From: Chamaesiphon minutus PCC 6605
GTDB taxonomy: Bacteria > Cyanobacteriota > Cyanobacteriia > Cyanobacteriales > Chamaesiphonaceae
Length of the DNA: 64,000 nt
NCBI RefSeq assembly: GCF_000317145.1
Contig: NC_019697.1
Span: forward strand, 744,001-808,000
Direction: 5' to 3'
The notes under the pieces are model-generated. The model did no database searches. It had not been told where the DNA came from and was given only the letters and a program-made list of their open reading frames with translations. The position numbers were made by a program, and so were the translations under genes. The stretch's first letter is position 1; every line of letters begins with the position of its first letter. Of this stretch, positions 1 through 64,000 are shown piece after piece.

Positions 1-450
1 GGCAGATCTACAAGCAGCAGTTGATACCTATGCTAAAAGATTTGGAATTGAGGAGATGTTTCGAGACTTTAAGGGCGGAGGATATAACTTAGAAAAGACT
101 AATTTAACGGGCGAACGATTGAGCAAATTATTGATTTTGCTATCACTAGCATACTTGAAGAGTATCATCCAAGGGATAGATATCAAATCAAAGCAAGTTC
201 AAGAATATCTCGGCAGAAAAACAGAACATCACCGAAAATATGCTAGACATAGCACTTTCTATATTGGACTCTGGGGTGAATCATGGGTCGATTCAACATC
301 TAGTAATTGGCAGGTTGTTGTTGAATTAATGTCTTTGTCCCCACATAAACTACCTAATTATCAACAAGGCTTGAGAGCTATGAGACTTATCCTATCAGCG
401 TTATAGGCGACAAGTCGCCCCGACAGGGTGCGCTGATAAGACCCCATCCA
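1..450 (+). mobile_element. Right end of an IS4-type insertion sequence (left part outside window)
   Basis: The transposase reading frame is open from the first bases and stops at 406. It is followed by small inverted repeats: GCGAC/GTCGC around 407-418, and TATCAGCG near 394 against CGCTGATA near 430. The element then meets a secreted-protein gene on the other strand. The exact right end is uncertain and probably lies at about 430-450. No terminal inverted repeat can be confirmed because the left end is outside the window. Confidence 0.6.
2..406 (+). CDS. IS4-family transposase, C-terminal part (5' truncated by window)
   Basis: Only the end of the protein is present. The frame is open from base 2 and reads AKRFGIEEMFRDFKGGGYNL near its start. 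This matches the region of IS4-family DDE transposases that carries the catalytic Glu (RFGIE-x-MFRD-x-K, then GGYNLE). The rest is a helical tail with no further catalytic motif. The Met at 56 is internal, not a real start. The gene belongs to the insertion sequence at the window edge. Whether the full transposase is intact cannot be judged from here. Confidence 0.75.
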   Translation, partial: ADLQAAVDTYAKRFGIEEMFRDFKGGGYNLEKTNLTGERLSKLLILLSLAYLKSIIQGIDIKSKQVQEYLGRKTEHHRKYARHSTFYIGLWGESWVDSTSSNWQVVVELMSLSPHKLPNYQQGLRAMRLILSAL

Positions 451-645
451 TTTTTTCACACTTCCCAGTAATTCTCGCCCCTGACTAGTGCTACCTGGAG
501 CAGAATCATCCCGAAACAGGCGATCGATCGCCACTTCTGGATCTGGTTGGGCGGTAGCAGACATTGCTAACGAACAGAGCGAGACTAACGACATTGCTAA
601 GACAATAGCGATCCGATTGGTAGATTGTATATTTATTACCTTCAT
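361..645 (-). pseudogene. Secreted protein gene, N-terminal fragment apparently cut by the IS
   Basis: The first ~32 residues form a clear Sec signal peptide: charged start, hydrophobic core IAIVLAMSLVSLCSLAM, then a likely cleavage after SATA before QPDPEV. About 35 further residues look like normal protein (VAIDRLFRDD, then GRELLGSVKKWMGS). From there the frame runs into the end of the insertion sequence and yields an unrelated tail before its stop. The simplest reading is that the IS landed in a gene for an exported protein and only its 5' end remains here. The family is not recognised. The alternative is a genuine short exported protein of ~94 residues. Confidence 0.5.
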
Positions 646-867
646 GTCGATTGATGACCCGATTGTAATTTTCCCTAGATCTTAGCTCATGCTGCCAACT
701 CTGGTAGCGATTGATTCAACTGCCAGTCAGGCACTTTGCTCAAGTATTCGAGCAAGTACTTAAGGCATCGAAAGCAAGATGCTCTTTCCGCTCTGGTTTG
801 GAGTAACTCAAAATCTTTAAGTTGACACAAGTGCCCTTGTGGTTACCGTCCTCAACCTGGCTTAGAT

Positions 868-1977
868 CTACTTCACCAATCGATGCTCCTGCCGAGAGGC
901 TACGCCAACAAACCAATTTTCCATCACGGTTCCCCACGCCGATTGTGAGAAGACAGTTTCGGCAGCATGACGACAGTTGGATCGATCGATCTCATCCAAA
1001 TTCTCAATCGCCCGTACTAAAGCATCTACACTGTCTGGTTCGATCAAAAACCCCGTTTTACCATCTGCAATGATTTCGGCAGGCCCCCCACGCCGATAAG
1101 CAATGACTGGGACGCCACAGGCGAGAGCTTCGATTGCTACATTTCCGAATGCTTCTACCCAGCGAGGTGTCATTAACATTCCTTTACACGATCGGAGAGC
1201 TTGTTGTAACTCATGAGTGGGTAAAAAGCCCAGATATTCGATCGGCGCGTGGGGATAATCGCGTTGAATTTGTGCCCAATAATCTGGATCTTGAATTTTG
1301 CCCATAATTTTGAGCTTCATCCCCGTCCGCTCGGCGGCGGCGACAGCATCTTCAAGAGCCTTTTCTGGCGAGATTCTGCCCAACCAAGCCAGAGTATCCT
1401 CAGGAGTGTCGCAGTACTCATAGATAGCCGGATCTACCCCACTTCCGCCGACGACACAACATCGATCTGCAAAGCTAAAAGTCTCGGCTTGAGTGCGCGT
1501 ACATACGCCGATCGTCCCAGGGAAATCGATCGCCACGCGTTCGATCGCTAAATCGATCGCGGCGATTTGCGAACCCATGCTGACAAAATGCGCGATCGGT
1601 CGATCGAAAAACGGGGTTAGATAAAATGGCAGCCAATCGAAAGCCGTATTAAAAATAATGTCATAATCGTGTTGGATCGCTCTGGCTTTTGCCCACATAT
1701 TCGCCAACACTGGATCTCCTGGCATGACAATAGATGCCGCTTGTTCCTGAGTTTGAGCGGTGATTTGGAGTTCTCCAGGGATTTGAATAATCGACAGATC
1801 GCCTAAATCAGAACCCATGGGCGCGATAATCTCGATCTCATGTCCGCGCGATTGCAGTTCGCGAGCGAGATTGGCGATCGTTAGTTCTACACCTCCCCCT
1901 AAACCAGAACCTAAAGCACCCACTGGCGTGGAGAGAATGAGAATTTTGAGTGGGGATCGAGCAGAAGAGATATTCAA
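868..1977 (-). CDS. GT4 glycosyltransferase, probable UDP-glucose:tetrahydrobiopterin glucosyltransferase
   Basis: This 369-residue GT-B enzyme has the N-terminal donor-side start ILSTPVGALGSGLGGGVELT and the C-terminal GT4 signature EAFGNVAIEALACGVPVIAY followed by GGPAEII, which contacts the nucleotide sugar. The overall pattern (STPVGxLGSGxGGGVELT, DWLPxYLTPFF, FVSMGS, GFLPTHELQ) recalls the cyanobacterial BGluT that attaches glucose to tetrahydrobiopterin to make cyanopterins. I infer that substrate from remembered family similarity. The last ~13 residues (VGVASRQEHRLVK) are encoded by a dispersed DNA repeat, so the native C-terminus may have been replaced. A membrane-protein gene lies 78 bp upstream on the same strand. 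Confidence 0.75.
   Translation of the reverse strand: MNISSARSPLKILILSTPVGALGSGLGGGVELTIANLARELQSRGHEIEIIAPMGSDLGDLSIIQIPGELQITAQTQEQAASIVMPGDPVLANMWAKARAIQHDYDIIFNTAFDWLPFYLTPFFDRPIAHFVSMGSQIAAIDLAIERVAIDFPGTIGVCTRTQAETFSFADRCCVVGGSGVDPAIYEYCDTPEDTLAWLGRISPEKALEDAVAAAERTGMKLKIMGKIQDPDYWAQIQRDYPHAPIEYLGFLPTHELQQALRSCKGMLMTPRWVEAFGNVAIEALACGVPVIAYRRGGPAEIIADGKTGFLIEPDSVDALVRAIENLDEIDRSNCRHAAETVFSQSAWGTVMENWFVGVASRQEHRLVK
895..909 (-). repeat. GTTGGCGTAGCC-type dispersed repeat inside a glycosyltransferase gene
   Basis: Read on the minus strand this is GTTGGCGTAGCCTCT. The same 15 bases recur at 41939-41953 in cruG, and a close relative lies at 13784-13801 in the helicase gene. Here the repeat encodes Val-Gly-Val-Ala-Ser at the very end of the glycosyltransferase. 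Confidence 0.7.
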
Positions 1978-2055
1978 AAGACGAACAGATCGGTGGACGC
2001 TCTCGATCTTACAACGGTTTATCGAGATAGGGCGATCTTTGGCAGCTCGACACTA

Positions 2056-2628
2056 TTACTTTGCTTTACCATGCCTTACGTAACGTTTAAATGCCTGCTT
2101 GGTATCGGTATCGAGTAGACTCCAGATGCCCAAAGTTCCTGAGAAAAAGAACACGATACTAGATACATAGGAGATCGAGACTGCCAGAGCCAACCACCAT
2201 GCCCAAACTTTGAACTGACGTAGATGAAAAATTAAGACTTCTAGTAACATCCCGACGCCAAATATTCCCAAACCTACCCACACACTATTGAGAAAATATT
2301 GCCAATCTAGTGCGGTTAATTGCCCATCGGAGAGAGCAGTTAAAATGCCATAGGGATTGCGGAGAATTAAGACTATGAAAATATATAAATAGATAACAAA
2401 GCTGACATTCCAGTGGAGGCGTTTTAGCTTATGCCAATAGGCAATAATGCCAACAATTCCGACGAGCGCGAGCGCGTCAAACCAGAAATGTAAATTGGGA
2501 TGCGGAATCTTCGTGCTACCACTATTAAACACAAACATGAGAATCAGCATACTGATGGGTACGGAGCGCAAACTCCAGATCGAGACCATCAGTGATGTCG
2601 GAATTGACGTATTTGTGAGGAGCATCAA
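2056..2628 (-). CDS. Multi-pass membrane protein of unknown function
   Basis: The 190-residue product is strongly hydrophobic. About five or six membrane segments can be seen: around residues 15-35, 48-65, 75-92, 108-133, and two near 143-172 rich in Trp and aromatic residues. It ends in a basic cytoplasmic-like tail (KRYVRHGKAK). No enzymatic motif or recognised family signature is visible. It lies upstream of the glycosyltransferase on the same strand with a 78-bp gap, so the two may be cotranscribed. A function tied to that enzyme would be speculation. The start could be either of the two adjacent Met codons. Confidence 0.6.
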   Translation of the reverse strand: MMLLTNTSIPTSLMVSIWSLRSVPISMLILMFVFNSGSTKIPHPNLHFWFDALALVGIVGIIAYWHKLKRLHWNVSFVIYLYIFIVLILRNPYGILTALSDGQLTALDWQYFLNSVWVGLGIFGVGMLLEVLIFHLRQFKVWAWWLALAVSISYVSSIVFFFSGTLGIWSLLDTDTKQAFKRYVRHGKAK

Positions 2629-3076
2629 CTTTAATAATTAATTTAATAATAAACTCGATTTTTAATAAATTTTATAGATGTATCAGAGGCAATGGCCAAG
2701 TAATCATCGCTAAAAGTGCGCCATTTAATCAAATATTATCAGCCGTAGGTAGCTGACAAAAGCACACTTTTTATAAGCCATTACCATTGTAAATATATGC
2801 AAATTTTGAAACTCGTTTGCCTATTTGTTATCATAGCAAATACTCCTAAAATTCAATCGGCCAAAGTACTGACACCTAGCTCGATTTACAATGCCGCTTG
2901 GGGTCGATGTCGATCTCAGATCCTCTAAATTTGAAAATCAAAGCATCGAAAAACGATCTGTAACTGTTTTGCAATTACTGAGTGCTGCGATCGATACTCA
3001 ACAAGACTCATATTAAACCCTGCAAGTTTTGCTAAAGTGAGAAGTACAGACAGCAAGGGCATAGGAACGCAAAATA
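2629..3076. other. Intergenic region upstream of rre1
   Basis: This is about 450 bp of AT-rich DNA between two divergent genes, so it must hold both promoters. A 43-codon reading frame at 2797-2928 with a hydrophobic start is the only coding-like stretch, and I do not accept it as a gene. No hairpin or repeat stands out. Confidence 0.5.
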
Positions 3077-3763
3077 ATGGCAGGAAAACTTTTACTGGTA
3101 GATGACGAACCGGGATTGCGCGAAGCAGTCCAAGCATATCTTGAAGATAGTGGCTATGTCGTACAAGTCGCGAGTAGTGCCAAAGATGCCTGGGAGCTAT
3201 TACAACAACAGTTACCCGACTTAGTGATTTCTGACGTGATGATGCCCCAAGTCGATGGCTATCAGTTTCTCAAACAAATGCGCGATGACGATCGATTTAA
3301 AGCTACACCTGTAATTTTCTTAACAGCTAGAGGCATGAAAGCAGATCGGATTGCTGGCTATCAGGCAGGTGTCGATGCTTATCTGTCCAAACCTTTCGAT
3401 CCAGACGAGCTAATCGCGATCGTCCAAAACCTTCTAGAGCGGCGGACTGTAGCGGTAGCAGCTTCCCAAAATCCCGAAATGGAAGGCATCGCCAAACAAA
3501 TTGCCGCCGAATTGCGGGGGATGCTCAATCCTACCAGCGGCATCGTCAAAACGCCACCCCCAATCCGGATCGATCTGACCCCGCGCGAGCAAAGCGTCCT
3601 CGATTTAGTTGCGGCGGGATTGATGAACAAGGAAATTGCCAAGCAATTAGAAACTAGCGTCCGCAATGTCGAGAAGTATGTCAGTCGGCTGTTTGGTAAA
3701 ACAGGCACCAATAGTCGTACCGAGCTAGTCAGGTACGCATTAGAGCACGGGCTGACTAATTAA
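3077..3763 (+). CDS. rre1: NarL/LuxR-type response regulator, Ycf29/Rre1-like
   Basis: This 228-residue two-component regulator has an N-terminal receiver domain (residues ~4-120): acidic pair DDE near 8-10, phospho-acceptor Asp in LVISDVMMPQVDGYQFLKQM near 53, conserved Thr in FLTARG, and Lys in LSKPFDPDEL. The C-terminus (~165-225) is a LuxR-type helix-turn-helix: LTPREQSVLDLVAAGLMNKEIA, then SVRNVEKYVSRLFGKTGTNSR. The arrangement and wording fit the conserved cyanobacterial and plastid Ycf29 regulator, called Rre1 in Synechocystis, which is linked to stress-responsive transcription. The gene is monocistronic, with a large inverted repeat just downstream and no kinase nearby, as is usual for this regulator. 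The paralogue assignment is from memory of the family. Confidence 0.82.
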   Translation: MAGKLLLVDDEPGLREAVQAYLEDSGYVVQVASSAKDAWELLQQQLPDLVISDVMMPQVDGYQFLKQMRDDDRFKATPVIFLTARGMKADRIAGYQAGVDAYLSKPFDPDELIAIVQNLLERRTVAVAASQNPEMEGIAKQIAAELRGMLNPTSGIVKTPPPIRIDLTPREQSVLDLVAAGLMNKEIAKQLETSVRNVEKYVSRLFGKTGTNSRTELVRYALEHGLTN

Positions 3764-3801
3764 CCCAGGTTACTAACTATAATTTCAGCGGTTAGAAACC
3801 G

Positions 3802-3849
3802 CACCTGAGAATGCAAAGTCCGTATAGGGGGACTTTGCATTCTCAGGTG
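3802..3849. repeat. Perfect 20-bp inverted repeat (hairpin) after rre1
   Basis: Arms at 3802-3821 (CACCTGAGAATGCAAAGTCC) and 3830-3849 are exact reverse complements around an 8-base loop. It lies 38 bp after the rre1 stop and could end transcription. There is no U-tract, and such a long perfect stem looks more like a dispersed palindromic element than a standard terminator. Confidence 0.8.
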
Positions 3850-4352
3850 GCATGATTTCAATCGATTTCATTAATTAGGTCTGTATCGACAGGCAAGTTA
3901 ATTAGTATGCTTTCAATCCTTAAATCAACATCTAATGCAATCGTGATAGTAAGAATATCTTTTTCAAATGAATCACTACACTTTAGATCGAATTCCTTGA
4001 TTATTTGGCGAAAACCCCAACCTTAACCTCAAACCCCACCCAGCGAGACTCGCTCCCAAATATTAAGATTTGTGTAGATAAATTGAGAAGAAACCAAAGA
4101 TTTTCGCTTTAAACGCGAACAAATGTTAAGTTTTTGTTTGCAAATTGTGTCGGATAGAGCCAGGAAGTACTACCCATCTTGGATTTTCTGTTAAAACTAC
4201 TAGAGAGCGAAAACTGAGTGGACAATCCGCAGCCGACGCTACAACATGTAAAAAATCGCTGTGTTTCAAATTCCGCTCGGTCGCGCTACACTTCAGATCC
4301 AAGCCACTTGCCTTCAACTTCACTAGAATTTATCCTGTAGGAGCAATACCGC
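3850..4352. other. Long upstream region of chlH
   Basis: About 500 bp with no convincing gene. It must hold the chlH promoter and leader. An AGGAG sequence at about 4340 lies a suitable distance before the chlH ATG. I see no riboswitch-like fold that I could defend. Confidence 0.45.
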
Positions 4353-7300
4353 ATGTTCACCAACGTCAAGTCCACCATTAGACATATAACTCCCGACGAT
4401 GTGCGGGGCAGACAGTTATTGAAGGTGGTCTATGTTGTGTTAGAGCCACAGTACCAGAGCGCGTTGTCTGCTGCTGTGAAAGCCATTAACGACCACAACC
4501 CCAAAGTCGCGATCGAAATTAGTGGCTATCTCCTAGAGGAACTGCGCGATCCCGAAAATTATGCCGGACTTGAGCGCGATATCCAAACTGCGAATATCTT
4601 CATCGCTTCACTGATTTTCATTGAAGACTTAGCAGAAAAAGTTGTCGCCGCCGTTGCCCCCCATCGGGATAATTTAGATGTCGCGGTAGTCTTTCCCTCA
4701 ATGCCTGCTGTCATGCGGTTGAGCAAAATGGGTAGCTTCTCGTTAGCACAATTGGGTCAATCTAAAAGTGCGATCGGGGAGTTCATGAAAAAGCGCAAAG
4801 CAAATGCTGGCGCGGGTAGCTTCCAAGATGGAATGCTCAAGTTATTGAACACTCTACCCAATATCCTCAAGTACCTGCCGATGGAAAAAGCGCAGGATGC
4901 TCGTAACTTTATGTTGAGCTTCCAGTATTGGTTAGGCGGTACGCCAGAGAACTTGGAAAACTTCTTGTTGATGTTGGCCGATCGATATGTCTTAAAAGAA
5001 GATGATACGCTCAATTCGGCAACTTCCGCAGGGGAAATTAAATATCAAGATCCTGTCACTTTCCCAGATATGGGGATTTGGCACCCGATGGCACCGCAGA
5101 TGTTTGAGGATGTTAAGGAATATCTGAATTGGTACAACAGCCGTCGCGATATTTCCGACGATCTTAAAGATCCATTGGCTCCCTGTATCGGTTTGGTATT
5201 GCAACGGACTCATATCGTCACTGGCGACGCGGCGCATTATGTCGCCATGCTCCAAGAATTTGAAGCGATGGGTGCGCGAGTCATCCCGATGTTTGCCAGC
5301 GGTTTGGACTTCTCCAAGCCTCTAGAAGCCTTCTTCTTCGACCCGATCGGCAAAAACAACGCGATCGTCGATGCAGTGGTGTCCCTGACTGGATTTGCCC
5401 TCGTTGGTGGCCCAGCGCGACAGGATCATCCCAAGGCAATTGACGTGCTAAAACGGTTGAATCGTCCTTATATGGTGGCGTTACCGTTGGTCTTCCAAAC
5501 TACGGAAGAGTGGGAAGAAAGCGACTTAGGCTTGCACCCGATTCAGGTAGCATTACAGATTGCGATTCCTGAATTAGATGGTGCGATCGAGCCTATTATT
5601 CTATCAGGTCGCGATGGTTCGACCGGACGCGCGATCGCTTTGCAAGATCGGATCGAAGCGATTGCCGGACGCGCGATGAAATGGGCAAACCTGCGTCGCA
5701 AGCCAAAAATCACTAAGAAAGTTGCGATTACGGTCTTTAGTTTCCCACCAGACAAAGGGAACGTCGGTACCGCCGCATATTTAGACGTATTTGGTTCGAT
5801 CTACGAAGTCCTCAAATCCATGCGGGATAATGGCTATGATGTCCGAGATATCCCCGCATCGCCCAAGGAATTACTCGAAGAGGTGATTCACGACGCGCAA
5901 GCACAATATAATAGCCCCGAATTGAATGTGGCTTATCGGATGTCAGTGCCAGAATACGAAGCACTCACACCTTATTCTGAGAAACTTCACGAAAGCTGGG
6001 GGCCACCACCAGGTAACCTTAATAGCGACGGCCAAAACCTGGTTATTTACGGCAAACATTTCGGGAATATCTTCATCGGCGTTCAGCCTACCTTCGGTTA
6101 TGAAGGCGACCCGATGCGGTTGTTATTCTCCCGTTCCGCCAGTCCCCACCACGGTTTTGCGGCTTACTATACTTACCTCGAAAAAGTCTGGGAAGCGGAT
6201 GCCGTCCTCCACTTTGGTACCCACGGTTCGCTAGAATTCATGCCAGGAAAACAAATGGGAATGTCCAACGACTGCTTCCCCGATAGTTTGATCGGTAATA
6301 TTCCCAACCTTTATTACTACGCCGCTAATAATCCTAGCGAGGCGACGATTGCCAAACGTCGTTCCTACGCCGAAACTATCTCCTACCTGACTCCCCCCGC
6401 CGAAAATGCTGGATTATATCGCGGCTTACAAGAACTCGGCGAACTCGTCGGCTCTTACCAAGCTCTACGCGATAGTGGTCGCGGCGTGCAAATCGTGAAT
6501 ACGATTATGGATAAAGCGCGGATTTGCAACCTCGATAAAGATGTCGAATTACCCGACATCGATGCAGGCACAATGGACATCGAAACCCGCGATAATATCG
6601 TCGGTTCCGTCTATCGCCGCCTGATGGAAATCGAATCCCGCCTCCTCCCTTGTGGCTTGCATGTCGTCGGTAAACCACCCACAGCCGAAGAAGCCATCGC
6701 GACTCTAGTAAATATAGCGTCACTCGATCGCGAAGAAGAAGGAATTAAAGGATTACCACGGATTATCGCCGAAAGTATCGGACGGAATTTAGAACAAATC
6801 TATCAGAGTAACGATCGCGGTATCCTCGAAGATGTCCAACTATTGCAAGATATGACCCTCGCCGTCCGCGAAGCCGTCGCCGCAATGGTTAAAGCTCAAA
6901 TCAACGAAGAAGGACGAGTTTCCTTCGTCGCCAAGTTGAACATCTTCAACATGGGCAAAAAAGCCGCCTGGGTCGAATCCCTCTACGCCTCCGGTTACAA
7001 AAACGTTAACCTCGAAGAAATCAAAACCCAATTCGACTACCTCGAATTTTGCCTCACCCAAGTCTGTGCCGACAACGAACTCGGCGCACTCCTCCAAGGC
7101 TTAGGCGGAGAATATATCTTACCAGGGCCAGGTGGCGACCCGATTCGCAATCCCGATGTCTTACCCACAGGTAAGAACATGCACGCCTTAGATCCTCAAT
7201 CCATCCCCACCGAAGCCGCAGTTAAATCTGCCAAAGTAGTTGTGGATCGGTTACTCGATCGGCAAATGCGGGAAAATGGTGGTAAATATCCCGAAACTAT

Positions 7301-8357
7301 CGCTTGCGTTCTCTGGGGTACAGACAACATCAAAACCTACGGCGAATCCCTCGCCCAAATCATGTGGATGGTCGGCGTTAAACCCGTCCCTGACGCATTA
7401 GGCCGCGTCAACAAACTGATCCTCATCCCCCTCGAAGAACTCGGTCGTCCCCGCGTCGATGTGGTAATCAACTGTTCCGGTGTCTTCCGCGACCTGTTCA
7501 TCAACCAGATGAACCTACTCGACCAAGCCGTGAAAATGGCAGCCGAAGCCGATGAACCCTTAGAAATGAACTTCATCCGCAAACACGCCCTAGTTCAAGC
7601 CGAAGAAATGGGAATCAACCTGCGTCAAGCCGCCACCCGCGTCTTCTCCAACGCCTCCGGTTCCTACTCTTCTAACGTCAACCTCGCGATTGAAAATAGC
7701 ACCTGGGATAACGAAGCCGAACTTCAGGAAATGTACCTCGGACGCAAATCCTTCGCCTTCAACTCCGACAATCCTGGCGTAATGGATAACGCTCGCGAGA
7801 TCTTTGAAACCACCCTCAAAACCGCCGAAGTTACCTTCCAAAACCTCGATTCCTCGGAAATCAGTCTGACCGACGTATCCCACTACTACGACTCAGACCC
7901 CACCAAAATTGTCGCCAAACTGCGGGACGACGGCAAAATGCCTTCTTCGTTCATCGCCGATACCACCACCGCTAACGCTCAAGTTCGCAGCCTCTCCGAG
8001 ACTGTCCGCTTAGATGCCCGTACCAAGCTACTCAATCCCAAATGGTATGAGGGAATGCTCTCCCACGGCTATGAAGGCGTGCGCGAACTCTCGAAACGGT
8101 TGGTGAATACTAGCGGTTGGAGTGCCACCGCCGGAGCGGTAGATAATTGGGTGTATGAGGAAACCAATGACACGTTTATCAAGGATAAGGAGATGTGTAA
8201 GCGGTTGATGGATCTCAATCCTAATTCGTTCCGCAAGATTGTTTCGACGCTATTGGAAGTAAATGGACGCGGTTATTGGGAAACCAGCGAAGAAAATCTC
8301 GATATGCTCCGCGACCTTTACCAGGAGGTCGAAGACCGGATTGAGGGTGTTGAGTAG
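4353..8357 (+). CDS. chlH: Magnesium chelatase subunit H
   Basis: This is the 1334-residue porphyrin-binding subunit of Mg-chelatase. With ChlI and ChlD it inserts Mg2+ into protoporphyrin IX, the first committed step of chlorophyll synthesis, at the cytoplasm/thylakoid interface. Length and wording are full family size: N-terminal head [20 protein letters not shown], the body signature [20 protein letters not shown] around residues 618-637, then [24 protein letters not shown], and a C-terminus with [16 protein letters not shown]. It belongs to the CobN/BchH family, and the chlorophyll context and head region favour ChlH over CobN. The ATG has a good upstream AGGAG. No chlI or chlD is nearby, as is usual in cyanobacteria. 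Confidence 0.97.
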
Positions 8358-8379
8358 AGAATCGTATTTATAGATTTAA

Positions 8380-8409
8380 AACCTGTAGAGATTAGCTACA
8401 GGTTTTTTT
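8380..8409 (+). terminator. Rho-independent terminator of chlH
   Basis: A 9-bp stem, AACCTGTAG (8380-8388) against CTACAGGTT (8396-8404), encloses a 7-base loop and runs straight into a run of seven T. It starts 23 bp after the chlH stop. Confidence 0.9.
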
Positions 8410-8493
8410 ATGTCCAACTATTATATTAAGTTATTTAAGATTGGGTACACTACTTATTAAGGCACATCAATTCCAAGTGCAACAAGTAATAAA

Positions 8494-8510
8494 AAGGAGA
8501 AGGCATTATT
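8494..8510 (+). promoter_or_regulatory. Strong ribosome binding site preceding an in-frame ATT
   Basis: AAGGAGAAGG at 8494-8503 is the best Shine-Dalgarno match upstream of the reverse transcriptase. The next in-frame codons are GGC, ATT (8505) and ATT (8508). The nearest conventional alternative start is TTG at 8529, about 30 bases from the site and too far for normal use. The frame is closed by TAA at 8490. Initiation at ATT would add 7 or 8 residues. Confidence 0.5.
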
Positions 8511-8528
8511 TTACCAATCAGCTCTTTC

Positions 8529-10427
8529 TTGCAAGAATCTCATATCAAAAGTGCTATAGAGCTTCTCAAAATTCAAGTTGCATCTACAAAATACAACTAT
8601 CGTTCCTTAGATTTTGAAATTATTAGAAGAGAAAGCTCTTTGGATATAATCACACCTGAAGAATTTTACAGGAATTATATTAAAAATGATATCTGCTTTA
8701 ACTATCCCTATCTATTTAGTTCTATTCCTTACTCTGTCCCAAAAGGTGATGGGGGAGTCCGTAAATTTCACTTTCTTGAAACTCATCTACGCATTCTGTA
8801 TTATTCACTAGGCTTCTATTTTCTTGATTTGACAAAGGATGTCAGAATCGAACTAAAAGGAATCCAGGATCGCTCATTTATGTACACTCATTATGGTGCA
8901 GACATAAATCCTGCTAGTTTAGGAAGAAGTGACATTGATTACAAAAAAGACTATCAAAAATTCACGAGTAAAATACGCAAAACAGCGCGTAATGCCGTAA
9001 AAGATGGTAAGATTGCTGTTTTGCATTTAGATATTCAAGATTTTTTCCACTCAATCGAACACTCACTACTGACACAAGTGTTGAGAGAACAGGCTCTCCC
9101 CGAAGCGCAACTCCGGCTAAAATATAATGAACAAACTAGATTGACAATCAGAGAAATTTTATTTTTAATAATGCAGCGGTCTGAAGGTTTACCTATCTCT
9201 CAGCACAATATCATATCTAACTTACTCAGTCATCTTTTTCTCCATCATCTCGATTGCTATATTAGAGAGATTCAATTAGAGCTAGGCTCATCTTTCTTGT
9301 TAACATATCATCGTTATGTTGATGATATGTTTATAACTGTTAAATTTCCAATTGGAGAAAGTAATCAAAGTATTGGTACAAAAATGCTTGATATATCTAC
9401 TAGAATAGGTGAGTACTTATCTGGTAATCTTGCACTTAGCCTGAACCCACTAAAAACAAGGCTGGACATCATATCATCAGAAGATGAAGTGGATAGCTTA
9501 ATTGAGCGTAGTCGTCTAGTTAGCTTTTACCAACCTTTACCCGATGAAGGCGGAGAGCCACCAAAAACAACTTTAAGTCGGACTGTAGAAATTCTAACCA
9601 AGTTGAAAGCTGAATACAAGGAAAGAGGACATGTGTCCAGACTATCCACAAATGATGATCTTGCATTAAAACAATGTTTTCAAAATGCAGTAATTCAATA
9701 TACTGATATTGAGGATGTAAAGAAACAGCTTGAAAAAGTTTTGCAAGATTTTCCATCAGCACTCATACCAAAAAGTATGAAAGTTTTAGTATTTTTAATA
9801 TCTCGCGTACCAATTGTATTAAAAAGTCTGATCGAGCATGTCTCCGCTAATCTATGTGATTTGCGACCATCTTTAATCACTCTTTATTTGGCAGAAAATT
9901 TAATGCTTATCGAGCAGTATAGAAATGAGATAGACGATAAAATAGTAGACCTTCAGAAAAAATCTTCTAGCTCATATATTTACTTACTTAGTCGTCTTGT
10001 CATTCCTAGTATTCCATCTAGAGATCGATACATCAATATAGAAAATTGTGAATTAGAAGAACATAGTAGTATCATATATCAGATTCGTTGTGGCATTATT
10101 GCCGAAAAACGTGGATTTCATGGTGTAGCTTACAATCATTTATTAAATACTCTTCAGGAGTGGTGCTTTGTTCACAGAGAATCTAGCAATAAAAAATCTC
10201 GCAATCAATATAATTGCAAGGATGTTATTAAGTGGCTTGAGCCTTTCACAGACCATTCTGACATTATTTTTGTAATGACCATGTTCGACAGAAGAAATCG
10301 CAATACTATTTCACATCCAGGAGATGAAGGAGTTGAAGTATTAACAATAGATAATTTAGAATATAAACAACATTTGGAAAAATTGAACTCATTTTTTAAT
10401 AGAATTTATCCAAGATTATTAAGATAA
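8529..10427 (+). CDS. AbiA-like reverse transcriptase with C-terminal HEPN domain (phage defence)
   Basis: This 632-residue protein joins two domains. The first ~310 residues are a reverse transcriptase: motif VPKGDGGVRKF (70-80), motif A LHLDIQDFF (165-173, catalytic Asp168), motif B GLPISQHNIISNLL (220-233) and motif C YVDD (263-266). All catalytic Asp residues are present. A long helical region follows. Near the end, RNTISH (591-596) is an exact RNxxxH motif of HEPN ribonucleases. This order and length match the lactococcal abortive-infection protein AbiA of the UG/Abi RT group, whose AbiK-type relatives make untemplated DNA. No maturase, integrase or intron features are seen. TTG at 8529 has no spaced ribosome site; a strong AAGGAGAAGG at 8494-8503 instead points to ATT at 8505 or 8508 in the same frame. 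The gene is AT-rich and I see no GCGATCGC in it, consistent with transfer. Confidence 0.85.
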   Translation: MQESHIKSAIELLKIQVASTKYNYRSLDFEIIRRESSLDIITPEEFYRNYIKNDICFNYPYLFSSIPYSVPKGDGGVRKFHFLETHLRILYYSLGFYFLDLTKDVRIELKGIQDRSFMYTHYGADINPASLGRSDIDYKKDYQKFTSKIRKTARNAVKDGKIAVLHLDIQDFFHSIEHSLLTQVLREQALPEAQLRLKYNEQTRLTIREILFLIMQRSEGLPISQHNIISNLLSHLFLHHLDCYIREIQLELGSSFLLTYHRYVDDMFITVKFPIGESNQSIGTKMLDISTRIGEYLSGNLALSLNPLKTRLDIISSEDEVDSLIERSRLVSFYQPLPDEGGEPPKTTLSRTVEILTKLKAEYKERGHVSRLSTNDDLALKQCFQNAVIQYTDIEDVKKQLEKVLQDFPSALIPKSMKVLVFLISRVPIVLKSLIEHVSANLCDLRPSLITLYLAENLMLIEQYRNEIDDKIVDLQKKSSSSYIYLLSRLVIPSIPSRDRYINIENCELEEHSSIIYQIRCGIIAEKRGFHGVAYNHLLNTLQEWCFVHRESSNKKSRNQYNCKDVIKWLEPFTDHSDIIFVMTMFDRRNRNTISHPGDEGVEVLTIDNLEYKQHLEKLNSFFNRIYPRLLR

Positions 10428-10485
10428 ATAGTCAATTTTGATTTCATTAGTTGATAGTGGAAAACTATTTTATCAGATGGGGAAT

Positions 10486-11631
10486 TTAAAAATAATAGCT
10501 TGGATTTACAGCTATCGATCGATTCGCTCTAAAATCACCAGATAAGAACTCATTTATTGTCATTGCTAGTCCTTTTGCTGCTAAAAATGGTACACCATTA
10601 CCAACACCTTTAAACATGTCAGTAAGCGACATCTTTGCTGGTAACTCAAATTCAGGTGGAAGTGATTGAATCGCTATAGCTTCTGCTATCGATATCCTTC
10701 TGGCTTGATAAGGGTGTAAATGAACTTCATTATTTCCATAGCAGGCTGTAGGCGAATATCTCCACCTATGTAAACGCTTGTAAGATTTTTTAGAATCATC
10801 GCCTTCAAGCACAGACAAAAATCTGCTAAGTCCAGCACGGGGAGTAAAACAGTGCTGACTATTAGGATGGTGATTTACATCATTTTTTTCAAACCAATGC
10901 TGTACTGTTAAATCGATAGGTACTCCGGCAGGACAAGTTAAAGATGAATTTTCTCCAAATGGATCTGTTTTAGCCCAAGGATAGGATTGAATCATATCGA
11001 TTGAATAAAGTTTGTTTATATCCCACGGAAATTGAGATTCTAATTCCTGACTCGATCTCATTGGTACTAAATCCGATCTAAAGCCAATGGAGATTGCTCT
11101 TTCCCTACTTTGCGGAACGCCATATTCTAAAGCATTAATCAAACTATCTGTGATTAAATATCCATTCTGTTCTAATCTCGATCGCATTCGATCGTAAAAC
11201 AATCGATGTTTAGCAGTAGACCACAAACCTTTGACATTTTCAAACAAAAAGAAATCTGGTTGATATCGACAGATGAGTTCTACATAAGTTTCTGTCAATT
11301 TACCATTTTCTCCCCTACCGCCTCGATTCTTGCCACCAACTGAAAAATCTGGACAAGGTGGCCCAGCAATAAACCCAACTAAAGAGCCATCCTTTCTAGC
11401 ATCGATTAATAAATCTCTCAACTTCTCTACTCTCTCCGATTCGAGCAAACTATCAGCATCACAGAGATCGTACCCATATTCTGGCTGCGATAACTTCATC
11501 TGACTACGTGAGTACTGATAGCCACCTAAAAATGATGGTTCGATCTCGTTCGCATAGGCAATGTCAAAACCAGCCACTTCAAAACCTAAATCGAGAAAGC
11601 CAATACCAGCAAAGAACGAGAAAATTTTCAT
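10486..11631 (-). CDS. DNA C5-cytosine methyltransferase, apparently without a restriction partner
   Basis: This 381-residue m5C methyltransferase has its motifs in standard order: motif I FFAGIGFLDLG (6-16, SAM binding), motif IV GPPCPDFS (90-97, catalytic Cys93), motif VI FENVKG (130-135, Glu131), motif VIII QSRER (174-178), then a target-recognition region, motif IX-like RRISIAEAIAIQSLPPEF and motif X GVGNGVPFLAAKGLA. Motif IV reads PCP rather than the usual PCQ. The recognition sequence cannot be read from the protein. It is divergent from a small XRE regulator across a 95-bp gap with overlapping promoters and a shared operator-like repeat. It converges on the reverse transcriptase gene, leaving 58 bp. 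No restriction endonuclease is visible. It may be a solitary methyltransferase or the remnant of a type II system. Confidence 0.93.
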   Translation of the reverse strand: MKIFSFFAGIGFLDLGFEVAGFDIAYANEIEPSFLGGYQYSRSQMKLSQPEYGYDLCDADSLLESERVEKLRDLLIDARKDGSLVGFIAGPPCPDFSVGGKNRGGRGENGKLTETYVELICRYQPDFFLFENVKGLWSTAKHRLFYDRMRSRLEQNGYLITDSLINALEYGVPQSRERAISIGFRSDLVPMRSSQELESQFPWDINKLYSIDMIQSYPWAKTDPFGENSSLTCPAGVPIDLTVQHWFEKNDVNHHPNSQHCFTPRAGLSRFLSVLEGDDSKKSYKRLHRWRYSPTACYGNNEVHLHPYQARRISIAEAIAIQSLPPEFELPAKMSLTDMFKGVGNGVPFLAAKGLAMTINEFLSGDFRANRSIAVNPSYYF

Positions 11632-11664
11632 CTATCTGCCTAACAAAGGAGGTTATGAGTTAAG

Positions 11665-11721
11665 ATTATTACAAATTAGTTTAGGGTTTGTCAATCTAGT
11701 TTATCTAAATTAATTTGTAAT
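11665..11721. promoter_or_regulatory. Divergent promoters under a near-perfect operator-like inverted repeat
   Basis: Arms at 11668-11683 (ATTACAAATTAGTTTA) and 11706-11721 match as inverted repeats at 15 of 16 positions, 22 bp apart. For the methyltransferase, the minus strand has TTGACA (11694-11689) and AATAAT (11670-11665) 18 bp apart, so its -10 box lies in the left arm. For the regulator, TTGTCA (11688-11693) and TAATTT (11711-11716) are 17 bp apart, with that -10 in the right arm. A protein bound to both arms would cover both promoters. Confidence 0.65.
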
Positions 11722-11726
11722 CATGT

Positions 11727-11936
11727 ATGGCATTGAGCGATCGCATCGTCAGTCTCCGTAAACAGCACAATTTATCTCAAAGGGATATCGCTTACGCCTT
11801 GGGAATAACAGATCAGACGGTAAGTAACTGGGAACAAGGACGTAGTGAACCAAGACTCACCATTAGACAAGTAGTTTTACTATGTAGTATTTTAAACTGT
11901 TCCTTGGCCGATCTTGACGATGGCAAAGATCGATGA
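11727..11936 (+). CDS. Small XRE-family regulator, C-protein-like
   Basis: The 69-residue protein is a single Cro/CI-type helix-turn-helix: IVSLRKQHNLSQRDIAYALG, then ITDQTVSNWEQGRSEP and a helical remainder. Size and position resemble controller (C) proteins of restriction-modification systems, which bind their own promoter and that of the neighbouring gene. ATG at 11727 lies five bases past the operator-like repeat, so the mRNA may be nearly leaderless, as is common for C proteins. Control of the divergent methyltransferase and itself is inferred from geometry. Related XRE proteins also act as antitoxins, but no toxin of normal size follows. Confidence 0.82.
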   Translation: MALSDRIVSLRKQHNLSQRDIAYALGITDQTVSNWEQGRSEPRLTIRQVVLLCSILNCSLADLDDGKDR

Positions 11937-12016
11937 GTCGGGAAGTCGATGAGATCTTTCGAGCGTTAATCGATTGGAAATTTCCCCCTCTATTATTGAG
12001 ACTAGAAAGCGGTTAG
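11933..12016 (+). CDS. Possible 27-residue ORF coupled to the XRE gene
   Basis: Its ATG overlaps the XRE stop codon (ATGA at 11933-11936), an arrangement often used for translational coupling. The peptide starts MSREVDEIFRALIDWKF and ends LLLRLESG, looking like an amphipathic helix. No family is recognised. It may be a real small protein, the remnant of a longer partner gene such as a lost nuclease, or chance. No frame continues past the TAG at 12014-12016. Confidence 0.3.
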   Translation: MSREVDEIFRALIDWKFPPLLLRLESG

Positions 12017-12064
12017 CCACCTAATAAGGAAAATAACGTTAGATTGTCTTTTCAAATTAACTCT

Positions 12065-14446
12065 TTACTGCCTCACTAACTGAGGAAACTTTTTACATAA
12101 AGCCGAAAACAAAGGTGATGGTTTACTATCTTGTAAGCGATCGCCTTGCTGCCAATTAAAGCGATTCCACAAAAATGGGGCTTGCTGCTCGGATGCCAAC
12201 CATAATAGTTTTTTAGCTCTGGTAATCGCTACATACAATAACCGCAAGTCTTCTCCTTGTTTGAGATAATTAGCTAGCTCCCATGCATCTCTAGGTGTCG
12301 GTAAAGATTGATGATGGAGATGGGCGCGAATTTTGGCACGGGCGACTTCTGCTAAGGTAAAGTCGCCTAAGAATTTGGCACCTTGCGGCGTCCATAATTG
12401 TCCGGGTATTTTGTCACTTAAAAAGGGGATAAAGACATAATCCCAGTCCAATCCTTTGGCTTTGTGCATGGTAATAATCGTCACTTGTCCTGATGCGGTG
12501 TAGCGAGATTCAGAACCATCATCGATATTTTCAAAACCTTCAGTCGTGACGATTTCTTGCAAGACTTCGATCGTGGAATAAATCGAACCGCGCCCGTAAG
12601 TTTGCATTGCAATTCGATCGGCTAATTTATCGGCTGTCGCTAGTTCGCTAGACTGGTAATTCAATCGATCGGCTAAATAACTAATCAGTTGATAATGGGG
12701 TAAAGTCAATCTCGATCGCAATAATTCGCAGCAGATTTCGCGCGCGCGGCGGACTGTTGGCGACTGCGGGATTTCTAAGATACTCGGATAGAGAAAACGT
12801 TCGGGAAATACGGCTAGGGCATCAAGATCTTGGGCGTCAATTAATTTCCGTTCTAATAAAACTTTGAGCGTGGCTTTGAGATAATCGCTAGAATGCGGGC
12901 GTGTGATAAATTGAAATAAGACCAGTAATTCTCCTGGAATTTTAGACGTGCGATCGCCTTCGCCTGCTTCAAAAAGTTTGATTTCGGGATGCAGGCGTTT
13001 CCAATCAGCCAGCCTGTCAAAGATGAACTTTGCTTGGCGATTTTCGCGGACTAAAATGGCTGCATTTGCCGTCGGATTGGCTTTAAATAAAGTTGTCAAT
13101 CGCTGCTCGATCGAGCGAACGGATTCGTAGACATCGCTGGGTGTATGAAATTCTACCCCACCATCTTGAGCTGTCGGATTTGGTTGGGCGTCTCCAGGCG
13201 ATACGGGACGGATCGTTTGCAGCCAGAAGACTGATTCTGTCTCGGCTGTGTCGTGGGTGACTCGCTCTGGCGATAGCGTTGGCGGTTGGAGAAATTTATT
13301 TCCCCAATCGAGGACAAAGTTGGCAGCATCCATAATTATTTGGGTACTACGTCCGGCTTGCTCCATTTTTTCCAGTCGCGGCGAGCCAAGATCGCCAATC
13401 TGACTGCATTCGTGGCAAAATTCCCGAAAATATTTGGGATCGGCAGGGGTAAAGGTGGAATTAATCGCTTGATTGGGATCGCCGACGCGAATCAGATTGA
13501 GTCGATGTTCGTAGCGAACATCCGGCTCGGAGGGATGGCGATCGGGAAGTTCGGCCAAATGGCGTAGTAGCTTTTCTTGGAGGGGACTAGAGTCTTGTGC
13601 TTCATCTTCAAATACAGCAAAAACTTGTTGCTGCCACAATCTGCGCGCAGTGGGGTCTTGCATTACCCGCAAAGCCCCAGCAATCATCTCGTCATAGTCG
13701 AGATATCCTTGACTGTCTAGCAACTCCTGATAAGCCTGATAGAGTCCAGCTCCGATACTCAAAATGTCATAACGATCCTCGTTCCGAGGGGCTACGCCAA
13801 CGGGATACAATTTGGCAACTTCCCACAGATCGGCGGGTGACAAACCCGAACTTTTGGCTTCGCGGACAGCGGTGAATGCCAAGCTGGGTAGTACTTCTGT
13901 CCGCAATACCGACTGACGGCGCAGGCGTTCTGTCTCCTCCCCATCGAAGCCTTCTCCTTCGAGCAAACAGCGATAACTGTGAGGGTTCTGACTCAGCCAG
14001 CTTTGAACGGTATCCTCGATTAGTTTGTGGTTGGCTGAGGGCATCACCAACGTACGATCGGTCAAATCGAGCTTAGATAATTCGGGATGCTTGCTGGCAA
14101 TGCTCAATGCCAAGCTGTGAATGGTATTAACGCTATATCCGATCGGCGGTAGCCCCAATTCTTGGAGACAATTCTTGATTTTATCTTTAATATTTGCGGC
14201 TGCCGATCGGGTTAGGGTCACGATTATCAACTGACGCCGTTGGTGCAATTTTTCGCGGGCAATTGTTATTGCCGCAGCTACAGCCATACTATGGGATTTT
14301 CCCGCCCCTGGGACTGCGGAGACTGCTAAGGGGCCAGAATGCCAATCGGCCAGGGTTCGTTGACCCAGGCGCAATCCTTGCCGCCACTGAGCGATGATGC
14401 GATCTCGATCGCTGGTCAGATTATCTAAATCGGTAGCTGCGAGCAT
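12065..14446 (-). CDS. UvrD/Rep-type ATP-dependent DNA helicase
   Basis: This 793-residue superfamily 1A helicase has motif I AVPGAGKSHSMA (Walker A, residues ~45-56), motif Ia region VTLTRSAAANIK, motif II FEDEAQDSSPLQ (DExx), motif III RVGDPNQAIN, motif V ITMHKAKGLDWDYVFIP and motif VI LLYVAITRAKKLLWLA. It would unwind DNA 3' to 5' in repair or replication restart. It looks like the standard cyanobacterial UvrD-like paralogue rather than a defence helicase, since no nuclease domain is fused. A short repeat-derived stretch VGVAPRNE lies mid-protein (DNA 13784-13801). The gene ends ~130 bp from the regulator region and begins beside a repeat-rich gap. Confidence 0.92.
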   Translation of the reverse strand: MLAATDLDNLTSDRDRIIAQWRQGLRLGQRTLADWHSGPLAVSAVPGAGKSHSMAVAAAITIAREKLHQRRQLIIVTLTRSAAANIKDKIKNCLQELGLPPIGYSVNTIHSLALSIASKHPELSKLDLTDRTLVMPSANHKLIEDTVQSWLSQNPHSYRCLLEGEGFDGEETERLRRQSVLRTEVLPSLAFTAVREAKSSGLSPADLWEVAKLYPVGVAPRNEDRYDILSIGAGLYQAYQELLDSQGYLDYDEMIAGALRVMQDPTARRLWQQQVFAVFEDEAQDSSPLQEKLLRHLAELPDRHPSEPDVRYEHRLNLIRVGDPNQAINSTFTPADPKYFREFCHECSQIGDLGSPRLEKMEQAGRSTQIIMDAANFVLDWGNKFLQPPTLSPERVTHDTAETESVFWLQTIRPVSPGDAQPNPTAQDGGVEFHTPSDVYESVRSIEQRLTTLFKANPTANAAILVRENRQAKFIFDRLADWKRLHPEIKLFEAGEGDRTSKIPGELLVLFQFITRPHSSDYLKATLKVLLERKLIDAQDLDALAVFPERFLYPSILEIPQSPTVRRAREICCELLRSRLTLPHYQLISYLADRLNYQSSELATADKLADRIAMQTYGRGSIYSTIEVLQEIVTTEGFENIDDGSESRYTASGQVTIITMHKAKGLDWDYVFIPFLSDKIPGQLWTPQGAKFLGDFTLAEVARAKIRAHLHHQSLPTPRDAWELANYLKQGEDLRLLYVAITRAKKLLWLASEQQAPFLWNRFNWQQGDRLQDSKPSPLFSALCKKFPQLVRQ
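13784..13801 (-). repeat. GTTGGCGTAGCC-type dispersed repeat inside the helicase gene
   Basis: On the minus strand it reads GTTGGCGTAGCCCCTCGG. It is in frame, encoding VGVAPR, in a region between helicase motifs where added residues would be tolerated. Related copies are at 895-909, 41939-41953 and twice at 42298-42352. Confidence 0.65.
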
Positions 14447-14623
14447 GTTTTAGAATTGATAATTGAGAATTGATAATTACCTACCCCTGAACGGGAAAGC
14501 TTTACACCTATTTTCTTGGTAACAATTATCTGACTCGATCGTGCGCTTAACCATTATTCCAAGTTTAATTACTCACATCTTGCACCAGCGGATGCGACAC
14601 ACGTAGTGTTTAGCACGTTAGCG

Positions 14624-14658
14624 ACGCAGTGCGAAAGAGTTTCCCGTTCGCACTGCGT
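14624..14658. repeat. 12-bp inverted repeat in the helicase/wzc gap
   Basis: ACGCAGTGCGAA (14624-14635) pairs with TTCGCACTGCGT (14647-14658) around an 11-base loop. It is one of three consecutive palindromic structures in the 360-bp gene-free gap at 14447-14806. Confidence 0.75.
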
Positions 14659-14671
14659 TAAGACAATACAG

Positions 14672-14740
14672 TTTAACTATACTAGTGTTTAGTAAACCCA
14701 GGGTCACCGACTATCGACACTAAGCACTAGTATAATTAAA
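14672..14740. repeat. 69-bp element with 16-bp terminal inverted repeats
   Basis: TTTAACTATACTAGTG (14672-14687) and CACTAGTATAATTAAA (14725-14740) match at 15 of 16 positions as inverted repeats, 37 bp apart. Its size and ends would suit a small mobile palindromic element. No coding potential is seen inside. Confidence 0.6.
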
Positions 14741-14743
14741 CGC

Positions 14744-14777
14744 TTAATGGGGTGCGAGTAAACTCGCACCCCATTAA
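14744..14777 (-). terminator. Perfect 16-bp stem, likely terminator of the wzc-like gene
   Basis: TTAATGGGGTGCGAGT (14744-14759) pairs exactly with 14762-14777 around a two-base gap. It lies 30 bp beyond the end of the minus-strand kinase gene. AT-rich flanks on both sides would let it act in either direction, though no long U-tract is present. Confidence 0.6.
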
Positions 14778-14806
14778 TTTAGATTATTTGTCGATCGAAA
14801 GTTATT

Positions 14807-17101
14807 CTACGAACGAGTCCGATTGGTAGTCGTTCCTGTTAAGAGTTTAGAACCGATATTACCTTCTTCACTGCCTCTAGTTGTCTGCGAAGAGTAGTAG
14901 TAGTGGTTGTAACGGTTCTGCTTGTCGAGATCCACACCATTAAGTACCATGCCCAATACTTTGAGTTTGGATTGGTTGAGGATTTCTTGAGCGTATTCAA
15001 CGGACTCTTTATCAGCCACGCCAGGACGGAGGACGAATACCAACCCGCCTGCTTGGGTACCCAAGATTGCCGCATCTGCTGCAACTGTCAGTGGTGGTGC
15101 GTCAATGATGACCAGATCGTACTCTTGCGACCATTGAGCGATGGAGGTGCTCATTTGGACAGAATCGAGTAAGACTACTGGATTTGGCGGTACGACACCA
15201 GCCGTTACGAGGAAAAGGTTGGGTTGAATTTCGGTAGTCGCTGTCTTGCGATCGCATTGACCGCTGAGAACGTTACTGAGTCCCTCGTAGTTACCCTGTC
15301 TCCAAATCAGATGTTGGGCGGGTTTGCGCATATCTGCGTCTACCAAGAGCACTCTTTTACCTAGTTCGGCGACTGCTAAAGCTAAGTTAGCTGCAACTGT
15401 CGATTTACCTTCTCCCGATTGAGAACTAGAGACGACCACCACTTTGAGGCTATCATCGGCATTCAAAAATTGCAGGTTGGTTTGTAACATCCGGAAGGAT
15501 TCACCTTCAATCCCAGTGGTCATACCAGTCAAGACCAGTTGACCTGGTGCTCTAGCCGCACCCTTGCTGAGTTTGGGCAATTGGCGCGATTTTTCAAATA
15601 CAGGAATCTGACCCAAGATTGGGTAACCAGGTAGTAAGTTTTTGGCTTCTTCCGAGGTTTTGATGCGTTTGTCGGCACCATCGAGCAAGAAGGCTGTTGC
15701 AGCACCTAAGAATAGACCCAAGAAACCACCGATCGCAATGTTCTGACCTTTCTTGGGCGAGAGAGCTTCTTGTGGTAGCTCGGCATGGGTGAGAATTCTA
15801 GAGTTACCTAGGGTTTGGTTCTCAGCAATTTCGATCTCTTGCAGCTTGCTCAAGAGGGTCTTGTAGTTAGTCCGCGTGGTTTCGAGTTTGCGACCTAAGG
15901 CGTTTTGCTGTTGCTCTAGTTTGGGTAATGCATTCATCCGCTGTTTGTACGCATCGACGACATATACCAGTGCCGCAATTTGCTTTTGCAAACTCGTCCG
16001 TTGTGCTTCACTCTTGGCATAGTCAGCAATCAGGTTGCCCTGAATCCCAGAGGGTTGCAACTCGACAAGTTTCCCTTGGAATTGTTGTTCGCCAATTAAG
16101 CTTTGTTTGAACCGTTTTTGGAGAATTTCGACTAAAGCTTGACGCTTTTCTTTAAGGTTGAGAATGCTCGGGTCGTTGTCGCTAAACCGAGTTCTTTCGG
16201 TGGCAATTTTAGCTTCAACTTCTTGCAATTCTTTGAGTGATTTTTGCAATCCTGGCGATTCGCTTACGAGTCCAGATTGAATTGTAGCTTGTGCATCCCT
16301 ACCACCAAATAAATTCTTCAATCCCTCCAACCGAGAAGTTTCGGCGGCTAATTGTGCCGAAGCCGAGGTAATTTCTTTATTCAGGCTAGTGATCGTTTCT
16401 ACTGCTTTAACAGATTCTGTTGGCAGATCGACAACATTATATTGTTCTTTAAATAAACGGAGGTCGTTTTCAGCTTGCTTGACTTCGGTTTCAATTTTTG
16501 GCAGTTCCTGCGCTACAAATTTGCGAGCTGCTTCGGCTTCACGACGTTGGTTGGTGCGATCGTCACGGATGTAAATTTCCATGATTTTCTCAACTACATC
16601 TCTAGCCAATTCTCTACTAGGATCTTGGAAGGTAACTTCCAACAAATCTGTATTTTTAATACTACTGACTTTTAATTGTTGGACAAAGCTCTCATTTTTA
16701 TTGATAAACTTATCCAACCGTTTGCGCTCTGGTCTATTTGCATATTTGCCATCGCGTAATTCGACAAGTGCTCCTTTGATGGTAGTCAGAGACTTGAGGA
16801 TTTCGGCTTGAGTGTTAACTGGCGTACTTCCGGTTAAGCCCTCCAATTCACCAATCGCACCACCACTAGCAGCATTGGTTGCACTGCTCAACAAAGCACT
16901 AGTCTTGTTAGTCTTTTTCAGGATGACCTGTCCCTTGGCTTGGAAGATTTCCTGTTGCTTGAAAGTCCATACCGTTGCTACTGCTGTAGTCAGGGCAAAA
17001 ACCAAAGCAGCGGGCATCCAACGACGTTTGAGTACTAGCCAATATTGTGCAATTTCATCCATAATGCTTTCTGCGGGCGACTGTGTTCTATACTCCCTCA
17101 T
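14807..17101 (-). CDS. Wzc-type polysaccharide copolymerase / bacterial tyrosine kinase
   Basis: This 764-residue inner-membrane protein controls export and chain length of surface polysaccharides. It has an N-terminal Wzz domain with a first membrane helix (WMPAALVFALTTAVATVW), a long coiled-coil periplasmic part (residues ~170-440), and a second helix (NIAIGGFLGLFLGAATAFLL) after a Pro-rich PQEALSPKKG. The cytoplasmic BY-kinase has Walker A SQSGEGKSTVAANLA (~545-560), Walker A' VLLVDADMRKPA and Walker B LVIIDAPPL. The C-terminus holds a tyrosine cluster (NRYNHYYYSS) for autophosphorylation, as in Wzc. The ORF may start at the first Met or at Met14 (17062), which begins at the usual Wzz position. 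No other polysaccharide genes are adjacent. Confidence 0.93.
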   Translation of the reverse strand: MREYRTQSPAESIMDEIAQYWLVLKRRWMPAALVFALTTAVATVWTFKQQEIFQAKGQVILKKTNKTSALLSSATNAASGGAIGELEGLTGSTPVNTQAEILKSLTTIKGALVELRDGKYANRPERKRLDKFINKNESFVQQLKVSSIKNTDLLEVTFQDPSRELARDVVEKIMEIYIRDDRTNQRREAEAARKFVAQELPKIETEVKQAENDLRLFKEQYNVVDLPTESVKAVETITSLNKEITSASAQLAAETSRLEGLKNLFGGRDAQATIQSGLVSESPGLQKSLKELQEVEAKIATERTRFSDNDPSILNLKEKRQALVEILQKRFKQSLIGEQQFQGKLVELQPSGIQGNLIADYAKSEAQRTSLQKQIAALVYVVDAYKQRMNALPKLEQQQNALGRKLETTRTNYKTLLSKLQEIEIAENQTLGNSRILTHAELPQEALSPKKGQNIAIGGFLGLFLGAATAFLLDGADKRIKTSEEAKNLLPGYPILGQIPVFEKSRQLPKLSKGAARAPGQLVLTGMTTGIEGESFRMLQTNLQFLNADDSLKVVVVSSSQSGEGKSTVAANLALAVAELGKRVLLVDADMRKPAQHLIWRQGNYEGLSNVLSGQCDRKTATTEIQPNLFLVTAGVVPPNPVVLLDSVQMSTSIAQWSQEYDLVIIDAPPLTVAADAAILGTQAGGLVFVLRPGVADKESVEYAQEILNQSKLKVLGMVLNGVDLDKQNRYNHYYYSSQTTRGSEEGNIGSKLLTGTTTNRTRS

Positions 17102-17332
17102 ATTCTAACATCGTGCCCCGAACTACCCGTATCCGCATTTCAACGTAATTCAGGAGCGTTAAACCGACTATTTTCGACAATTGAGTGCTTAGAGGGCGAT
17201 CGGTAAGGGTCGAATCTGTCGAGCGATCTCAGTATGAGCGATAACTTTATTATACAAGAGATTAGCAATCTTCGGGATTTTCAGTAAGAATATTTGTATT
17301 GTCACGATCGGTTTTGGTGAGGACAATTATCT

Positions 17333-19258
17333 GTGCTACAAGAGCAACAACTCAATTCTACGGCCATCGACCTCTCTACAACTTCCGCCACCAATCTCGA
17401 ACGGCGTCTCCAAGAAATCCCCCCCGAACCGGGAGTCTACTTCATGCGCGATGCGAACGATCGCATCCTCTATATCGGCAAATCTAAAAAGCTCCGCTCC
17501 CGCGTCCGCTCGTATTTCCGCGAAGCCAACCATCACACGCCGCGCATCGCCATGATGGTACGCCAAGTCGCCGAAATCGAATTTATCGTCACCGATACCG
17601 AAGCCGAAGCCTTAGCTCTGGAAGCTAATCTGATCAAGCAACATCAGCCGCATTTTAATGTCCTGCTCAAGGATGATAAAAAGTACCCATATATCCTGAT
17701 TACTTGGTCGGAAGATTATCCGCGCATCTTGATGACTCGCAATCGGCGCATCGGCAGAGGTAAGGATAAATATTATGGCCCTTATACCGACGCGCACTTG
17801 CTCCGCAACGTCTTATATACCATCAAGCGGATCTTCCCACTCCGCCAACGACCCCAACCATTATTTAAAGATCGTCCCTGTCTCAATTACGATCTCGGTC
17901 GCTGTCCCGGCGTCTGTCAAAGCTTAATCGCCTCGATCGATTATCGTCAAACCGTCGAAAAAGTGGCGATGATTTTTCAAGGACGGACGGGTGAACTGAT
18001 CGAAACCTTGTCCGCACAAATGCAAAAAGCCGCTGAAGCCTTAGATTTCGAGCAAGCCGGACTGATTCGCGATCGCATCAACAATCTCACCGCGCTCAAT
18101 GCCGAGCAAAAAGTCTCCCTACCCAACGATACCGTCTCTCGCGACGCGATCGCCCTAGCAGCCGATGCCAAAACTGCCTGCGTCCAATTATTCCAAATTC
18201 GAGCTGGTAAATTAGTCGGCAGACTGGGTTTTACAGCGCAAGTAGAATCTCTGTCCGAACAGACCGAAACAACCAGCGCAGCATCCGACGAAGAACTAGG
18301 CGCGATCCTCCAACGGGTGTTAGAAGAACACTATCAATCAGCAGATCCGGTAGAAGTGCCTCTAGAAATCTTGGTGCAATATCCATTACCCGAAGGCGAC
18401 ATGTTAGCTAACTATCTAAGCGATCGTAAGGGTCGCAAAGTTACTCTGATTGCCCCCCAGCGGCAGACTAAAGCCGAGCTAATTGAGATGGTCGAAAAAA
18501 ATGCCATTCACGAGCTATCGCGCCTCCAACGTCAAAGCGAACGCAACCTCGGCGCATTACAAGATCTCGCGGAGGTCCTCGATTTACCAGAAGTCCCTCG
18601 GCGGATTGAAGGATTCGATATTTCTCACATTCAAGGCTCCAATGCAGTCGCCTCGCAAGTGGTATTTATCGACGGCTTGCCAGCCAAACAACACTACCGC
18701 CACTATAAGATTCAAAATCCCGAAATTACGATCGGACATTCGGATGATTATGCCAGTCATGCCGAAATCGCGCGTCGCCGCTTTCGGAAATACGCAGGCG
18801 GGTTAAATACTGACGATCCGAATTTTCCCGACGTGGTGATGATTGACGGTGGTAAAGGTCAATTATCTGCCGTCATTAGCGTCCTCGCCGAGATGAATTT
18901 GGCCGATAAAATGTGTGTAGTCAGCCTCGCCAAACAACGGGAAGAAATCTTTCTTCCTGGCGAAAAATTGCCTCTACCGACCGATGCCGAACAGCCTGGA
19001 GTGCAACTGCTACGTCGCGTCAGGGACGAGTCCCACCGTTTTGCAATTACCTTTCATCGCCAACAGCGCAGCGAAAAACAAAAACGCTCCTATTTAGATG
19101 ACATTGCGGGTTTAGGTAGCCATCGTCAAAAACAACTCCTGGCACATTTTCACTCGATCGACTATATTCGGGCTGCTAGTGTTGAAGATTTAGCCAAAGC
19201 TCCAGGAATTGGCTCGCACATTGCTACGGAGATTTACAATTACTTCCATCCACAGTAA
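17333..19258 (+). CDS. uvrC: UvrABC excinuclease subunit C
   Basis: The 641-residue nuclease makes both incisions in nucleotide excision repair. It has an N-terminal GIY-YIG domain ([20 protein letters not shown], then [18 protein letters not shown]), a Cys cluster [13 protein letters not shown], a UVR motif ([20 protein letters not shown]), an RNase H-like C-terminal nuclease ([31 protein letters not shown]) and a helix-hairpin-helix tail ([20 protein letters not shown], then APGIG). All parts and the length are normal. The start is GTG at 17333 with GAGGA ten bases before it. Confidence 0.97.
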
Positions 19259-19568
19259 ATAACTAGTTAAACTAGAAATATTGTTGGCAGTTGCCAGCTA
19301 CATCTTCATGTGTCGTTGGCATAGTTTACTGTAGTAATCTTTTAGCCCGCTATCCACTGCCCAATGTCTCGACGAAAAGCGTTTGGCCACTCCTTGGGAC
19401 GTCACGCAAATCACTATCCACTATCCACTATTCACTTCTTTGATTGGATATCTGATTTGAAACTGGCAAGGGAGTCGGTATACCTCACCGACTTACCGAG
19501 CCATAAAGAATATTAATTTAATCGATAAGTGCAGTCACCTTCGTCAGTAGTAGTGCTACTTTAGATAG
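19259..19568. other. Gene-free gap with a heptanucleotide repeat
   Basis: 310 bp between uvrC and the J-domain gene. A short period-7 array (ACTATCC repeated, about 19415-19437) is the only structure I can point to. Promoter elements for the downstream gene must be here but are not obvious. Confidence 0.5.
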
Positions 19569-20462
19569 ATGAATGACGATCTACAGAGTTGGTACAGAGC
19601 ACTCGAACTAGAGCCTGGGGCTTCACTCGAAGAGGTGAACCAGGCTTATAAGGATTTGGTATTGGTTTGGCATCCCGATAGGTTGCCCCAAGATAGTGCT
19701 CGCCTCCAAGAAAAAGCCCACGCCAAACTCAAAGAAATCAACAATGCTCGCGACAGATTGCGCGAGTATCAAGCAACGCGTACTGACAGCAACGGTAACG
19801 GCGATCGCACTCATAGTACATCATCTCGATCGACAACTGGCTCGGCCAAAGCAGACGTTACCCGGACAGAACGCGAGCCGACGACATATAGAACTACCCA
19901 ACGCCAACACTCGCGTCGGGCTTCCGCGCGTCCAGAGCCGTCTCAACCAGCACGTCCATCGACAGCACAACCAGCGCGTCCATCAACAACACAACCCGCA
20001 AAAGTCACCGAAACCCCAGTTTATCCCCAATCTTCGGCTACCAAGCCCACAAATCATCGCCACCATATCAAGACAGCCCAGCGCACGCCCCCAGCACGTC
20101 CCGATCTCAGTGGCGTCGATTGGAGTGGGACGAGTCTGAGCGAGCGCGATTTGTCGGGGAGAAACCTCAGCAATGCCAATTTAAGTAATACCGATCTTCA
20201 GGATTCATTTTTGCACAACACTAATCTACAGGGTGCCAACCTGCAAAAAGCCAATCTCTTTAGGGCGAATTTATTTCAGGCAAATCTCAGTAATGCCAAC
20301 CTGCGAGAGGCAAATCTCGTCGGTGCAGATCTCAGTGGTGCCGATCTTAGTGGTGCCGATTTGACCGGAGCGCGGATTAAAATTGGCGGTAGGATCGCAG
20401 TGAGACTGATTGGTGCCAATCTCATCGGTGCCATCATGCCAGACGGGCAAGTATATAACTAA
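19569..20462 (+). CDS. J-domain protein with pentapeptide-repeat C-terminus
   Basis: The 297 residues fall into three parts. Residues ~6-68 are a DnaJ J-domain (WYRALELEPGASLEEVNQAY, then WHPDR with HPD at 35-37), which stimulates Hsp70 ATPase. Residues ~70-180 are a low-complexity basic Pro/Thr/Ser/Gln linker with near-repeats (RPSTAQPA, RPSTTQPA). Residues ~180-297 are pentapeptide repeats of the A(D/N)LxG type (ANLSNADL-like units), which fold as a right-handed beta-helix. The combination occurs in cyanobacteria, and I infer an adaptor that brings Hsp70 to a target bound by the beta-helix. The target is unknown. The linker sequence is likely disordered. Confidence 0.88.
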   Translation: MNDDLQSWYRALELEPGASLEEVNQAYKDLVLVWHPDRLPQDSARLQEKAHAKLKEINNARDRLREYQATRTDSNGNGDRTHSTSSRSTTGSAKADVTRTEREPTTYRTTQRQHSRRASARPEPSQPARPSTAQPARPSTTQPAKVTETPVYPQSSATKPTNHRHHIKTAQRTPPARPDLSGVDWSGTSLSERDLSGRNLSNANLSNTDLQDSFLHNTNLQGANLQKANLFRANLFQANLSNANLREANLVGADLSGADLSGADLTGARIKIGGRIAVRLIGANLIGAIMPDGQVYN

Positions 20463-20501
20463 AACCTAGATTTAAACCGAGCGGGGAATTACACAACTCT
20501 A

Positions 20502-20975
20502 TTATCGATCGGGAGTTGAAGGCATGGTTGGGTTCGTAGCTAATTCATTAAGCGCGTAGTCTCTAAACCGATCCATATCGGCTTGAAGAGTACCTTCGAC
20601 GGCATTACGCACAAAATCATTATTCATCAACAGTGCCAAAAAGCTGGGAACTTCGTAAGTAATTGTGAGTTTGACAATGCTACTTTGCTTGCGATCGTAA
20701 AACCTAATCGCCCCTCGATTGGGCAAACCACCAACCGATTCCCATTGAATGATTTGATGGGTAATATCTTGGATAATGCGCGATTGCCAGGTGAATTCTA
20801 GCGTTCTAGTGGCTAGTTTCCAGCGGGAGATTTCAGGACGATCTTCATCTACTTTGACAGATTCGATCCACTTCATCCAACGCGGCATCAGTTCGATATT
20901 GTGCCACAAATTCCACACATGCGCGATCGGTGCAGCAACTTCAACTTGAACGCTATGTTCTAACCATTGGGACAT
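20502..20975 (-). CDS. SRPBCC (START-like) family protein upstream of... zds on the same strand side
   Basis: This 157-residue protein has the SRPBCC/polyketide-cyclase pattern: EVAAPIAHVWNLWHNIELMPRWMKWIESV at the start (a substrate-cavity helix and strand), then strand-rich sequence and a long C-terminal helix. No catalytic signature allows naming a ligand. It lies just downstream of zds on the same strand, with ~118 bp of repeats between them. I recall that cyanobacteria such as Synechocystis also have an SRPBCC gene next to zds, so a role tied to carotenoid or membrane lipid handling is plausible but inferred. Confidence 0.8.
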   Translation of the reverse strand: MSQWLEHSVQVEVAAPIAHVWNLWHNIELMPRWMKWIESVKVDEDRPEISRWKLATRTLEFTWQSRIIQDITHQIIQWESVGGLPNRGAIRFYDRKQSSIVKLTITYEVPSFLALLMNNDFVRNAVEGTLQADMDRFRDYALNELATNPTMPSTPDR

Positions 20976-21062
20976 ATGGGTGGATGGATGGATGGGTGGA
21001 TGGGTGGATGGATGAGAGGGGGAGACAGAGGGACGGGGGGACGGGGAGAAAAGGACACTTGC
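20976..21062. repeat. GGATGGGT/GGATGGAT short tandem array between zds and the SRPBCC gene
   Basis: The stretch after the SRPBCC start is a purine-rich array of 4- and 8-base units (GGATGGGT, GGATGGAT) followed by G-runs. It separates two same-strand genes and contains no ribosome-site-like sequence except near the ends. A related GGTGGATG array occurs at about 24469-24490. Confidence 0.7.
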
Positions 21063-21093
21063 ACCCTAGAGCATAACCCCTAAAGCCTAAAGC

Positions 21094-22533
21094 CTAGACT
21101 CTAAATCGATCGAGAATTGCTCTTGCGGCTTGCTTGCCAGAGATTGTAGCTCCTTCCATGCTATCAATATAATCCTGAGCGGTATAGCTACCAGCGAGGA
21201 AAAAATTGTCGATCGGTGTAGATTGAGTGGGGCGGAACGGGTCCATGCCAGGTTTTTCGCGGTAGAGAGATTGAGCGAGTTTGACGACACTAGACCAAGT
21301 GACATTCAATTGGCTGGCAGAGGGGAAGAGTTTGTGGACTTGCTCCATGACATGTTCGACAATATCTTCATTTTTCATGGGAATGAAGGGTTCCCCTGGA
21401 GTCAATACTACTTGAAGTAGCGAGCCTTCACCTTCTCGATAATAGTCGGCAGGACTGGTCAGTGCAAGATCCGCAAAGCAAGAAAAATCAGCATCTGCAC
21501 TATACAACAGATTGTCCATCCCGGCGGCATGGTCTAATTGCTGGCGTTCTGCACCATCTTGCATTTCTGTCACCCAGCCGTCAAAGCGCAGTTGGACGGT
21601 AGTCACGGGGACGGCTTCGAGTTTGAAAATGTTATCGAAAAAGGTCGATTTGCGCCAGTCGGCTGGTATAATGCGATGAATACCAGGCACATCGCACGCG
21701 CAAACATAAGCATCTGCGGTAATCGTTTCGACATGTTCGCCGCTGGCGATCGCAAATCCGGTAATCTGAATATCGTTGCCTTCGCCTGTATACTTGACTT
21801 CGCGCAATTGGCGGCGGGTATGAATTTTAGCACCTTTAGCTTCGAGATATTCGACGATCGGTTTGTGGAGATATTCGGCTGGCGAACCGACTAACATATT
21901 GAGTTTGGATGCTTCGGTTTTCGAGGCGAACATCATAAAGATCGTCAGCATACACCGTGCCGAGATATTCTCGGTATCGATAAATCCCAATGCTAGGGCG
22001 ATTGGGTCCCACATCCGGCGTAAGCTATGGTTGTTGCCGCCATGCGATCGAAACCAATCGGCAAAACTAACTCGATCGAGATCGCGAATCATCTTCATCG
22101 CCGTCTCATAGCTGACCAATCCCGGCACGATCGGACTAGTACCCAATGCCAGCGCGTTGCGGAGTTTATCGACGATCGTCAATTGTTCGGTGGTAAAGAA
22201 TGCCTTCAACCCATGAAACGGCGCGCCGAGGAAAAATCTAAAATCTAGCTTGCCAATATCGCCCCCAGCATTGACAAAATTATGAACGTGTTCTTTTGGT
22301 AAAAAGATATCGGTAGCACCGATATGCTGCATCAAAGCAAACAGATTGGCATAGTTATTGAAAAAGACATGCAATCCCATTTCGATGTGATTGCCCTCGG
22401 CATCTACCCAGCTCCCCACTTTGCCGCCGACAAAGGGACGCGATTCAAAGATCTCTACCTCATGCCCAGCATCGACCAAATCGACTGCTGTAGCCATGCC
22501 TGCCAATCCCGCACCAACAATCGCAACCCGCAT
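21094..22533 (-). CDS. zds: Zeta-carotene desaturase (plant type)
   Basis: The 479-residue FAD enzyme turns zeta-carotene into lycopene (with isomerase help) at the membrane. The N-terminal dinucleotide-binding fold is [19 protein letters not shown], followed by [16 protein letters not shown]. The family wording [13 protein letters not shown] is typical of ZDS and separates it from phytoene desaturase. The C-terminus holds the second FAD motif ([20 protein letters not shown]) and [11 protein letters not shown]. Length is normal. The product feeds the lycopene cyclase encoded 20 kb away at 42419-43702. Confidence 0.95.
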
Positions 22534-22656
22534 ATCTGTCCGTTATGTTTTTGTGTCTTTACAAAGTTTAAGATTTTTTAAGCCTTTTTGCATCCTTCCT
22601 GGCAGAAAAGCTGCGCGATCGAGATTGCCGTGGGGTTGGAAACCCCCGCTCGCGAT

Positions 22657-22710
22657 CGAAGTCCGCCTACGCGGACTGAGGAATTTATCAGTCCGCGTAG
22701 GCGGACTTCG
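22657..22710. repeat. 23-bp perfect inverted repeat
   Basis: The arms (22657-22679, core GTCCGCCTACGCGGACTGA, and 22688-22710) are exact reverse complements with an 8-base spacer. Each arm also contains a smaller palindrome (GTCCGC...GCGGAC). This is the look of a dispersed cyanobacterial repeat. It lies between the zds promoter side and the tRNA gene. Confidence 0.85.
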
Positions 22711-22783
22711 CACCAATAGCCACGACTTCCAGTCGTTGGCCTTCTACCAACTGGGATCGATCTAATTATTTTCGATCGGATAG

Positions 22784-22813
22784 TTGCTATTTATTAGAAA
22801 GTAGTGTTATATT
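22784..22813 (+). promoter_or_regulatory. Probable sigma-70-type promoter of the tRNA gene
   Basis: TTGCTA (22784-22789) and TATATT (22808-22813) are 18 bp apart, matching the -35 at 4 of 6 and the -10 at 5 of 6 positions. Transcription would begin about 20 bp before the tRNA. Confidence 0.5.
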
Positions 22814-22839
22814 AGATGAGTTGAGAAAAAAAACACCGA

Positions 22840-22916
<77 letters not shown>

Positions 22917-22923
22917 AATGTAT

Positions 22924-22957
22924 CAAAAAGCCGTACCAAATAAGGTGCGGCTTTTTG
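22924..22957 (+). terminator. Terminator after tRNA-fMet
   Basis: CAAAAAGCCG and CGGCTTTTTG form the stem, extended by ACC/GGT beyond one mismatch, around a six-base loop. The run of T in the 3' arm serves as the U-tract. It is symmetric enough to serve the convergent minus-strand gene as well. Confidence 0.88.
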
Positions 22958-22988
22958 TGATGATATCTTCTGCTTTCAAAATATCTTT

Positions 22989-23771
22989 TTAGAGTTTAAT
23001 TGCGATCGATAGCCCATCGCCAATTGGCACCACAGAGACACTAAAGCGCGGATCGGCGACTAACTCACGGTTAAACAGATCGATCCCTTGAGTATATTCA
23101 TCATTATAAATATTGGGTTTCAAAACGCGACCTTGCCACAGGACATCAGTAGTTATCAGCAATCCACGCGGTCGCAGCAATTCGATCGAGCGTTGATAGT
23201 AAAGTGGGTATTGATATTTAAGTCCAGCAATGACGATCGCGTCAAAAGGTAACATCGGATTGGCAGAAAGTAATCGATCGAGCAGTTCGACGCCACTCCC
23301 GACTTGAAAATCGATGAGATGGGCTACTCCGCAGCGTTCCCAATAACTGCGAGCTACATCTAAATGTTTGCCAGCTACCCCACAACTTAGCAATCGTCCG
23401 TTTGGGGGCAACGAGCGTGCCAAGACAAGGGTAGAATAGCCGCTAAAGACTCCTAGCTCCAAGATGCGACTCGCCCCCATCGCTCGAATTAACAGCGCGA
23501 TCGACTGTACCTGTGCCAAGCTAGGTTGCATTTGGGCAAGTGGATATTCGGCGGTAGCTTGTTGGAGATCCAGCACTAGCTCGTCTGGGGGAGTAGAGAT
23601 AGATTGGACATACCGCTGGATGTCGTCTTCGACACCAGTACTAGTCTGTTGGAGATTCGGACTGTGGTATTCGACAAATTGACGCGCGCAATCCTTGCAT
23701 TGATAGCGTTGTTTGTCGCGATAGAAACCGTGTTTCCGAATCTTGGTCGATTGACAATTAGGACATTTCAT
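22989..23771 (-). CDS. O-methyltransferase fused to an InsA-type zinc ribbon
   Basis: The first ~35 residues are a zinc ribbon, MKCPNCQSTKIRKHGFY, then RYQCKDCARQF, with Cys 3, 6, 25 and 28. This wording is the DNA-binding ribbon found at the start of IS1 InsA and related transposases. From ~55 to 260 the protein is a class I, caffeoyl-CoA-type O-methyltransferase (family 3): SAM site RILELGVFSGYSTLVLARSLP, then a metal-site-like FDAIVIAGLKYQYPLYYQ (usual DxxxxDADK partly replaced), and a WQGRVL motif typical of the group. The substrate is unknown. The join is in frame with no frameshift sign. It may be a captured transposase exon or a real two-domain family. comFB follows 17 bp upstream on the same strand. 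Confidence 0.85.
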   Translation of the reverse strand: MKCPNCQSTKIRKHGFYRDKQRYQCKDCARQFVEYHSPNLQQTSTGVEDDIQRYVQSISTPPDELVLDLQQATAEYPLAQMQPSLAQVQSIALLIRAMGASRILELGVFSGYSTLVLARSLPPNGRLLSCGVAGKHLDVARSYWERCGVAHLIDFQVGSGVELLDRLLSANPMLPFDAIVIAGLKYQYPLYYQRSIELLRPRGLLITTDVLWQGRVLKPNIYNDEYTQGIDLFNRELVADPRFSVSVVPIGDGLSIAIKL

Positions 23772-23788
23772 TAAGCCTGTAATCGTCT

Positions 23789-24352
23789 CTAATTATGAGC
23801 TGCCACAGGGTGTTGAGACTCGAAGTGTGGTGCGTAGGCTTGGAGCAAAGTGCTAACTTGTTTGACTACTTCATCGCCATTGGGTTTGGCGATCGCTTGA
23901 CGTTCGGGGAAAAATTCGGGACGATCGAGGTTCTGGGCGATTGCCGATTCAACTTGTTGCCTAATTAAATCTTTCAGCTCGGTTTGAGCGCGTTCGCGTT
24001 GATAGCTCGCACCTTCTTCTGTCGTTGCATACAAGGGAGGTAATCTATTGAGTGCGTATGCAGCAATATCGCCAACATCCAATTGGACGTCATCGGTATT
24101 AACTTCAATTGCCGTAATCTGAGAGATCGTTTCGGTGATGACCAACTCTTCCATCACATTAATAAACTGTTTGCGCGGTACGGTTACCACTTCGCCAGCT
24201 AATAATGCCCCCATCAGATGATCGAGTGCCATATACTCTTCTACCGATAGCTCGGCAGCACTATCACAGATCCGTCCTACCTCTGCTTCCATCGCGGGGG
24301 TAAGATAGCCTTCGTCTAAAGCATGTTCTACGATTGCTTGTATATTCATCAT
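23789..24352 (-). CDS. ComFB-domain protein, possible cyclic-dinucleotide receptor (CdgR-like)
   Basis: The 187-residue protein has a ComFB core at ~65-115: NVMEELVITETISQI, then DVGDIAAYALNRLPPLYATT with the family LNRLPPxY signature and a trailing EEGA. ComFB proteins of cyanobacteria have been shown to bind c-di-GMP or c-di-AMP and to influence cell size or competence, so a signalling role is likely. That comes from the family and is not visible in the sequence. The N-terminal ~60 residues are acidic and helical. It lies 17 bp upstream of the zinc-ribbon methyltransferase gene on the same strand, so cotranscription is probable. Confidence 0.78.
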   Translation of the reverse strand: MMNIQAIVEHALDEGYLTPAMEAEVGRICDSAAELSVEEYMALDHLMGALLAGEVVTVPRKQFINVMEELVITETISQITAIEVNTDDVQLDVGDIAAYALNRLPPLYATTEEGASYQRERAQTELKDLIRQQVESAIAQNLDRPEFFPERQAIAKPNGDEVVKQVSTLLQAYAPHFESQHPVAAHN

Positions 24353-24546
24353 TCAGCGATAGTTAATAATAATTCTGGATAGCCTAAAGTGCTAACGCTT
24401 TCGTTAAACCACTATTTGTATTTATTATTCCCTCAGAAGTGGGCAAGAAGAACAGGGGGGAGGGGTGGATGAGTGGATGGGTGGATGGGTAATGGGAATG
24501 TAAGAAGAACGTTAATCCGCAATCCCCAATCCCCAATCCTCAATCT
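24353..24546. repeat. Tandem arrays (GGTGGATG- and CCCCAAT-type)
   Basis: A GGGTGGAT-type array at about 24466-24490 is followed at about 24521-24545 by a period-7 array close to CCCCAAT, the classic cyanobacterial heptanucleotide STRR unit. The second array ends at the stop of the M23 peptidase gene. Confidence 0.65.
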
Positions 24547-25560
24547 CTAATCGATCGCATTCCCGCGCCATTGAACCGGATCGATAGAAACGGCGTTGAC
24601 GTAGAGACCCCAGTGGAGATGTGGCCCGGTGGAGGCACCAGTACTGCCGATCGCGCCGATAGGGTCGCCAGGGGCGAGCATTTGGCCTTCTTCGACGTCG
24701 ATTTTGCTTAGGTGCATGAAGATACTCACCAATCCTTGGCCGTGATCGACGCCGACGACATTACCGTGAACGCGGAAACCTTTTTTTTCGTAACCTACTA
24801 ATGCTACCTTGCCGCCCGCTGGGGCGACTACTGCCGAGCCGTAGCCTCCGGCATAGTCTAAGCCGCGATGGTAATAGTCTTTGGCAAATTCGCCATTGTA
24901 GTAGCGACGCACGCCATAGGGGGAGCTAGTTCTACCCTGATTGGGGGCGATAAATTTGCCACTCCAGAGCTTTTCGGGACTGACGATCGCTTTAAATACT
25001 GCTACTTCTTTTAATTCCATGGCGGTGGCTTGAATGCCAGCTTTGCCAGGGGAAAAGTTGATGCGTTGGATCGGAAATTTGCGATCGGCGACAGCTATTT
25101 TGAGTTTGCTAGTAGTGGTGCCATCGGCAATGGTAATCTCGCGATCGCCAGGTCGTTCGAGTGGCGTGGTAGGCACCATTGCCCGATATCGATCGGTACC
25201 GAGGTTAAATGCTGGATAAGTTTTGTTACCAACTTTAACTGTTGGTGGGGTGGTTTTACCAGGTGTCGCTGTAATATTAACGACAATTGTCTCACCTAAT
25301 TTGGGCGTAGCGGGGGTGAGTTGACCGTTGAGTGCGAGTCCGGGGATCTTGACTGCCGACCATAAAACGATCGTTAACGCAATTGTCCCCCAGAAAATCG
25401 ATGCGCTGCCAAAACGGCTAAACCAACGCCAACTGTAGAGCAAAGAGCGATTTGCTAGCAACTTCTGGGCAGTACTTCCCAGTTTCGAGATCGGATCTAA
25501 CATAAAATTTTCGGGTAGACGATCGTGGATGTTTGAGATTATACGGGCTGAGGAAGACAA
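24547..25560 (-). CDS. M23-family (LytM-type) peptidoglycan endopeptidase
   Basis: This 337-residue protein has one N-terminal membrane segment (~50-70, ASIFWGTIALTIVLWSAV), a beta-rich Ig-like middle part (~80-195), and an M23 domain (~215-330). Zinc ligands are visible: HRGLDYAGG (His, Asp) and GPHLHWGL (the H-x-H pair). GSTGASTGPHLHW is the standard family end. It would cleave cell-wall peptides from the periplasmic side of the membrane. All ligands are present, so it should be active, unlike EnvC-type regulators. The gene stands alone. The first Met gives a Ser-rich start; a Met at residue 20 is an alternative that still leaves the helix. Confidence 0.9.
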   Translation of the reverse strand: MSSSARIISNIHDRLPENFMLDPISKLGSTAQKLLANRSLLYSWRWFSRFGSASIFWGTIALTIVLWSAVKIPGLALNGQLTPATPKLGETIVVNITATPGKTTPPTVKVGNKTYPAFNLGTDRYRAMVPTTPLERPGDREITIADGTTTSKLKIAVADRKFPIQRINFSPGKAGIQATAMELKEVAVFKAIVSPEKLWSGKFIAPNQGRTSSPYGVRRYYNGEFAKDYYHRGLDYAGGYGSAVVAPAGGKVALVGYEKKGFRVHGNVVGVDHGQGLVSIFMHLSKIDVEEGQMLAPGDPIGAIGSTGASTGPHLHWGLYVNAVSIDPVQWRGNAID

Positions 25561-25619
25561 ATTAGCTGCATTTAGGAGCGAGTCTCCGGTAACTGACGAT
25601 CTGTTCCCACAGATGATGC

Positions 25620-25840
25620 AAAACTCGGTATCCTAGAAGTAAACTTACATTAAGTTAATTAAAAAACTTCATCTAGCCATAAATCTCGTATTGCTTAGAT
25701 TCGCGCGATCGTTAATTTGGCTCCAGCCTTGTAAGCGCGGCGAATATCGGCAACTATCCGCCCGATTGATGTTTCCATCTATCCCAAAAACTCGGTATCC
25801 TAAGAGTTAACTTACGTTAAGTTAATTTAAAATATCTCAT
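25620..25840 (+). repeat. Duplicated ~50-bp element upstream of the antiporter gene
   Basis: Two near-identical direct copies begin AAAACTCGGTATCCTA (25620 and about 25787) and continue through a shared TTAAGTTAATT core, 167 bp apart. The second copy ends about 15 bp before the antiporter start codon, so the pair probably carries regulatory sites. The core TAACTTA...TTAAGTTAA is itself palindromic. Confidence 0.75.
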
Positions 25841-25855
25841 AATTATAAAAATCTA

Positions 25856-27928
25856 GTGTTAGAAGATTTTCGTCTGATCGTGGATTTGGTCTCGATCCTA
25901 GCGGCAGCGGCTGTGGGGGGGATAATTGCGGGATTGGCCAAACAGCCGCCACTACTGGGTTATATCGTCGGTGGGGCGATTGTCGGGCCGACGGGACTGG
26001 GACTGATTAAAGAGTTGGTTCCGGTCGAGACTCTAGCTCAGTTTGGGGCAGCTTTTTTATTATTTGCCTTGGGCGTAGAGTTCTCATTTGCCGAGCTAAA
26101 AAAGGTTCAGAAAATCAGCTTGGGCGGTGGTGGTTTGCAGATTCTGCTGACTATTTTAGTCACGACCGTCATTTCGGTGAGTGTGGGCTGGGTTGCGACT
26201 CCTCAGCAAGGTGTATTTTTAGGAGCGATCCTGTCGCTGTCTTCGACGGCAGTAGTGCTTAAATCTTTGATGGAGTCTAATGAGACTGCCACGCCTCACG
26301 GACAGGTGATGTTAGGGATTTTAGTCGTCCAGGATTTGGCGTTGGGATTTATGTTGGCGGTATTACCAGCTCTCGATCGACCGCCAGCAGAGATCGGCAT
26401 GGCCGTATTATATGCGGCGGTAAAAATCGGTTTATTTGCGATCGGGGCGACGATTACCGGAATTTGGGTAGTGCCTCGGTTGTTGCGATTGCTGGCTAGT
26501 ACTGAGAGTCAAGAATTATTTCTGCTGGGGGTCGTCACTCTGTGTTTGGGCATCGCGCTGATCACCGAACATTTGGGGCTGTCCATCGAAATGGGGGCTT
26601 TTGTCGCTGGTTTGATGATTTCTGAGGCGGAGTATGCCGACCAGACTTTAGCCTATGTAGAGCCGATTAGGGACGTGTTTGCGGCGTTATTTTTTGCAGC
26701 GATCGGAATGCTGATCGATCCGCGCTTTCTGTGGGAGAATCTGGATCTGATTTTGGGACTAGTCTCGATCGTCTTTATCGGTAAGTTTGCGATTATTACG
26801 CCGTTGGTGCGGCTGTTTGGCTATCCATTGCAAACTGCTCTGATTGCCGGATTGGGCTTGGCGCAAATTGGGGAATTTTCCTTCGTTTTGGCTAGCGAGG
26901 GTAGAAATTTGGGCTTGGTGTCGCGGCGGGTATATTTATTGCTATTGGGGACAACAGCGGTAACTTTAGTCGTCACGCCATTTATCCTCAGATTGATTCC
27001 CAGTCTGTTTAATTGGATCGAGAGCGTCCCGTCACTCGATCGCTGGTTTCAGCCAGGAGATCCGCCGCTGGAAGTCTCCGAACACGTACCGCTCGAACCC
27101 CCGATCGTCATTTGCGGTTACGGGCGCACGGGGCAAAATTTGGCCACACTCCTCGCCGAACAAAATGTGCCTGTAGTAGTCGTAGACCAGTCAGAGTCGG
27201 CGATTCAAAGATTGCGAGAGAGTGGAACGCCTTATATTTATGGTAATGCCGTGAGTATCCCCGTGCTGACTAGAGCCGGACTCGATCGAGCGCGAGCGAT
27301 GGTAATTGCCCTCCCCGATGCGATGAGTACGCGGCTGTGTCTCAAACACGCGTTGGAGATTTCGCCGGAGCTAGATATCGTCGTGCGGGCAAATCAATAT
27401 CAAGATATCGAATTACTCTACCAGTTAGGCGGTAGTGAAGTCGTGCAGCCAGAATTTGAAGCCAGCCTCGAAATGGCATCCCATCTGCTTGTTAAAATCG
27501 GCTTACCAACAGTGCAAATTCAACGCCAAGTTAAAGCAATTCGGAACTCTCACTATATGGAATTGCGCCCCGAAGGTACGATCGGTGAAAGCTCTCAAAA
27601 TATTCAAGCAGCTACTTTGGGGATGAATCGTCGCTGGTATCGGCTCTCACTCACCTCGCCACTACTGGGGAATTCGATCGCCAGTGCCAATATTCGCACC
27701 TTGACTGGAGCGACGATCGTCGCTATTCAACGCGAAGATGGTACTCAGATTAATTATCCTAATGGAGGTACCACCTTCAACTTAGGCGATAGTTGCTTGG
27801 TAATTGGCTCGGTTGAAGAACAAACCATGTTCGATCTACTCACCAAGGGCGAAATTTCGATTCCCGTCCTCCCTCTCTCTGTGCTGGAAACATTTCCAGA
27901 AGCGATTGTCGAGCGCGAGGTTAGTTGA
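25856..27928 (+). CDS. CPA2-family cation:proton antiporter with RCK domains (KefB-like)
   Basis: Of 690 residues, ~1-395 form a 12-13-helix Na+/H+ exchanger domain (LVSILAAAAVGGIIAGLAKQ, a GAFVAGLMISEAEYAD stretch in the ion path, and IGEFSFVLASEG). A linker leads to an RCK/TrkA-N domain (~415-535, Rossmann start IVICGYGRTGQNLATLLAEQ) that binds NAD(H) or another nucleotide, and a TrkA-C domain ends the protein (~580-665). It would move K+ or Na+ against H+ across the inner or thylakoid membrane under nucleotide control. Ion choice cannot be read. The start is GTG at 25856. The duplicated element just upstream may regulate it. Confidence 0.93.
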   Translation: MLEDFRLIVDLVSILAAAAVGGIIAGLAKQPPLLGYIVGGAIVGPTGLGLIKELVPVETLAQFGAAFLLFALGVEFSFAELKKVQKISLGGGGLQILLTILVTTVISVSVGWVATPQQGVFLGAILSLSSTAVVLKSLMESNETATPHGQVMLGILVVQDLALGFMLAVLPALDRPPAEIGMAVLYAAVKIGLFAIGATITGIWVVPRLLRLLASTESQELFLLGVVTLCLGIALITEHLGLSIEMGAFVAGLMISEAEYADQTLAYVEPIRDVFAALFFAAIGMLIDPRFLWENLDLILGLVSIVFIGKFAIITPLVRLFGYPLQTALIAGLGLAQIGEFSFVLASEGRNLGLVSRRVYLLLLGTTAVTLVVTPFILRLIPSLFNWIESVPSLDRWFQPGDPPLEVSEHVPLEPPIVICGYGRTGQNLATLLAEQNVPVVVVDQSESAIQRLRESGTPYIYGNAVSIPVLTRAGLDRARAMVIALPDAMSTRLCLKHALEISPELDIVVRANQYQDIELLYQLGGSEVVQPEFEASLEMASHLLVKIGLPTVQIQRQVKAIRNSHYMELRPEGTIGESSQNIQAATLGMNRRWYRLSLTSPLLGNSIASANIRTLTGATIVAIQREDGTQINYPNGGTTFNLGDSCLVIGSVEEQTMFDLLTKGEISIPVLPLSVLETFPEAIVEREVS

Positions 27929-27990
27929 AAATTGTCAATTTAGACCAAATTCGATTCATATAGACGCCTTAATTGCTAGTACAATCCTGT

Positions 27991-28065
27991 TGCCCTCACC
28001 CCGCCCTCGCCTGCGGCTCTGGCTCCCCTCTCCCAAGCTTGGGAGAGGGGTTGGGGGTGAGGGCA
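27991..28065. repeat. CCCTCACCCC-type palindromic element, short-tip copy
   Basis: The outer parts TGCCCTCACCCC and GGGGTGAGGGCA flank GCGGCTCTGGCTCC-like sequence and a perfect 26-bp central palindrome (28025-28050, CCCCTCTCCCAAG mirrored). The same outer parts and GGAGCCGGAGCCGC-type stretch occur at 62785-62966 with a different, longer centre. Confidence 0.75.
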
Positions 28066-28177
28066 AATAACGTGTGCTTAGTAACCGAATTTAATACAAT
28101 CCGTCGGGAAAACCGACGTTGGCGAAGCCACTCCGAAGGAGTTACGCGCATCGCAAAATCCAAAATCCAAAATCCAA

Positions 28178-28387
28178 CTATTGGTACTGAATATAAGCGA
28201 TCGCATGACGATAGATCAGTGTTTTGAGATCGTTAGCATCGGTAAAAAATAAACAATCTGGATCTTGCCAGACAATTCTGCCTGCAAATACATCGCCAGT
28301 CATTAATTTGACCGATACTTCAATTTTGTCTTTGATCGATCCTTGAACTTGGCGGGTACTGGGTAAATTAATATCGAGTTCGGACAT
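28178..28387 (-). CDS. hfq: Cyanobacterial Hfq-like Sm protein
   Basis: The 69-residue protein fits the divergent Hfq of cyanobacteria: start SELDINLPSTRQVQGSIKDK, Sm1-like strands (VSVKLMTGDVFAGRIVWQDP) and an ending YRHAIAYIQYQ that matches the family's hAIAYI motif. Cyanobacterial Hfq forms hexamers, binds RNA poorly and works with the pilus ATPase PilB1 in motility and DNA uptake, as known from Synechocystis. In many cyanobacteria it neighbours dapF; here it sits alone between the antiporter and an exported protein. It is read from the minus strand with no obvious partner. Confidence 0.88.
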   Translation of the reverse strand: MSELDINLPSTRQVQGSIKDKIEVSVKLMTGDVFAGRIVWQDPDCLFFTDANDLKTLIYRHAIAYIQYQ

Positions 28388-28505
28388 ATTATCGATTTAG
28401 GTAGAAGATATTTTCAGGAAATGTGAATTACGCAGGTGTAGCTCTAGCTATTCACTCAGGTTGCTAGTTATTCCCGCAGCGGTAGTTACAGCCGCTCGGA
28501 TTGTT

Positions 28506-28534
28506 GAGTCCGTCGTGTGCGGACTCATTTATTT
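28506..28534 (+). repeat. GAGTCCG/CGGACTC hairpin followed by ATTTATTT
   Basis: A 7-bp stem (28506-28512 and 28520-28526) with a 7-base loop runs into ATTTATTT. It could act as a weak terminator or be a small dispersed repeat. It lies in the gap between hfq and the exported-protein gene. Confidence 0.45.
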
Positions 28535-28596
28535 AGCCTGCTGGCGAGCGACCTATGTTCCTAGCAAAGTTTGGCTAGGCAAGAGCGAAATTTTAG

Positions 28597-29385
28597 ATGT
28601 TTATGAGATCATTATTCCCAATTGTGACACTAGTTTTAGCTAGACCGAGTATTTTTATGAGTGTGATGATTCGATCGATCCCTAACCGTTGGCTGACAAA
28701 GATCGCACTGGTATCTGCAAGTTTATGCTCGATCGGCAATGGGATGGAGGCAATCGCGACTACCACACCAGCCAAGATTGCACCCCAGACTCGATCTTCA
28801 GTACCTGCGGCAATAAATACTCTCATCGTTCCAGGCAAACGCGCAGGTGCAATTACTGCCAAAACTACCTATACCAATCTGGAAAAGATCTATGGCAAAC
28901 AGCGGTTGACACCCACAAAAGTTTATGGGGCAGAAGGACAAGTTGTCTTTCCAGGTACGCTGGTTAAATTAGCTAAAAATCGGTCTGTCACAGTCGCCTG
29001 GAAAGATGCCAAAAAACTTCAGCCGCTCCAGGTAATTATTAACGATTCAACTTGGAAAACAGCAGAAGGGATCGGACTGGGGACGAATTTGACCAAATTG
29101 CGCCAGGTTTTGGGCGAGTTTAAGATTACGGGCTTGGGTTGGGACTACGGCAATCAGGTGATTCAGATTCCCCCACCGATGAGAGCGCGGTATTATGGAT
29201 TGAGTATTTCGGTGAGTCCCGATCGATTGGCGGCTCAAAGGTTTCCCAAAGATTTACTTGCTGTGTCGGGAGATGGCGTAACTCCCTCAGCTAGCAATCC
29301 GCATTGGAAACCTCTGAAAATGCGGGTTTCAGGTCTGAGTGTCTATTTTAACGAATCGAAATCATCCACAACCGAAAAACAATAG
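28597..29385 (+). CDS. Exported protein of unknown function
   Basis: Up to 262 residues. Starting at an internal Met (28657 or 28666) gives a normal signal peptide (IRSIPNRWLTKIALVSASLC, cleavage near EAIA-T), so the first 20-23 residues may not be translated. The mature part has two similar-looking halves: TYTNLEKIYGKQRLTPTKVY, then GLGTNLTKLRQVLGEFKITG. This pattern, short domains with L-x-x-x-x-G, is seen in uncharacterised cyanobacterial periplasmic proteins. No catalytic motif is seen. It stands between hfq (divergent) and nuiA (98 bp downstream, same strand). Confidence 0.65.
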   Translation: MFMRSLFPIVTLVLARPSIFMSVMIRSIPNRWLTKIALVSASLCSIGNGMEAIATTTPAKIAPQTRSSVPAAINTLIVPGKRAGAITAKTTYTNLEKIYGKQRLTPTKVYGAEGQVVFPGTLVKLAKNRSVTVAWKDAKKLQPLQVIINDSTWKTAEGIGLGTNLTKLRQVLGEFKITGLGWDYGNQVIQIPPPMRARYYGLSISVSPDRLAAQRFPKDLLAVSGDGVTPSASNPHWKPLKMRVSGLSVYFNESKSSTTEKQ

Positions 29386-29482
29386 CACCGTCGATCGCGG
29401 TTATCATGCAGATAAGCTCTCAAACATTCCGATCTACATACCTCCTCCCAATTCCTAACTCCCCGCTCCCCTCGACGCGATC

Positions 29483-29878
29483 GTGACAACAGCAGCAATT
29501 ATCGATTTATTGAAACAAGTTACTACAGATCTGCTCTGGTCGAGTGAATCCGACTACCCCTTTGAAATAGTGACTTGGGATCGAGGTGTAGCGATGACTC
29601 CTACCGCCTTATTTAGCAAGCTAGCAAATCCAGACGCAGCGATCGAAACGATAAGTCTAACGGATTTGTTTGCACCAGTATTGACAGTAGAAAACTGGTA
29701 TGAAGACGCCGAATTAGCCCAAGTAAAAAGATTTACTGATTTATTGCACGCGATCGAATCTAATTTAGCAGACGTCAAAGTTTTTCGCGTCGGCGAAGTC
29801 GAAATTGCCATTTATATCGTTGGCAAAACTCCCGATGGCGAGCCGATTGGGTTAAAAACTCATGCGGTAGAAACTTAA
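29483..29878 (+). CDS. nuiA: NuiA-family nuclease A inhibitor homologue
   Basis: The 131-residue protein resembles NuiA, the inhibitor of the sugar-non-specific nuclease NucA of Anabaena: LLKQVTTDLLWSSESDYPFE at the start, then WYEDAELAQVKRFTDLL and the ending LADVKVFRVGEVEIAIYIVG. All three blocks are in family order. NuiA binds NucA at its active site in the cell before export. No nucA-like nuclease gene is in this window, so the target is elsewhere or different. The start is GTG at 29483, chosen as the first codon that keeps the family's N-terminal helix. Confidence 0.85.
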   Translation: MTTAAIIDLLKQVTTDLLWSSESDYPFEIVTWDRGVAMTPTALFSKLANPDAAIETISLTDLFAPVLTVENWYEDAELAQVKRFTDLLHAIESNLADVKVFRVGEVEIAIYIVGKTPDGEPIGLKTHAVET

Positions 29879-29931
29879 TCGCCAGTTTGATGACGTCTGG
29901 ATTCGAGCGATCTGTATCTCTACCAGTACGC

Positions 29932-30180
29932 CTAATCAAAACTACCCATATCGCTGTCACCAATAGCTCCTAAATCGAAAGTCCCTCCTTCTTTAGAGTT
30001 GCCGCCTTTTTGCGCTCTAATGCGATCGCGCATCTCTTCATATTCGCGTTCGGCTGCTGCGAGAGCTTGCTTTTTAGACTCAGGCAAAATCTCTTCAGAA
30101 ATTGGCTCGCGACAGTTCATACAGTAACCCAGTCGGAGGACTAGAAGTGTTGCTGCGCATTTGTGACATTTATATGCCAT
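29932..30180 (-). CDS. Small zinc-ribbon protein of unknown function
   Basis: The 82-residue product starts with a compact zinc ribbon: MAYKCHKCAATLLVLRLGYC, then MNCREP, giving CxxC...CxxC. A charged helix follows (ILPESKKQALAAAEREYEEM), and the tail is Gly/Asp-rich and probably disordered. Nothing identifies a partner or substrate. It is convergent with nuiA (53 bp apart). Confidence 0.6.
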   Translation of the reverse strand: MAYKCHKCAATLLVLRLGYCMNCREPISEEILPESKKQALAAAEREYEEMRDRIRAQKGGNSKEGGTFDLGAIGDSDMGSFD

Positions 30181-30590
30181 GGTTTCGATCGGCTAATTCA
30201 GAAATTACTCGAAGTTATTATACCCAGTTGAAAGTTGGCTGCGACTACGCTCAGCCACCAAGCAGTTGGGAGCCAGAATTCACAATAGTTGCGAAGATCG
30301 ATCTCTAGCAAATTTCACTCGATCGCCAATTATCTAGACGTTCCTTGTCGCCGATCGCGATCGATAATACTCGATTGTCAACAGAGTACAAGATTAAGCA
30401 CGATCCTGTCATGATACGATCGTGCAAGGTTTCAAAGAAGCTGGCAATTAAATAACAGCCCAACCATCGCGGCGATTCTGTTCCGCTTGGTGGTACATCG
30501 ATCGTGGTGCTTTACGCTAGCACAATAACAAGCCCCCCTCTCTTCCTCTCTCCCCCTCCCCACATCCACCCATCCACCCATCCACCCCTC
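30181..30590. other. Region upstream of purL
   Basis: About 410 bp. GCACGATC (30398-30405) and GATCGTGC (30418-30425) form an 8-bp inverted repeat with a 12-base loop. From about 30530 to the purL ATG the DNA is almost pure pyrimidine, ending in period-8 CCATCCAC units. No Shine-Dalgarno sequence precedes the ATG. Confidence 0.55.
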
Positions 30591-33500
30591 ATGACCCCAT
30601 CCCCCTTTACCGCCGCCGAAATTGCCGCACAAGGCATCAAACCGAATGAATATGAGGAAATTGTCAACAGACTAAATCGGCACCCCAACAAAGCCGAATT
30701 AGGCATGTTTGGTGTGATGTGGTCGGAGCACTGCTGCTATAAAAATTCCCGTCCCTTGCTCAAACAATTTCCGACTACGGGAGATCGGATTCTCGTCGGG
30801 CCGGGTGAAAATGCAGGTGTGATCGATCTGGGCGATGGGCTTCAGCTTGCCTTCAAAATCGAATCGCACAACCACCCCTCGGCTGTCGAACCGTTTCAAG
30901 GTGCAGCTACGGGTGTCGGTGGCATCCTCCGCGATATTTTTACAATGGGTGCGCGTCCCATTGCGATTCTCAATTCCCTCAGATTTGGCGATCTCAAAGA
31001 TGCCAAAACTCGCCGCCTCTTTACTGGTGTCGTGGCGGGAATTTCGCATTATGGGAACTGCTTGCTCGGTGCTGAAACCTTCATCTGGAGGGACTCACAT
31101 GGCGTTCACTTTGACACGATCGGGAATTTTGTCAATACCCATCTGCCCCCCGATACCGATACCATCGCCCTACCACCAGGGATAGAAACCCTCTCTGTCG
31201 ATCCTAAAACCGTTGCTGGTAGTACCAACGAAAATGGCAGTAACTGGCAACCCGTCACCCGCATCTTCAGACGTCAGGCAGGTACCCTAGTCAATATCCG
31301 CACCTCCCTCGGACGCACCATCACCGTCACTCCCGACCACCCGATGTTACGGGTAGAAGATGGCAAAATCCGCATTCGCTACGCTCAAACTTTGCGCGTG
31401 GGCGACGATCTGCCGATTTTACAGAAACTCCCCAAACTAGCAGATTGCCAGCCGCAGCCAATCGATACGATCGCGACAATCGATCCTGAGTTACATAGCC
31501 AGCGAGAATTGTGTGTCAAGCTCCCTACATCTTGGCAACCGACAGATCTAATTCGGACTACCCTCGAATTGCTCGAACCATCGATCCAAAAGCGCAATCA
31601 CTATCTCAACACCAAAACCTTCCCACTCGATCGATTCTTGTGTCTCGAACAGCTCCTCGGACTAGAACAAGACCTCAACTTCGATCGTCAAGACCTGAAA
31701 ATCGGTCAACATAGTAAAGAAGACTGGTTGCCAGCGATTATTCGACCCAACGCTGCTTTTGCGCGGCTGCTGGGCTATTACATCGCGACGGGGATGGTTT
31801 CGCCATCGGGTAATATTTATCGGATTTTCTTAAACTTCAGCCATCACGAAGCCGCCGCTGCCGCAGATGCGATCGCCATTCTTCACGATTTAGGTATCGC
31901 AGCCAATCCTCAAGAACGGACGTCGGGAATGGCTGTAAGTGCCTCTTCGTGGCTATTGGGACACCTGCTGGCTCGAGTCTGGGGTTGCGGTAACGAAGGT
32001 ACCCACAAACGCATTCCTGATTTTGTGTGGGAATGGAATTCCGAACTTCAGCAAGAATTACTCAAAGGTTTGATTCGGACTAATCCCACAATTCCCAATC
32101 CCAACAGTGGCGCGGGATCTCAGGGCAAAATCTTTTTCTCGACCTCCAGCCGTCAATTATTCGACCAAGTAATGCTCTTGGTGCAAGATCGGGGCATTCT
32201 GCCACAAGTCCACCACCGTCCTGGTTCGATCGGCAAAATCAAGGGGCGAGAATTTCATTACGCGCCACTATGGCAAATCGAGCTGCGGCGCGATTGGGCA
32301 ATGGGTAGCTCGGCAATCGCTCGCGAACATCGTCAAGAAATTGGTGCGGTGGCGACTCAGACTGTGGCATCTGCGATCGCGACCATCGGAGCTGTCAAAA
32401 TTCAGAATATTGCCACGCATAATGTGGCAACTTGCGATGTCTACGATGTGGAAGTAGAGCATAATCACCTCTTTGTCACCAGTTCGGGCATCATTACTCA
32501 CAATTGCGTTGGGGTACCTACCGTCGGCGGCGAAGTCTATTTCGATCCGGCTTATTCTGGCAATCCACTGGTAAATGCCATGGCGATGGGTTTAATGGAG
32601 ACAGACACGATCGTTAAATCGGGTGCCGCCGGAATCGGCAATCCCGTCCTCTATGTCGGTTCGACTACCGGACGCGATGGCATGGGCGGTGCGAGTTTTG
32701 CCAGTGCCGAACTCACCGCAGAATCGATCGACAATCGTCCCGCCGTCCAAGTTGGCGACCCATTTCTAGAAAAATCTCTAATTGAAGCCTGTCTCGAAGC
32801 CTTCAAAACTGGTGCCGTCGTCGCCGCTCAGGATATGGGTGCGGCGGGGATTACTTGTTCTTGCTCGGAAATGGCGGCTAAAGGTGGCGTAGGAATTGAA
32901 TTCGACCTAGATTTGGTACCCGCGCGCGAGCCGGGGATGGTGCCTTATGAGTACTTACTATCTGAATCTCAAGAACGGATGCTATTCGTCGCGCATAAGG
33001 GACGCGAGCAGGAACTGATCGATATTTTCGAGCGGTGGGGACTCCATGCCGTCGTGGCTGGTACCGTAATTGAAGAACCGATCGTGCGAATCTTATTCCA
33101 AGGTTCGATCGCGGCAGAAGTTCCAGCTAGCGCGCTAGCCGATAACACCCCACTTTACGAGCGGGAATTGATGGCAGAAGCCCCTGCATACGCCCAAAAA
33201 GCCTGGGAATGGACACCAGCACAATTACCCCCAGCCACCCCTCAAGGCATCGAAATTCAGGGCACATCCCAGAGCTGGAATGACGTGCTGTTAACCTTAT
33301 TGGATACGCCCTCGATCGCCTCCAAACGCTGGGTCTACCGTCAATACGACCACCAAGTCCAAAATAATACCGTGCTCCTTCCTGGTGGTGCCGATGCCGC
33401 CGTCATCCGGATTCGTCCCCTCGAACCCATCCAAAATCGTCAGTCTACTACCACTAATCCCAACTTAGGCGTCGCCGCCACCGTAGACTGCAACCCCCGC

Positions 33501-34448
33501 TATGTGTATCTCAACCCCTACGAAGGGGCCAAAATGGTCGTCGCCGAAGCCGCTCGCAATCTGAGTTGTGTCGGAGCCGAACCCGTCGCCGTCACTGACA
33601 ATCTTAACTTCGGCAGCCCCGAAAAACCGATCGGTTATTGGCAACTCGCCAACGCCTGCACGGGTTTATCCGAAGCTTGCAGCGCATTCAAAACCCCCGT
33701 CACGGGTGGAAATGTCTCGCTCTATAACGAAACCTTCGACCCCGAAGGCAATCCCGTCCCGATTTATCCAACTCCCGTCGTTGGGATGGTGGGCATCGTC
33801 AATGACATTACCAAAATCTGCGGTCAAGGTTGGCAAAATACAGGCGATCGCATTTACCTGTTAGGTATTCCCGTCGGCTACTTCGCCTTCAAAACTACTT
33901 TACTCCGAACTTATCCTGTGGCGGATGGTCTAGAACTAGTAACACTAGGTGCCTCAGAATATCTCGCCACCCTCCATCACCTGGTTGCCGGACAACCACC
34001 TGCGGTTAATTTCGACCTCGAACTTAAAGTCCAAGCGGCCTGTCGGGAGGGCATCCAACGCGGCTGGATTAACTCGGCTCACGACTGTGCTGAAGGTGGC
34101 TTAGCTGTGGCTCTAGCTGAATGTGCGATCGCTGGAAATAAAGGCGCAAAAATTCTCCTCGGCGGTATTGTCGTTGGCGAAGCCTCTCTGAAAGAGAATC
34201 GGTTGGATACGGCTTTATTTGGCGAAGGTGGTGCCCGCATCATCGTGTCGATCTCTCCCGCACAGCAGTCCGAATTTGAGACTTATTTAGCCCAGCAAGT
34301 TGGCGATGCTTGGCAATATCTAGGCACTGTCGGTACCCAAACCGATCGGTTTGAGATGTTCAGCCTCAGCGAACCGATCGTCGATCTCGATCTGGCCGCA
34401 ATTACCGCTACTTGGTCAAACGCGATCGAGCGTCGTCTGGATGTGTAG
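30591..34448 (+). CDS. purL: Phosphoribosylformylglycinamidine synthase II (PurL) precursor with intein
   Basis: PurL converts FGAR to FGAM with ATP and glutamine-derived ammonia in purine synthesis. ATG at 30591 gives [20 protein letters not shown], then [19 protein letters not shown] and [20 protein letters not shown], a normal PurL start. After residue 156 ([11 protein letters not shown]) the sequence is interrupted by a 482-residue intein (31059-32504) and resumes as [20 protein letters not shown]. The spliced protein would be ~803 residues, normal for cyanobacterial PurL. The interrupted site is a highly conserved loop of the nucleotide-binding region, typical for inteins. The frame can be read back to 30504, but that part is repeat-derived. 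purS and purQ are not nearby. Confidence 0.95.
31059..32504 (+). other. Intein in PurL (482 residues, class 1, degenerate homing endonuclease)
   Basis: The element begins with Cys1 (CLLGAETFI, block A), carries the block B TxxH as TPDH (91-94), and ends with [14 protein letters not shown] (block F) and IITHN, with Cys+1 in the C-extein (HN|CVGVPT). So Cys1, block B His, penultimate His, terminal Asn and Cys+1 are all present and splicing should work. Between ~230 and ~395 lies a LAGLIDADG-type endonuclease region: LLGYYIATG (237-245) and LLKGLIRTN (334-342). Each has lost its catalytic acid (Thr244 and Asn342 at the usual Asp/Glu positions), so DNA cutting is probably lost. The Gly-Asn/Cys insertion point falls exactly at the conserved HYGNCVGVP motif. 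Confidence 0.93.
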
Positions 34449-34457
34449 ATAGATTAT

Positions 34458-34485
34458 ATACCCGACTTGTCGATCGGTCGGGTAT
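34458..34485 (+). terminator. Possible purL terminator hairpin
   Basis: ATACCCGAC (34458-34466) pairs with GTCGGGTAT (34477-34485) around a ten-base loop, 10 bp after the purL stop. There is no clear U-tract, so it may only stabilise the 3' end. Confidence 0.5.
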
Positions 34486-34661
34486 GCTCGTTACCTGCAC
34501 TCGATCTATCCAAAGTCTTATCCTAAGTGAGATAATTTTTTTGATATTCGCGATGCGCTTCTAAAAATATCCTGGCCTAATTTTTAACATGCCAAAACTG
34601 AGATAGCTATCGATCGACAACTATCCCAAATTAATTAATGCTGCACCCAGCCTAACTCTAT

Positions 34662-35465
34662 TTACAAACCATCAATTTGTTTGCGTAAGGCTTCTAGTTC
34701 CTCATCTTGGGGACTCATGGGTGCTTTGACGGTATCTTTAGGTGTAGCGGGAGCTGAAGTTGGCGAGACGGTACCTTGAGGTAGAGCGGCAGCAGGTTGA
34801 GCGGAACCGCCGAGCATTTGCTGTTTCATGGCGGCGAGTTCGTCATCGACATCGCTACCTGCCGACAGAGCGGCAAATTTGCTCTCTAGATCTGCACCAG
34901 TGAGTTCGGCAGCAGCTTGAGACTTGGCTTCTTGAATGAGGACTTTTTCTTCCATCCGTTCAAATGCAGCCATCGCGCTGTTGGTACCCAGGCGTCCGAC
35001 GGCACCCTGTAGTTGTTCCTGAGCTTTGGCAGCTTGAGAACGAGATTTGAGCATATCCTTCTTGGTTTTGGCTTCAGAAATCTTGCCTTCAAGTTGGAGC
35101 AGACTCTTTTTCATCGTGTCTACCATGCCTGCTTGCCCGTCTAGTTGAGCTTTAAGGCTAGCAGCAGTTTCGCTGTAATTTTTCTTGCGCACGAGAGCTT
35201 CACGGGCGAGATCTTCATCTCCTTTTTGCAGGGCAAGTTGAGCTTTGCTCTGCCAGCTATTGGCATCGGCCATTGCTTTATTGTATTGCTGCTCGGTGCG
35301 TTTTTGGTTGGCAATGCTACTGGCAACAGCTTGGCGCAATTGCACCAAGTCTTCTTGCATGTCCATGACCGCCTGTTCCAGAATTTTTTCTGGATCTTCG
35401 GCTTTGCTGACCATATCATTGACATTTGCCCGGAGCAGTCTGCTCACCCGATCGAATAATCCCAT
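34662..35465 (-). CDS. vipp1: Vipp1/IM30 (PspA-family) thylakoid membrane protein
   Basis: The 267 residues start with the amphipathic membrane-binding helix MGLFDRVSRLLRANVNDMVS, followed by AEDPEKILEQAVMDMQEDLV and long coiled-coil helices to ~215. This is the ESCRT-III-like PspA/IM30 fold that forms rings and rods on membranes. A low-complexity Pro/Ala/Thr linker (~220-250) leads to a final helix (SPQDEELEALRKQIDGL), the C-terminal extension that marks Vipp1 and separates it from bacterial PspA. It supports thylakoid formation and membrane repair. No PspBC or other Psp partners are here, as expected in cyanobacteria. Confidence 0.93.
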   Translation of the reverse strand: MGLFDRVSRLLRANVNDMVSKAEDPEKILEQAVMDMQEDLVQLRQAVASSIANQKRTEQQYNKAMADANSWQSKAQLALQKGDEDLAREALVRKKNYSETAASLKAQLDGQAGMVDTMKKSLLQLEGKISEAKTKKDMLKSRSQAAKAQEQLQGAVGRLGTNSAMAAFERMEEKVLIQEAKSQAAAELTGADLESKFAALSAGSDVDDELAAMKQQMLGGSAQPAAALPQGTVSPTSAPATPKDTVKAPMSPQDEELEALRKQIDGL

Positions 35466-35776
35466 ATTGCTATCCCCTTTATAGTTTCTTTTACTTGCAG
35501 CTCGGTACCTATGGCACGCCTAGTGCTATTTTGACTTGATGATTTAAATAACTAACCTAGTAATTATGATAACTTCTGGATCTCCCGATCGGGCACTACC
35601 ATTTGAGAAATTAGCAACAACTGACGCAACACATCACCTTCATACAGAGCGGGAGTATACAGTCGCAGCCTTTAAACCCCAGTATCTGCTGCTTGGTGTG
35701 CTCATCTGTCTGCTTTGCTGAGGTTGACGCAGCCTTTGCGATCGAAAAGACGTGTAATTATCAATTATCGATTAAA
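35466..35776. other. Gap upstream of vipp1
   Basis: 310 bp between two minus-strand genes. It should hold the vipp1 promoter. No gene, repeat or hairpin that I can support. Confidence 0.5.
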
Positions 35777-36901
35777 TTAACGTCCCGTTCCCGATGGGCT
35801 AGCACGAAAACCAGTAGGTCTGGTGTAGACGCGAAAACTTGGAGGAAGGAGCGATTTGACTAGACTGTCAGCCAATCGCGGTTGAGAAGTGATTGTAGTC
35901 GTAGGTGGCACGATTTGACGGGTTCCAACCTGGTTAAAAGGGATCGCTGCTGGTGCTGTGGTAACGCCTGTAGGTGCGGCAATAGTTGAAGTTGGTGCTG
36001 TTCGCGCCGCAGTGGTGGTTTTGGGCAGTTCGATGGTGTTGAGCGTACTCAAATTGAGTTGGCTAAACTCATTGGCTGCGAGGTTGGGACTTTGAATTAA
36101 CTGTCCGAGCGAATTTGTGGTAGTTGCCGTTAGCGCGATCTGTTTGGTAGCTGTGAATGACGCTAGGATACTGGGATTGAGATAAGTATAAGCAGCTCCA
36201 CCAGCAAGGACGCAAACTGCCGCTGCCGAGCCGATCTTCAGTGGGGTAAAAAATTTGCGTTTGGGAGCGGTTGGCTCTGACCGACGATCGCGGCGTTCGC
36301 TGGTAGTGTCGCGATATCCCGATTGAATCTGCCGGAGTAGTTCTTGAGATGATGAGGAATATTCATTTTGAAAAGGAGCCATCTCGCCACTAGAGCCAAA
36401 ATTGGCATCCTTGCGGTTATGGATGGGCACATTACTCCGATAGACTTCGATCGAGCCATAATTATTGATGGCTGGCGTATCTGGACTGTTTGTCGAGGAG
36501 GTAATGAGCTTGTCGATAATAATAAACCCGCCCTTTGGTGCTGGCTCTGGTGCGACGACTCTGTCTAGATCTCCGTTACCTTCTATAATGGTGCCAGTTC
36601 TGGCCGAATCGACGATGTGGGCGGTAACAATCTCGGCATCCGCATCAAAACCTGTCGATGCCTCTTCCTCTATTCCGGTGCTGGCTAGCACTGAATGCCG
36701 CTCGTCAGCTTGAGCTTCCTGTTTGGCTCTAAATCGCATTAATTCGTCTTCTAATTTAATATCTAGACAACTTAGAGCTTGCTGGAGAGCTGGATTGAGC
36801 CGATCGGATGTACGATGATCTGTCTCAGATCTGCCGTCAGCGACTACCGCTCGACCGGATCGAGGTACATTTGCACTATCTTTAGATGGGTTGTGGTTCA
36901 T
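35777..36901 (-). CDS. Bitopic membrane protein, unknown function
   Basis: The 374-residue protein is mostly low-complexity. A short conserved-looking helix ALQQALSCLDIKLEDELMRF lies at 38-57. Residues ~60-215 are polar and acidic to basic. One membrane helix KIGSAAAVCVLAGGAAYTYL sits at ~222-241 after the basic RRDRR...KRK stop-transfer-like stretch, and the rest (~245-374) is a Thr/Pro/Ala-rich periplasmic part. I recognise no family by name. The LDIKLEDELMR motif resembles a helix I associate with other cyanobacterial membrane proteins, a weak impression only. It lies downstream of nothing obvious and upstream of vipp1 on the same strand. Confidence 0.6.
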   Translation of the reverse strand: MNHNPSKDSANVPRSGRAVVADGRSETDHRTSDRLNPALQQALSCLDIKLEDELMRFRAKQEAQADERHSVLASTGIEEEASTGFDADAEIVTAHIVDSARTGTIIEGNGDLDRVVAPEPAPKGGFIIIDKLITSSTNSPDTPAINNYGSIEVYRSNVPIHNRKDANFGSSGEMAPFQNEYSSSSQELLRQIQSGYRDTTSERRDRRSEPTAPKRKFFTPLKIGSAAAVCVLAGGAAYTYLNPSILASFTATKQIALTATTTNSLGQLIQSPNLAANEFSQLNLSTLNTIELPKTTTAARTAPTSTIAAPTGVTTAPAAIPFNQVGTRQIVPPTTTITSQPRLADSLVKSLLPPSFRVYTRPTGFRASPSGTGR

Positions 36902-37222
36902 AACTCACTTTAAACGCAGATATTTCTGACGATGTCATTTAAAATACACTAGATTCAGGAGCGATGCTCTTAGGTTACCCACGATCGTTGTCACAGACGA
37001 CAAGCGATGCGGACAAACTAAGGCAGTGGGCTAATTAGCTCGATTTAGATCCCACAGGGCGATCTCGCTCGGCAACAGTCGGCACTGGAGTTGGACGAGT
37101 TACAATACTCATCCATCATTGCCACTTCCTCAATAGGTGTCAAAATTTAGCCGCTTCGTCAAGAATCGGAGATTTGACTGAGATTTTTCAATTCAATCTT
37201 ACTATTGCTAAGTCTTAATAAT
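36902..37222. other. Divergent intergenic region
   Basis: About 320 bp between two divergent genes. No repeat or coding stretch stands out. It must carry promoters for both directions. Confidence 0.45.
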
Positions 37223-37672
37223 ATGTCATTAACGTCGATCGCTTCAATTACATCCGCAATCCAAAACCAGCCGGGATGGGAAGGCGTTCGCGATTGGGGC
37301 GCGATCGTGCGAGCGTGGAGCCAGATTGTCTCGCCAGCAATTGCCGAGCGCACTCAGCCTCGATCGCTATCGAGAGGAATCTTGACGATCGCCACTAATA
37401 GTTCTAGCCTCTCCCATCAGCTCACTTTTGGCAGGCAAGCATTGTGTCAGCGATTCAATCGCCTAGAGAGCGCGCCCTCGATCGTCGATTTGCGTTTTGT
37501 CGCGGTAGGATATACAGATCGCAGTATAGTGACTGCGACAGACGATCGATCTGTTGCTATCGACTCTGGAAATGTAGTAATTTGTTCCCACTGTAATTGT
37601 CGCGCGCGCGAAGGTGAATTACTACGGTGGAATGTTTGTCGATTTTGTGCGTTCGCGGAGCATCGCTTTTAG
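37223..37672 (+). CDS. DUF721/DciA-like protein with C-terminal zinc ribbon
   Basis: From ATG at 37223 the protein has 149 residues. Residues ~1-95 match DUF721 (DciA-like): IQNQPGWEGVRDWGAIVRAW, IVSPAIAERTQPRSLSRGIL and TIATNSSSLSHQLTFGRQAL, the usual KH-like core. DciA proteins load the replicative helicase DnaB in bacteria lacking DnaC. The C-terminus adds a likely zinc ribbon (ICSHCNCRA, then WNVCRFCA), giving CxxC...CxxC. The earlier TTG at 37205 is in frame, but the ATG fits the family start better. Helicase loading here is an inference from DUF721. No replication gene is adjacent. Confidence 0.75.
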   Translation: MSLTSIASITSAIQNQPGWEGVRDWGAIVRAWSQIVSPAIAERTQPRSLSRGILTIATNSSSLSHQLTFGRQALCQRFNRLESAPSIVDLRFVAVGYTDRSIVTATDDRSVAIDSGNVVICSHCNCRAREGELLRWNVCRFCAFAEHRF

Positions 37673-38099
37673 CGAATCGATCTGAGAATCTGCGGTCAAA
37701 AAGTTCGATTGTAAAACACAGTGGTTTTTTTAATCTAGTGCTATCTATCTTTCGGTATATTTAGTAACTTTTCTCCTAAAATAAACCTTTTTCTACCATT
37801 TAGAATATTGCATAGTCGATCTACTCTGGCTCTTTGTTTTCAACGATCCCTGGTGCTTTAGGGTAAATTACTACCAATATTGACTGTAAACAAACAATTT
37901 CCGTATATGTACCTAATACCCCAACAAATGTTTCTATTCATAAACTGAATCTAAAGACAATATAAAGTATCAATTGACTTGGGGATCGCTATAAGCTATG
38001 TGGGATCGCTGATTGCTGCCACTTTTGCCAATATAAGCAACAGTGATAATAGTAATCAAGAGAGAATTGAATTTGATGCTCTCCCCATAGGTATGGCTG
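37673..38099. other. AT-rich gene-free region
   Basis: 427 bp with T-rich stretches and no reading frame I can defend. A promoter for the Cys-rich gene is expected near its 3' end. Confidence 0.45.
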
Positions 38100-38381
38100 A
38101 TGAATAATCAAAATTGTATTACTTCTGCATGTCGCTTCTGTCGCTTCTACCGACCGGACGGCCTACATGGTGGTGCTTGTCAGCAACTTGGTGTCTCTGT
38201 GCGAAGTGAGTGGAAAGCTTGTCAGTTAGGGTTACCAGCGTTTGCCAATAATTGGGAAAATGCCGAAGAGCTAGCAACTGCTAATCGCCAGGTAGAATTG
38301 CCACAAGTTCTGCATCGTCAAGAACTCATGCACACGAGCGATTTAGAACTGAGTCAAGAGTCGATCGGTATTAATAATTAG
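38100..38381 (+). CDS. Small conserved cyanobacterial Cys-motif protein
   Basis: The 93-residue protein has a compact motif at 6-46: CITSACRFCRFYRPDGLHGG, then ACQQLGVSVRSEWKACQLGL. This CxxC...GGxCQxLGVxVxxxWKAC pattern is one I recognise in uncharacterised small cyanobacterial proteins, probably metal-binding. The remainder is polar. No function is known to me. A second small gene follows 108 bp downstream on the same strand, so the two may share a transcript. Confidence 0.7.
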   Translation: MNNQNCITSACRFCRFYRPDGLHGGACQQLGVSVRSEWKACQLGLPAFANNWENAEELATANRQVELPQVLHRQELMHTSDLELSQESIGINN

Positions 38382-38489
38382 TTAATTAATTTTAGCGATC
38401 GATGGTTGCGATGCCATCCAAATCGGTGCAAGATGAAGATAGCTCGATCGTTGACTTTAAAAATTACAGATCGCAGTTGGTACTTGCCA

Positions 38490-38822
38490 ATGACAGAACC
38501 GATCGCCTCAATTACTTTACCACCAGCCACCGATGCTACCAAAGAAGGTGCGTGGCTGCAATCGTCACTCCAGGTCTGGTTGGATCGCGAATTTATTCCC
38601 GAATCCATCAATTCTGACATCGCTCAAAGAGCCGCTCAAATCTACACTAGACAGCGGATGGAAGGAGAAAACGATCTCGGAAGTTTAGTGATCGCGATCG
38701 TCACCGAGATGCAGGCATTTAATTTTCAAGAAAGCTTTTTTGGTGAATTCACCATCGCCAACGCTGTTAGCGATCTAATTTTAGAAAGTTTGGGAATCGA
38801 TAACCGCTGTTGCGGGAATTAG
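38490..38822 (+). CDS. Small conserved protein, unknown function
   Basis: I start at ATG 38490, giving 110 residues: MTEPIASITLPPATDATKEG, then LQSSLQVWLDREFIPESINS and RQRMEGENDLGSLVIAIVTE. Upstream in-frame codons to 38406 encode a basic stretch without family look. The protein appears fully helical and soluble. The W-L-D-x-E-F-x-P...A-A-x-I-Y-x-R-Q-R pattern resembles unnamed cyanobacterial proteins. It may be cotranscribed with the Cys-motif gene. Confidence 0.6.
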   Translation: MTEPIASITLPPATDATKEGAWLQSSLQVWLDREFIPESINSDIAQRAAQIYTRQRMEGENDLGSLVIAIVTEMQAFNFQESFFGEFTIANAVSDLILESLGIDNRCCGN

Positions 38823-38901
38823 ACAATAGGGGATAGGGGGGAGGGAATAGGGGATAGGGTTAAACCACCAACTATTTCCCCTTACCCAGTATCCGCTCAT
38901 T

Positions 38902-39204
38902 TTACCAACTAGATTTGACAACACCAGGTAACAAACCTTGGTGTGCCCATTCGCGGAGAACGTTCCGGGATAGACCGAAATCGCGGTAGTAGCCACGGGG
39001 ACGACCAGTAACCCAGCAACGATTGTGCAACCGAGTGGGTGCGCTGTTGCGAGGTAATTGTTGGATTTTGCGGTGAACTGCGAACTTCGCTTGAGCTGAG
39101 GGAGCGTTTTTAAACTCTTCTAACAAAGCTTCCCGCTTTTGTGCATATTTTGCGACTAGTCGCTCGCGGTTTTTTTCCCGCTCGATCGTGCCTTTCTTCG
39201 CCAT
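38902..39204 (-). CDS. rpsN: 30S ribosomal protein S14
   Basis: The 100-residue protein is S14 of the long zinc-free type: [20 protein letters not shown], then [20 protein letters not shown] and [21 protein letters not shown] place the start at MAKKGT (39204), not at the longer in-frame Met 24 bases upstream. It stands alone here, as rpsN does in other cyanobacteria, outside the main ribosomal operon. Confidence 0.97.
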
Positions 39205-39739
39205 GGGTATAAATTTATCTATGTACAAAAAACCTGAGCAGTTCTTGTCGAGCTACGCGCTTACCAATATAAGTGCGTCACAAGAGTGCCAAACACTCAA
39301 TTATAACTGGATATAGATATTTTTGTCTAGGGTCTGGACATATCTAAGCACATTTTTTTGTCAACCCGATCGTCATCGCTAAATTTTCGGTGAAACCGAT
39401 CGATAATCGATAGTAAATACTCACTAGTCTTTTAGTACTAAACTATCGATCGATTTCTGGCGACGATCGATTTAGACATCATTCATTTCCACCAATTTTC
39501 TGTCAATTTGAGCCAAATTTGAGCCAAATCGAGATTAATTTGGCGGTTATCTTGACTTACTACAAAATGTTACTTAGTAAAGATTTGTAAACTGTAAGGT
39601 AAACTCCATCCAATTTCAAAATTGTGTAGTTGTAAACGATCGATCTTCAAAAAGCGAAGCGCGAGCTGCGGGCGATCGATCGGACACTCCGCGATTGAGT
39701 TGGATGAAGTAGCAAACTTAATCTACATAGACGCGATCG
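39205..39739. other. Long divergent region between rpsN and cruF
   Basis: 535 bp. A short direct repeat (TTGAGCCAAA, twice near 39508-39530) and TTGACT at 39552-39557 with a weak -10 are the only signals noticed. CGATCGAT words are frequent. No gene is supported. Confidence 0.45.
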
Positions 39740-40621
39740 ATGGAAAAACTTATGCGTGTTGAGCGAAGTCTGCTGATCGGACATATTATATCAATGGTGT
39801 TTGGTCTGGCGGGATTACTCTTGGTGCTACCAAATACTGACTTTATTAATGCCTTACCCGACTTTGGCAAAACCGCTTTTGGCTGGTCGATGGCGGGTGG
39901 CGGCGTAGTTTATATGCTGCTGGGGACATCAGCGGTGGCAGTATATGCTTACAGAACTCTAGGTCTGTGGCATTGTTTAGGATTTATGATTCCCGCGATC
40001 GGACTATCTTTGGTCAGCGAGTTGTTGGGCACTAGTACGGGATTTCCGTTTGGGCATTATCATTATTTATCGGGATTGGGCTACAAGATTGCGGGGTTGG
40101 TACCATTTACCATTCCCCTGTCATGGTTTTATATCGGCTTTAGTGCGTATATCATCGCTCGTGCTGGCTTAGAAACTCTTGCCATTCATAAAGTTATCAA
40201 ATATGTCGGCGCGATCGGATTTGGTTCGCTGTTACTAACTTCTTGGGATTTTGTACTCGATCCAGCCATGAGTCAAACGACAGTACCATTTTGGATCTGG
40301 GAACAACCAGGTGCATTTTTTGGAATGCCTTACGAAAACTTTGCAGGTTGGTTCGGGACGGGAGTGGTATTTATGACCGTCGCGACCCTAATCTGGCGGA
40401 TGAAGCCGCTGACACTACCGACTACTCAACTCGGTTTGCCGCTGGCTGTTTATCTGGGTAATTTTGGTTTTGCCACAATTACTAGTATCGCAGCCGGGAT
40501 TTATATTCCCATCTTGTTGGGATTAGTTTTAGGCATTCTCCCTTTGGCGGTTCTTTATCAAATGGCGACTGCTCAACCTCGCGCAATTGGATCTGAAGGC
40601 TTAGAAGCAGAAATCATCTAG
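39740..40621 (+). CDS. cruF: Carotenoid 1',2'-hydratase CruF (myxol pathway)
   Basis: The 293-residue integral membrane protein (about eight helices) has the DUF422/CruF look: MVFGLAGLLLVLPN, GWSMAGGGVVYMLLGTSAVA, then SELLGTSTGFPFGHYHYLSG and FTIPLSWFYIGFSAYIIARA, and LTSWDFVLDPAMS, with His and Asp residues conserved in the family. CruF adds water to the psi end of gamma-carotene-type substrates, giving the 1'-hydroxyl of myxol. The next gene is the CruG-type glycosyltransferase, the pairing known from Synechococcus PCC 7002. The start could also be at Met5. Confidence 0.88.
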   Translation: MEKLMRVERSLLIGHIISMVFGLAGLLLVLPNTDFINALPDFGKTAFGWSMAGGGVVYMLLGTSAVAVYAYRTLGLWHCLGFMIPAIGLSLVSELLGTSTGFPFGHYHYLSGLGYKIAGLVPFTIPLSWFYIGFSAYIIARAGLETLAIHKVIKYVGAIGFGSLLLTSWDFVLDPAMSQTTVPFWIWEQPGAFFGMPYENFAGWFGTGVVFMTVATLIWRMKPLTLPTTQLGLPLAVYLGNFGFATITSIAAGIYIPILLGLVLGILPLAVLYQMATAQPRAIGSEGLEAEII

Positions 40622-40695
40622 GTCAAAATAGTTAGATTAATTACACCTGGGATCGGTATGAAAAACTAGTGCTAAGTACAGACCTGGGGTACCCA

Positions 40696-40738
40696 CGAGG
40701 GACACCCCTACAGTTTAATTGTGTATGGGTGTCCCTCG
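40696..40738. repeat. 12-bp inverted repeat between cruF and cruG
   Basis: CGAGGGACACCC (40696-40707) pairs with GGGTGTCCCTCG (40727-40738) around a 19-base loop. It could modulate the balance between cruF and cruG messages or be a dispersed repeat. Confidence 0.65.
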
Positions 40739-40834
40739 CCTGCGCCGAGGGACTCGTAACAAGCGCAGTCAGAGTAAGTCGAGGCGTGAATATTTGGTAC
40801 GATCTAGAGCAGATTAAAAATAGCAAGATTATAG

Positions 40835-42103
40835 GTGGATTGGTTGAAAGATTTAGCGATCGAGGGCATATTCGGTGCTGTGGGATTGGGACTGTTATTA
40901 TTTCAGGGAACGGCAACTGCAATTTTGTTGTCGCGACTGATTAAAGGAGCGGTACGGCGTCCGCCGCTGATGCCAAAGATTTCGACAGTAGATGCTAAAT
41001 TGGAACCACTCGATCGAGAATCTCATGGTGTCAGTGTGGTAGTACCGACCTTGAATGAGGTCGATCGAATTGCACCGTGTTTGACAGGATTGAGTCAGCA
41101 AGGCAGTGAGGTGCGCGAAATTCTAATTGTCGATAGTAATTCGCAAGATGGGACGCGCGAGCGGGTCTCGGCGGCGGCAAAGCTCGATAATCGCTTTAAA
41201 TTGCTCACTGACGATCCGTTACCTGCGGGGTGGGTGGGTCGTCCGTGGGCCCTACACTATGGTTATTTGAGCAGCTCGCCCCAGAGCGAGTGGATTTTGG
41301 GCATCGATGCCGATACGCAGCCGCAACCGGGATTGGTGGCTAGTTTGGTGGATGCGGCGATCGAGGAAGGGTACGATTTGGTGTCACTATCGCCACAATT
41401 TATCCTTAAAGATCCGGGGGAATGGTGGCTGCAACCCGCGTTATTAATGACGCTACTATATCGGTTTGATTCGTCAGGAGTTAGAGCGCAGACGCCGGAG
41501 CGAGTAATGGCAAACGGACAGTGTTTTCTGTGTCGGCGTCAGGTATTAGAGAAATTAGAGGGTTATACCAGCGCGGCGGGGTCTTTTTGCGATGATGTCA
41601 CGCTGGCGCGGAATGCGGCCAAGCAAGGCTTTAAGGTAGGATTTCTCGATGGTGCGAAGGTAATTCGCGTGCGGATGTATGCTGGGATTGCCGAAACCTG
41701 GAAAGAATGGGGTCGATCTCTAGACCTGAAGGATGCGACGACACGGCTAGAATTATGGGGCGATTTGGCGTTACTACTTTTAGTTCAAGGTTTGCCGCTC
41801 CCATTAGTGTTAATAAGCTGGAATTGGTGGAGCAGTTCGATCCTAACTTTGCAGCTAGCGATCGGCTTAAATCTGTTTCTAGTAGCGATCCGATTCGCGT
41901 TATTATTAGCAATTTACCCGTCTTATTATCGTGGTAGCGTTGGCGTAGCCTCTGCCTTAGCAGAGACCTCTGTGCAAAAGAATCGATTTTCGCTCTCTGG
42001 GTTGTTATTTTGGTTGTCGCCGTTTGCCGATCCGTTGGCAGTTTTACGTATTTTTATATCGGCTTTTCAACAGCCAAAGCAATGGCGGGGGCGAGTTTAT
42101 TAA
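40835..42103 (+). CDS. cruG: CruG-type carotenoid 2'-O-glycosyltransferase
   Basis: The 422-residue GT2 enzyme starts with one membrane segment (IFGAVGLGLLLFQGTATAIL), then the GT-A domain: VSVVVPTLNEVDRIAPCLTG, DGT, LGIDADTQPQPGLVASLVDA (DxD-like DAD), and the GQCFLCRR / FCDDVTLARNAAKQGFKVGF blocks. Two to three membrane segments close the protein. CruG transfers a sugar to the 2'-hydroxyl of myxol, and the position after cruF supports this. Near the end, SVGVASALAE is encoded by the dispersed GTTGGCGTAGCC repeat, so this stretch was inserted. The start is GTG at 40835. Confidence 0.85.
   Translation: MDWLKDLAIEGIFGAVGLGLLLFQGTATAILLSRLIKGAVRRPPLMPKISTVDAKLEPLDRESHGVSVVVPTLNEVDRIAPCLTGLSQQGSEVREILIVDSNSQDGTRERVSAAAKLDNRFKLLTDDPLPAGWVGRPWALHYGYLSSSPQSEWILGIDADTQPQPGLVASLVDAAIEEGYDLVSLSPQFILKDPGEWWLQPALLMTLLYRFDSSGVRAQTPERVMANGQCFLCRRQVLEKLEGYTSAAGSFCDDVTLARNAAKQGFKVGFLDGAKVIRVRMYAGIAETWKEWGRSLDLKDATTRLELWGDLALLLLVQGLPLPLVLISWNWWSSSILTLQLAIGLNLFLVAIRFALLLAIYPSYYRGSVGVASALAETSVQKNRFSLSGLLFWLSPFADPLAVLRIFISAFQQPKQWRGRVY
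41939..41953 (+). repeat. GTTGGCGTAGCC-type dispersed repeat inside cruG
   Basis: GTTGGCGTAGCCTCT is identical to the reverse complement of 895-909. It continues into a TCTGC-CTTA-GCAGA hairpin. It is read in frame as VGVASALAE in a loop between C-terminal membrane segments. Confidence 0.7.
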
Positions 42104-42163
42104 CTTAATCGATAATCGATCTTGTAAGTTACTAAGCTTTTAATCCTTTCCTACCGAGCGGAT

Positions 42164-42199
42164 CTCAATGTATATCTTCTGCTCAATGTATATCTTCTG
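42164..42199 (+). repeat. Tandem duplication of an 18-bp unit
   Basis: CTCAATGTATATCTTCTG occurs twice without a gap (42164-42181, 42182-42199) and begins a third time. It lies in the cruG-crtL gap. Confidence 0.9.
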
Positions 42200-42281
42200 C
42201 TCATCTGTCTTTATTGGCTCTTTTTTTCTCTACTCTAGCTAATTAATGACATGCCCTAGCGATCGAGTGTTATCTTATCTG

Positions 42282-42353
42282 GATGCGATTACCGACCGTA
42301 GGCTATGCCAACGCGTGTTAAGATGCGATTACCGACCGTAGGCTATGCCAACG
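42282..42353 (+). repeat. Tandem 40-bp repeat upstream of crtL, with GGCTATGCCAAC core
   Basis: A 32-base block starting GATGCGATTACCGACCGTAG is present at 42282-42313 and 42322-42353, offset 40 bp. Each copy contains GTAGGCTATGCCAAC, one mismatch from the GTTGGCGTAGCC family (read in reverse). The second copy ends 66 bp before the crtL start. Confidence 0.85.
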
Positions 42354-42418
42354 AGTAACGGGGAGCGATGCTCGCTTGGGTAAGATCTAAAAGAACGCTA
42401 TATTTCAAGAACGTTGCT

Positions 42419-43702
42419 ATGTTGGATTTTGATGCGCTGGTAATTGGGTCTGGCCCCGCTGGGACGATAATTGCGGCGGCTTTGGCCGAACGGGGATTAA
42501 AAGTCGGCGGACTGACTGCCAGTCCGTTGCGACAAGTCTGGCCGAATACCTATGGCATCTGGCGCGACGAACTCGATGCTCTGGGATTGACGGAATTATT
42601 AGGCCATTGTTGGGAAAATTGTGTCTCCTATTTCGGCAAAGGAGAAGTCAATCACGGTCGCGCCTACGGTTTATTTGATAAAGTCAAGCTGCAAAATCAT
42701 CTGCTGGCCAAATGTGAAACCGGGGGAGTGGAATGGCATCAAGGCAAGGCCACAAATATCGAGCACGATCGCGAACGCTCGATCGTTACTACTAAGGCGG
42801 GCGAAATCTTCCGTGCCAGGGTAGTAATCGAGGCCAGCGGCCACGATCCGCTGTTTGTCAAGCGACAAGATCGGGGAGCGGTAGCCTTTCAAACTGCCTA
42901 TGGTATCGTCGGTCATTTTTCCGTACCCCCCGTCGAGCCGCAACAATTCGTGCATCAGGATTTTCGCAGCGAGCATCTATCGGCCAGCGAGCGCGCCACC
43001 GAGCCACCAACTTTTTTATATGCAATGGATTTGGGAGATGATGTCTATTTTGTTGAAGAGACATCGCTGGCAATGTCACCCCCAGTAAGTTTCGAGCTGC
43101 TAGAGCGACGCTTGCACCAGCGATTGGCCGCGCGCGGAATTAAGGTTACACAAGTCCACGAGGTCGAACGCTGCATCTTTCCAATGACGCTACCCCTGCC
43201 CGATCTCCATCAACCCGTGGTGGCCTTTGGCGGCGCGGCGAGTATGGTACACCCCGCCTCGGGTTATCTGCTCGGGGCAATGCTGCGCCGCGCTCCTGGC
43301 TTGGCCGCAGCCATTGCCACCGCACTCCAGGATGCCCGAGCCGAGCCAGCCGCAATCGCAAATACGGCATGGCAAGAGCTATGGAATCCCGATCGTCTGC
43401 GTAAGTACTATCTCTATCGATTTGGCTTGGAGAAGCTAATGCGCTTCGATGAAGTGCTGTTAAAACAGCATCTCGATACCTTCTTCAGCCTGCCCCAAAG
43501 TCAATGGTCGGGATTTTTGGCCGACACACTATCGACCCCAGAATTGCTAGCAGCGATGGTGCGCTTATTTGCCATCGCACCCAATTCCCTACGCTGGGGT
43601 TTGATGCAATTTCCTGGTTTGGAGAGCAATCTCTTCTGGCAATTTATCAGCCTCCAAGCAGCAAAATCGCCGCTAGCTGTTACTTCCAAATCATTAACAT
43701 AG
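42419..43702 (+). CDS. crtL: Lycopene cyclase, plant CrtL type
   Basis: With start ATG 42419 the enzyme has 427 residues. It begins with an FAD-type fold LDFDALVIGSGPAGTIIAAA, then WPNTYGIWRDELDALGL, DDVYFVEETSLAM (family FxEETSL) and VVAFGGAASMVHPASGYLLG. These are marks of the CrtL/LCYB group, which makes beta or epsilon rings on lycopene. Beta activity is likely since it sits with the myxol genes, but beta versus epsilon cannot be read. The in-frame start at 42368 would add 17 residues that lack family match. It follows cruG by 315 bp containing two tandem repeats. Confidence 0.9.
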   Translation: MLDFDALVIGSGPAGTIIAAALAERGLKVGGLTASPLRQVWPNTYGIWRDELDALGLTELLGHCWENCVSYFGKGEVNHGRAYGLFDKVKLQNHLLAKCETGGVEWHQGKATNIEHDRERSIVTTKAGEIFRARVVIEASGHDPLFVKRQDRGAVAFQTAYGIVGHFSVPPVEPQQFVHQDFRSEHLSASERATEPPTFLYAMDLGDDVYFVEETSLAMSPPVSFELLERRLHQRLAARGIKVTQVHEVERCIFPMTLPLPDLHQPVVAFGGAASMVHPASGYLLGAMLRRAPGLAAAIATALQDARAEPAAIANTAWQELWNPDRLRKYYLYRFGLEKLMRFDEVLLKQHLDTFFSLPQSQWSGFLADTLSTPELLAAMVRLFAIAPNSLRWGLMQFPGLESNLFWQFISLQAAKSPLAVTSKSLT

Positions 43703-43839
43703 ATTGCTAGTACTATGCGACAGAAATTAACCAACCATTTCTTTCTCCGCTGTCTTGTCTTGTCTTGTCTCGCTGCAAGGTTGCGCTTCCATGGTCGGGA
43801 AACCCGACCGGAGCGCATCCGCATAATCCGGGAGGAAGC

Positions 43840-43882
43840 GATGCAATTGTATGGGCGGGTTTCCCGCCCATACAATTGCATC
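43840..43882. repeat. Perfect 20-bp inverted repeat after crtL
   Basis: The arms (43840-43859, GATGCAATTGTATGGGCGGG, and 43863-43882) are exact reverse complements around a 3-base loop. A neighbouring GGTCGGG/CCCGACC pair lies at about 43792-43809. It probably serves as terminator between the convergent crtL and lipoprotein genes, but it also looks like a mobile palindromic repeat. Confidence 0.85.
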
Positions 43883-43946
43883 AAGACAACCTCCCATCTG
43901 CGAGCCGCTTCCCGCAAAATAGTAACCTTATTTACGCCGTAAACTA

Positions 43947-45158
43947 CTAGCTAATTACTTTTTGACGAGTTTCTTGCCAGAGTCGATCGAACTGAGCTTT
44001 GGTTGTTGGAGATACTGGGTAAATAAATTCGCTTTTATCTAGAACTTCTTTCGACGGTAAAGTTAATAAGTTTTTGCGAACATCGGGCGGAATATCGTTG
44101 GGATTGAGATTCGTGAGTAACGGAGCAGCACCGGGTGTCAAGACAGAGATTTGGTTGCTCGATTGTGGCTGCAAACAATGGTCGATCCACTTATTCGATA
44201 ATTTTAGTCGATTGCTATTGCTAAGTAACGCTCGATTGGCTGGCGATAACTTCGGCGAGAGGGATGGTTGTACCCAGAGATCGGCAGAAATAGCGGTACC
44301 AGAACGCGGCACGACCGCGCCAATCTGGGGATTCTTTTGAATCAGTTCGCTCGCATCTAACGACCAGCCGACGGCTACCCAAGTATCGCCGATAACTAGC
44401 GGTTGGAGATAATGGTCGGCACTATAAAATTTTACTTGCTGATGGAGTTTGGCGAGTTCTGTTTGGAGATTGAGGACGCGATCGAGATCGGCAGCATTGT
44501 AAGAGTAGCCTAACTTTTTCAAGGTCAAACCGATGACTTCACGCGATCGATCTAAGAGCGAAATTCGCTGTCTCAGTTGGGGATTCCACAGGTCTGCCCA
44601 ATCTTGAGGGAGCGGAATATTGGCTTCGGTTAACTTATCGCGGCGATAGATAATTACCGTCGTTCCCCAGCGATAGGGAACGCCCCAAATTTGTCCGGTA
44701 GAACTAGAATTACCGCGCTCGTCCCGCTGGGCTAATTCCCGCCAGCGCGAATCTAATTTACGCCAATTGGTCAGATTGTTGGTGTCGATCGGTTGAATTA
44801 ATTTCTGCTCGATTGCCCTCGATAACCAGGCATCACCGAGGCTTGTCAGATTGGGAATATATTCAGCACCTTGAGCTGGCGGTACTAGCGGGATCTTCAA
44901 TCCCTTCGCTTCGGCTGCGCCACTGTTATACCACTCTTGAAGCTGAGTGAGGATATCTTTAAATTGAGTCTCTAACACAAATTCTACGCTAGCATTAGTC
45001 GATTCGATCGACTTATTAAACTCATTAACTAATTGCTGTGGCAGAGAGTTTTTGAGTGCTAACAACCGCAACACAGAATGATTGCCATTTTGACAACTAG
45101 TTAAGCCACTTCCCAGAGCCAAACTACCAAGGGTGACTAAAAAGGATCTACGGTGCAT
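43947..45158 (-). CDS. Extracellular solute-binding lipoprotein (PotD/Fbp-like)
   Basis: I start at Met 45158 (MHRRSFLVTLGSLALGSGLT), giving 403 residues. The start has a twin-arginine-like RRSFL and a lipobox (LTSC|Q), so it is a lipoprotein at the outer face of the inner membrane. The mature part is a type II periplasmic-binding fold: FNKSIESTNASVEFVLET, GQIWGVPYRWGTTVIIYRRD, then PQDWADLWNPQLRQRISLLD, characteristic of spermidine/putrescine- and iron-binding proteins. The ligand is not readable. No permease or ATPase genes are adjacent, so it would use a distant transporter. The frame extends to 45251 through a repeat-derived Pro-rich stretch that I judge untranslated. Confidence 0.8.
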   Translation of the reverse strand: MHRRSFLVTLGSLALGSGLTSCQNGNHSVLRLLALKNSLPQQLVNEFNKSIESTNASVEFVLETQFKDILTQLQEWYNSGAAEAKGLKIPLVPPAQGAEYIPNLTSLGDAWLSRAIEQKLIQPIDTNNLTNWRKLDSRWRELAQRDERGNSSSTGQIWGVPYRWGTTVIIYRRDKLTEANIPLPQDWADLWNPQLRQRISLLDRSREVIGLTLKKLGYSYNAADLDRVLNLQTELAKLHQQVKFYSADHYLQPLVIGDTWVAVGWSLDASELIQKNPQIGAVVPRSGTAISADLWVQPSLSPKLSPANRALLSNSNRLKLSNKWIDHCLQPQSSNQISVLTPGAAPLLTNLNPNDIPPDVRKNLLTLPSKEVLDKSEFIYPVSPTTKAQFDRLWQETRQKVIS

Positions 45159-45305
45159 TTTAGGAAGTGGGGAGAGTGGGAGAGGGGGAGAGTGGGGGAG
45201 GGGGGAGGGGGAGACGGGGAGACGGGGAGACGGCGGGACGCTTGCATTCAAATTCGCTATCCACTATCCACTATCCACTATTCACTACCATCTACCCTCT
45301 ACCCT
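45159..45305. repeat. G-rich octamer array and ACTATCC heptamers between purD and the lipoprotein gene
   Basis: On the + strand GGGAGAGT and GGGGAGAC units (about 45168-45239) form a G-rich tract, followed at about 45257-45300 by CTATCCA and CTACCCT heptamers that touch the purD stop. The minus strand, which is transcribed, is pyrimidine-rich right before the lipoprotein start. Confidence 0.75.
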
Positions 45306-46568
45306 CTAACTTAACGCTCTTTGAGCGATATCCTGACGATAATACATACCCTCAAAATTAATGGCTTTGACGCCTTGATAGACGCGATCGATCGAGCTGG
45401 CAAAATCGGGCGCAATACAGGTGACGCTCAAGACTCTACCGCCATCAGTGACGACGCGATTTTGCTTGAGTTGAGTACCAGCATGAAAAACCAGCGTTCC
45501 CTCATTGGTAGCCATATCGATGCCACTAATTACCTTACCGCGCTCGTAATTGCCGGGATAGCCTTGGGCGGCAATTGTCACACAAGTTGCTACTGCTGGT
45601 TTCCATTCGATCGGTGGTAGAGCCGCTAGTCGCTGTTCGGTGCAAGCGAGTAATAAATCTACCAGTGGCGTCGCTAATAACGGTAAGATTGCCTGAGTCT
45701 CAGGATCGCCAAATCGACAGTTAAATTCTAGTACCTTGGGTTCGCCGCTGGGTGAAATCATCAATCCAGCATACAGGACGCCGCGATAGTCGATGCCTTT
45801 GCGCTTGAGCGCGGCCAAAGTTGGGTCTAAAACTTCGTTCTGAACTCGCAGCATTAGAGCTGGTGTTGCTAGCGGTGCTGGTGCATAGGCTCCCATCCCA
45901 CCCGTGTTAGCTCCCGTATCGCCATCGCCAATGCGTTTGTGATCTTGGGCAGGGAGGAGGGCGCGAACTGTTTTACCATCGGTGAGGGCGATAACCGAGA
46001 CTTCTTGCCCCGTGACGTATTCTTCAATCAGCAACCTGCCATAATTTTGGGCGAATAATAACTCAACTGCGGTTAACGCCTCGGCTAAAGTTTCGGCAAC
46101 AATCACACCTTTGCCCCCCGCCAAGCCATCGGCTTTGACAACAATCGGCGCGCCTTGCTGTTCGATATACGCTCGTGCGGTAGTTAAATCGGTAAAAGTG
46201 GCCGATTTGGGGGTCGGGATATTGGCATCTTCCATCAGGGCTTTTGCCCAAGTTTTGCTAGACTCAATTTGGGCACCCGCGCGAGTGGGGCCAAATACAG
46301 GAATATTCCGATTGTTTAAGTAGTCTACAATCCCGATCGATAGCGGAAATTCTGGGCCGATGACTATCAAGGCAACTCCATTTACTTCGGCAAAGCGCGC
46401 AATTCCGCCAAAATCATCGCTTCTAAACGAGAGATTTTGGCAGCGATCCATTGTCGCAGTACCACCATTACCAGGCACACAGAGGACTTGGGTCACTTGA
46501 GGAGATTGCAACAATGCCCAGGCGATCGCGTGTTCTCGACCACCATTACCAACTACTAAAATTTTCAC
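45306..46568 (-). CDS. purD: Phosphoribosylamine-glycine ligase (GARS)
   Basis: The 420-residue ATP-grasp enzyme joins phosphoribosylamine and glycine, the second step of purine synthesis. Family marks are MKILVVGNGGREHAIAWAL at the start, the ATP-grasp loop VKADGLAGGKGVIVA, NTGGMGAYAPAP, and EFNCRFGDPETQAILP near the ligand-binding end. Length is normal. On the minus strand it is followed by the lipoprotein gene after ~147 bp of repeats, so cotranscription is possible but functionally unexplained. Confidence 0.97.
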   Translation of the reverse strand: MKILVVGNGGREHAIAWALLQSPQVTQVLCVPGNGGTATMDRCQNLSFRSDDFGGIARFAEVNGVALIVIGPEFPLSIGIVDYLNNRNIPVFGPTRAGAQIESSKTWAKALMEDANIPTPKSATFTDLTTARAYIEQQGAPIVVKADGLAGGKGVIVAETLAEALTAVELLFAQNYGRLLIEEYVTGQEVSVIALTDGKTVRALLPAQDHKRIGDGDTGANTGGMGAYAPAPLATPALMLRVQNEVLDPTLAALKRKGIDYRGVLYAGLMISPSGEPKVLEFNCRFGDPETQAILPLLATPLVDLLLACTEQRLAALPPIEWKPAVATCVTIAAQGYPGNYERGKVISGIDMATNEGTLVFHAGTQLKQNRVVTDGGRVLSVTCIAPDFASSIDRVYQGVKAINFEGMYYRQDIAQRALS

Positions 46569-46724
46569 CTACGCTAAATTCTCCCTAGACTTGGTTGCTC
46601 ATCCTTCTGTACACTTTATCATCAGTTGGGAATAGGGAGTGGCGAGCGAGCAACCAGAGAGTTTCGGGGATAATATATACTGGATAGTCTTTGCTTCTCG
46701 ATCGAATTTTAGCTCTGAACTCCC

Positions 46725-48107
46725 ATGAAAATTAACTTTTCTACTCCCAGCGGCTTTCCAGAATTTTTACCTGGAGAAAAGCGACTCGAACAATACTTAA
46801 TGGATACGATTCGACGGGTGTATGAGAGTTATGGTTTTACCCCGATCGAAACTCCGGCTGTAGAGCGGCTAGAAGTCCTCCAAGCCAAAGGAAATCAGGG
46901 CGACAATATTATTTATGGTTTGCAACCGCTGCTCCCACCCACGCGTCAAAGCGAGCGAGATGAGGCCGGACGGGGCGATACTGGCTCGGAGGCTCGCGCG
47001 CTCAAATTCGACCAAACGGTACCGCTAGCGGCTTATATCGCCCGTCACGCGAACGATTTACAGTTTCCGTTTGCTAGGTATCAGATGGATTCGGTATTTC
47101 GCGGCGAAAGAGCCAAAGATGGTCGCTATCGACAATTTCGGCAGTGCGATATCGATGTGGTGGGGCGCAAGGAATTGAGCCTGCTGTACGATGCTCAGAT
47201 GCCTGCAATTATCGCGGAGATTTTCAGTCAGATTCAGATTGGCGATTTTCTGATTCGGATTAATAATCGCAAGGTCTTAACTGGTTTCTTTAGTTCGTTG
47301 GGAGTAACGCCCGATCGAATCAAAGCTTGCATTAATATTATCGATACGCTCGAAAAAGTCGGCGTCGATAAAGTATTAGTTGGTTTGGCTGCTCAAGGTT
47401 TATCGCCAGAGCGATCGCAACAAGTCATCGATTTTATTAAAATTCAAGGTGATGTCGATCTAGTCCTGGCTGCCCTCAATGAATTTGCCGCTAAATTACC
47501 CGATGCCGATCGATTTAAATTAGGAATTGAAGAATTAACTACCGTAATTAATGGCGTGCGGAATCTCGGCGTACCCGACAATTGTTATTGCATCGATCTG
47601 TCGATCGCGCGGGGATTGGATTACTATACGGGTACAGTTTATGAAACTACCCTGATCGGGCATGAAGCCCTGGGCAGTATTTGTTCTGGCGGTAGATATG
47701 AAGAATTAGTCGGCACCTTTATCGGCGAAAGTATGCCGGGAGTCGGCATTTCGATCGGTCTAACGCGGCTGATTTATCGGTTACTTAAAGCGAATATATT
47801 GCAACCATTAGCAGCAACACCCACTCAAGTAATGGTCTTAAATCTCCAAGAAGATTTGATGCCGATCTATCTCCAAGTTTCTCAACAACTACGTCAAGCA
47901 GGGATTAACGTCGTCACGGCTTTCGATAAGCGTCCGCTCAAAAAACAATTTGCGCTAGCAGATAAACAAGGGATAACTTTTTGCGTGGTAATTGGCACAG
48001 AGGAAGCCGCCAATAACCGCTGTCAGTTGAAAAACATGGCTACTGGCGAACAAGTTGAGGTTTCGATCGACGCTTTGGCTAATGAGGTGAAACAGCAATT
48101 GGGTTGA
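46725..48107 (+). CDS. hisS: Histidyl-tRNA synthetase
   Basis: The 460-residue class II synthetase charges tRNA-His. Motif 2 is FRGERAKDGRYRQFRQCDID, and the two histidine-binding motifs are present as LDYYTGTVYET (HisA) and GSICSGGRYEELVGTF (HisB). The anticodon-binding domain is at the end (VMVLNLQEDLMPIYLQ onward). An insertion LLPPTRQSERDEAGRGD lies before motif 2, as in other cyanobacterial HisRS. A complete, normal gene. Confidence 0.97.
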   Translation: MKINFSTPSGFPEFLPGEKRLEQYLMDTIRRVYESYGFTPIETPAVERLEVLQAKGNQGDNIIYGLQPLLPPTRQSERDEAGRGDTGSEARALKFDQTVPLAAYIARHANDLQFPFARYQMDSVFRGERAKDGRYRQFRQCDIDVVGRKELSLLYDAQMPAIIAEIFSQIQIGDFLIRINNRKVLTGFFSSLGVTPDRIKACINIIDTLEKVGVDKVLVGLAAQGLSPERSQQVIDFIKIQGDVDLVLAALNEFAAKLPDADRFKLGIEELTTVINGVRNLGVPDNCYCIDLSIARGLDYYTGTVYETTLIGHEALGSICSGGRYEELVGTFIGESMPGVGISIGLTRLIYRLLKANILQPLAATPTQVMVLNLQEDLMPIYLQVSQQLRQAGINVVTAFDKRPLKKQFALADKQGITFCVVIGTEEAANNRCQLKNMATGEQVEVSIDALANEVKQQLG

Positions 48108-48196
48108 TTAAATTAGCGACGATTTCAATTGTCTAATATAACAGACTAATTGGGTATCGGCCAATCCTCCATCAGCCAAGCGAACTACCTTAATTT

Positions 48197-49018
48197 ATGC
48201 GTCGCGACTCAATTTTTTATCAACTATTTCGTCAATATCCTGCTCTATTATTTGAGCTAATATCCCAATCACCCGCCCGCTCATCAGAATATATTTTTGA
48301 TTCAGTCGAGGTTAAGGAAACGGCTTTTAGAATTGATGGGGTATTTATTCCACCAGATCCATCGGGAATAGTTTATCTATGTGAGGTGCAATTTCAACCG
48401 GATGAGTTGTTGTATGAAAGAATGCTCAGTGAGATTTCGATTTATACTTATCGCAATCGCGAACGATTTGCCGATTGGCAAGCGGTGGTAATTTATCCGA
48501 GTCGAAGTGTCGAACAATCCCGTACTGGCATGGTACGGGAGATGTTAGCTAGCGGAAGAATTGTGCGGGTATATTTGGATGAGTTGGGGGAGATTCCAGA
48601 GTTACCAATTGGATTGGGTTTGATGGTGTTGACGACATTAGAGGGAGAGAAGGCTACCCAGTCAGCAATCGGTTTAATCGATCGGGCACGAGGTCGTAGA
48701 GATATAATAGACCTAATATCGACGATCGTCGTGTACAAGTTTAGTAATCTAAGTAGAGATGAGGTAGATGCGATGTTAGGTATTGAGTTAGAACAAACTA
48801 GAGTTTATCGGGAAGCTAAGGCTGAGGGTTTAGAACTTGGGCGACAGCAAGAGAAAGCATTAGTAATCAAACTTCTTGCTCGAAAGTTGGGGAATCTCTC
48901 ACCACAAGTTCAGGGCAGGGTTTCAGCATTAGAGATCGAGCGAGTAGAATCTTTAGGTGAAGCTCTATTAGATTTCACTTCAATAGCCGATTTAGAAACT
49001 TGGTTGAGCCAAAATTGA
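48197..49018 (+). CDS. Rpn/DUF2887-type PD-(D/E)XK nuclease-like protein with DUF4351 tail
   Basis: The 273-residue protein opens with DSIFYQLFRQYPALLFELIS and holds a PD-(D/E)XK-like core: AFRIDGVF (Asp) and YLCEVQFQPDE (E-x-Q in place of the usual E-x-K). Residues ~215-270 match DUF4351 (ARKLGNLSPQVQGRVSALEI, then LLDFTSIADLETWL). These proteins are abundant in cyanobacteria and related to the Rpn recombination-promoting nucleases. Whether this copy cuts DNA is not known. It stands alone after hisS. Confidence 0.85.
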   Translation: MRRDSIFYQLFRQYPALLFELISQSPARSSEYIFDSVEVKETAFRIDGVFIPPDPSGIVYLCEVQFQPDELLYERMLSEISIYTYRNRERFADWQAVVIYPSRSVEQSRTGMVREMLASGRIVRVYLDELGEIPELPIGLGLMVLTTLEGEKATQSAIGLIDRARGRRDIIDLISTIVVYKFSNLSRDEVDAMLGIELEQTRVYREAKAEGLELGRQQEKALVIKLLARKLGNLSPQVQGRVSALEIERVESLGEALLDFTSIADLETWLSQN

Positions 49019-49293
49019 CGTTCGCTTAGCGTGCCATCAGCAATCGTGGATCGCGGCAGTGGCGATCGATTATTCTTAATATCGATCGATTCAATACCCT
49101 CGATCGATTGAGTCTAAATAAATTTGCTCTTCGGTCGATCGCGATCGAATCCAGAAATAGATCGATCGAGTATTATTAATTTTAGATTGAGATGATAATT
49201 TATTAAGCTCGATCGATTGAGTGCATTCTTTGATGCGATAGAAATGGCGAAACGATCGCTCCGCTTGGATTAGAGAGGTGGGCACCGAACACC

Positions 49294-49896
49294 CTACTGG
49301 CTAACGCTCACTGGCGATCGCTCAGTCAAACCAAAATCGGACGGGAGAGCTACATAAATCAAATGATCTACCCATCGTTCATTTTCATAATAAAAGCCTC
49401 TTCTGACGCATTCTTGCTGTAATCCGACACTTTGAGCGAGCGCGATCGATTGATGATTGTCGAGGTTAATTGCTGCTTCGATGCGATGATATCCTAGCTG
49501 CTCGAATCCCGCAATTACAGCAGCCTTAGTCGCCTCTTTCCCAAACCCCTGTCGCCAATATTGGTTGTGGATGCTGTAACCTAAATTAGCCCATTGTTTC
49601 TCTTCGCGTTGAATGGTGGAAATATCGACATAGCCGAGATGTCGATCGGTTTGTTTGGAGAAGATCGCAAAAATGTAAGCATAATCGATCGAGGCTTGTT
49701 GTTGATGGCGTTGACATAATTCGGCAAACCAATTAGCATCGCAACTGTCTAAACTAATTTGTCCTTCGTCATAGGACGATTGTGAAGGCAATCTCTCGGC
49801 ATGGCTAGCATACCAAGATTGATAATCATCGGCTGTTTGAGGGCGCAGAATCAGACGGTCGGTTTCAATTTTTAACGTCCATGGTGTCATCGTCAC
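49294..49896 (-). CDS. GNAT acetyltransferase, RimJ/RimL-like
   Basis: The 200-residue protein has the RimJ/RimL order: LKIETDRLILRPQTADDYQS at the start, a strand with HLGYVDISTI, then YSIHNQYWRQGFGKEATKAA (acetyl-CoA loop Q-x-x-x-G-x-G/A) and the end LGYHRIEAAINLDNHQSIAL. It should acetylate an amino terminus or a small amine, with substrate unknown. The gene stands apart, flanked by GATCGATC-rich gaps. Confidence 0.85.
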   Translation of the reverse strand: MTMTPWTLKIETDRLILRPQTADDYQSWYASHAERLPSQSSYDEGQISLDSCDANWFAELCQRHQQQASIDYAYIFAIFSKQTDRHLGYVDISTIQREEKQWANLGYSIHNQYWRQGFGKEATKAAVIAGFEQLGYHRIEAAINLDNHQSIALAQSVGLQQECVRRGFYYENERWVDHLIYVALPSDFGLTERSPVSVSQ

Positions 49897-50040
49897 GATC
49901 GAATCTAGGCTAATTATGGCAATTACTTTAATAAGCAGATCGTAGGGTGCGTTATGCTACTGCGATCGCACACCGAAGATATTAAACTAAGTAGCTAGGC
50001 ATAAATATTTATTAGAGAATAAATTATGTGAAACTTATGA

Positions 50041-50057
50041 GGTGGGCACTGCCCACC
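50041..50057. repeat. GGTGGGCA-C-TGCCCACC palindrome
   Basis: An 8-bp perfect stem with a single-base centre. It lies 44 bp beyond the hlyD stop and, with the AATTCTC heptamers at about 50078-50098, fills the hlyD-GNAT gap. This word is a frequent cyanobacterial dispersed repeat and may also act in termination. Confidence 0.6.
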
Positions 50058-50100
50058 CTCCGGGGGATTACTAATAACCCAATTCTCAATTCTCAATTAA

Positions 50101-51936
50101 TTAACGAACTGTTTTAAGTGCGTCTTCTTGTTTGAGCACCATGTCGGTAAAGATGCTCATTACCGTGCGATTGCGGAGCTTAATATTAGCATTAAGAGCT
50201 AAACCTGATTGGAGTGCAGTTTCTTTGCCCTTAATCTTCATACTTTGCCGTTCGAGCTGAATGATCGCTGGAAAACGATCGTATGGGTAGGCTTGGTCTG
50301 CGGGGAGTGCGTCAGAACCGATCGAGACTATCTTACCTTTAACATCGCCAAATTCGCTAAAGTTAAAGGTATCGAGGCGGACATCGACTGGCATTCCTGT
50401 TTTGACAAAACCGATATCTTTGTTGCTGATAAATACCTTGGCATTTAAGGTGGTATCGGGGACAATTTTGAGAACTGGTTCGCTAGTTGTGGCGACAAAT
50501 CCAGGGGTACCAGCCTTAAGTTCAAAGATCTTGCCGCTGACGGGAGCGACGATATCTTGATACTTGAGATTCATTTTGGCTTGACTGATTTGGGTATTGA
50601 TATCGGCAATTTTGCGATCGATCTCGACGATGGTTTTATTTAGTTGACCGTCAATTTCAGCAATCTGTTTGTCGTTGGCTGCAATTCTGGTAAATAATTC
50701 TTTCTTGGATGTTGCTGCACTATTTTTGAGTTTTTCGCGACTTTGGTTGGTCGCCATAGTTAAGCGATTGTATTCGCGATCGAGTTGGCTGATTTCTTGC
50801 TGATTTTTCTTGATTTGTTGTTGTTGATTTTGGATTTCTAGGCGAGCGGTGGCGATTAATTCTTGCTCGTCTTGTTGGAGTTTGCGATAGCGATCTTCGA
50901 GTTGTGCGACTTCGCTCTGACGTGCTGTAACTTCTTGTTCTTGTTTGAGCACCTGATTCCGTGACAGTGCGCCAGCAGCACCCGCAGGTCTTAAGTTTTC
51001 GAGAATTGCTTGGTTGCTACTGGTCAAACTTTGAGCGGCTTGAAATTGCGTGCGATTTTCGGCCATTTGGGCGGCGATTTGCGATCGTTTGGCAGTAGTT
51101 TTGGCATTAATATTGGCGATCACAGCCTGACTATCAACGAGCAATTCGCTCAAGCCTGCCCGTTTACCGCGATTTTCGCGCATTTGATTGTCGAATTGAC
51201 CGACTTCTAGTTGACCGGAATTCAGGCGCGAGGCGAGTTCGGCGCGGCTAGATTGAAGTCGTTGGCGTTGTTCGGAGTCGAGGTTTGCGAGGTCGGTACC
51301 GTTGAGTTCGGAACGGTAGAGTTGATTTTCGGCGACGATGGAGCTGCGGCTTTTGGTGAGGGCGAGGATTTCGGGGCGAACGTTGAGTTTGGCGAGATCT
51401 TGGGTGCTGACATTACTAACGCCTTGGCGAAGCAAGCTCTGATAGAAGCGGCTCTCGGCGGTGAGGGATTCGAGGTTTTTTTGGAGGGAGGCAAGGGTGG
51501 TTTTGGGGACGCTCGATTCTAGGCTCAATAATTTTTGTCCGGCGGTAACTTTGTCGCCTTCTTTGACGGCTACTTCTTTGACGACACCACCAACGGGAAC
51601 CTGAACGTCTTTGACTTTATCTGTGGGTTCGAGTTTGCCTTGGACACTGACGGTTTCTTCGAGGGGTGCGACGCAAGCCCAAGCGACCAAACCTGTGGTG
51701 ATACCGAGGATCGTCCAGACGATGCCCCGCGACCAAGTGCGGGATTGTTGGAAGACGACTGATTGCTCGATGCCGCCGGATTGGTAGGTTTCCATTTGGG
51801 CGCGTTCGGCTTTACTGAGTCCGCCACCGGGTTCGGGTTCGATTTTGCGTTTGGCAACTTTGCTGAGGTCGCTAGGGCTGTTAGATCTAACGATGTCGCT
51901 GTGGCGGGAGTTACGATCTGGGTCGGGAGTATTCAT
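50101..51936 (-). CDS. HlyD-type membrane-fusion protein of a type I secretion system
   Basis: The 611-residue adaptor has a disordered cytoplasmic start, one membrane helix (~70-90, IVWTILGITTGLVAWACVAP), a first lipoyl half (VQVPVGGVVKEVAVKEGDKV), a very long coiled coil (~150-470, Gln/Glu/Lys-rich), the second lipoyl half (VAPVSGKIFELKAGTPG) and a beta-barrel (MPVDVRLDTFNFSEFGDVKG). It bridges an inner-membrane exporter to an outer-membrane channel. The ABC exporter gene follows upstream on the same strand across a 517-bp gap. Confidence 0.92.
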   Translation of the reverse strand: MNTPDPDRNSRHSDIVRSNSPSDLSKVAKRKIEPEPGGGLSKAERAQMETYQSGGIEQSVVFQQSRTWSRGIVWTILGITTGLVAWACVAPLEETVSVQGKLEPTDKVKDVQVPVGGVVKEVAVKEGDKVTAGQKLLSLESSVPKTTLASLQKNLESLTAESRFYQSLLRQGVSNVSTQDLAKLNVRPEILALTKSRSSIVAENQLYRSELNGTDLANLDSEQRQRLQSSRAELASRLNSGQLEVGQFDNQMRENRGKRAGLSELLVDSQAVIANINAKTTAKRSQIAAQMAENRTQFQAAQSLTSSNQAILENLRPAGAAGALSRNQVLKQEQEVTARQSEVAQLEDRYRKLQQDEQELIATARLEIQNQQQQIKKNQQEISQLDREYNRLTMATNQSREKLKNSAATSKKELFTRIAANDKQIAEIDGQLNKTIVEIDRKIADINTQISQAKMNLKYQDIVAPVSGKIFELKAGTPGFVATTSEPVLKIVPDTTLNAKVFISNKDIGFVKTGMPVDVRLDTFNFSEFGDVKGKIVSIGSDALPADQAYPYDRFPAIIQLERQSMKIKGKETALQSGLALNANIKLRNRTVMSIFTDMVLKQEDALKTVR

Positions 51937-52453
51937 GGCGGGGAGAGGATTTAATTGAAGATGTTAAGACGTAGGAAGTAGTGGCGCGACCGGACTAAAA
52001 CTGTGGGTAAAGTCCCAGTAGGGCGATCGCTGCCCACTACAAGGATTTCAGGCATAATCTATCTTCTAAATAATTAAACTTAGCTACTTAGATTTTAGTT
52101 GAATCGATCGAGTAGAAAGATCGTAAATTCATTTCATTTTAGGTTTTAGTTGGTAGGCGATCTAGGGAAAAGATAATAACTTTGTTTTAAGTTTTGGTTA
52201 AGACTCGATCGCATATTCTTAATCTTCCTCATTTAATCTTTAATCTTTCCCCTTTTCCCTAAAGCCTAAAGCCTAACACCTAACACCTAAAGCCTAAAGC
52301 CTAAAGCCTAAAGCCTAACACCTAACACCTAAAGCCTAAAGCCTAAAGCCTAAAGCCTAACACCTAACACCTAAAGCCTAAAGCCTAAAGCCTAACACCT
52401 AACACCTAAAGCCTAAAGCCTAAAGCCTAAAGCCTAAAGCCTAACCCTAAAGC
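51937..52453. repeat. Gap with a ~200-bp CCTAAAG/CCTAACA heptanucleotide array
   Basis: From about 52258 to 52455 the DNA consists of about 28 seven-base units, mainly CCTAAAG and CCTAACA, in blocks with higher-order order (runs of AAG-type units separated by pairs of ACA-type units). The array ends at the last codons of the ABC exporter gene. The part at 51937-52257 contains no gene I can support. A shorter relative of the array is at 21075-21097. Confidence 0.9.
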
Positions 52454-55400
52454 CTAACCCTGAGATTCTTGTTGTTGGTAAAGACAGTAATATCGACCTT
52501 TTAAGGCCATCAATTCTTGATGAGTGCCGCGTTCGACGATCGATCCTTTATCCATCATCAAGATCGTAGCTGCATTTTTAATCGAATTCAAGCGGTGGGT
52601 GACAAAAAAGACGGTCTGGTGTCGAAATGTTTGGGCTAGGTTCAGACAAACTTGGCGTTCGCTGTCGTAGTCGAGGGCACTTGTAGCCTCATCTAAGATT
52701 AACATACGCGGTTTCTGTAACACTGCCCGGGCGATCGCAATGCGTTGGCGTTGTCCGCCCGAAAGAGCCGCCCCGCGCTCCCCCACTTTAGTATTGTACC
52801 CGCTGGGCAGCTCCATAATGAAGTCATGGGCGGCGGCAACCTGGGCAGCGGCGATAACATCTTCAGATGTAGCATCGGGGTCGGCGATCGCGATATTTTC
52901 TTGGACGGTGCCGCTAAATAGCAGTGTGTCCTGCAATACCATCCCAATTTGTTGGCGGTAGGAATAGAGTTCGGTTTTACTAATATCATATTTGTCGATG
53001 ATAATTCGACCGGAATTAAGCTCATAGAGGCGGGGAATGAGTTTCATTAAAGTACTCTTACCAGAACCACTTAAACCCACTATCCCGACAAACTGTCCGG
53101 CGGCAAATTCAGCATTCAGATTGATTAGTTGGTTGACATTACTACCTGGGAAACTAAAGGTGAGGTTTTCGATTTTGACATGTCCCTGAATCAGAGGCAT
53201 GGTAATGTTATTGATGTTATCTGCATCTACTTCTGGTTGAGCATCCAGGATATCGCTCAACCGTTCGATCGACAGGGCTGTTTCCTGAAAGTTTTGCCAC
53301 AATTGCACGAGTCGGAGCAAGGGTTGAGTGGTATAACCAGCAATAATCCGGAAGGCAATTAATTCACCTAGGGTGAGGTGTTTATCTAATACTAAATAGG
53401 TACCTACCCACAATAGCAATAGCCCAGATAGTTTATTAAGGAAACCACTAATCGAACTGGCGGTATTCGATGTCAGTGCGGTTTTAAATCCCGCACTCAC
53501 GTAGCGGGCGTATTTAGTTTGCCATTGCCAACGCGATCGCAATTCGATGTTTTGGGCTTTAATTGTTTGAATCCCGCCGATGACTTCGACGAGATAGGAT
53601 TGAGATTCGGCATTGCGTTCGGCTTTGGTACGCAGTTGGCCGCGCACGATCGGTGAAACAATCCAAGTCAGTAGGATAAAAGCGGGTAATGTGGCTAGAG
53701 CAATAATTGTCAGCAACCAACTATAAGCCAACATCACGCCGATATATATTACCGAAAAGATCGCATCGAGGACGACTGTGAGGGCGGTTCCGGTGAGAAA
53801 TTGGCGGATATTTTCGAGTTCGTTAATGCGGGTGGCGAGTTCGCCGACGGGACGCTTTTCAAAATATTTGAGCGGCAATCGAAATAATCGATCGATTATT
53901 TGCGAGCCTAATGTCAGATCGATGCGGTTGGTGGTATCGACAAATAAGTTCGTTCGCAGGGTGGATAAAATAGCTTCGACGATCGCCAGTACGATTAGTA
54001 AGGTACCAAAAGTATTCAGCGTACTGACACTATTGCCACCGATAACTTTATCGATAATTAACTGCGTCAATAATGGATTTGCCAGTCCGAACAGTTGGAC
54101 GAATAATGATGCAATTAAAACTTCGACTAATACTTGTTTGTGTTTTTGGATGGCGGGAATAAACCAACGCATTCCAAATTTGGTTTGCGGTGAATTATTA
54201 CTGCGGTGGAGTAACAATACTTCGCCATCATTGCCCCAAAGTTCGGAAAAAGTAGCGAGTTTCAATCGGCGAATGCCAGTGGCGGGGATGGCCAGCGTCA
54301 GCTCCTGTGGCTTAATCTGATAGACGATCGCAAAACTGTCGTCCCAAGGAATCAGCAGGGGAACTTGGAGCTTGTGGATGGCTGTGGCGGGAATTTTGAC
54401 CATCTGTGCGTTGATACCGATCAGTTCGGCGATCGCGCCAGCTAGTTGCAGCGGTACACTACTATTATTCGTAAGCTGATTTTTGAGCAATCGATCGACC
54501 ACATCCGGTCGAAACGGGACTTGCAAATACTTACACAGCATCTTCAAGCAAGCGATCGTCCCGCCTAATGGCCCTCTACCCTTGAAGATCGGGTAATTAT
54601 TGCGTCTGCCGTGCGGGGGATTGTCTTCGACTCGATCGGCTGCTACAGGGCGATCTGGTGCGTAAGGAATGCCCAAGGCAGTGGGTGAAAATTCACTCGG
54701 CTCGTCAGTAATTTCCAGATCGAGATCGTCCGCCGTCACTACAACTTCCAGCCGAGGAACGCCTACCAATCGGGCTAAATTGGGCTTTCTAATCTCTAAA
54801 ACTGAATTAGGTGCGGTTTGGAGATCGAGACAACTCCCCACGGGATAATCGCTAATTTCGCCACTACTGACAAACCAACTGCGCTCCAAATCGAGATCGG
54901 CAATTCGCAATTTACCTGGGGAGAGATTGCGAATCGTGGCTCTTGTCGCAAGTTTGAGTGCAAATTCGCGCAAATCTTTGGCACCGAACGAGCGCATTAA
55001 CAGATCGGGATCTGGGCAAGTTTGGAGATATCGAGCGACCAGATCGTAAACTTCGATCGCGGGAGTACCGTAATAAAATAATGCCTCTAATTGTGGCGTC
55101 CGATCGATTAATTGGCGAAAATCCGCAACCGGAACCCGAACGCATACCGCCTCTGTCGAAGCAATTGCCGTCTCGCAAGCGCACTGTCGTAGTACCCCCG
55201 TCCAACCCAAGATTTCTCCTTTTTCCAACAGTTGCAGCGTCGTGGGCAGTCGATCGAGTGGATTGTATGCGATCAGCCGAATTTGACCCGAATAGACGAT
55301 AATAATCCGATCGGGCATCTGCTCTGGCATCAGTACTGTCTGCCCCATCCGATAGCGAATGAATTCAGATCGATCGGTTAAAGTTGCTAATTCTGCTATC

Positions 55401-55465
55401 GATAACTGGGCAAATGGCAGTAGATTTGCATAAAAATCGCGGATCTTAGTTTGAGAAGAATTCAT
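52454..55465 (-). CDS. Type I secretion ABC exporter with N-terminal cNMP-like and C39-like domains (HlyB/HetC-like)
   Basis: The 1003 residues hold four parts. ~15-140 is a cyclic-nucleotide-binding-like domain (FAQLSIAELATLTDRSEFIR, then LLEKGEILGWTGVLRQ), where the Arg usually binding the phosphate is not seen. ~305-430 is a C39-like peptidase domain in which the catalytic Cys is replaced (GGTIACLKML instead of CG-x-ACL) and the usual His is missing, as in HlyB. ~455-740 is the membrane exporter. ~770-1003 is the ATPase: Walker A GLSGSGKSTLMK, signature ALSGGQRQRIAIARAV, Walker B MLILDEATSALD, then H-loop FFVTHR. The arrangement resembles HetC and Synechocystis HlyB-type exporters. It should export an uncleaved, RTX-type substrate, none of which is in the window. 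Confidence 0.92.
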   Translation of the reverse strand: MNSSQTKIRDFYANLLPFAQLSIAELATLTDRSEFIRYRMGQTVLMPEQMPDRIIIVYSGQIRLIAYNPLDRLPTTLQLLEKGEILGWTGVLRQCACETAIASTEAVCVRVPVADFRQLIDRTPQLEALFYYGTPAIEVYDLVARYLQTCPDPDLLMRSFGAKDLREFALKLATRATIRNLSPGKLRIADLDLERSWFVSSGEISDYPVGSCLDLQTAPNSVLEIRKPNLARLVGVPRLEVVVTADDLDLEITDEPSEFSPTALGIPYAPDRPVAADRVEDNPPHGRRNNYPIFKGRGPLGGTIACLKMLCKYLQVPFRPDVVDRLLKNQLTNNSSVPLQLAGAIAELIGINAQMVKIPATAIHKLQVPLLIPWDDSFAIVYQIKPQELTLAIPATGIRRLKLATFSELWGNDGEVLLLHRSNNSPQTKFGMRWFIPAIQKHKQVLVEVLIASLFVQLFGLANPLLTQLIIDKVIGGNSVSTLNTFGTLLIVLAIVEAILSTLRTNLFVDTTNRIDLTLGSQIIDRLFRLPLKYFEKRPVGELATRINELENIRQFLTGTALTVVLDAIFSVIYIGVMLAYSWLLTIIALATLPAFILLTWIVSPIVRGQLRTKAERNAESQSYLVEVIGGIQTIKAQNIELRSRWQWQTKYARYVSAGFKTALTSNTASSISGFLNKLSGLLLLWVGTYLVLDKHLTLGELIAFRIIAGYTTQPLLRLVQLWQNFQETALSIERLSDILDAQPEVDADNINNITMPLIQGHVKIENLTFSFPGSNVNQLINLNAEFAAGQFVGIVGLSGSGKSTLMKLIPRLYELNSGRIIIDKYDISKTELYSYRQQIGMVLQDTLLFSGTVQENIAIADPDATSEDVIAAAQVAAAHDFIMELPSGYNTKVGERGAALSGGQRQRIAIARAVLQKPRMLILDEATSALDYDSERQVCLNLAQTFRHQTVFFVTHRLNSIKNAATILMMDKGSIVERGTHQELMALKGRYYCLYQQQESQG

Positions 55466-55559
55466 TTAGACTAGTTGGCGTAACAATTGACTCACTCGAT
55501 CGATAACACCCAAGTTTGGAAAAATGCTATCAGATTCTCGCTCGATTGTCTGTGATTTA

Positions 55560-55640
55560 GGGAATAGGGAATAGTGGATAGTGGATAGTGGACAGAAAGT
55601 TTAAACGCAAGCGTCCTTTTCTAGCTCTCCCCCCCTCTCC
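55560..55640. repeat. ATAGTGG heptamers upstream of the ABC exporter
   Basis: A short period-7 array of GGATAGT units at about 55567-55590 is followed by pyrimidine-rich CCCCCTCTCC runs. It is the complement of the CTATCCA arrays at 19415-19437 and 45257-45290. Confidence 0.7.
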
Positions 55641-55660
55641 CCCTCTTAAGCACCACCCAT

Positions 55661-56362
55661 TTACACTTGTGCTTGCAGCCAGGTTTGGAATAATTCATCG
55701 ATCAGCCGCTGGCGCATGGGTTCGTCTAATTGAGCGGGGATGAGTCGTTCGGGACGAACGATGACATACCATGGTTCTAACAACACTGGCGGACATACTG
55801 TTCCCATGGGTTGAGTAGAGATCAGCTCGGCGATAACTGGATGTGGCGTACCTAGCTCTACTGGACCGATTAAGCCGCCAGTTTGCGCTTCGGCACCTTG
55901 CGAATATTCACGCGCGAGTTCGGCAAATGTTTGCTCGCCATCGATCGATCGAAAATAGATTTCTTGCGCGATACCCAAATCGCTCGTCCGAATTAATGAA
56001 TAAATTGCTTTATCTAATTTTGCTTTGCGTTTGAGAAAATAAGATTCGGTTTTATTGCCCCAAGTTTGTTGTTTGAATTTCTCGATTTTAAAATTACGCT
56101 CGGCAATTTCTGTCAATTGGTGACGCTCTAAATGATAGAGCGCGAGCCATTCTTCCAGTCGTTCTTCCGATGTCAAACCCTCGCGATCGTAAAGTTGTTT
56201 GAGTGCGGCAATTCGATCGCCATCACTACATTCAATATCGGCAATAGCTCGATCGATCGCTAGTTCGCGTACCAGCCTTGGCAACAGTTGGTATCTTCTC
56301 AGCAGCGGTAATAGCTCTGCTTGCGATACTGAAATATTCCCAATTTGCAAGAATTCAGTCAC
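55661..56362 (-). CDS. Parvulin-type peptidyl-prolyl isomerase of the secretion cluster
   Basis: The 233-residue protein ends in a PpiC/parvulin domain (~125-225): IYFRSIDGEQTFAELAREYS, then GAEAQTGGLIGPVELGTPHP. The N-terminal ~120 residues are helical like SurA/PrsA chaperone arms. It has no signal peptide, so it may act in the cytoplasm on the export substrate before the exporter. It lies 195 bp upstream of the ABC exporter on the same strand, giving the order isomerase-exporter-adaptor. Confidence 0.83.
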   Translation of the reverse strand: MTEFLQIGNISVSQAELLPLLRRYQLLPRLVRELAIDRAIADIECSDGDRIAALKQLYDREGLTSEERLEEWLALYHLERHQLTEIAERNFKIEKFKQQTWGNKTESYFLKRKAKLDKAIYSLIRTSDLGIAQEIYFRSIDGEQTFAELAREYSQGAEAQTGGLIGPVELGTPHPVIAELISTQPMGTVCPPVLLEPWYVIVRPERLIPAQLDEPMRQRLIDELFQTWLQAQV

Positions 56363-56637
56363 TTGAATTTTGGATTGACGATTTTGGATTGCAGACTAAA
56401 TGCCTAACAGCTTGAAAATTCTCGTTGGCTGGCTACATCAGTGATTATGCCCTAGAAAAATAGGAGAGCGATCGTCACGTCATCTACACTATCTAGCCAA
56501 TCCGTTCCCCCTTACCCCTTCCCCCTCTTCCAATAAATCGAACCGCTCGTCATAAATGCAGGAGCACCCTCGATCGACTTAACCGCTCAGTAGTTATAGA
56601 ATAGAGAACTACAGCCAAAAAATATTTAAATCCTTTT

Positions 56638-57582
56638 ATGACAACGACGATCGCACCTACAGATCGCCTGGTGAGCCAATTAGTCAATAGCTTACTCGGC
56701 ATTAAACCCCTCGCCAAATTTGCCAAAGATCGCGCGCGGAACTTGATTATTAAACGGGCTGAGGCGATCGGGGTAGCTTGGCGGGATGAAGTAAAGTTTT
56801 TGCGATCGCGCGGCGGTGAGGCGGCATTTTCGCCGCAGTGGGAAGCAGATTTAGCCCAGATTACCAACCCCGCTCTCAAATATCCTGAATATTACCTGAC
56901 CTCTTTTCATGCTTACGATCGCGGCAATATGAGTTGGGATGCCGCGATGGAGGTAGAAGTCGCCGCCTATTCGGTTCATGCCAAAATCTTTGCCGAAACG
57001 GGCAAAACTGGCGACGCGCAACTGCGCCAAAGTTATCACGATCTAGTTACTAAAGCTCTGGCGACACCGCCCGAACGGATTCTCGATATCGGTTGCAGCG
57101 TCGGGATGAGTACGTTTGCCATGCAGGAAGTCTATCCCCAGGCGCATGTCACTGGTTTAGATCTATCCCCCTATTTCCTGTCGATCGCCAATTATCGCGC
57201 CCAGCAGACACAAGCGCAACAAATCGACTGGGTTCATGCCGCTGGCGAAGCCACTGGCTTACCCGCACAGAGCTACGATCTGGTATCGCTATTTCTGATT
57301 TGTCACGAGCTACCCCAATCCGCCACGCGCGAGATTTTCCAAGAAGCCAAACGCCTGCTCAAACCGGGCGGACACATTGCGATTATGGATATGAATCCCG
57401 CATCGGAAATCTACTCGCAGATGGCACCGTATATCTTGACACTGCTCAAAAGTACCGAACCCTATCTCGATCGCTATTTTACGCTAGACATATCGCAAGC
57501 CCTCATCGATGCTGGTTTTGAGGCTCCGACAATTACCCCCAACACGCCGCGCCACCGCACGGTAATTGCTAAAGTCAAATAA
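56638..57582 (+). CDS. Class I SAM-dependent methyltransferase
   Basis: The 314-residue enzyme has a helical N-terminal part (~1-130) and a Rossmann methyltransferase domain from ~135: RILDIGCSVGMSTFAMQEVY (motif I), HVTGLDLSPYFLSIANYRA, then YDLVSLFLICHELPQSATRE and RLLKPGGHIAIMDMNPAS, the UbiE/Coq5-like run of motifs. Substrate is unknown. Such enzymes with this N-terminal part are widespread in cyanobacteria. A HEAT-repeat gene begins three bases after its stop, so the two are cotranscribed. Confidence 0.88.
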   Translation: MTTTIAPTDRLVSQLVNSLLGIKPLAKFAKDRARNLIIKRAEAIGVAWRDEVKFLRSRGGEAAFSPQWEADLAQITNPALKYPEYYLTSFHAYDRGNMSWDAAMEVEVAAYSVHAKIFAETGKTGDAQLRQSYHDLVTKALATPPERILDIGCSVGMSTFAMQEVYPQAHVTGLDLSPYFLSIANYRAQQTQAQQIDWVHAAGEATGLPAQSYDLVSLFLICHELPQSATREIFQEAKRLLKPGGHIAIMDMNPASEIYSQMAPYILTLLKSTEPYLDRYFTLDISQALIDAGFEAPTITPNTPRHRTVIAKVK

Positions 57583-57585
57583 GAC

Positions 57586-58437
57586 ATGTTAACGATCGAT
57601 CCGAGAACTACAGCGGAATTAATTCAGCTTGCATTACTCGCCCCTGAAGAAGATGACGATTATTTGCAAGAACGCTGGCATTTTATTTATCTACTTCAGT
57701 GCCGAGGAGATCGAGAGGTGCTCGATCGATCGTTAAAACTTACCCAAAGTTCGATCTTAGAAGAGAGAAATTTGGGTATTAATATTTTGGGACAATTAGG
57801 CGTTCCCGATCGAACTTTTCCTAATGAGTGTTTGACTGCACTATTAGGCTTGCTTGAAGTGGAATTCGATCCGCTCATTTTGCGAGATATTTGTATCGCT
57901 TTGGGACACCTCGACGATCCGCGATCGAGCGAGCCGCAACTGAAATTTTGTCTCCATCCCGATTGGGAAGTTCGCTATGGTGTAGTTAATGGCTTAAGCG
58001 GACATGATGACGAACGTGCAATTGCCGGATTGATTGGTTTGTCAGCAGATGTTTGTCCATTAGTTCGTAATTGGGCAACCTTTGGGTTGGGAACTTTAAT
58101 TGAAGTAGATACACCAGCGATTCGCTCGGCACTCTATCGACGCTTTCTCATCGAAGATAGTGAAGATGATGAAACAGCAGAAATTTATGGCGAAGCATTA
58201 GTCGGACTAGCAAATCGTAAAGACACCAGAATTCTGTCGCGAGTTAGGCAGGAACTAATGTCCGATCGGGTTAGCAAGTTAGCGATCCAGGCGGCGGAAG
58301 CTTTAGCTGACAAGCGATTATATCCAGCTTTGTTGAAGTTGCAAACCTGGTGGCAGCCTGCGAGCGATTTAGAAGATGCAATTGCTGCTTGTAGTCCTAA
58401 TTGTGAGGGTAATTCCACTGAAGAAACGATCGGTTAG
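57586..58437 (+). CDS. HEAT-repeat protein
   Basis: The 283-residue protein is made of helical HEAT-like repeats: LDRSLKLTQSSILEERNLGI, LGHLDDPRSSEPQLKFCLHP, then VRYGVVNGLSGHDDERAIAG, LVRNWATFGLGTLIE and VSKLAIQAAEALADKRLYPA. It looks like a protein-binding scaffold, partner unknown. It starts three bases after the methyltransferase stop, so a link between the two is likely, such as binding of the methyltransferase substrate. That is inference. Confidence 0.82.
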   Translation: MLTIDPRTTAELIQLALLAPEEDDDYLQERWHFIYLLQCRGDREVLDRSLKLTQSSILEERNLGINILGQLGVPDRTFPNECLTALLGLLEVEFDPLILRDICIALGHLDDPRSSEPQLKFCLHPDWEVRYGVVNGLSGHDDERAIAGLIGLSADVCPLVRNWATFGLGTLIEVDTPAIRSALYRRFLIEDSEDDETAEIYGEALVGLANRKDTRILSRVRQELMSDRVSKLAIQAAEALADKRLYPALLKLQTWWQPASDLEDAIAACSPNCEGNSTEETIG

Positions 58438-58532
58438 AACCCAATCCGGCAATAGATTTTACAAGTGCCAGCTAGAATTGTCCGATCGATTTAATTGATA
58501 ATAGAACTAATTCCATTAATTGGACTTATTTT

Positions 58533-59390
58533 ATGCCCCTGTCGATCGGTTGTGCTGTGTGGTCTTATCCTGGTTGGGTAGGAGAAGTTTATCCACCCAA
58601 AACGCCCTCAAAGGAATTTTTGCGCCTCTATAGCCATCATTTTCCCGCAGTAGAGGGGAATACGACCTTTTATGCTACACCCGATCGCGCGACAATCGAT
58701 CGTTGGATCGCGCAAACCTCCGCTGGCTTCAAATTCTGTCTCAAATTTCCCCGCGCGATTACTCACAATGGATCGCTCGTACCTTACCTCCCTCAAGCGC
58801 AAGCATTTATTACTCAAATGCAGGAATTGGGGGACAAGTTGGGGGTGATGTTTATTCAATTACCACCGCATTATTCACCTAGCAACAGATTTTCAGATTT
58901 AAGTAACTTTCTCTCACAGCTACCGCGTCGAGATGTGGCAATTGCCCTAGAAGTTCGCCATCTAGATTGGTTCGATTCGCCCCATGCAGAGCGGTTGACT
59001 GAGTTGTTGACTAGATTGGGTGTCGGACGAGTTATTCTCGATTCTCGCCCGATTTATGAGGCAGATAAAAGCGGCGAAGCGATCGTAGAATGCAAGAAAC
59101 CGCGCGTCCCGCTCGATCTCAGTCTGACAGCACCTTTTACGCTGATTAGATACGTTTCTCATCCCGTGCGATCGGCAAATCTCATCTGGCTAGCAGGATG
59201 GACGCATCAAATTCAAACCTGGTTGGAGCGAGATACTCAAGTATACATATTCGTGCATTGTCCGATCGAGGCTCGATCGCCAATTAATGCGCGTTATTTA
59301 CACGATATTTTTACTCGATCGGGTATTTCACTGGCACCATTACCATCACCATTTAGCGACGATTCCCCAGTGCAATTAAACTTATTTTAA
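58533..59390 (+). CDS. DUF72 (YecE-like) protein
   Basis: The 285-residue protein matches DUF72, a TIM-barrel-like family: LSIGCAVWSYPGWVGEVYPP, then LRLYSHHFPAVEGNTTFYAT, FKFCLKFPRAITHN and GVMFIQLPPHYSPSNR. The order is complete. The family has no established activity; a phosphatase- or isomerase-like fold has been noted. The gene is a single unit on this strand. Confidence 0.85.
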   Translation: MPLSIGCAVWSYPGWVGEVYPPKTPSKEFLRLYSHHFPAVEGNTTFYATPDRATIDRWIAQTSAGFKFCLKFPRAITHNGSLVPYLPQAQAFITQMQELGDKLGVMFIQLPPHYSPSNRFSDLSNFLSQLPRRDVAIALEVRHLDWFDSPHAERLTELLTRLGVGRVILDSRPIYEADKSGEAIVECKKPRVPLDLSLTAPFTLIRYVSHPVRSANLIWLAGWTHQIQTWLERDTQVYIFVHCPIEARSPINARYLHDIFTRSGISLAPLPSPFSDDSPVQLNLF

Positions 59391-59485
59391 TCGACGATCG
59401 AACTACAGTATATTTGTCCGTGACGAACAGTTATAAATTACTTCTATTTGGTACATTATTGACTATTATTAGTTAATTAGCCACC

Positions 59486-59746
59486 ATGCTCAAAAGATAT
59501 CTAGCCAGTCTAGTCGATCCTGAATTTATGTCTACGGGATTAAAGACAGCCTTGCTGGTTGGCTCGTTACTATTTATCATCAATCATGGGCTAGCACTAT
59601 TACGCGGCGAAATGACTAGCGAACGCTGGATTTCGGTGGTGATTACTTACCTGATGCCTTACTTGGTAAATGTATACGGACAATTTAGCTACCGTCGTAA
59701 GTTCGCACTGCGGAAAAATAGTGAGTTTACATCGAGTCGATCTTAA
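59486..59746 (+). CDS. NrtS-like small nitrate/nitrite transport protein
   Basis: The 86-residue membrane protein has two helices with the NrtS pattern: GLKTALLVGSLLFIINHGLA, then SVVITYLMPYLVNVYGQFSY and the basic end RRKFALRK. NrtS proteins were described as nitrate/nitrite transporters; in Synechococcus PCC 7002 two NrtS proteins act together. Here I see only one. Function is by family likeness. A strong terminator follows. Confidence 0.75.
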   Translation: MLKRYLASLVDPEFMSTGLKTALLVGSLLFIINHGLALLRGEMTSERWISVVITYLMPYLVNVYGQFSYRRKFALRKNSEFTSSRS

Positions 59747-59775
59747 CCAGAATTTAAAAAATCGGGTTTGTCGCA

Positions 59776-59823
59776 AAAAATTAGGGTAGGGGCAATTCAT
59801 CAATTGCCCCTACCCTAATTTTT
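59776..59823 (+). terminator. Perfect 22-bp terminator after the nrtS-like gene
   Basis: The stem arms at 59776-59797 and 59802-59823 are exact reverse complements around CATC. The core is TTAGGGTAGGGGCAATT. The A-run before and T-run after make it a bidirectional terminator, and its length is unusual for one. Confidence 0.9.
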
Positions 59824-59840
59824 GTGAATCGGATGATTTA

Positions 59841-59933
59841 CTAATTACCAGCTATTGCGGTGGCAATATCTTCACGCGTGGCTCCAAGTGCTAATAATGA
59901 TTTAATTAATAGATCGATAAACCGATTACCAAT
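59841..59933 (-). pseudogene. Possible 3' remnant of a gene
   Basis: The minus strand reads IGNRFIDLLIKSLLALGATR, then EDIATAIAGN and a stop at 59841. It looks like a normal helical protein end, but the frame is closed by TGA at 59934-59936 and has no proper start. It may be the last ~30 codons of a decayed gene. No family is recognised. The rest of the gap to valS shows nothing. Confidence 0.25.
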
Positions 59934-60042
59934 TCACTCAATCTTTGGACCAGCTTCAAACCCGGTCTTCTAGGTGCCCAATAACTACCGCTTATAATAT
60001 GTCACAATCGTAGATAGTGACAAATCGACGCATCATCATCCC

Positions 60043-62775
60043 ATGACAGCAAATCTACCCCCCCAGTACGACGCAAAGACAACCGAAGCCAAATGGCAAC
60101 AGATTTGGGAAACCAACCAAACCTATAAAGTCGATCCGGCTAAAGGTGGGAAACCATTTTGTATCGTCATTCCGCCGCCAAACGTGACGGGAAGTTTGCA
60201 CTTGGGACATGCTTTTGAAAGCTCCCTTATCGATGCGTTGATTCGGTACCATCGGATGTGCGGAGACAATACGCTGTTTCTACCTGGGACGGATCATGCG
60301 AGTATTGCGGTGCAGACGATCCTAGAAAAGCAGCTTAAAGCTGAGGGTAAGACTCGCTATGATGTCGGACGCGAGAAATTTCTAGAGCGCGCCTGGGAAT
60401 GGAAGGCGGAGTCGGGTGGGACGATTGTCAATCAGCTCAAGCGGATGGGTGTTTCGGCAGATTGGACGCGGGAACGGTTTACGCTGGATGAGGGGTTATC
60501 GGCGGCGGTATTAGAGGCATTTGTACGGCTGCATCGGGATGGGTTAATTTATCGGGGACAGTATTTAGTCAACTGGTGTCCGGCTTCGCAATCGGCGGTG
60601 TCAGATTTGGAAGTTGAAAATAAGGAAACCAATGGTAATTTGTGGTATTTCCGTTATCCTTTAAGCGATGGTTCGGGATACATTGAAGTTGCGACTACGC
60701 GCCCGGAAACGATGTTGGGAGATACTGCTGTAGCCGTCAATCCGAAGGATGAAAGATATCAGCATCTGATTGGGAAAACGCTCACGCTGCCGATTGTAGG
60801 ACGCGAAATTCCGATCGTCGGTGATGATTTTGTCGAGGCTGAATTTGGGACGGGTTGTGTAAAAGTTACTCCCGCACACGATCCGAATGACTTTGCCATG
60901 GGTAAACGTCACAATTTGCCCTTAATTAATATTATGAACAAAGACGGCACTCTCAATGAGAATGCTGGCGAATTTAACGGGCAAGAAAGATTTGCGGCGC
61001 GGCGAAATATTGTTGCTAAATTAGAAGAACTGGGTAATTTAGTTAAAATAGAAGCTTATAAACATACCGTACCTTATAGCGATCGCGGGAAAGTTCCCGT
61101 CGAGCCATTATTATCGACGCAATGGTTTGTCAAAATTCGCCCGATGGCGGATAACTGTCTAGAGCATTTAGATAACCAGAACTCGCCTGATTTTGTCCCG
61201 CAACGTTGGGGGAAAGTATATCGCGATTGGTTAGTCAAATTGCAAGATTGGTGCATCTCACGGCAATTGTGGTGGGGACATCAGATTCCAGCTTGGTATG
61301 CTGTCAGCGAATCTGGGGGAGAGATAACCGATAATACGCCTTTCTTCGTTGCTAAAAATGAAGAAGAAGCAAAAGCGCAGGCGATCGAACAGTTCGGTGC
61401 AGATGTAAAATTAGTTCGCGATCCTGATGTATTGGATACTTGGTTTTCGTCTGGATTATGGCCATTTTCGACTTTAGGTTGGCCGGAAAATACGGCAGAT
61501 TTAGAGGCTTATTATCCGACTTCTACATTGGTAACTGGCTATGACATTATCTTTTTCTGGGTGGCGCGGATGACGATGATGGCTGGATATCTGACGGGAA
61601 AAATGCCCTTCAAAGATGTCTACATTCACGGCTTGGTGCTAGATGAAAATGGTAAGAAACAGTCGAAGTCTGCGAATAATGGTATCGATCCATTATTACT
61701 GATCGATAAATACGGTACCGACGCGCTCCGCTACACCTTAGTCCGCGAAGTTGTCGGTGCGGGACAAGATATTCGGATTCAATACAACCGCAAAACCGAC
61801 GAATCAGAATCTGTCGAAGCCAGCCGGAATTTTACCAATAAAATCTGGAATGCGGCGCGATTTGTAATGATGAACTTTGAAACTTCAGAGTTTAAGATTG
61901 ACTCAAATAATTTAACGACTCCCGCGATCGAATCTCTAGAAGTAGCCGATAAATGGATTCTCTCGCGCTTTCATCAAACCGTCGAGCAAACCCGCGATTA
62001 TATCGATCGATATGGCTTGGGCGAAGCAGCAAAAGGCTTGTATGAATTCTTCTGGGGTGACTTCTGCGACTGGTATATCGAGTTAGTCAAATCGCGTCTA
62101 CAAGAAGGTGCCGATCCTCAGAGTAAATTAGTCGTACTGCAAACTTTAGCATTTGTCTTAGATGGCATTCTTAAATTATTGCATCCATTTATGCCGCACG
62201 TTACGGCAGAAATTTGGCAAACATTAAGCGAGAGTGACGAAAGAAATGATATCTCGATCCAACCATATCCTACTAGCGATCTATCTCTCATTAATCCCGA
62301 ACTCGATCGTGAATTCGATCTACTCATCGGTGCGACGCGGACGATTCGCAATCTGCGTGCAGAAGCCGATCTCAAACGCGCGATTAAAGTCTCGATTATT
62401 CTGCAAAGCGATAGCGCAGCCGAACGCGAAATATTAGAGCGCGGCAAAACTTATCTGTGCGATTTAGCTCAAATTGAGAATCTAACGATCGTCGATAAAT
62501 TAGCAGAAGAACCTACACAATCGATCGCAAGTGTCTTTGCGACGGTGCAAATTATTCTACCGCTAACTGGCGTCGTCGATCTCGAAGCTTTCAAAGCCAA
62601 AATTCAGAAGAAGATCGATAAAATAGATAAAGAAATTGAATCGATTAGCGGTCGGTTAAATAATGCCAAATTTATCGAACGCGCCACGCCAGAAGTAGTG
62701 CAACAAACTAAGGATATGTTAGCCGAAGCCGAGAAACAAAAAGAAATCTTACAACAGAGACTAAACCAGTTCTAA
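60043..62775 (+). CDS. valS: Valyl-tRNA synthetase
   Basis: The 910-residue class I synthetase has the HIGH-type motif [14 protein letters not shown] (~45-58), a CP1 editing domain ([18 protein letters not shown], then [16 protein letters not shown]), the second catalytic motif [13 protein letters not shown] (KMSKS type, with Gln for Met), an anticodon-binding helix bundle and a C-terminal coiled-coil arm ([20 protein letters not shown]) that binds tRNA. Start, order and length are normal for ValRS. Confidence 0.97.
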
Positions 62776-62784
62776 TCTAAAATC

Positions 62785-62966
62785 TGCCCTCACCCCCAAC
62801 CCCTCTGTCTTGTCTTGCTAAACCGTCGGGAGACAAAGGCGTGCGCGCTGAGGTTTCCGTCTAGCGACACACCGAGATCCGCTCGTTTACAGCGTGCGTT
62901 GCACCAAGCAAGCGAGACAAGACAGAGGGGAGCCGGAGCCGCAGGATTTGGCGGGGTGAGGGCTGA
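62785..62966. repeat. CCCTCACCCC-type palindromic element, long-tip copy
   Basis: Outer CTGCCCTCACCCC (62784-62796) pairs with GGGGTGAGGGCTG (about 62953-62965). Inside, CCCCTCTGTCTTGTCTTGCT (62800-62819) pairs with 62911-62930 apart from one base, and AGCCGGAGCCGC follows. Compared with the copy at 27991-28065, the outer blocks are the same, but the centre is replaced by about 110 bp ending in GTCTTGTCT/AGACAAGAC repeats. The element begins 9 bp after the valS stop. Confidence 0.75.
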
Positions 62967-63144
62967 ATGTTTTCTTTAATCGATCGCTAAAGGTTGATAA
63001 ATTAGGGTAGAGAAAACCGTACAATAGATGAGAGCTGCGGTCGAGATAAAATGGTAAGGATAGATCTTCACACTCACAAGCAACATTTCCTCTCTCCGAG
63101 CCACTGCGCCTGCACCCCCGTACTCCGCATCCAAATCTGGTAAT

Positions 63145-64000
63145 ATGACATCCGAACTGATTCGTCAACGCTCCGATCTGATCGATACTCAAGTTATTGC
63201 CAAAGACACTGGCAAACGCCTGGGGATTGTCAAAGAGCTACTCGTCGATATCGACACTCGCGAAGTAGTCGCCCTGGGTTTACGCGACGGTTGGCTGGCA
63301 GCTCCCGGCGGACTGGTAAAACATATGTTCTTGTCATCGATCGAAAAGATGGGCGATGTGATTCTCGTCCCTAACGATGACGCGATCGAAGATCTCGATC
63401 CCGAAAATTATACCAACTTAATCAACTGCGAAGTCATTACCGAAACTGGCGACATGCTGGGCAAAGTTCGCGGCTTCAAATTTAGCTGCGACGATGGCAA
63501 ACTCACTTCAATTATTATCGCCGCGCTTGGATTGCCACTAATTCCCGATAATGTAATTAGTACTTACGAATTCTCGATCGATGAAGTCGTCAGTAGCGGC
63601 CCCAATCGGTTGATGGTATTTGAGGGTTGCGAAGAACGCCTCGAACAGCTCTCCGTCGGCTTCCTCGAACGCATCGGACTCGGCAAAGCCCCCTGGGAAG
63701 ACGAATACAGCTATCGCCCCGCCGTCATTCGCCCCGAAAATCAATTACCTGCGGGTACACCTATCGCTCCACCCCCACCAATAGTCCGCGCCGCACCCCC
63801 AGTCGAGCAACCCGTCTGGCAGGAAGAAGAATGGCAAGAAGTTGAAGCCGCACCACTACCACCCCAACGCTTCCAAGCCGAGCAACCGCTTTATTACGAT
63901 GATGAAGACGAAGGCGAAAACTGGAACGAACCCGTTCGCGAACAGCCACGTACAGCCAAAATTTATGAGGATGTCGCCTACACGCCAATTTCTACACCCG
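63145..64000 (+). CDS. PRC-barrel domain protein, 3' end outside window
   Basis: The first ~285 residues are seen. Two PRC-barrel domains stand in tandem: VIAKDTGKRLGIVKELLVDI, then VVALGLRDGWLAAPGGLVKH (~15-75), and CEVITETGDMLGKVRGFKFS, then TSIIIAALGLPLIPDNVIS (~95-150). A basic and acidic, Pro/Glu-rich low-complexity part begins near 200 and runs to the window edge. PRC-barrels occur in photosystem reaction-centre subunit H and in ribosome maturation factor RimM; this two-domain form is a conserved cyanobacterial type of unknown role. Start ATG 63145 is the first in the frame. Confidence 0.8.
   Translation, partial: MTSELIRQRSDLIDTQVIAKDTGKRLGIVKELLVDIDTREVVALGLRDGWLAAPGGLVKHMFLSSIEKMGDVILVPNDDAIEDLDPENYTNLINCEVITETGDMLGKVRGFKFSCDDGKLTSIIIAALGLPLIPDNVISTYEFSIDEVVSSGPNRLMVFEGCEERLEQLSVGFLERIGLGKAPWEDEYSYRPAVIRPENQLPAGTPIAPPPPIVRAAPPVEQPVWQEEEWQEVEAAPLPPQRFQAEQPLYYDDEDEGENWNEPVREQPRTAKIYEDVAYTPISTP

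Follow-up and report, generated by a model that had tools for sequence, protein, structure and literature searches.

A divergent C5-methyltransferase/XRE gene pair in Chamaesiphon minutus, a probable relic of an RCCGGY restriction-modification system

Introduction

In the Kpn2I restriction-modification system, the controller protein C.Kpn2I represses the divergently oriented methyltransferase gene, and the nuclease gene is transcribed separately and independently of C (PMC6237814). The methyltransferase DmtD is specific for RCCGGY (PMC4390886), as is M.AvaIX of Anabaena variabilis, a strain in which RCCGGY methylation was detected (PMC8112702), and the nucleases Cfr10I and Bse634I cleave this sequence as R↓CCGGY (PMC4081073).

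The DNA analysed here, referred to as the window, is a stretch of 64,000 nucleotides from the 6.76 Mb genome of the cyanobacterium Chamaesiphon minutus PCC 6605, which shares its genus with C. polymorphus CCALA 037. A preliminary description of the window had noted an m5C methyltransferase gene (M) and an XRE-family regulator gene (XRE) lying divergently across 95 bp in a layout recalling C-protein restriction systems, with no endonuclease visible, and had proposed that the pair might be a solitary methylation switch, an addiction unit or a partner of the adjacent reverse transcriptase (RT)-HEPN gene. The titles and abstract openings surveyed contained nothing on this locus; relevant to it were papers on Kpn2I, HIP, the MspJI methylome and AbiA and a review of type II systems.

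Results

Organization of the M/XRE locus

Both genes were found as described (Table 1), separated by the 95 bp of positions 11632-11726. M scored higher against a type II methyltransferase model (522 bits) than against the Druantia DruM2 model (464 bits), and its open frame holds the conserved columns of the family, with 7 departures at columns that are conserved to at least 95% among 87 relatives. Residues 286-308, which we take to be the block before motif IX, are conserved among those relatives and in the M of the window; Anabaena DmtD was not among the rows checked by name. XRE is a small single-domain HTH_3 protein encoded beside M, as C proteins are beside M or R, and the resemblance of the layout to C-protein systems is supported. 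When the sequence upstream of the XRE ATG is read in frame, a stop is met before any further ATG. A reading frame of 27 aa overlapping the XRE stop (11934-12016) was set aside, since no counterpart was seen by eye in G005, a more diverged Chamaesiphon relative (80% DNA identity).

Table 1. Features of the locus, with positions counted from the first base of the window
Feature	Position	Strand	Remarks
C5-cytosine DNA methyltransferase (M), 381 aa	10486-11631	-	PF00145, 163 bits; frame open, apparently intact
XRE regulator, 69 aa, putative repressor of M and of itself	11727-11936	+	HTH_3, 47 bits
Left arm of inverted repeat, putative operator	11668-11684		overlaps the edge of the candidate -10 of M; kept in L033 (G005)
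Right arm of inverted repeat, putative operator	11705-11721		5 bases before the XRE start; kept in L033 (G005)
Candidate sigma-70-type promoter of M	11665-11694	-	TTGACA, 18 bp, AATAAT; 11/12 match; -10 at 11665-11670
AbiA-like reverse transcriptase (P0003)	8529-10427	+	stands where C. polymorphus has the nuclease gene
Possible remnant of the 3' end of a nuclease gene	10451-10484		21/34 bases as in L034 2217-2250; ungapped continuation past the M stop
Recombined block, 1130 bp	10995-12124		2 mismatches to C. polymorphus; flanks 8% and 13% divergent

The putative operator and the promoters

Between the two start codons lies an inverted repeat that had been put at 15/16; its presence was confirmed and its count revised to 16/17, with a spacer of 20. 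Of 1000 dinucleotide-shuffled versions of the intergenic DNA, none scored 16 and three scored 15, placing the repeat beyond chance. The XRE start does fall five bases past the right arm, as had been stated. A promoter scan of 351 bp returned one site, the M promoter candidate, against 0.9 in shuffles, so that the scan alone is not above chance; no XRE promoter passed the same scan. As to the earlier proposals that the arms contain both -10 boxes and that the XRE mRNA is nearly leaderless, the candidate -10 of M overlaps the outer edge of the left arm, and the -10 box and transcription start of XRE stay presumptive. Binding of XRE to the arms is likewise putative.

The repeat and its spacing are retained in G005 (locus L033). 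The intergenic stretch of C. polymorphus is identical to that of the window, which is no independent test of constraint because the middle block has been recently exchanged between the lineages (see below). A 14-base operator-arm pattern matched three times in the window (0.2 expected), and two of these matches are the operator itself. The third, an exact match at 49749-49762, lies inside a predicted acetyltransferase-like reading frame (49294-49896, minus strand) and was set aside as an extra operator. Candidate operators elsewhere were also rejected: the best score before the C. polymorphus nuclease gene, 10.6, is equalled in 5.4% of 200-bp stretches drawn at random (n = 500) and in 8.9% of those matched for GC (n = 123), and the best score before the RT gene, 6.6, in 32.6% of random stretches of that length.

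A sister species carries the same pair with a nuclease gene

At locus L034 of C. polymorphus (on the same contig as L025, C153 of G003), a helicase gene, XRE and M are followed by a convergent nuclease gene, the product of which matches the Cfr10I/Bse634I family (PF07832) at 110 bits. Its M is 93% identical to that of the window. This is the one relative in Chamaesiphon with the full set of XRE, M and nuclease, and the set stands on a contig of 4200 bp. When the C. polymorphus nuclease was used as a query against 60 genomes, matches were obtained in six and none in the genome of the window (G000). A PF07832 search of G000 also found nothing, in a run in which no control genome matched, and a second PF07832 search, in which 5 of 11 genomes matched, was again negative for G000. 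The nuclease search at home covered this one family, and for it the earlier observation that no endonuclease is visible was upheld. A nuclease gene for the same target elsewhere, which the preliminary description had named as counter-evidence, was not found at home within PF07832; a cognate-type nuclease gene is present in the relative, beside the same pair.

The window aligns without gaps to the C. polymorphus contig over 2241 bp, where the reported alignment ends. The possible nuclease remnant continuing past this point (Table 1) has a binomial P of 3e-5, for a stretch picked after the alignment had been seen, and a gapped local search there was unconvincing, with 76 of 2000 shuffles equally good. 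No similarity above shuffles was found between the 5' flank of the RT gene and C. polymorphus DNA.

Recombination, selection and decay

Mismatches to C. polymorphus are unevenly spread along the alignment: the helicase portion at its start has 48 over 576 bp, the following 1130 bp have 2, and the closing 535 bp have 72. The nearly identical block comprises the end of the helicase gene, XRE, the intergenic DNA and M codons 1-212, with one border inside the M gene, a pattern pointing to recent recombination of the regulator/M block between Chamaesiphon species. Beyond the border, M codons 209-364 gave a dN/dS of 0.12 against C. polymorphus (0.41 for codons 209-260 alone), and by this pairwise comparison the 3' part of M is under purifying selection. 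XRE is 100% identical to its C. polymorphus counterpart in amino acids and 79-85% identical to that of G005, with a pairwise dN/dS against the latter of 0.09 (8 extra codons left out).

In G005 the M gene (L033 1070-1420) starts with ATA instead of a start codon and is interrupted in frame by one stop, at codon 44; its homology is lost after about 96 codons, where an inverted repeat was seen by eye. XRE, the operator repeat and its spacing survive there while M is broken, and neither the sister-nuclease query nor the PF07832 search found a nuclease of the Cfr10I/Bse634I family in this genome. G005 is better evidence of constraint on XRE and the repeat than C. polymorphus.

Relatives of M and of the regulator

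Searching 60 genomes with the M protein returned the 93% match in G003, the fragment with an in-frame stop in G005 and seven matches of 51-61% in other genera; many of the weaker matches are other C5 methyltransferases. From a scan of genome contigs, in which 432 M relatives were confirmed, the best 80 of 432 were kept. The loci examined came to 89, or 87 relatives after removal of the duplicate L025 and the broken L033. A full, convergent nuclease gene of the Cfr10I/Bse634I family stands beside M in 15 of the 87 (C. polymorphus and 14 others), two have fragments, and in 70 the fetched flank shows no nuclease gene of this family; for two of those 70 it includes less than 1 kb of downstream sequence. 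The fragments (L077 1898-2149, 83 aa; L103 8942-9232, 96 aa), from Rhizonema and Komarekiella, look as if the nuclease were decaying.

In a tree built by a quick method with SH-aLRT support only, the M of the window falls in a set of six rows (support 98), and all five other rows carry the nuclease. L031 and L084, both in this set, were marked as long branches at risk of false joining, and a long branch (1.82) also leads to the Chamaesiphon pair. Label shuffling was uninformative, 500 of 500 shuffles being as low.

Among the M loci examined, Chamaesiphon alone has this XRE as a neighbour of M. In five of the 15 full systems (L102, L084, L030, L029 and L044) an HTH_3 gene runs into the start of the nuclease gene, the layout of a C-R operon, and four of those five proteins align to the Chamaesiphon XRE at 23-30% identity. 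This degree of similarity and the different position suggest that the Chamaesiphon regulator differs from the C proteins of the related systems and stands beside M instead. Its best PDB matches were HigA-2 antitoxins (4.7e-7).

The presumed target and its depletion

Family, distribution and the nuclease partners, rather than an alignment to Anabaena DmtD, are the grounds on which the M genes are regarded as DmtD orthologues, and the M of the window is taken to be DmtD/M.AvaIX-like, with RCCGGY as its presumed target. The genome of the window contains 27 RCCGGY sites (GCCGGC 8, ACCGGC/GCCGGT 12, ACCGGT 7). A 264-kb sample, consisting of the window and L166-L175 of the same genome, contains none against 58 expected, which extrapolates to about 1,500 genome-wide. 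Nine of the 27 sites are accounted for by three in each copy of three near-identical rRNA operons; Rfam, run on one copy to which the other two are 99% identical, identified an rRNA operon, and a placing of the three repeated site pairs in mobile elements was dropped.

Two genomes from another genus of the family, G009 and G010, have 2854 and 3443 RCCGGY sites. Chamaesiphon genomes in which M was not detected are also poor in the site, with 106 in the 4.2 Mb of G004 and 23 in the 4.1 Mb of G006, and each of the five Chamaesiphon genomes sampled (G000, G003-G006) is depleted of both RCCGGY and RGCGCY, while G009 and G010 are not. In the 264 kb, RGCGCY occurs 3 times (106 expected), and 10 of the 64 palindromic hexamers are absent, with 9.7 to 69 copies expected of each (for example TTCGAA, CAGCTG, GTCGAC and GAGCTC). 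As the depletion is strong also where M was not found and affects many palindromes, it was rejected as proof of this system and marks a genus-wide restriction history rather than this system alone. Deamination was set aside as a cause, the expected products being not clearly in excess (950 vs 981 and 681 vs 648).

The neighbouring reverse transcriptase gene

The protein encoded next to M has the YxDD and R-x4-6-H motifs of AbiA, as YVDD at 263 and a C-terminal HEPN-type RNRNTISH at 589, and matches the PADLOC AbiA model over nearly its whole length (2.6e-37). It was judged to be a separate defence-type gene. Immediately downstream of the magnesium chelatase H gene (8358-8528 of the window; L156-L160), the sequence varies among the Chamaesiphon genomes G002, G004, G005, G006 and G007 and includes small genes resembling, by eye, toxin-antitoxin pairs; one small gene is shared by G002 and one G004 copy, and in contig C139 of G004 (L156) the chelatase gene is present as two pieces or copies with small genes between. 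This flank is perhaps an insertion hot spot.

Discussion

The M/XRE pair is most probably what is left of an RCCGGY restriction-modification system of type II, akin to Cfr10I and Bse634I, with the nuclease gene lost and the AbiA-like RT gene now in its place. This reading was reached because the same pair occurs with a nuclease in C. polymorphus, no such nuclease was found at home, and the other five rows of the M set in the tree all keep it. Gain of the nuclease in C. polymorphus, instead of loss in the lineage of the window, is formally conceivable, because the full Chamaesiphon set is known from a single relative and a short contig.

Among the earlier proposals, a solitary switch, in which XRE and M would act epigenetically on host genes through RCCGGY methylation, is improbable. 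Its open M and XRE frames, and the 70 of 87 M relatives lacking this nuclease family in the fetched flank, would suit it, but the genome of 6.76 Mb has only 27 presumed target sites, a third of them in rRNA operons, the XRE companion was seen beside M only in Chamaesiphon, and M is broken in G005. The addiction-unit proposal finds no support either, since without the nuclease no killing part is known. A single defence system of M and the AbiA-like RT, with methylation as a mark of self DNA, is harder still to credit. The two genes run towards each other and are 58 bp apart, the RT gene occupies the place of the nuclease gene of the sister species, and among the 60 genomes three of the six with the RT also have M when the window's own genome is counted (P = 0.038). 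This co-occurrence, in which neither the broken M of G005 nor a single weak RT match in G033 was counted, falls to two of five (P = 0.13) once that genome is left out, and in both of those genomes the genes are far apart. Moreover, none of the five other RT loci read (G017, G020, G026, G042 and G054) has this M beside the RT, and G026 has an unrelated methyltransferase (25%) about 3.6 kb away; the RT homologues most similar to it (58-64% identical; in G017 and G020) belong to genomes without this M; no clear operator precedes the RT gene; and a cloned Lactococcus abiA is reported to defend E. coli (PMC11077055). A related idea, that the AbiA-like polymerase has functionally replaced the nuclease and that the old mark or regulator still shapes the timing of the new effector, is similarly far-fetched.

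Of a different order is the possibility that the pair is functionless, decaying debris, a variant of the relic reading that is compatible with it and may be entertained tentatively. M is already broken in G005 with XRE persisting, and target sites are few; against this, the M frame of the window is open and dN/dS is low both for M codons 209-364 and for XRE against G005, values that may mostly predate the loss of the nuclease.

For the relic itself, it seems reasonably likely, by analogy, that XRE represses both M and its own gene. XRE dimers bound to both arms would prevent transcription from the M promoter and hold back further XRE synthesis, in the way that C.Kpn2I restrains M.Kpn2I; M would thereby stay low and leave phage DNA unprotected. 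With the nuclease gone little would be left for M to do, there being at most 27 sites to methylate. M may plausibly have been kept for now against RCCGGY-cutting systems from the sister lineages with which the locus recombines; alternatively, its decay would merely be delayed, having already happened in G005.

Three things deserve note: the regulator differs from the C proteins of related systems, an Abi gene stands at the place of the nuclease, and the regulator/M block has recently recombined. Three Chamaesiphon species, one for each step, illustrate a likely route to a solitary methyltransferase and beyond: a full system, then a locus that has lost the nuclease and carries a different defence-type gene at that position, then a broken M with regulator and operator left. 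The comparison further points to the recruitment of different regulators by related RCCGGY systems, and to the ability of a methyltransferase to persist where the genome is nearly emptied of its presumed target sites.

Comparison with known systems

The closest regulatory parallel is Kpn2I, in which C and M are divergent with overlapping promoters; the pair in the window has a like layout, for which like regulation is presumed. The lack of a clear operator before the C. polymorphus nuclease gene is in keeping with the C-independent nuclease of Kpn2I. C.Kpn2I, however, is described as binding inside its own gene, whereas the repeat of the window lies between the genes, and the window is without a nuclease. 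Sequence similarity is also not significant: XRE matched PDB entry 4yba ('Regulatory protein C'), presumably C.Kpn2I, at E 0.13.

By family, distribution and nuclease partners, M appears to be an enzyme of the same kind as DmtD and M.AvaIX, and most of the relatives examined likewise lack an adjacent nuclease of the Cfr10I/Bse634I family; the Chamaesiphon-only XRE beside M sets it apart, in a comparison that did not include an alignment to Anabaena DmtD. Nuclease genes of the Cfr10I/Bse634I family converge on M in C. polymorphus and at 14 further loci. No such gene was found in the genome of the window, and a third of the full systems differ from the window in the HTH_3 gene that overlaps the nuclease start. 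The RT shares with AbiA its C-terminal HEPN-type motif and the nearly full-length PADLOC match, but scored 125 bits against NCBIfam TIGR04499, below the curated cut-off of 250, and matched no PDB sequence at E 0.01. The parts and logic of the locus are of known kinds, and their combination is a fresh example.
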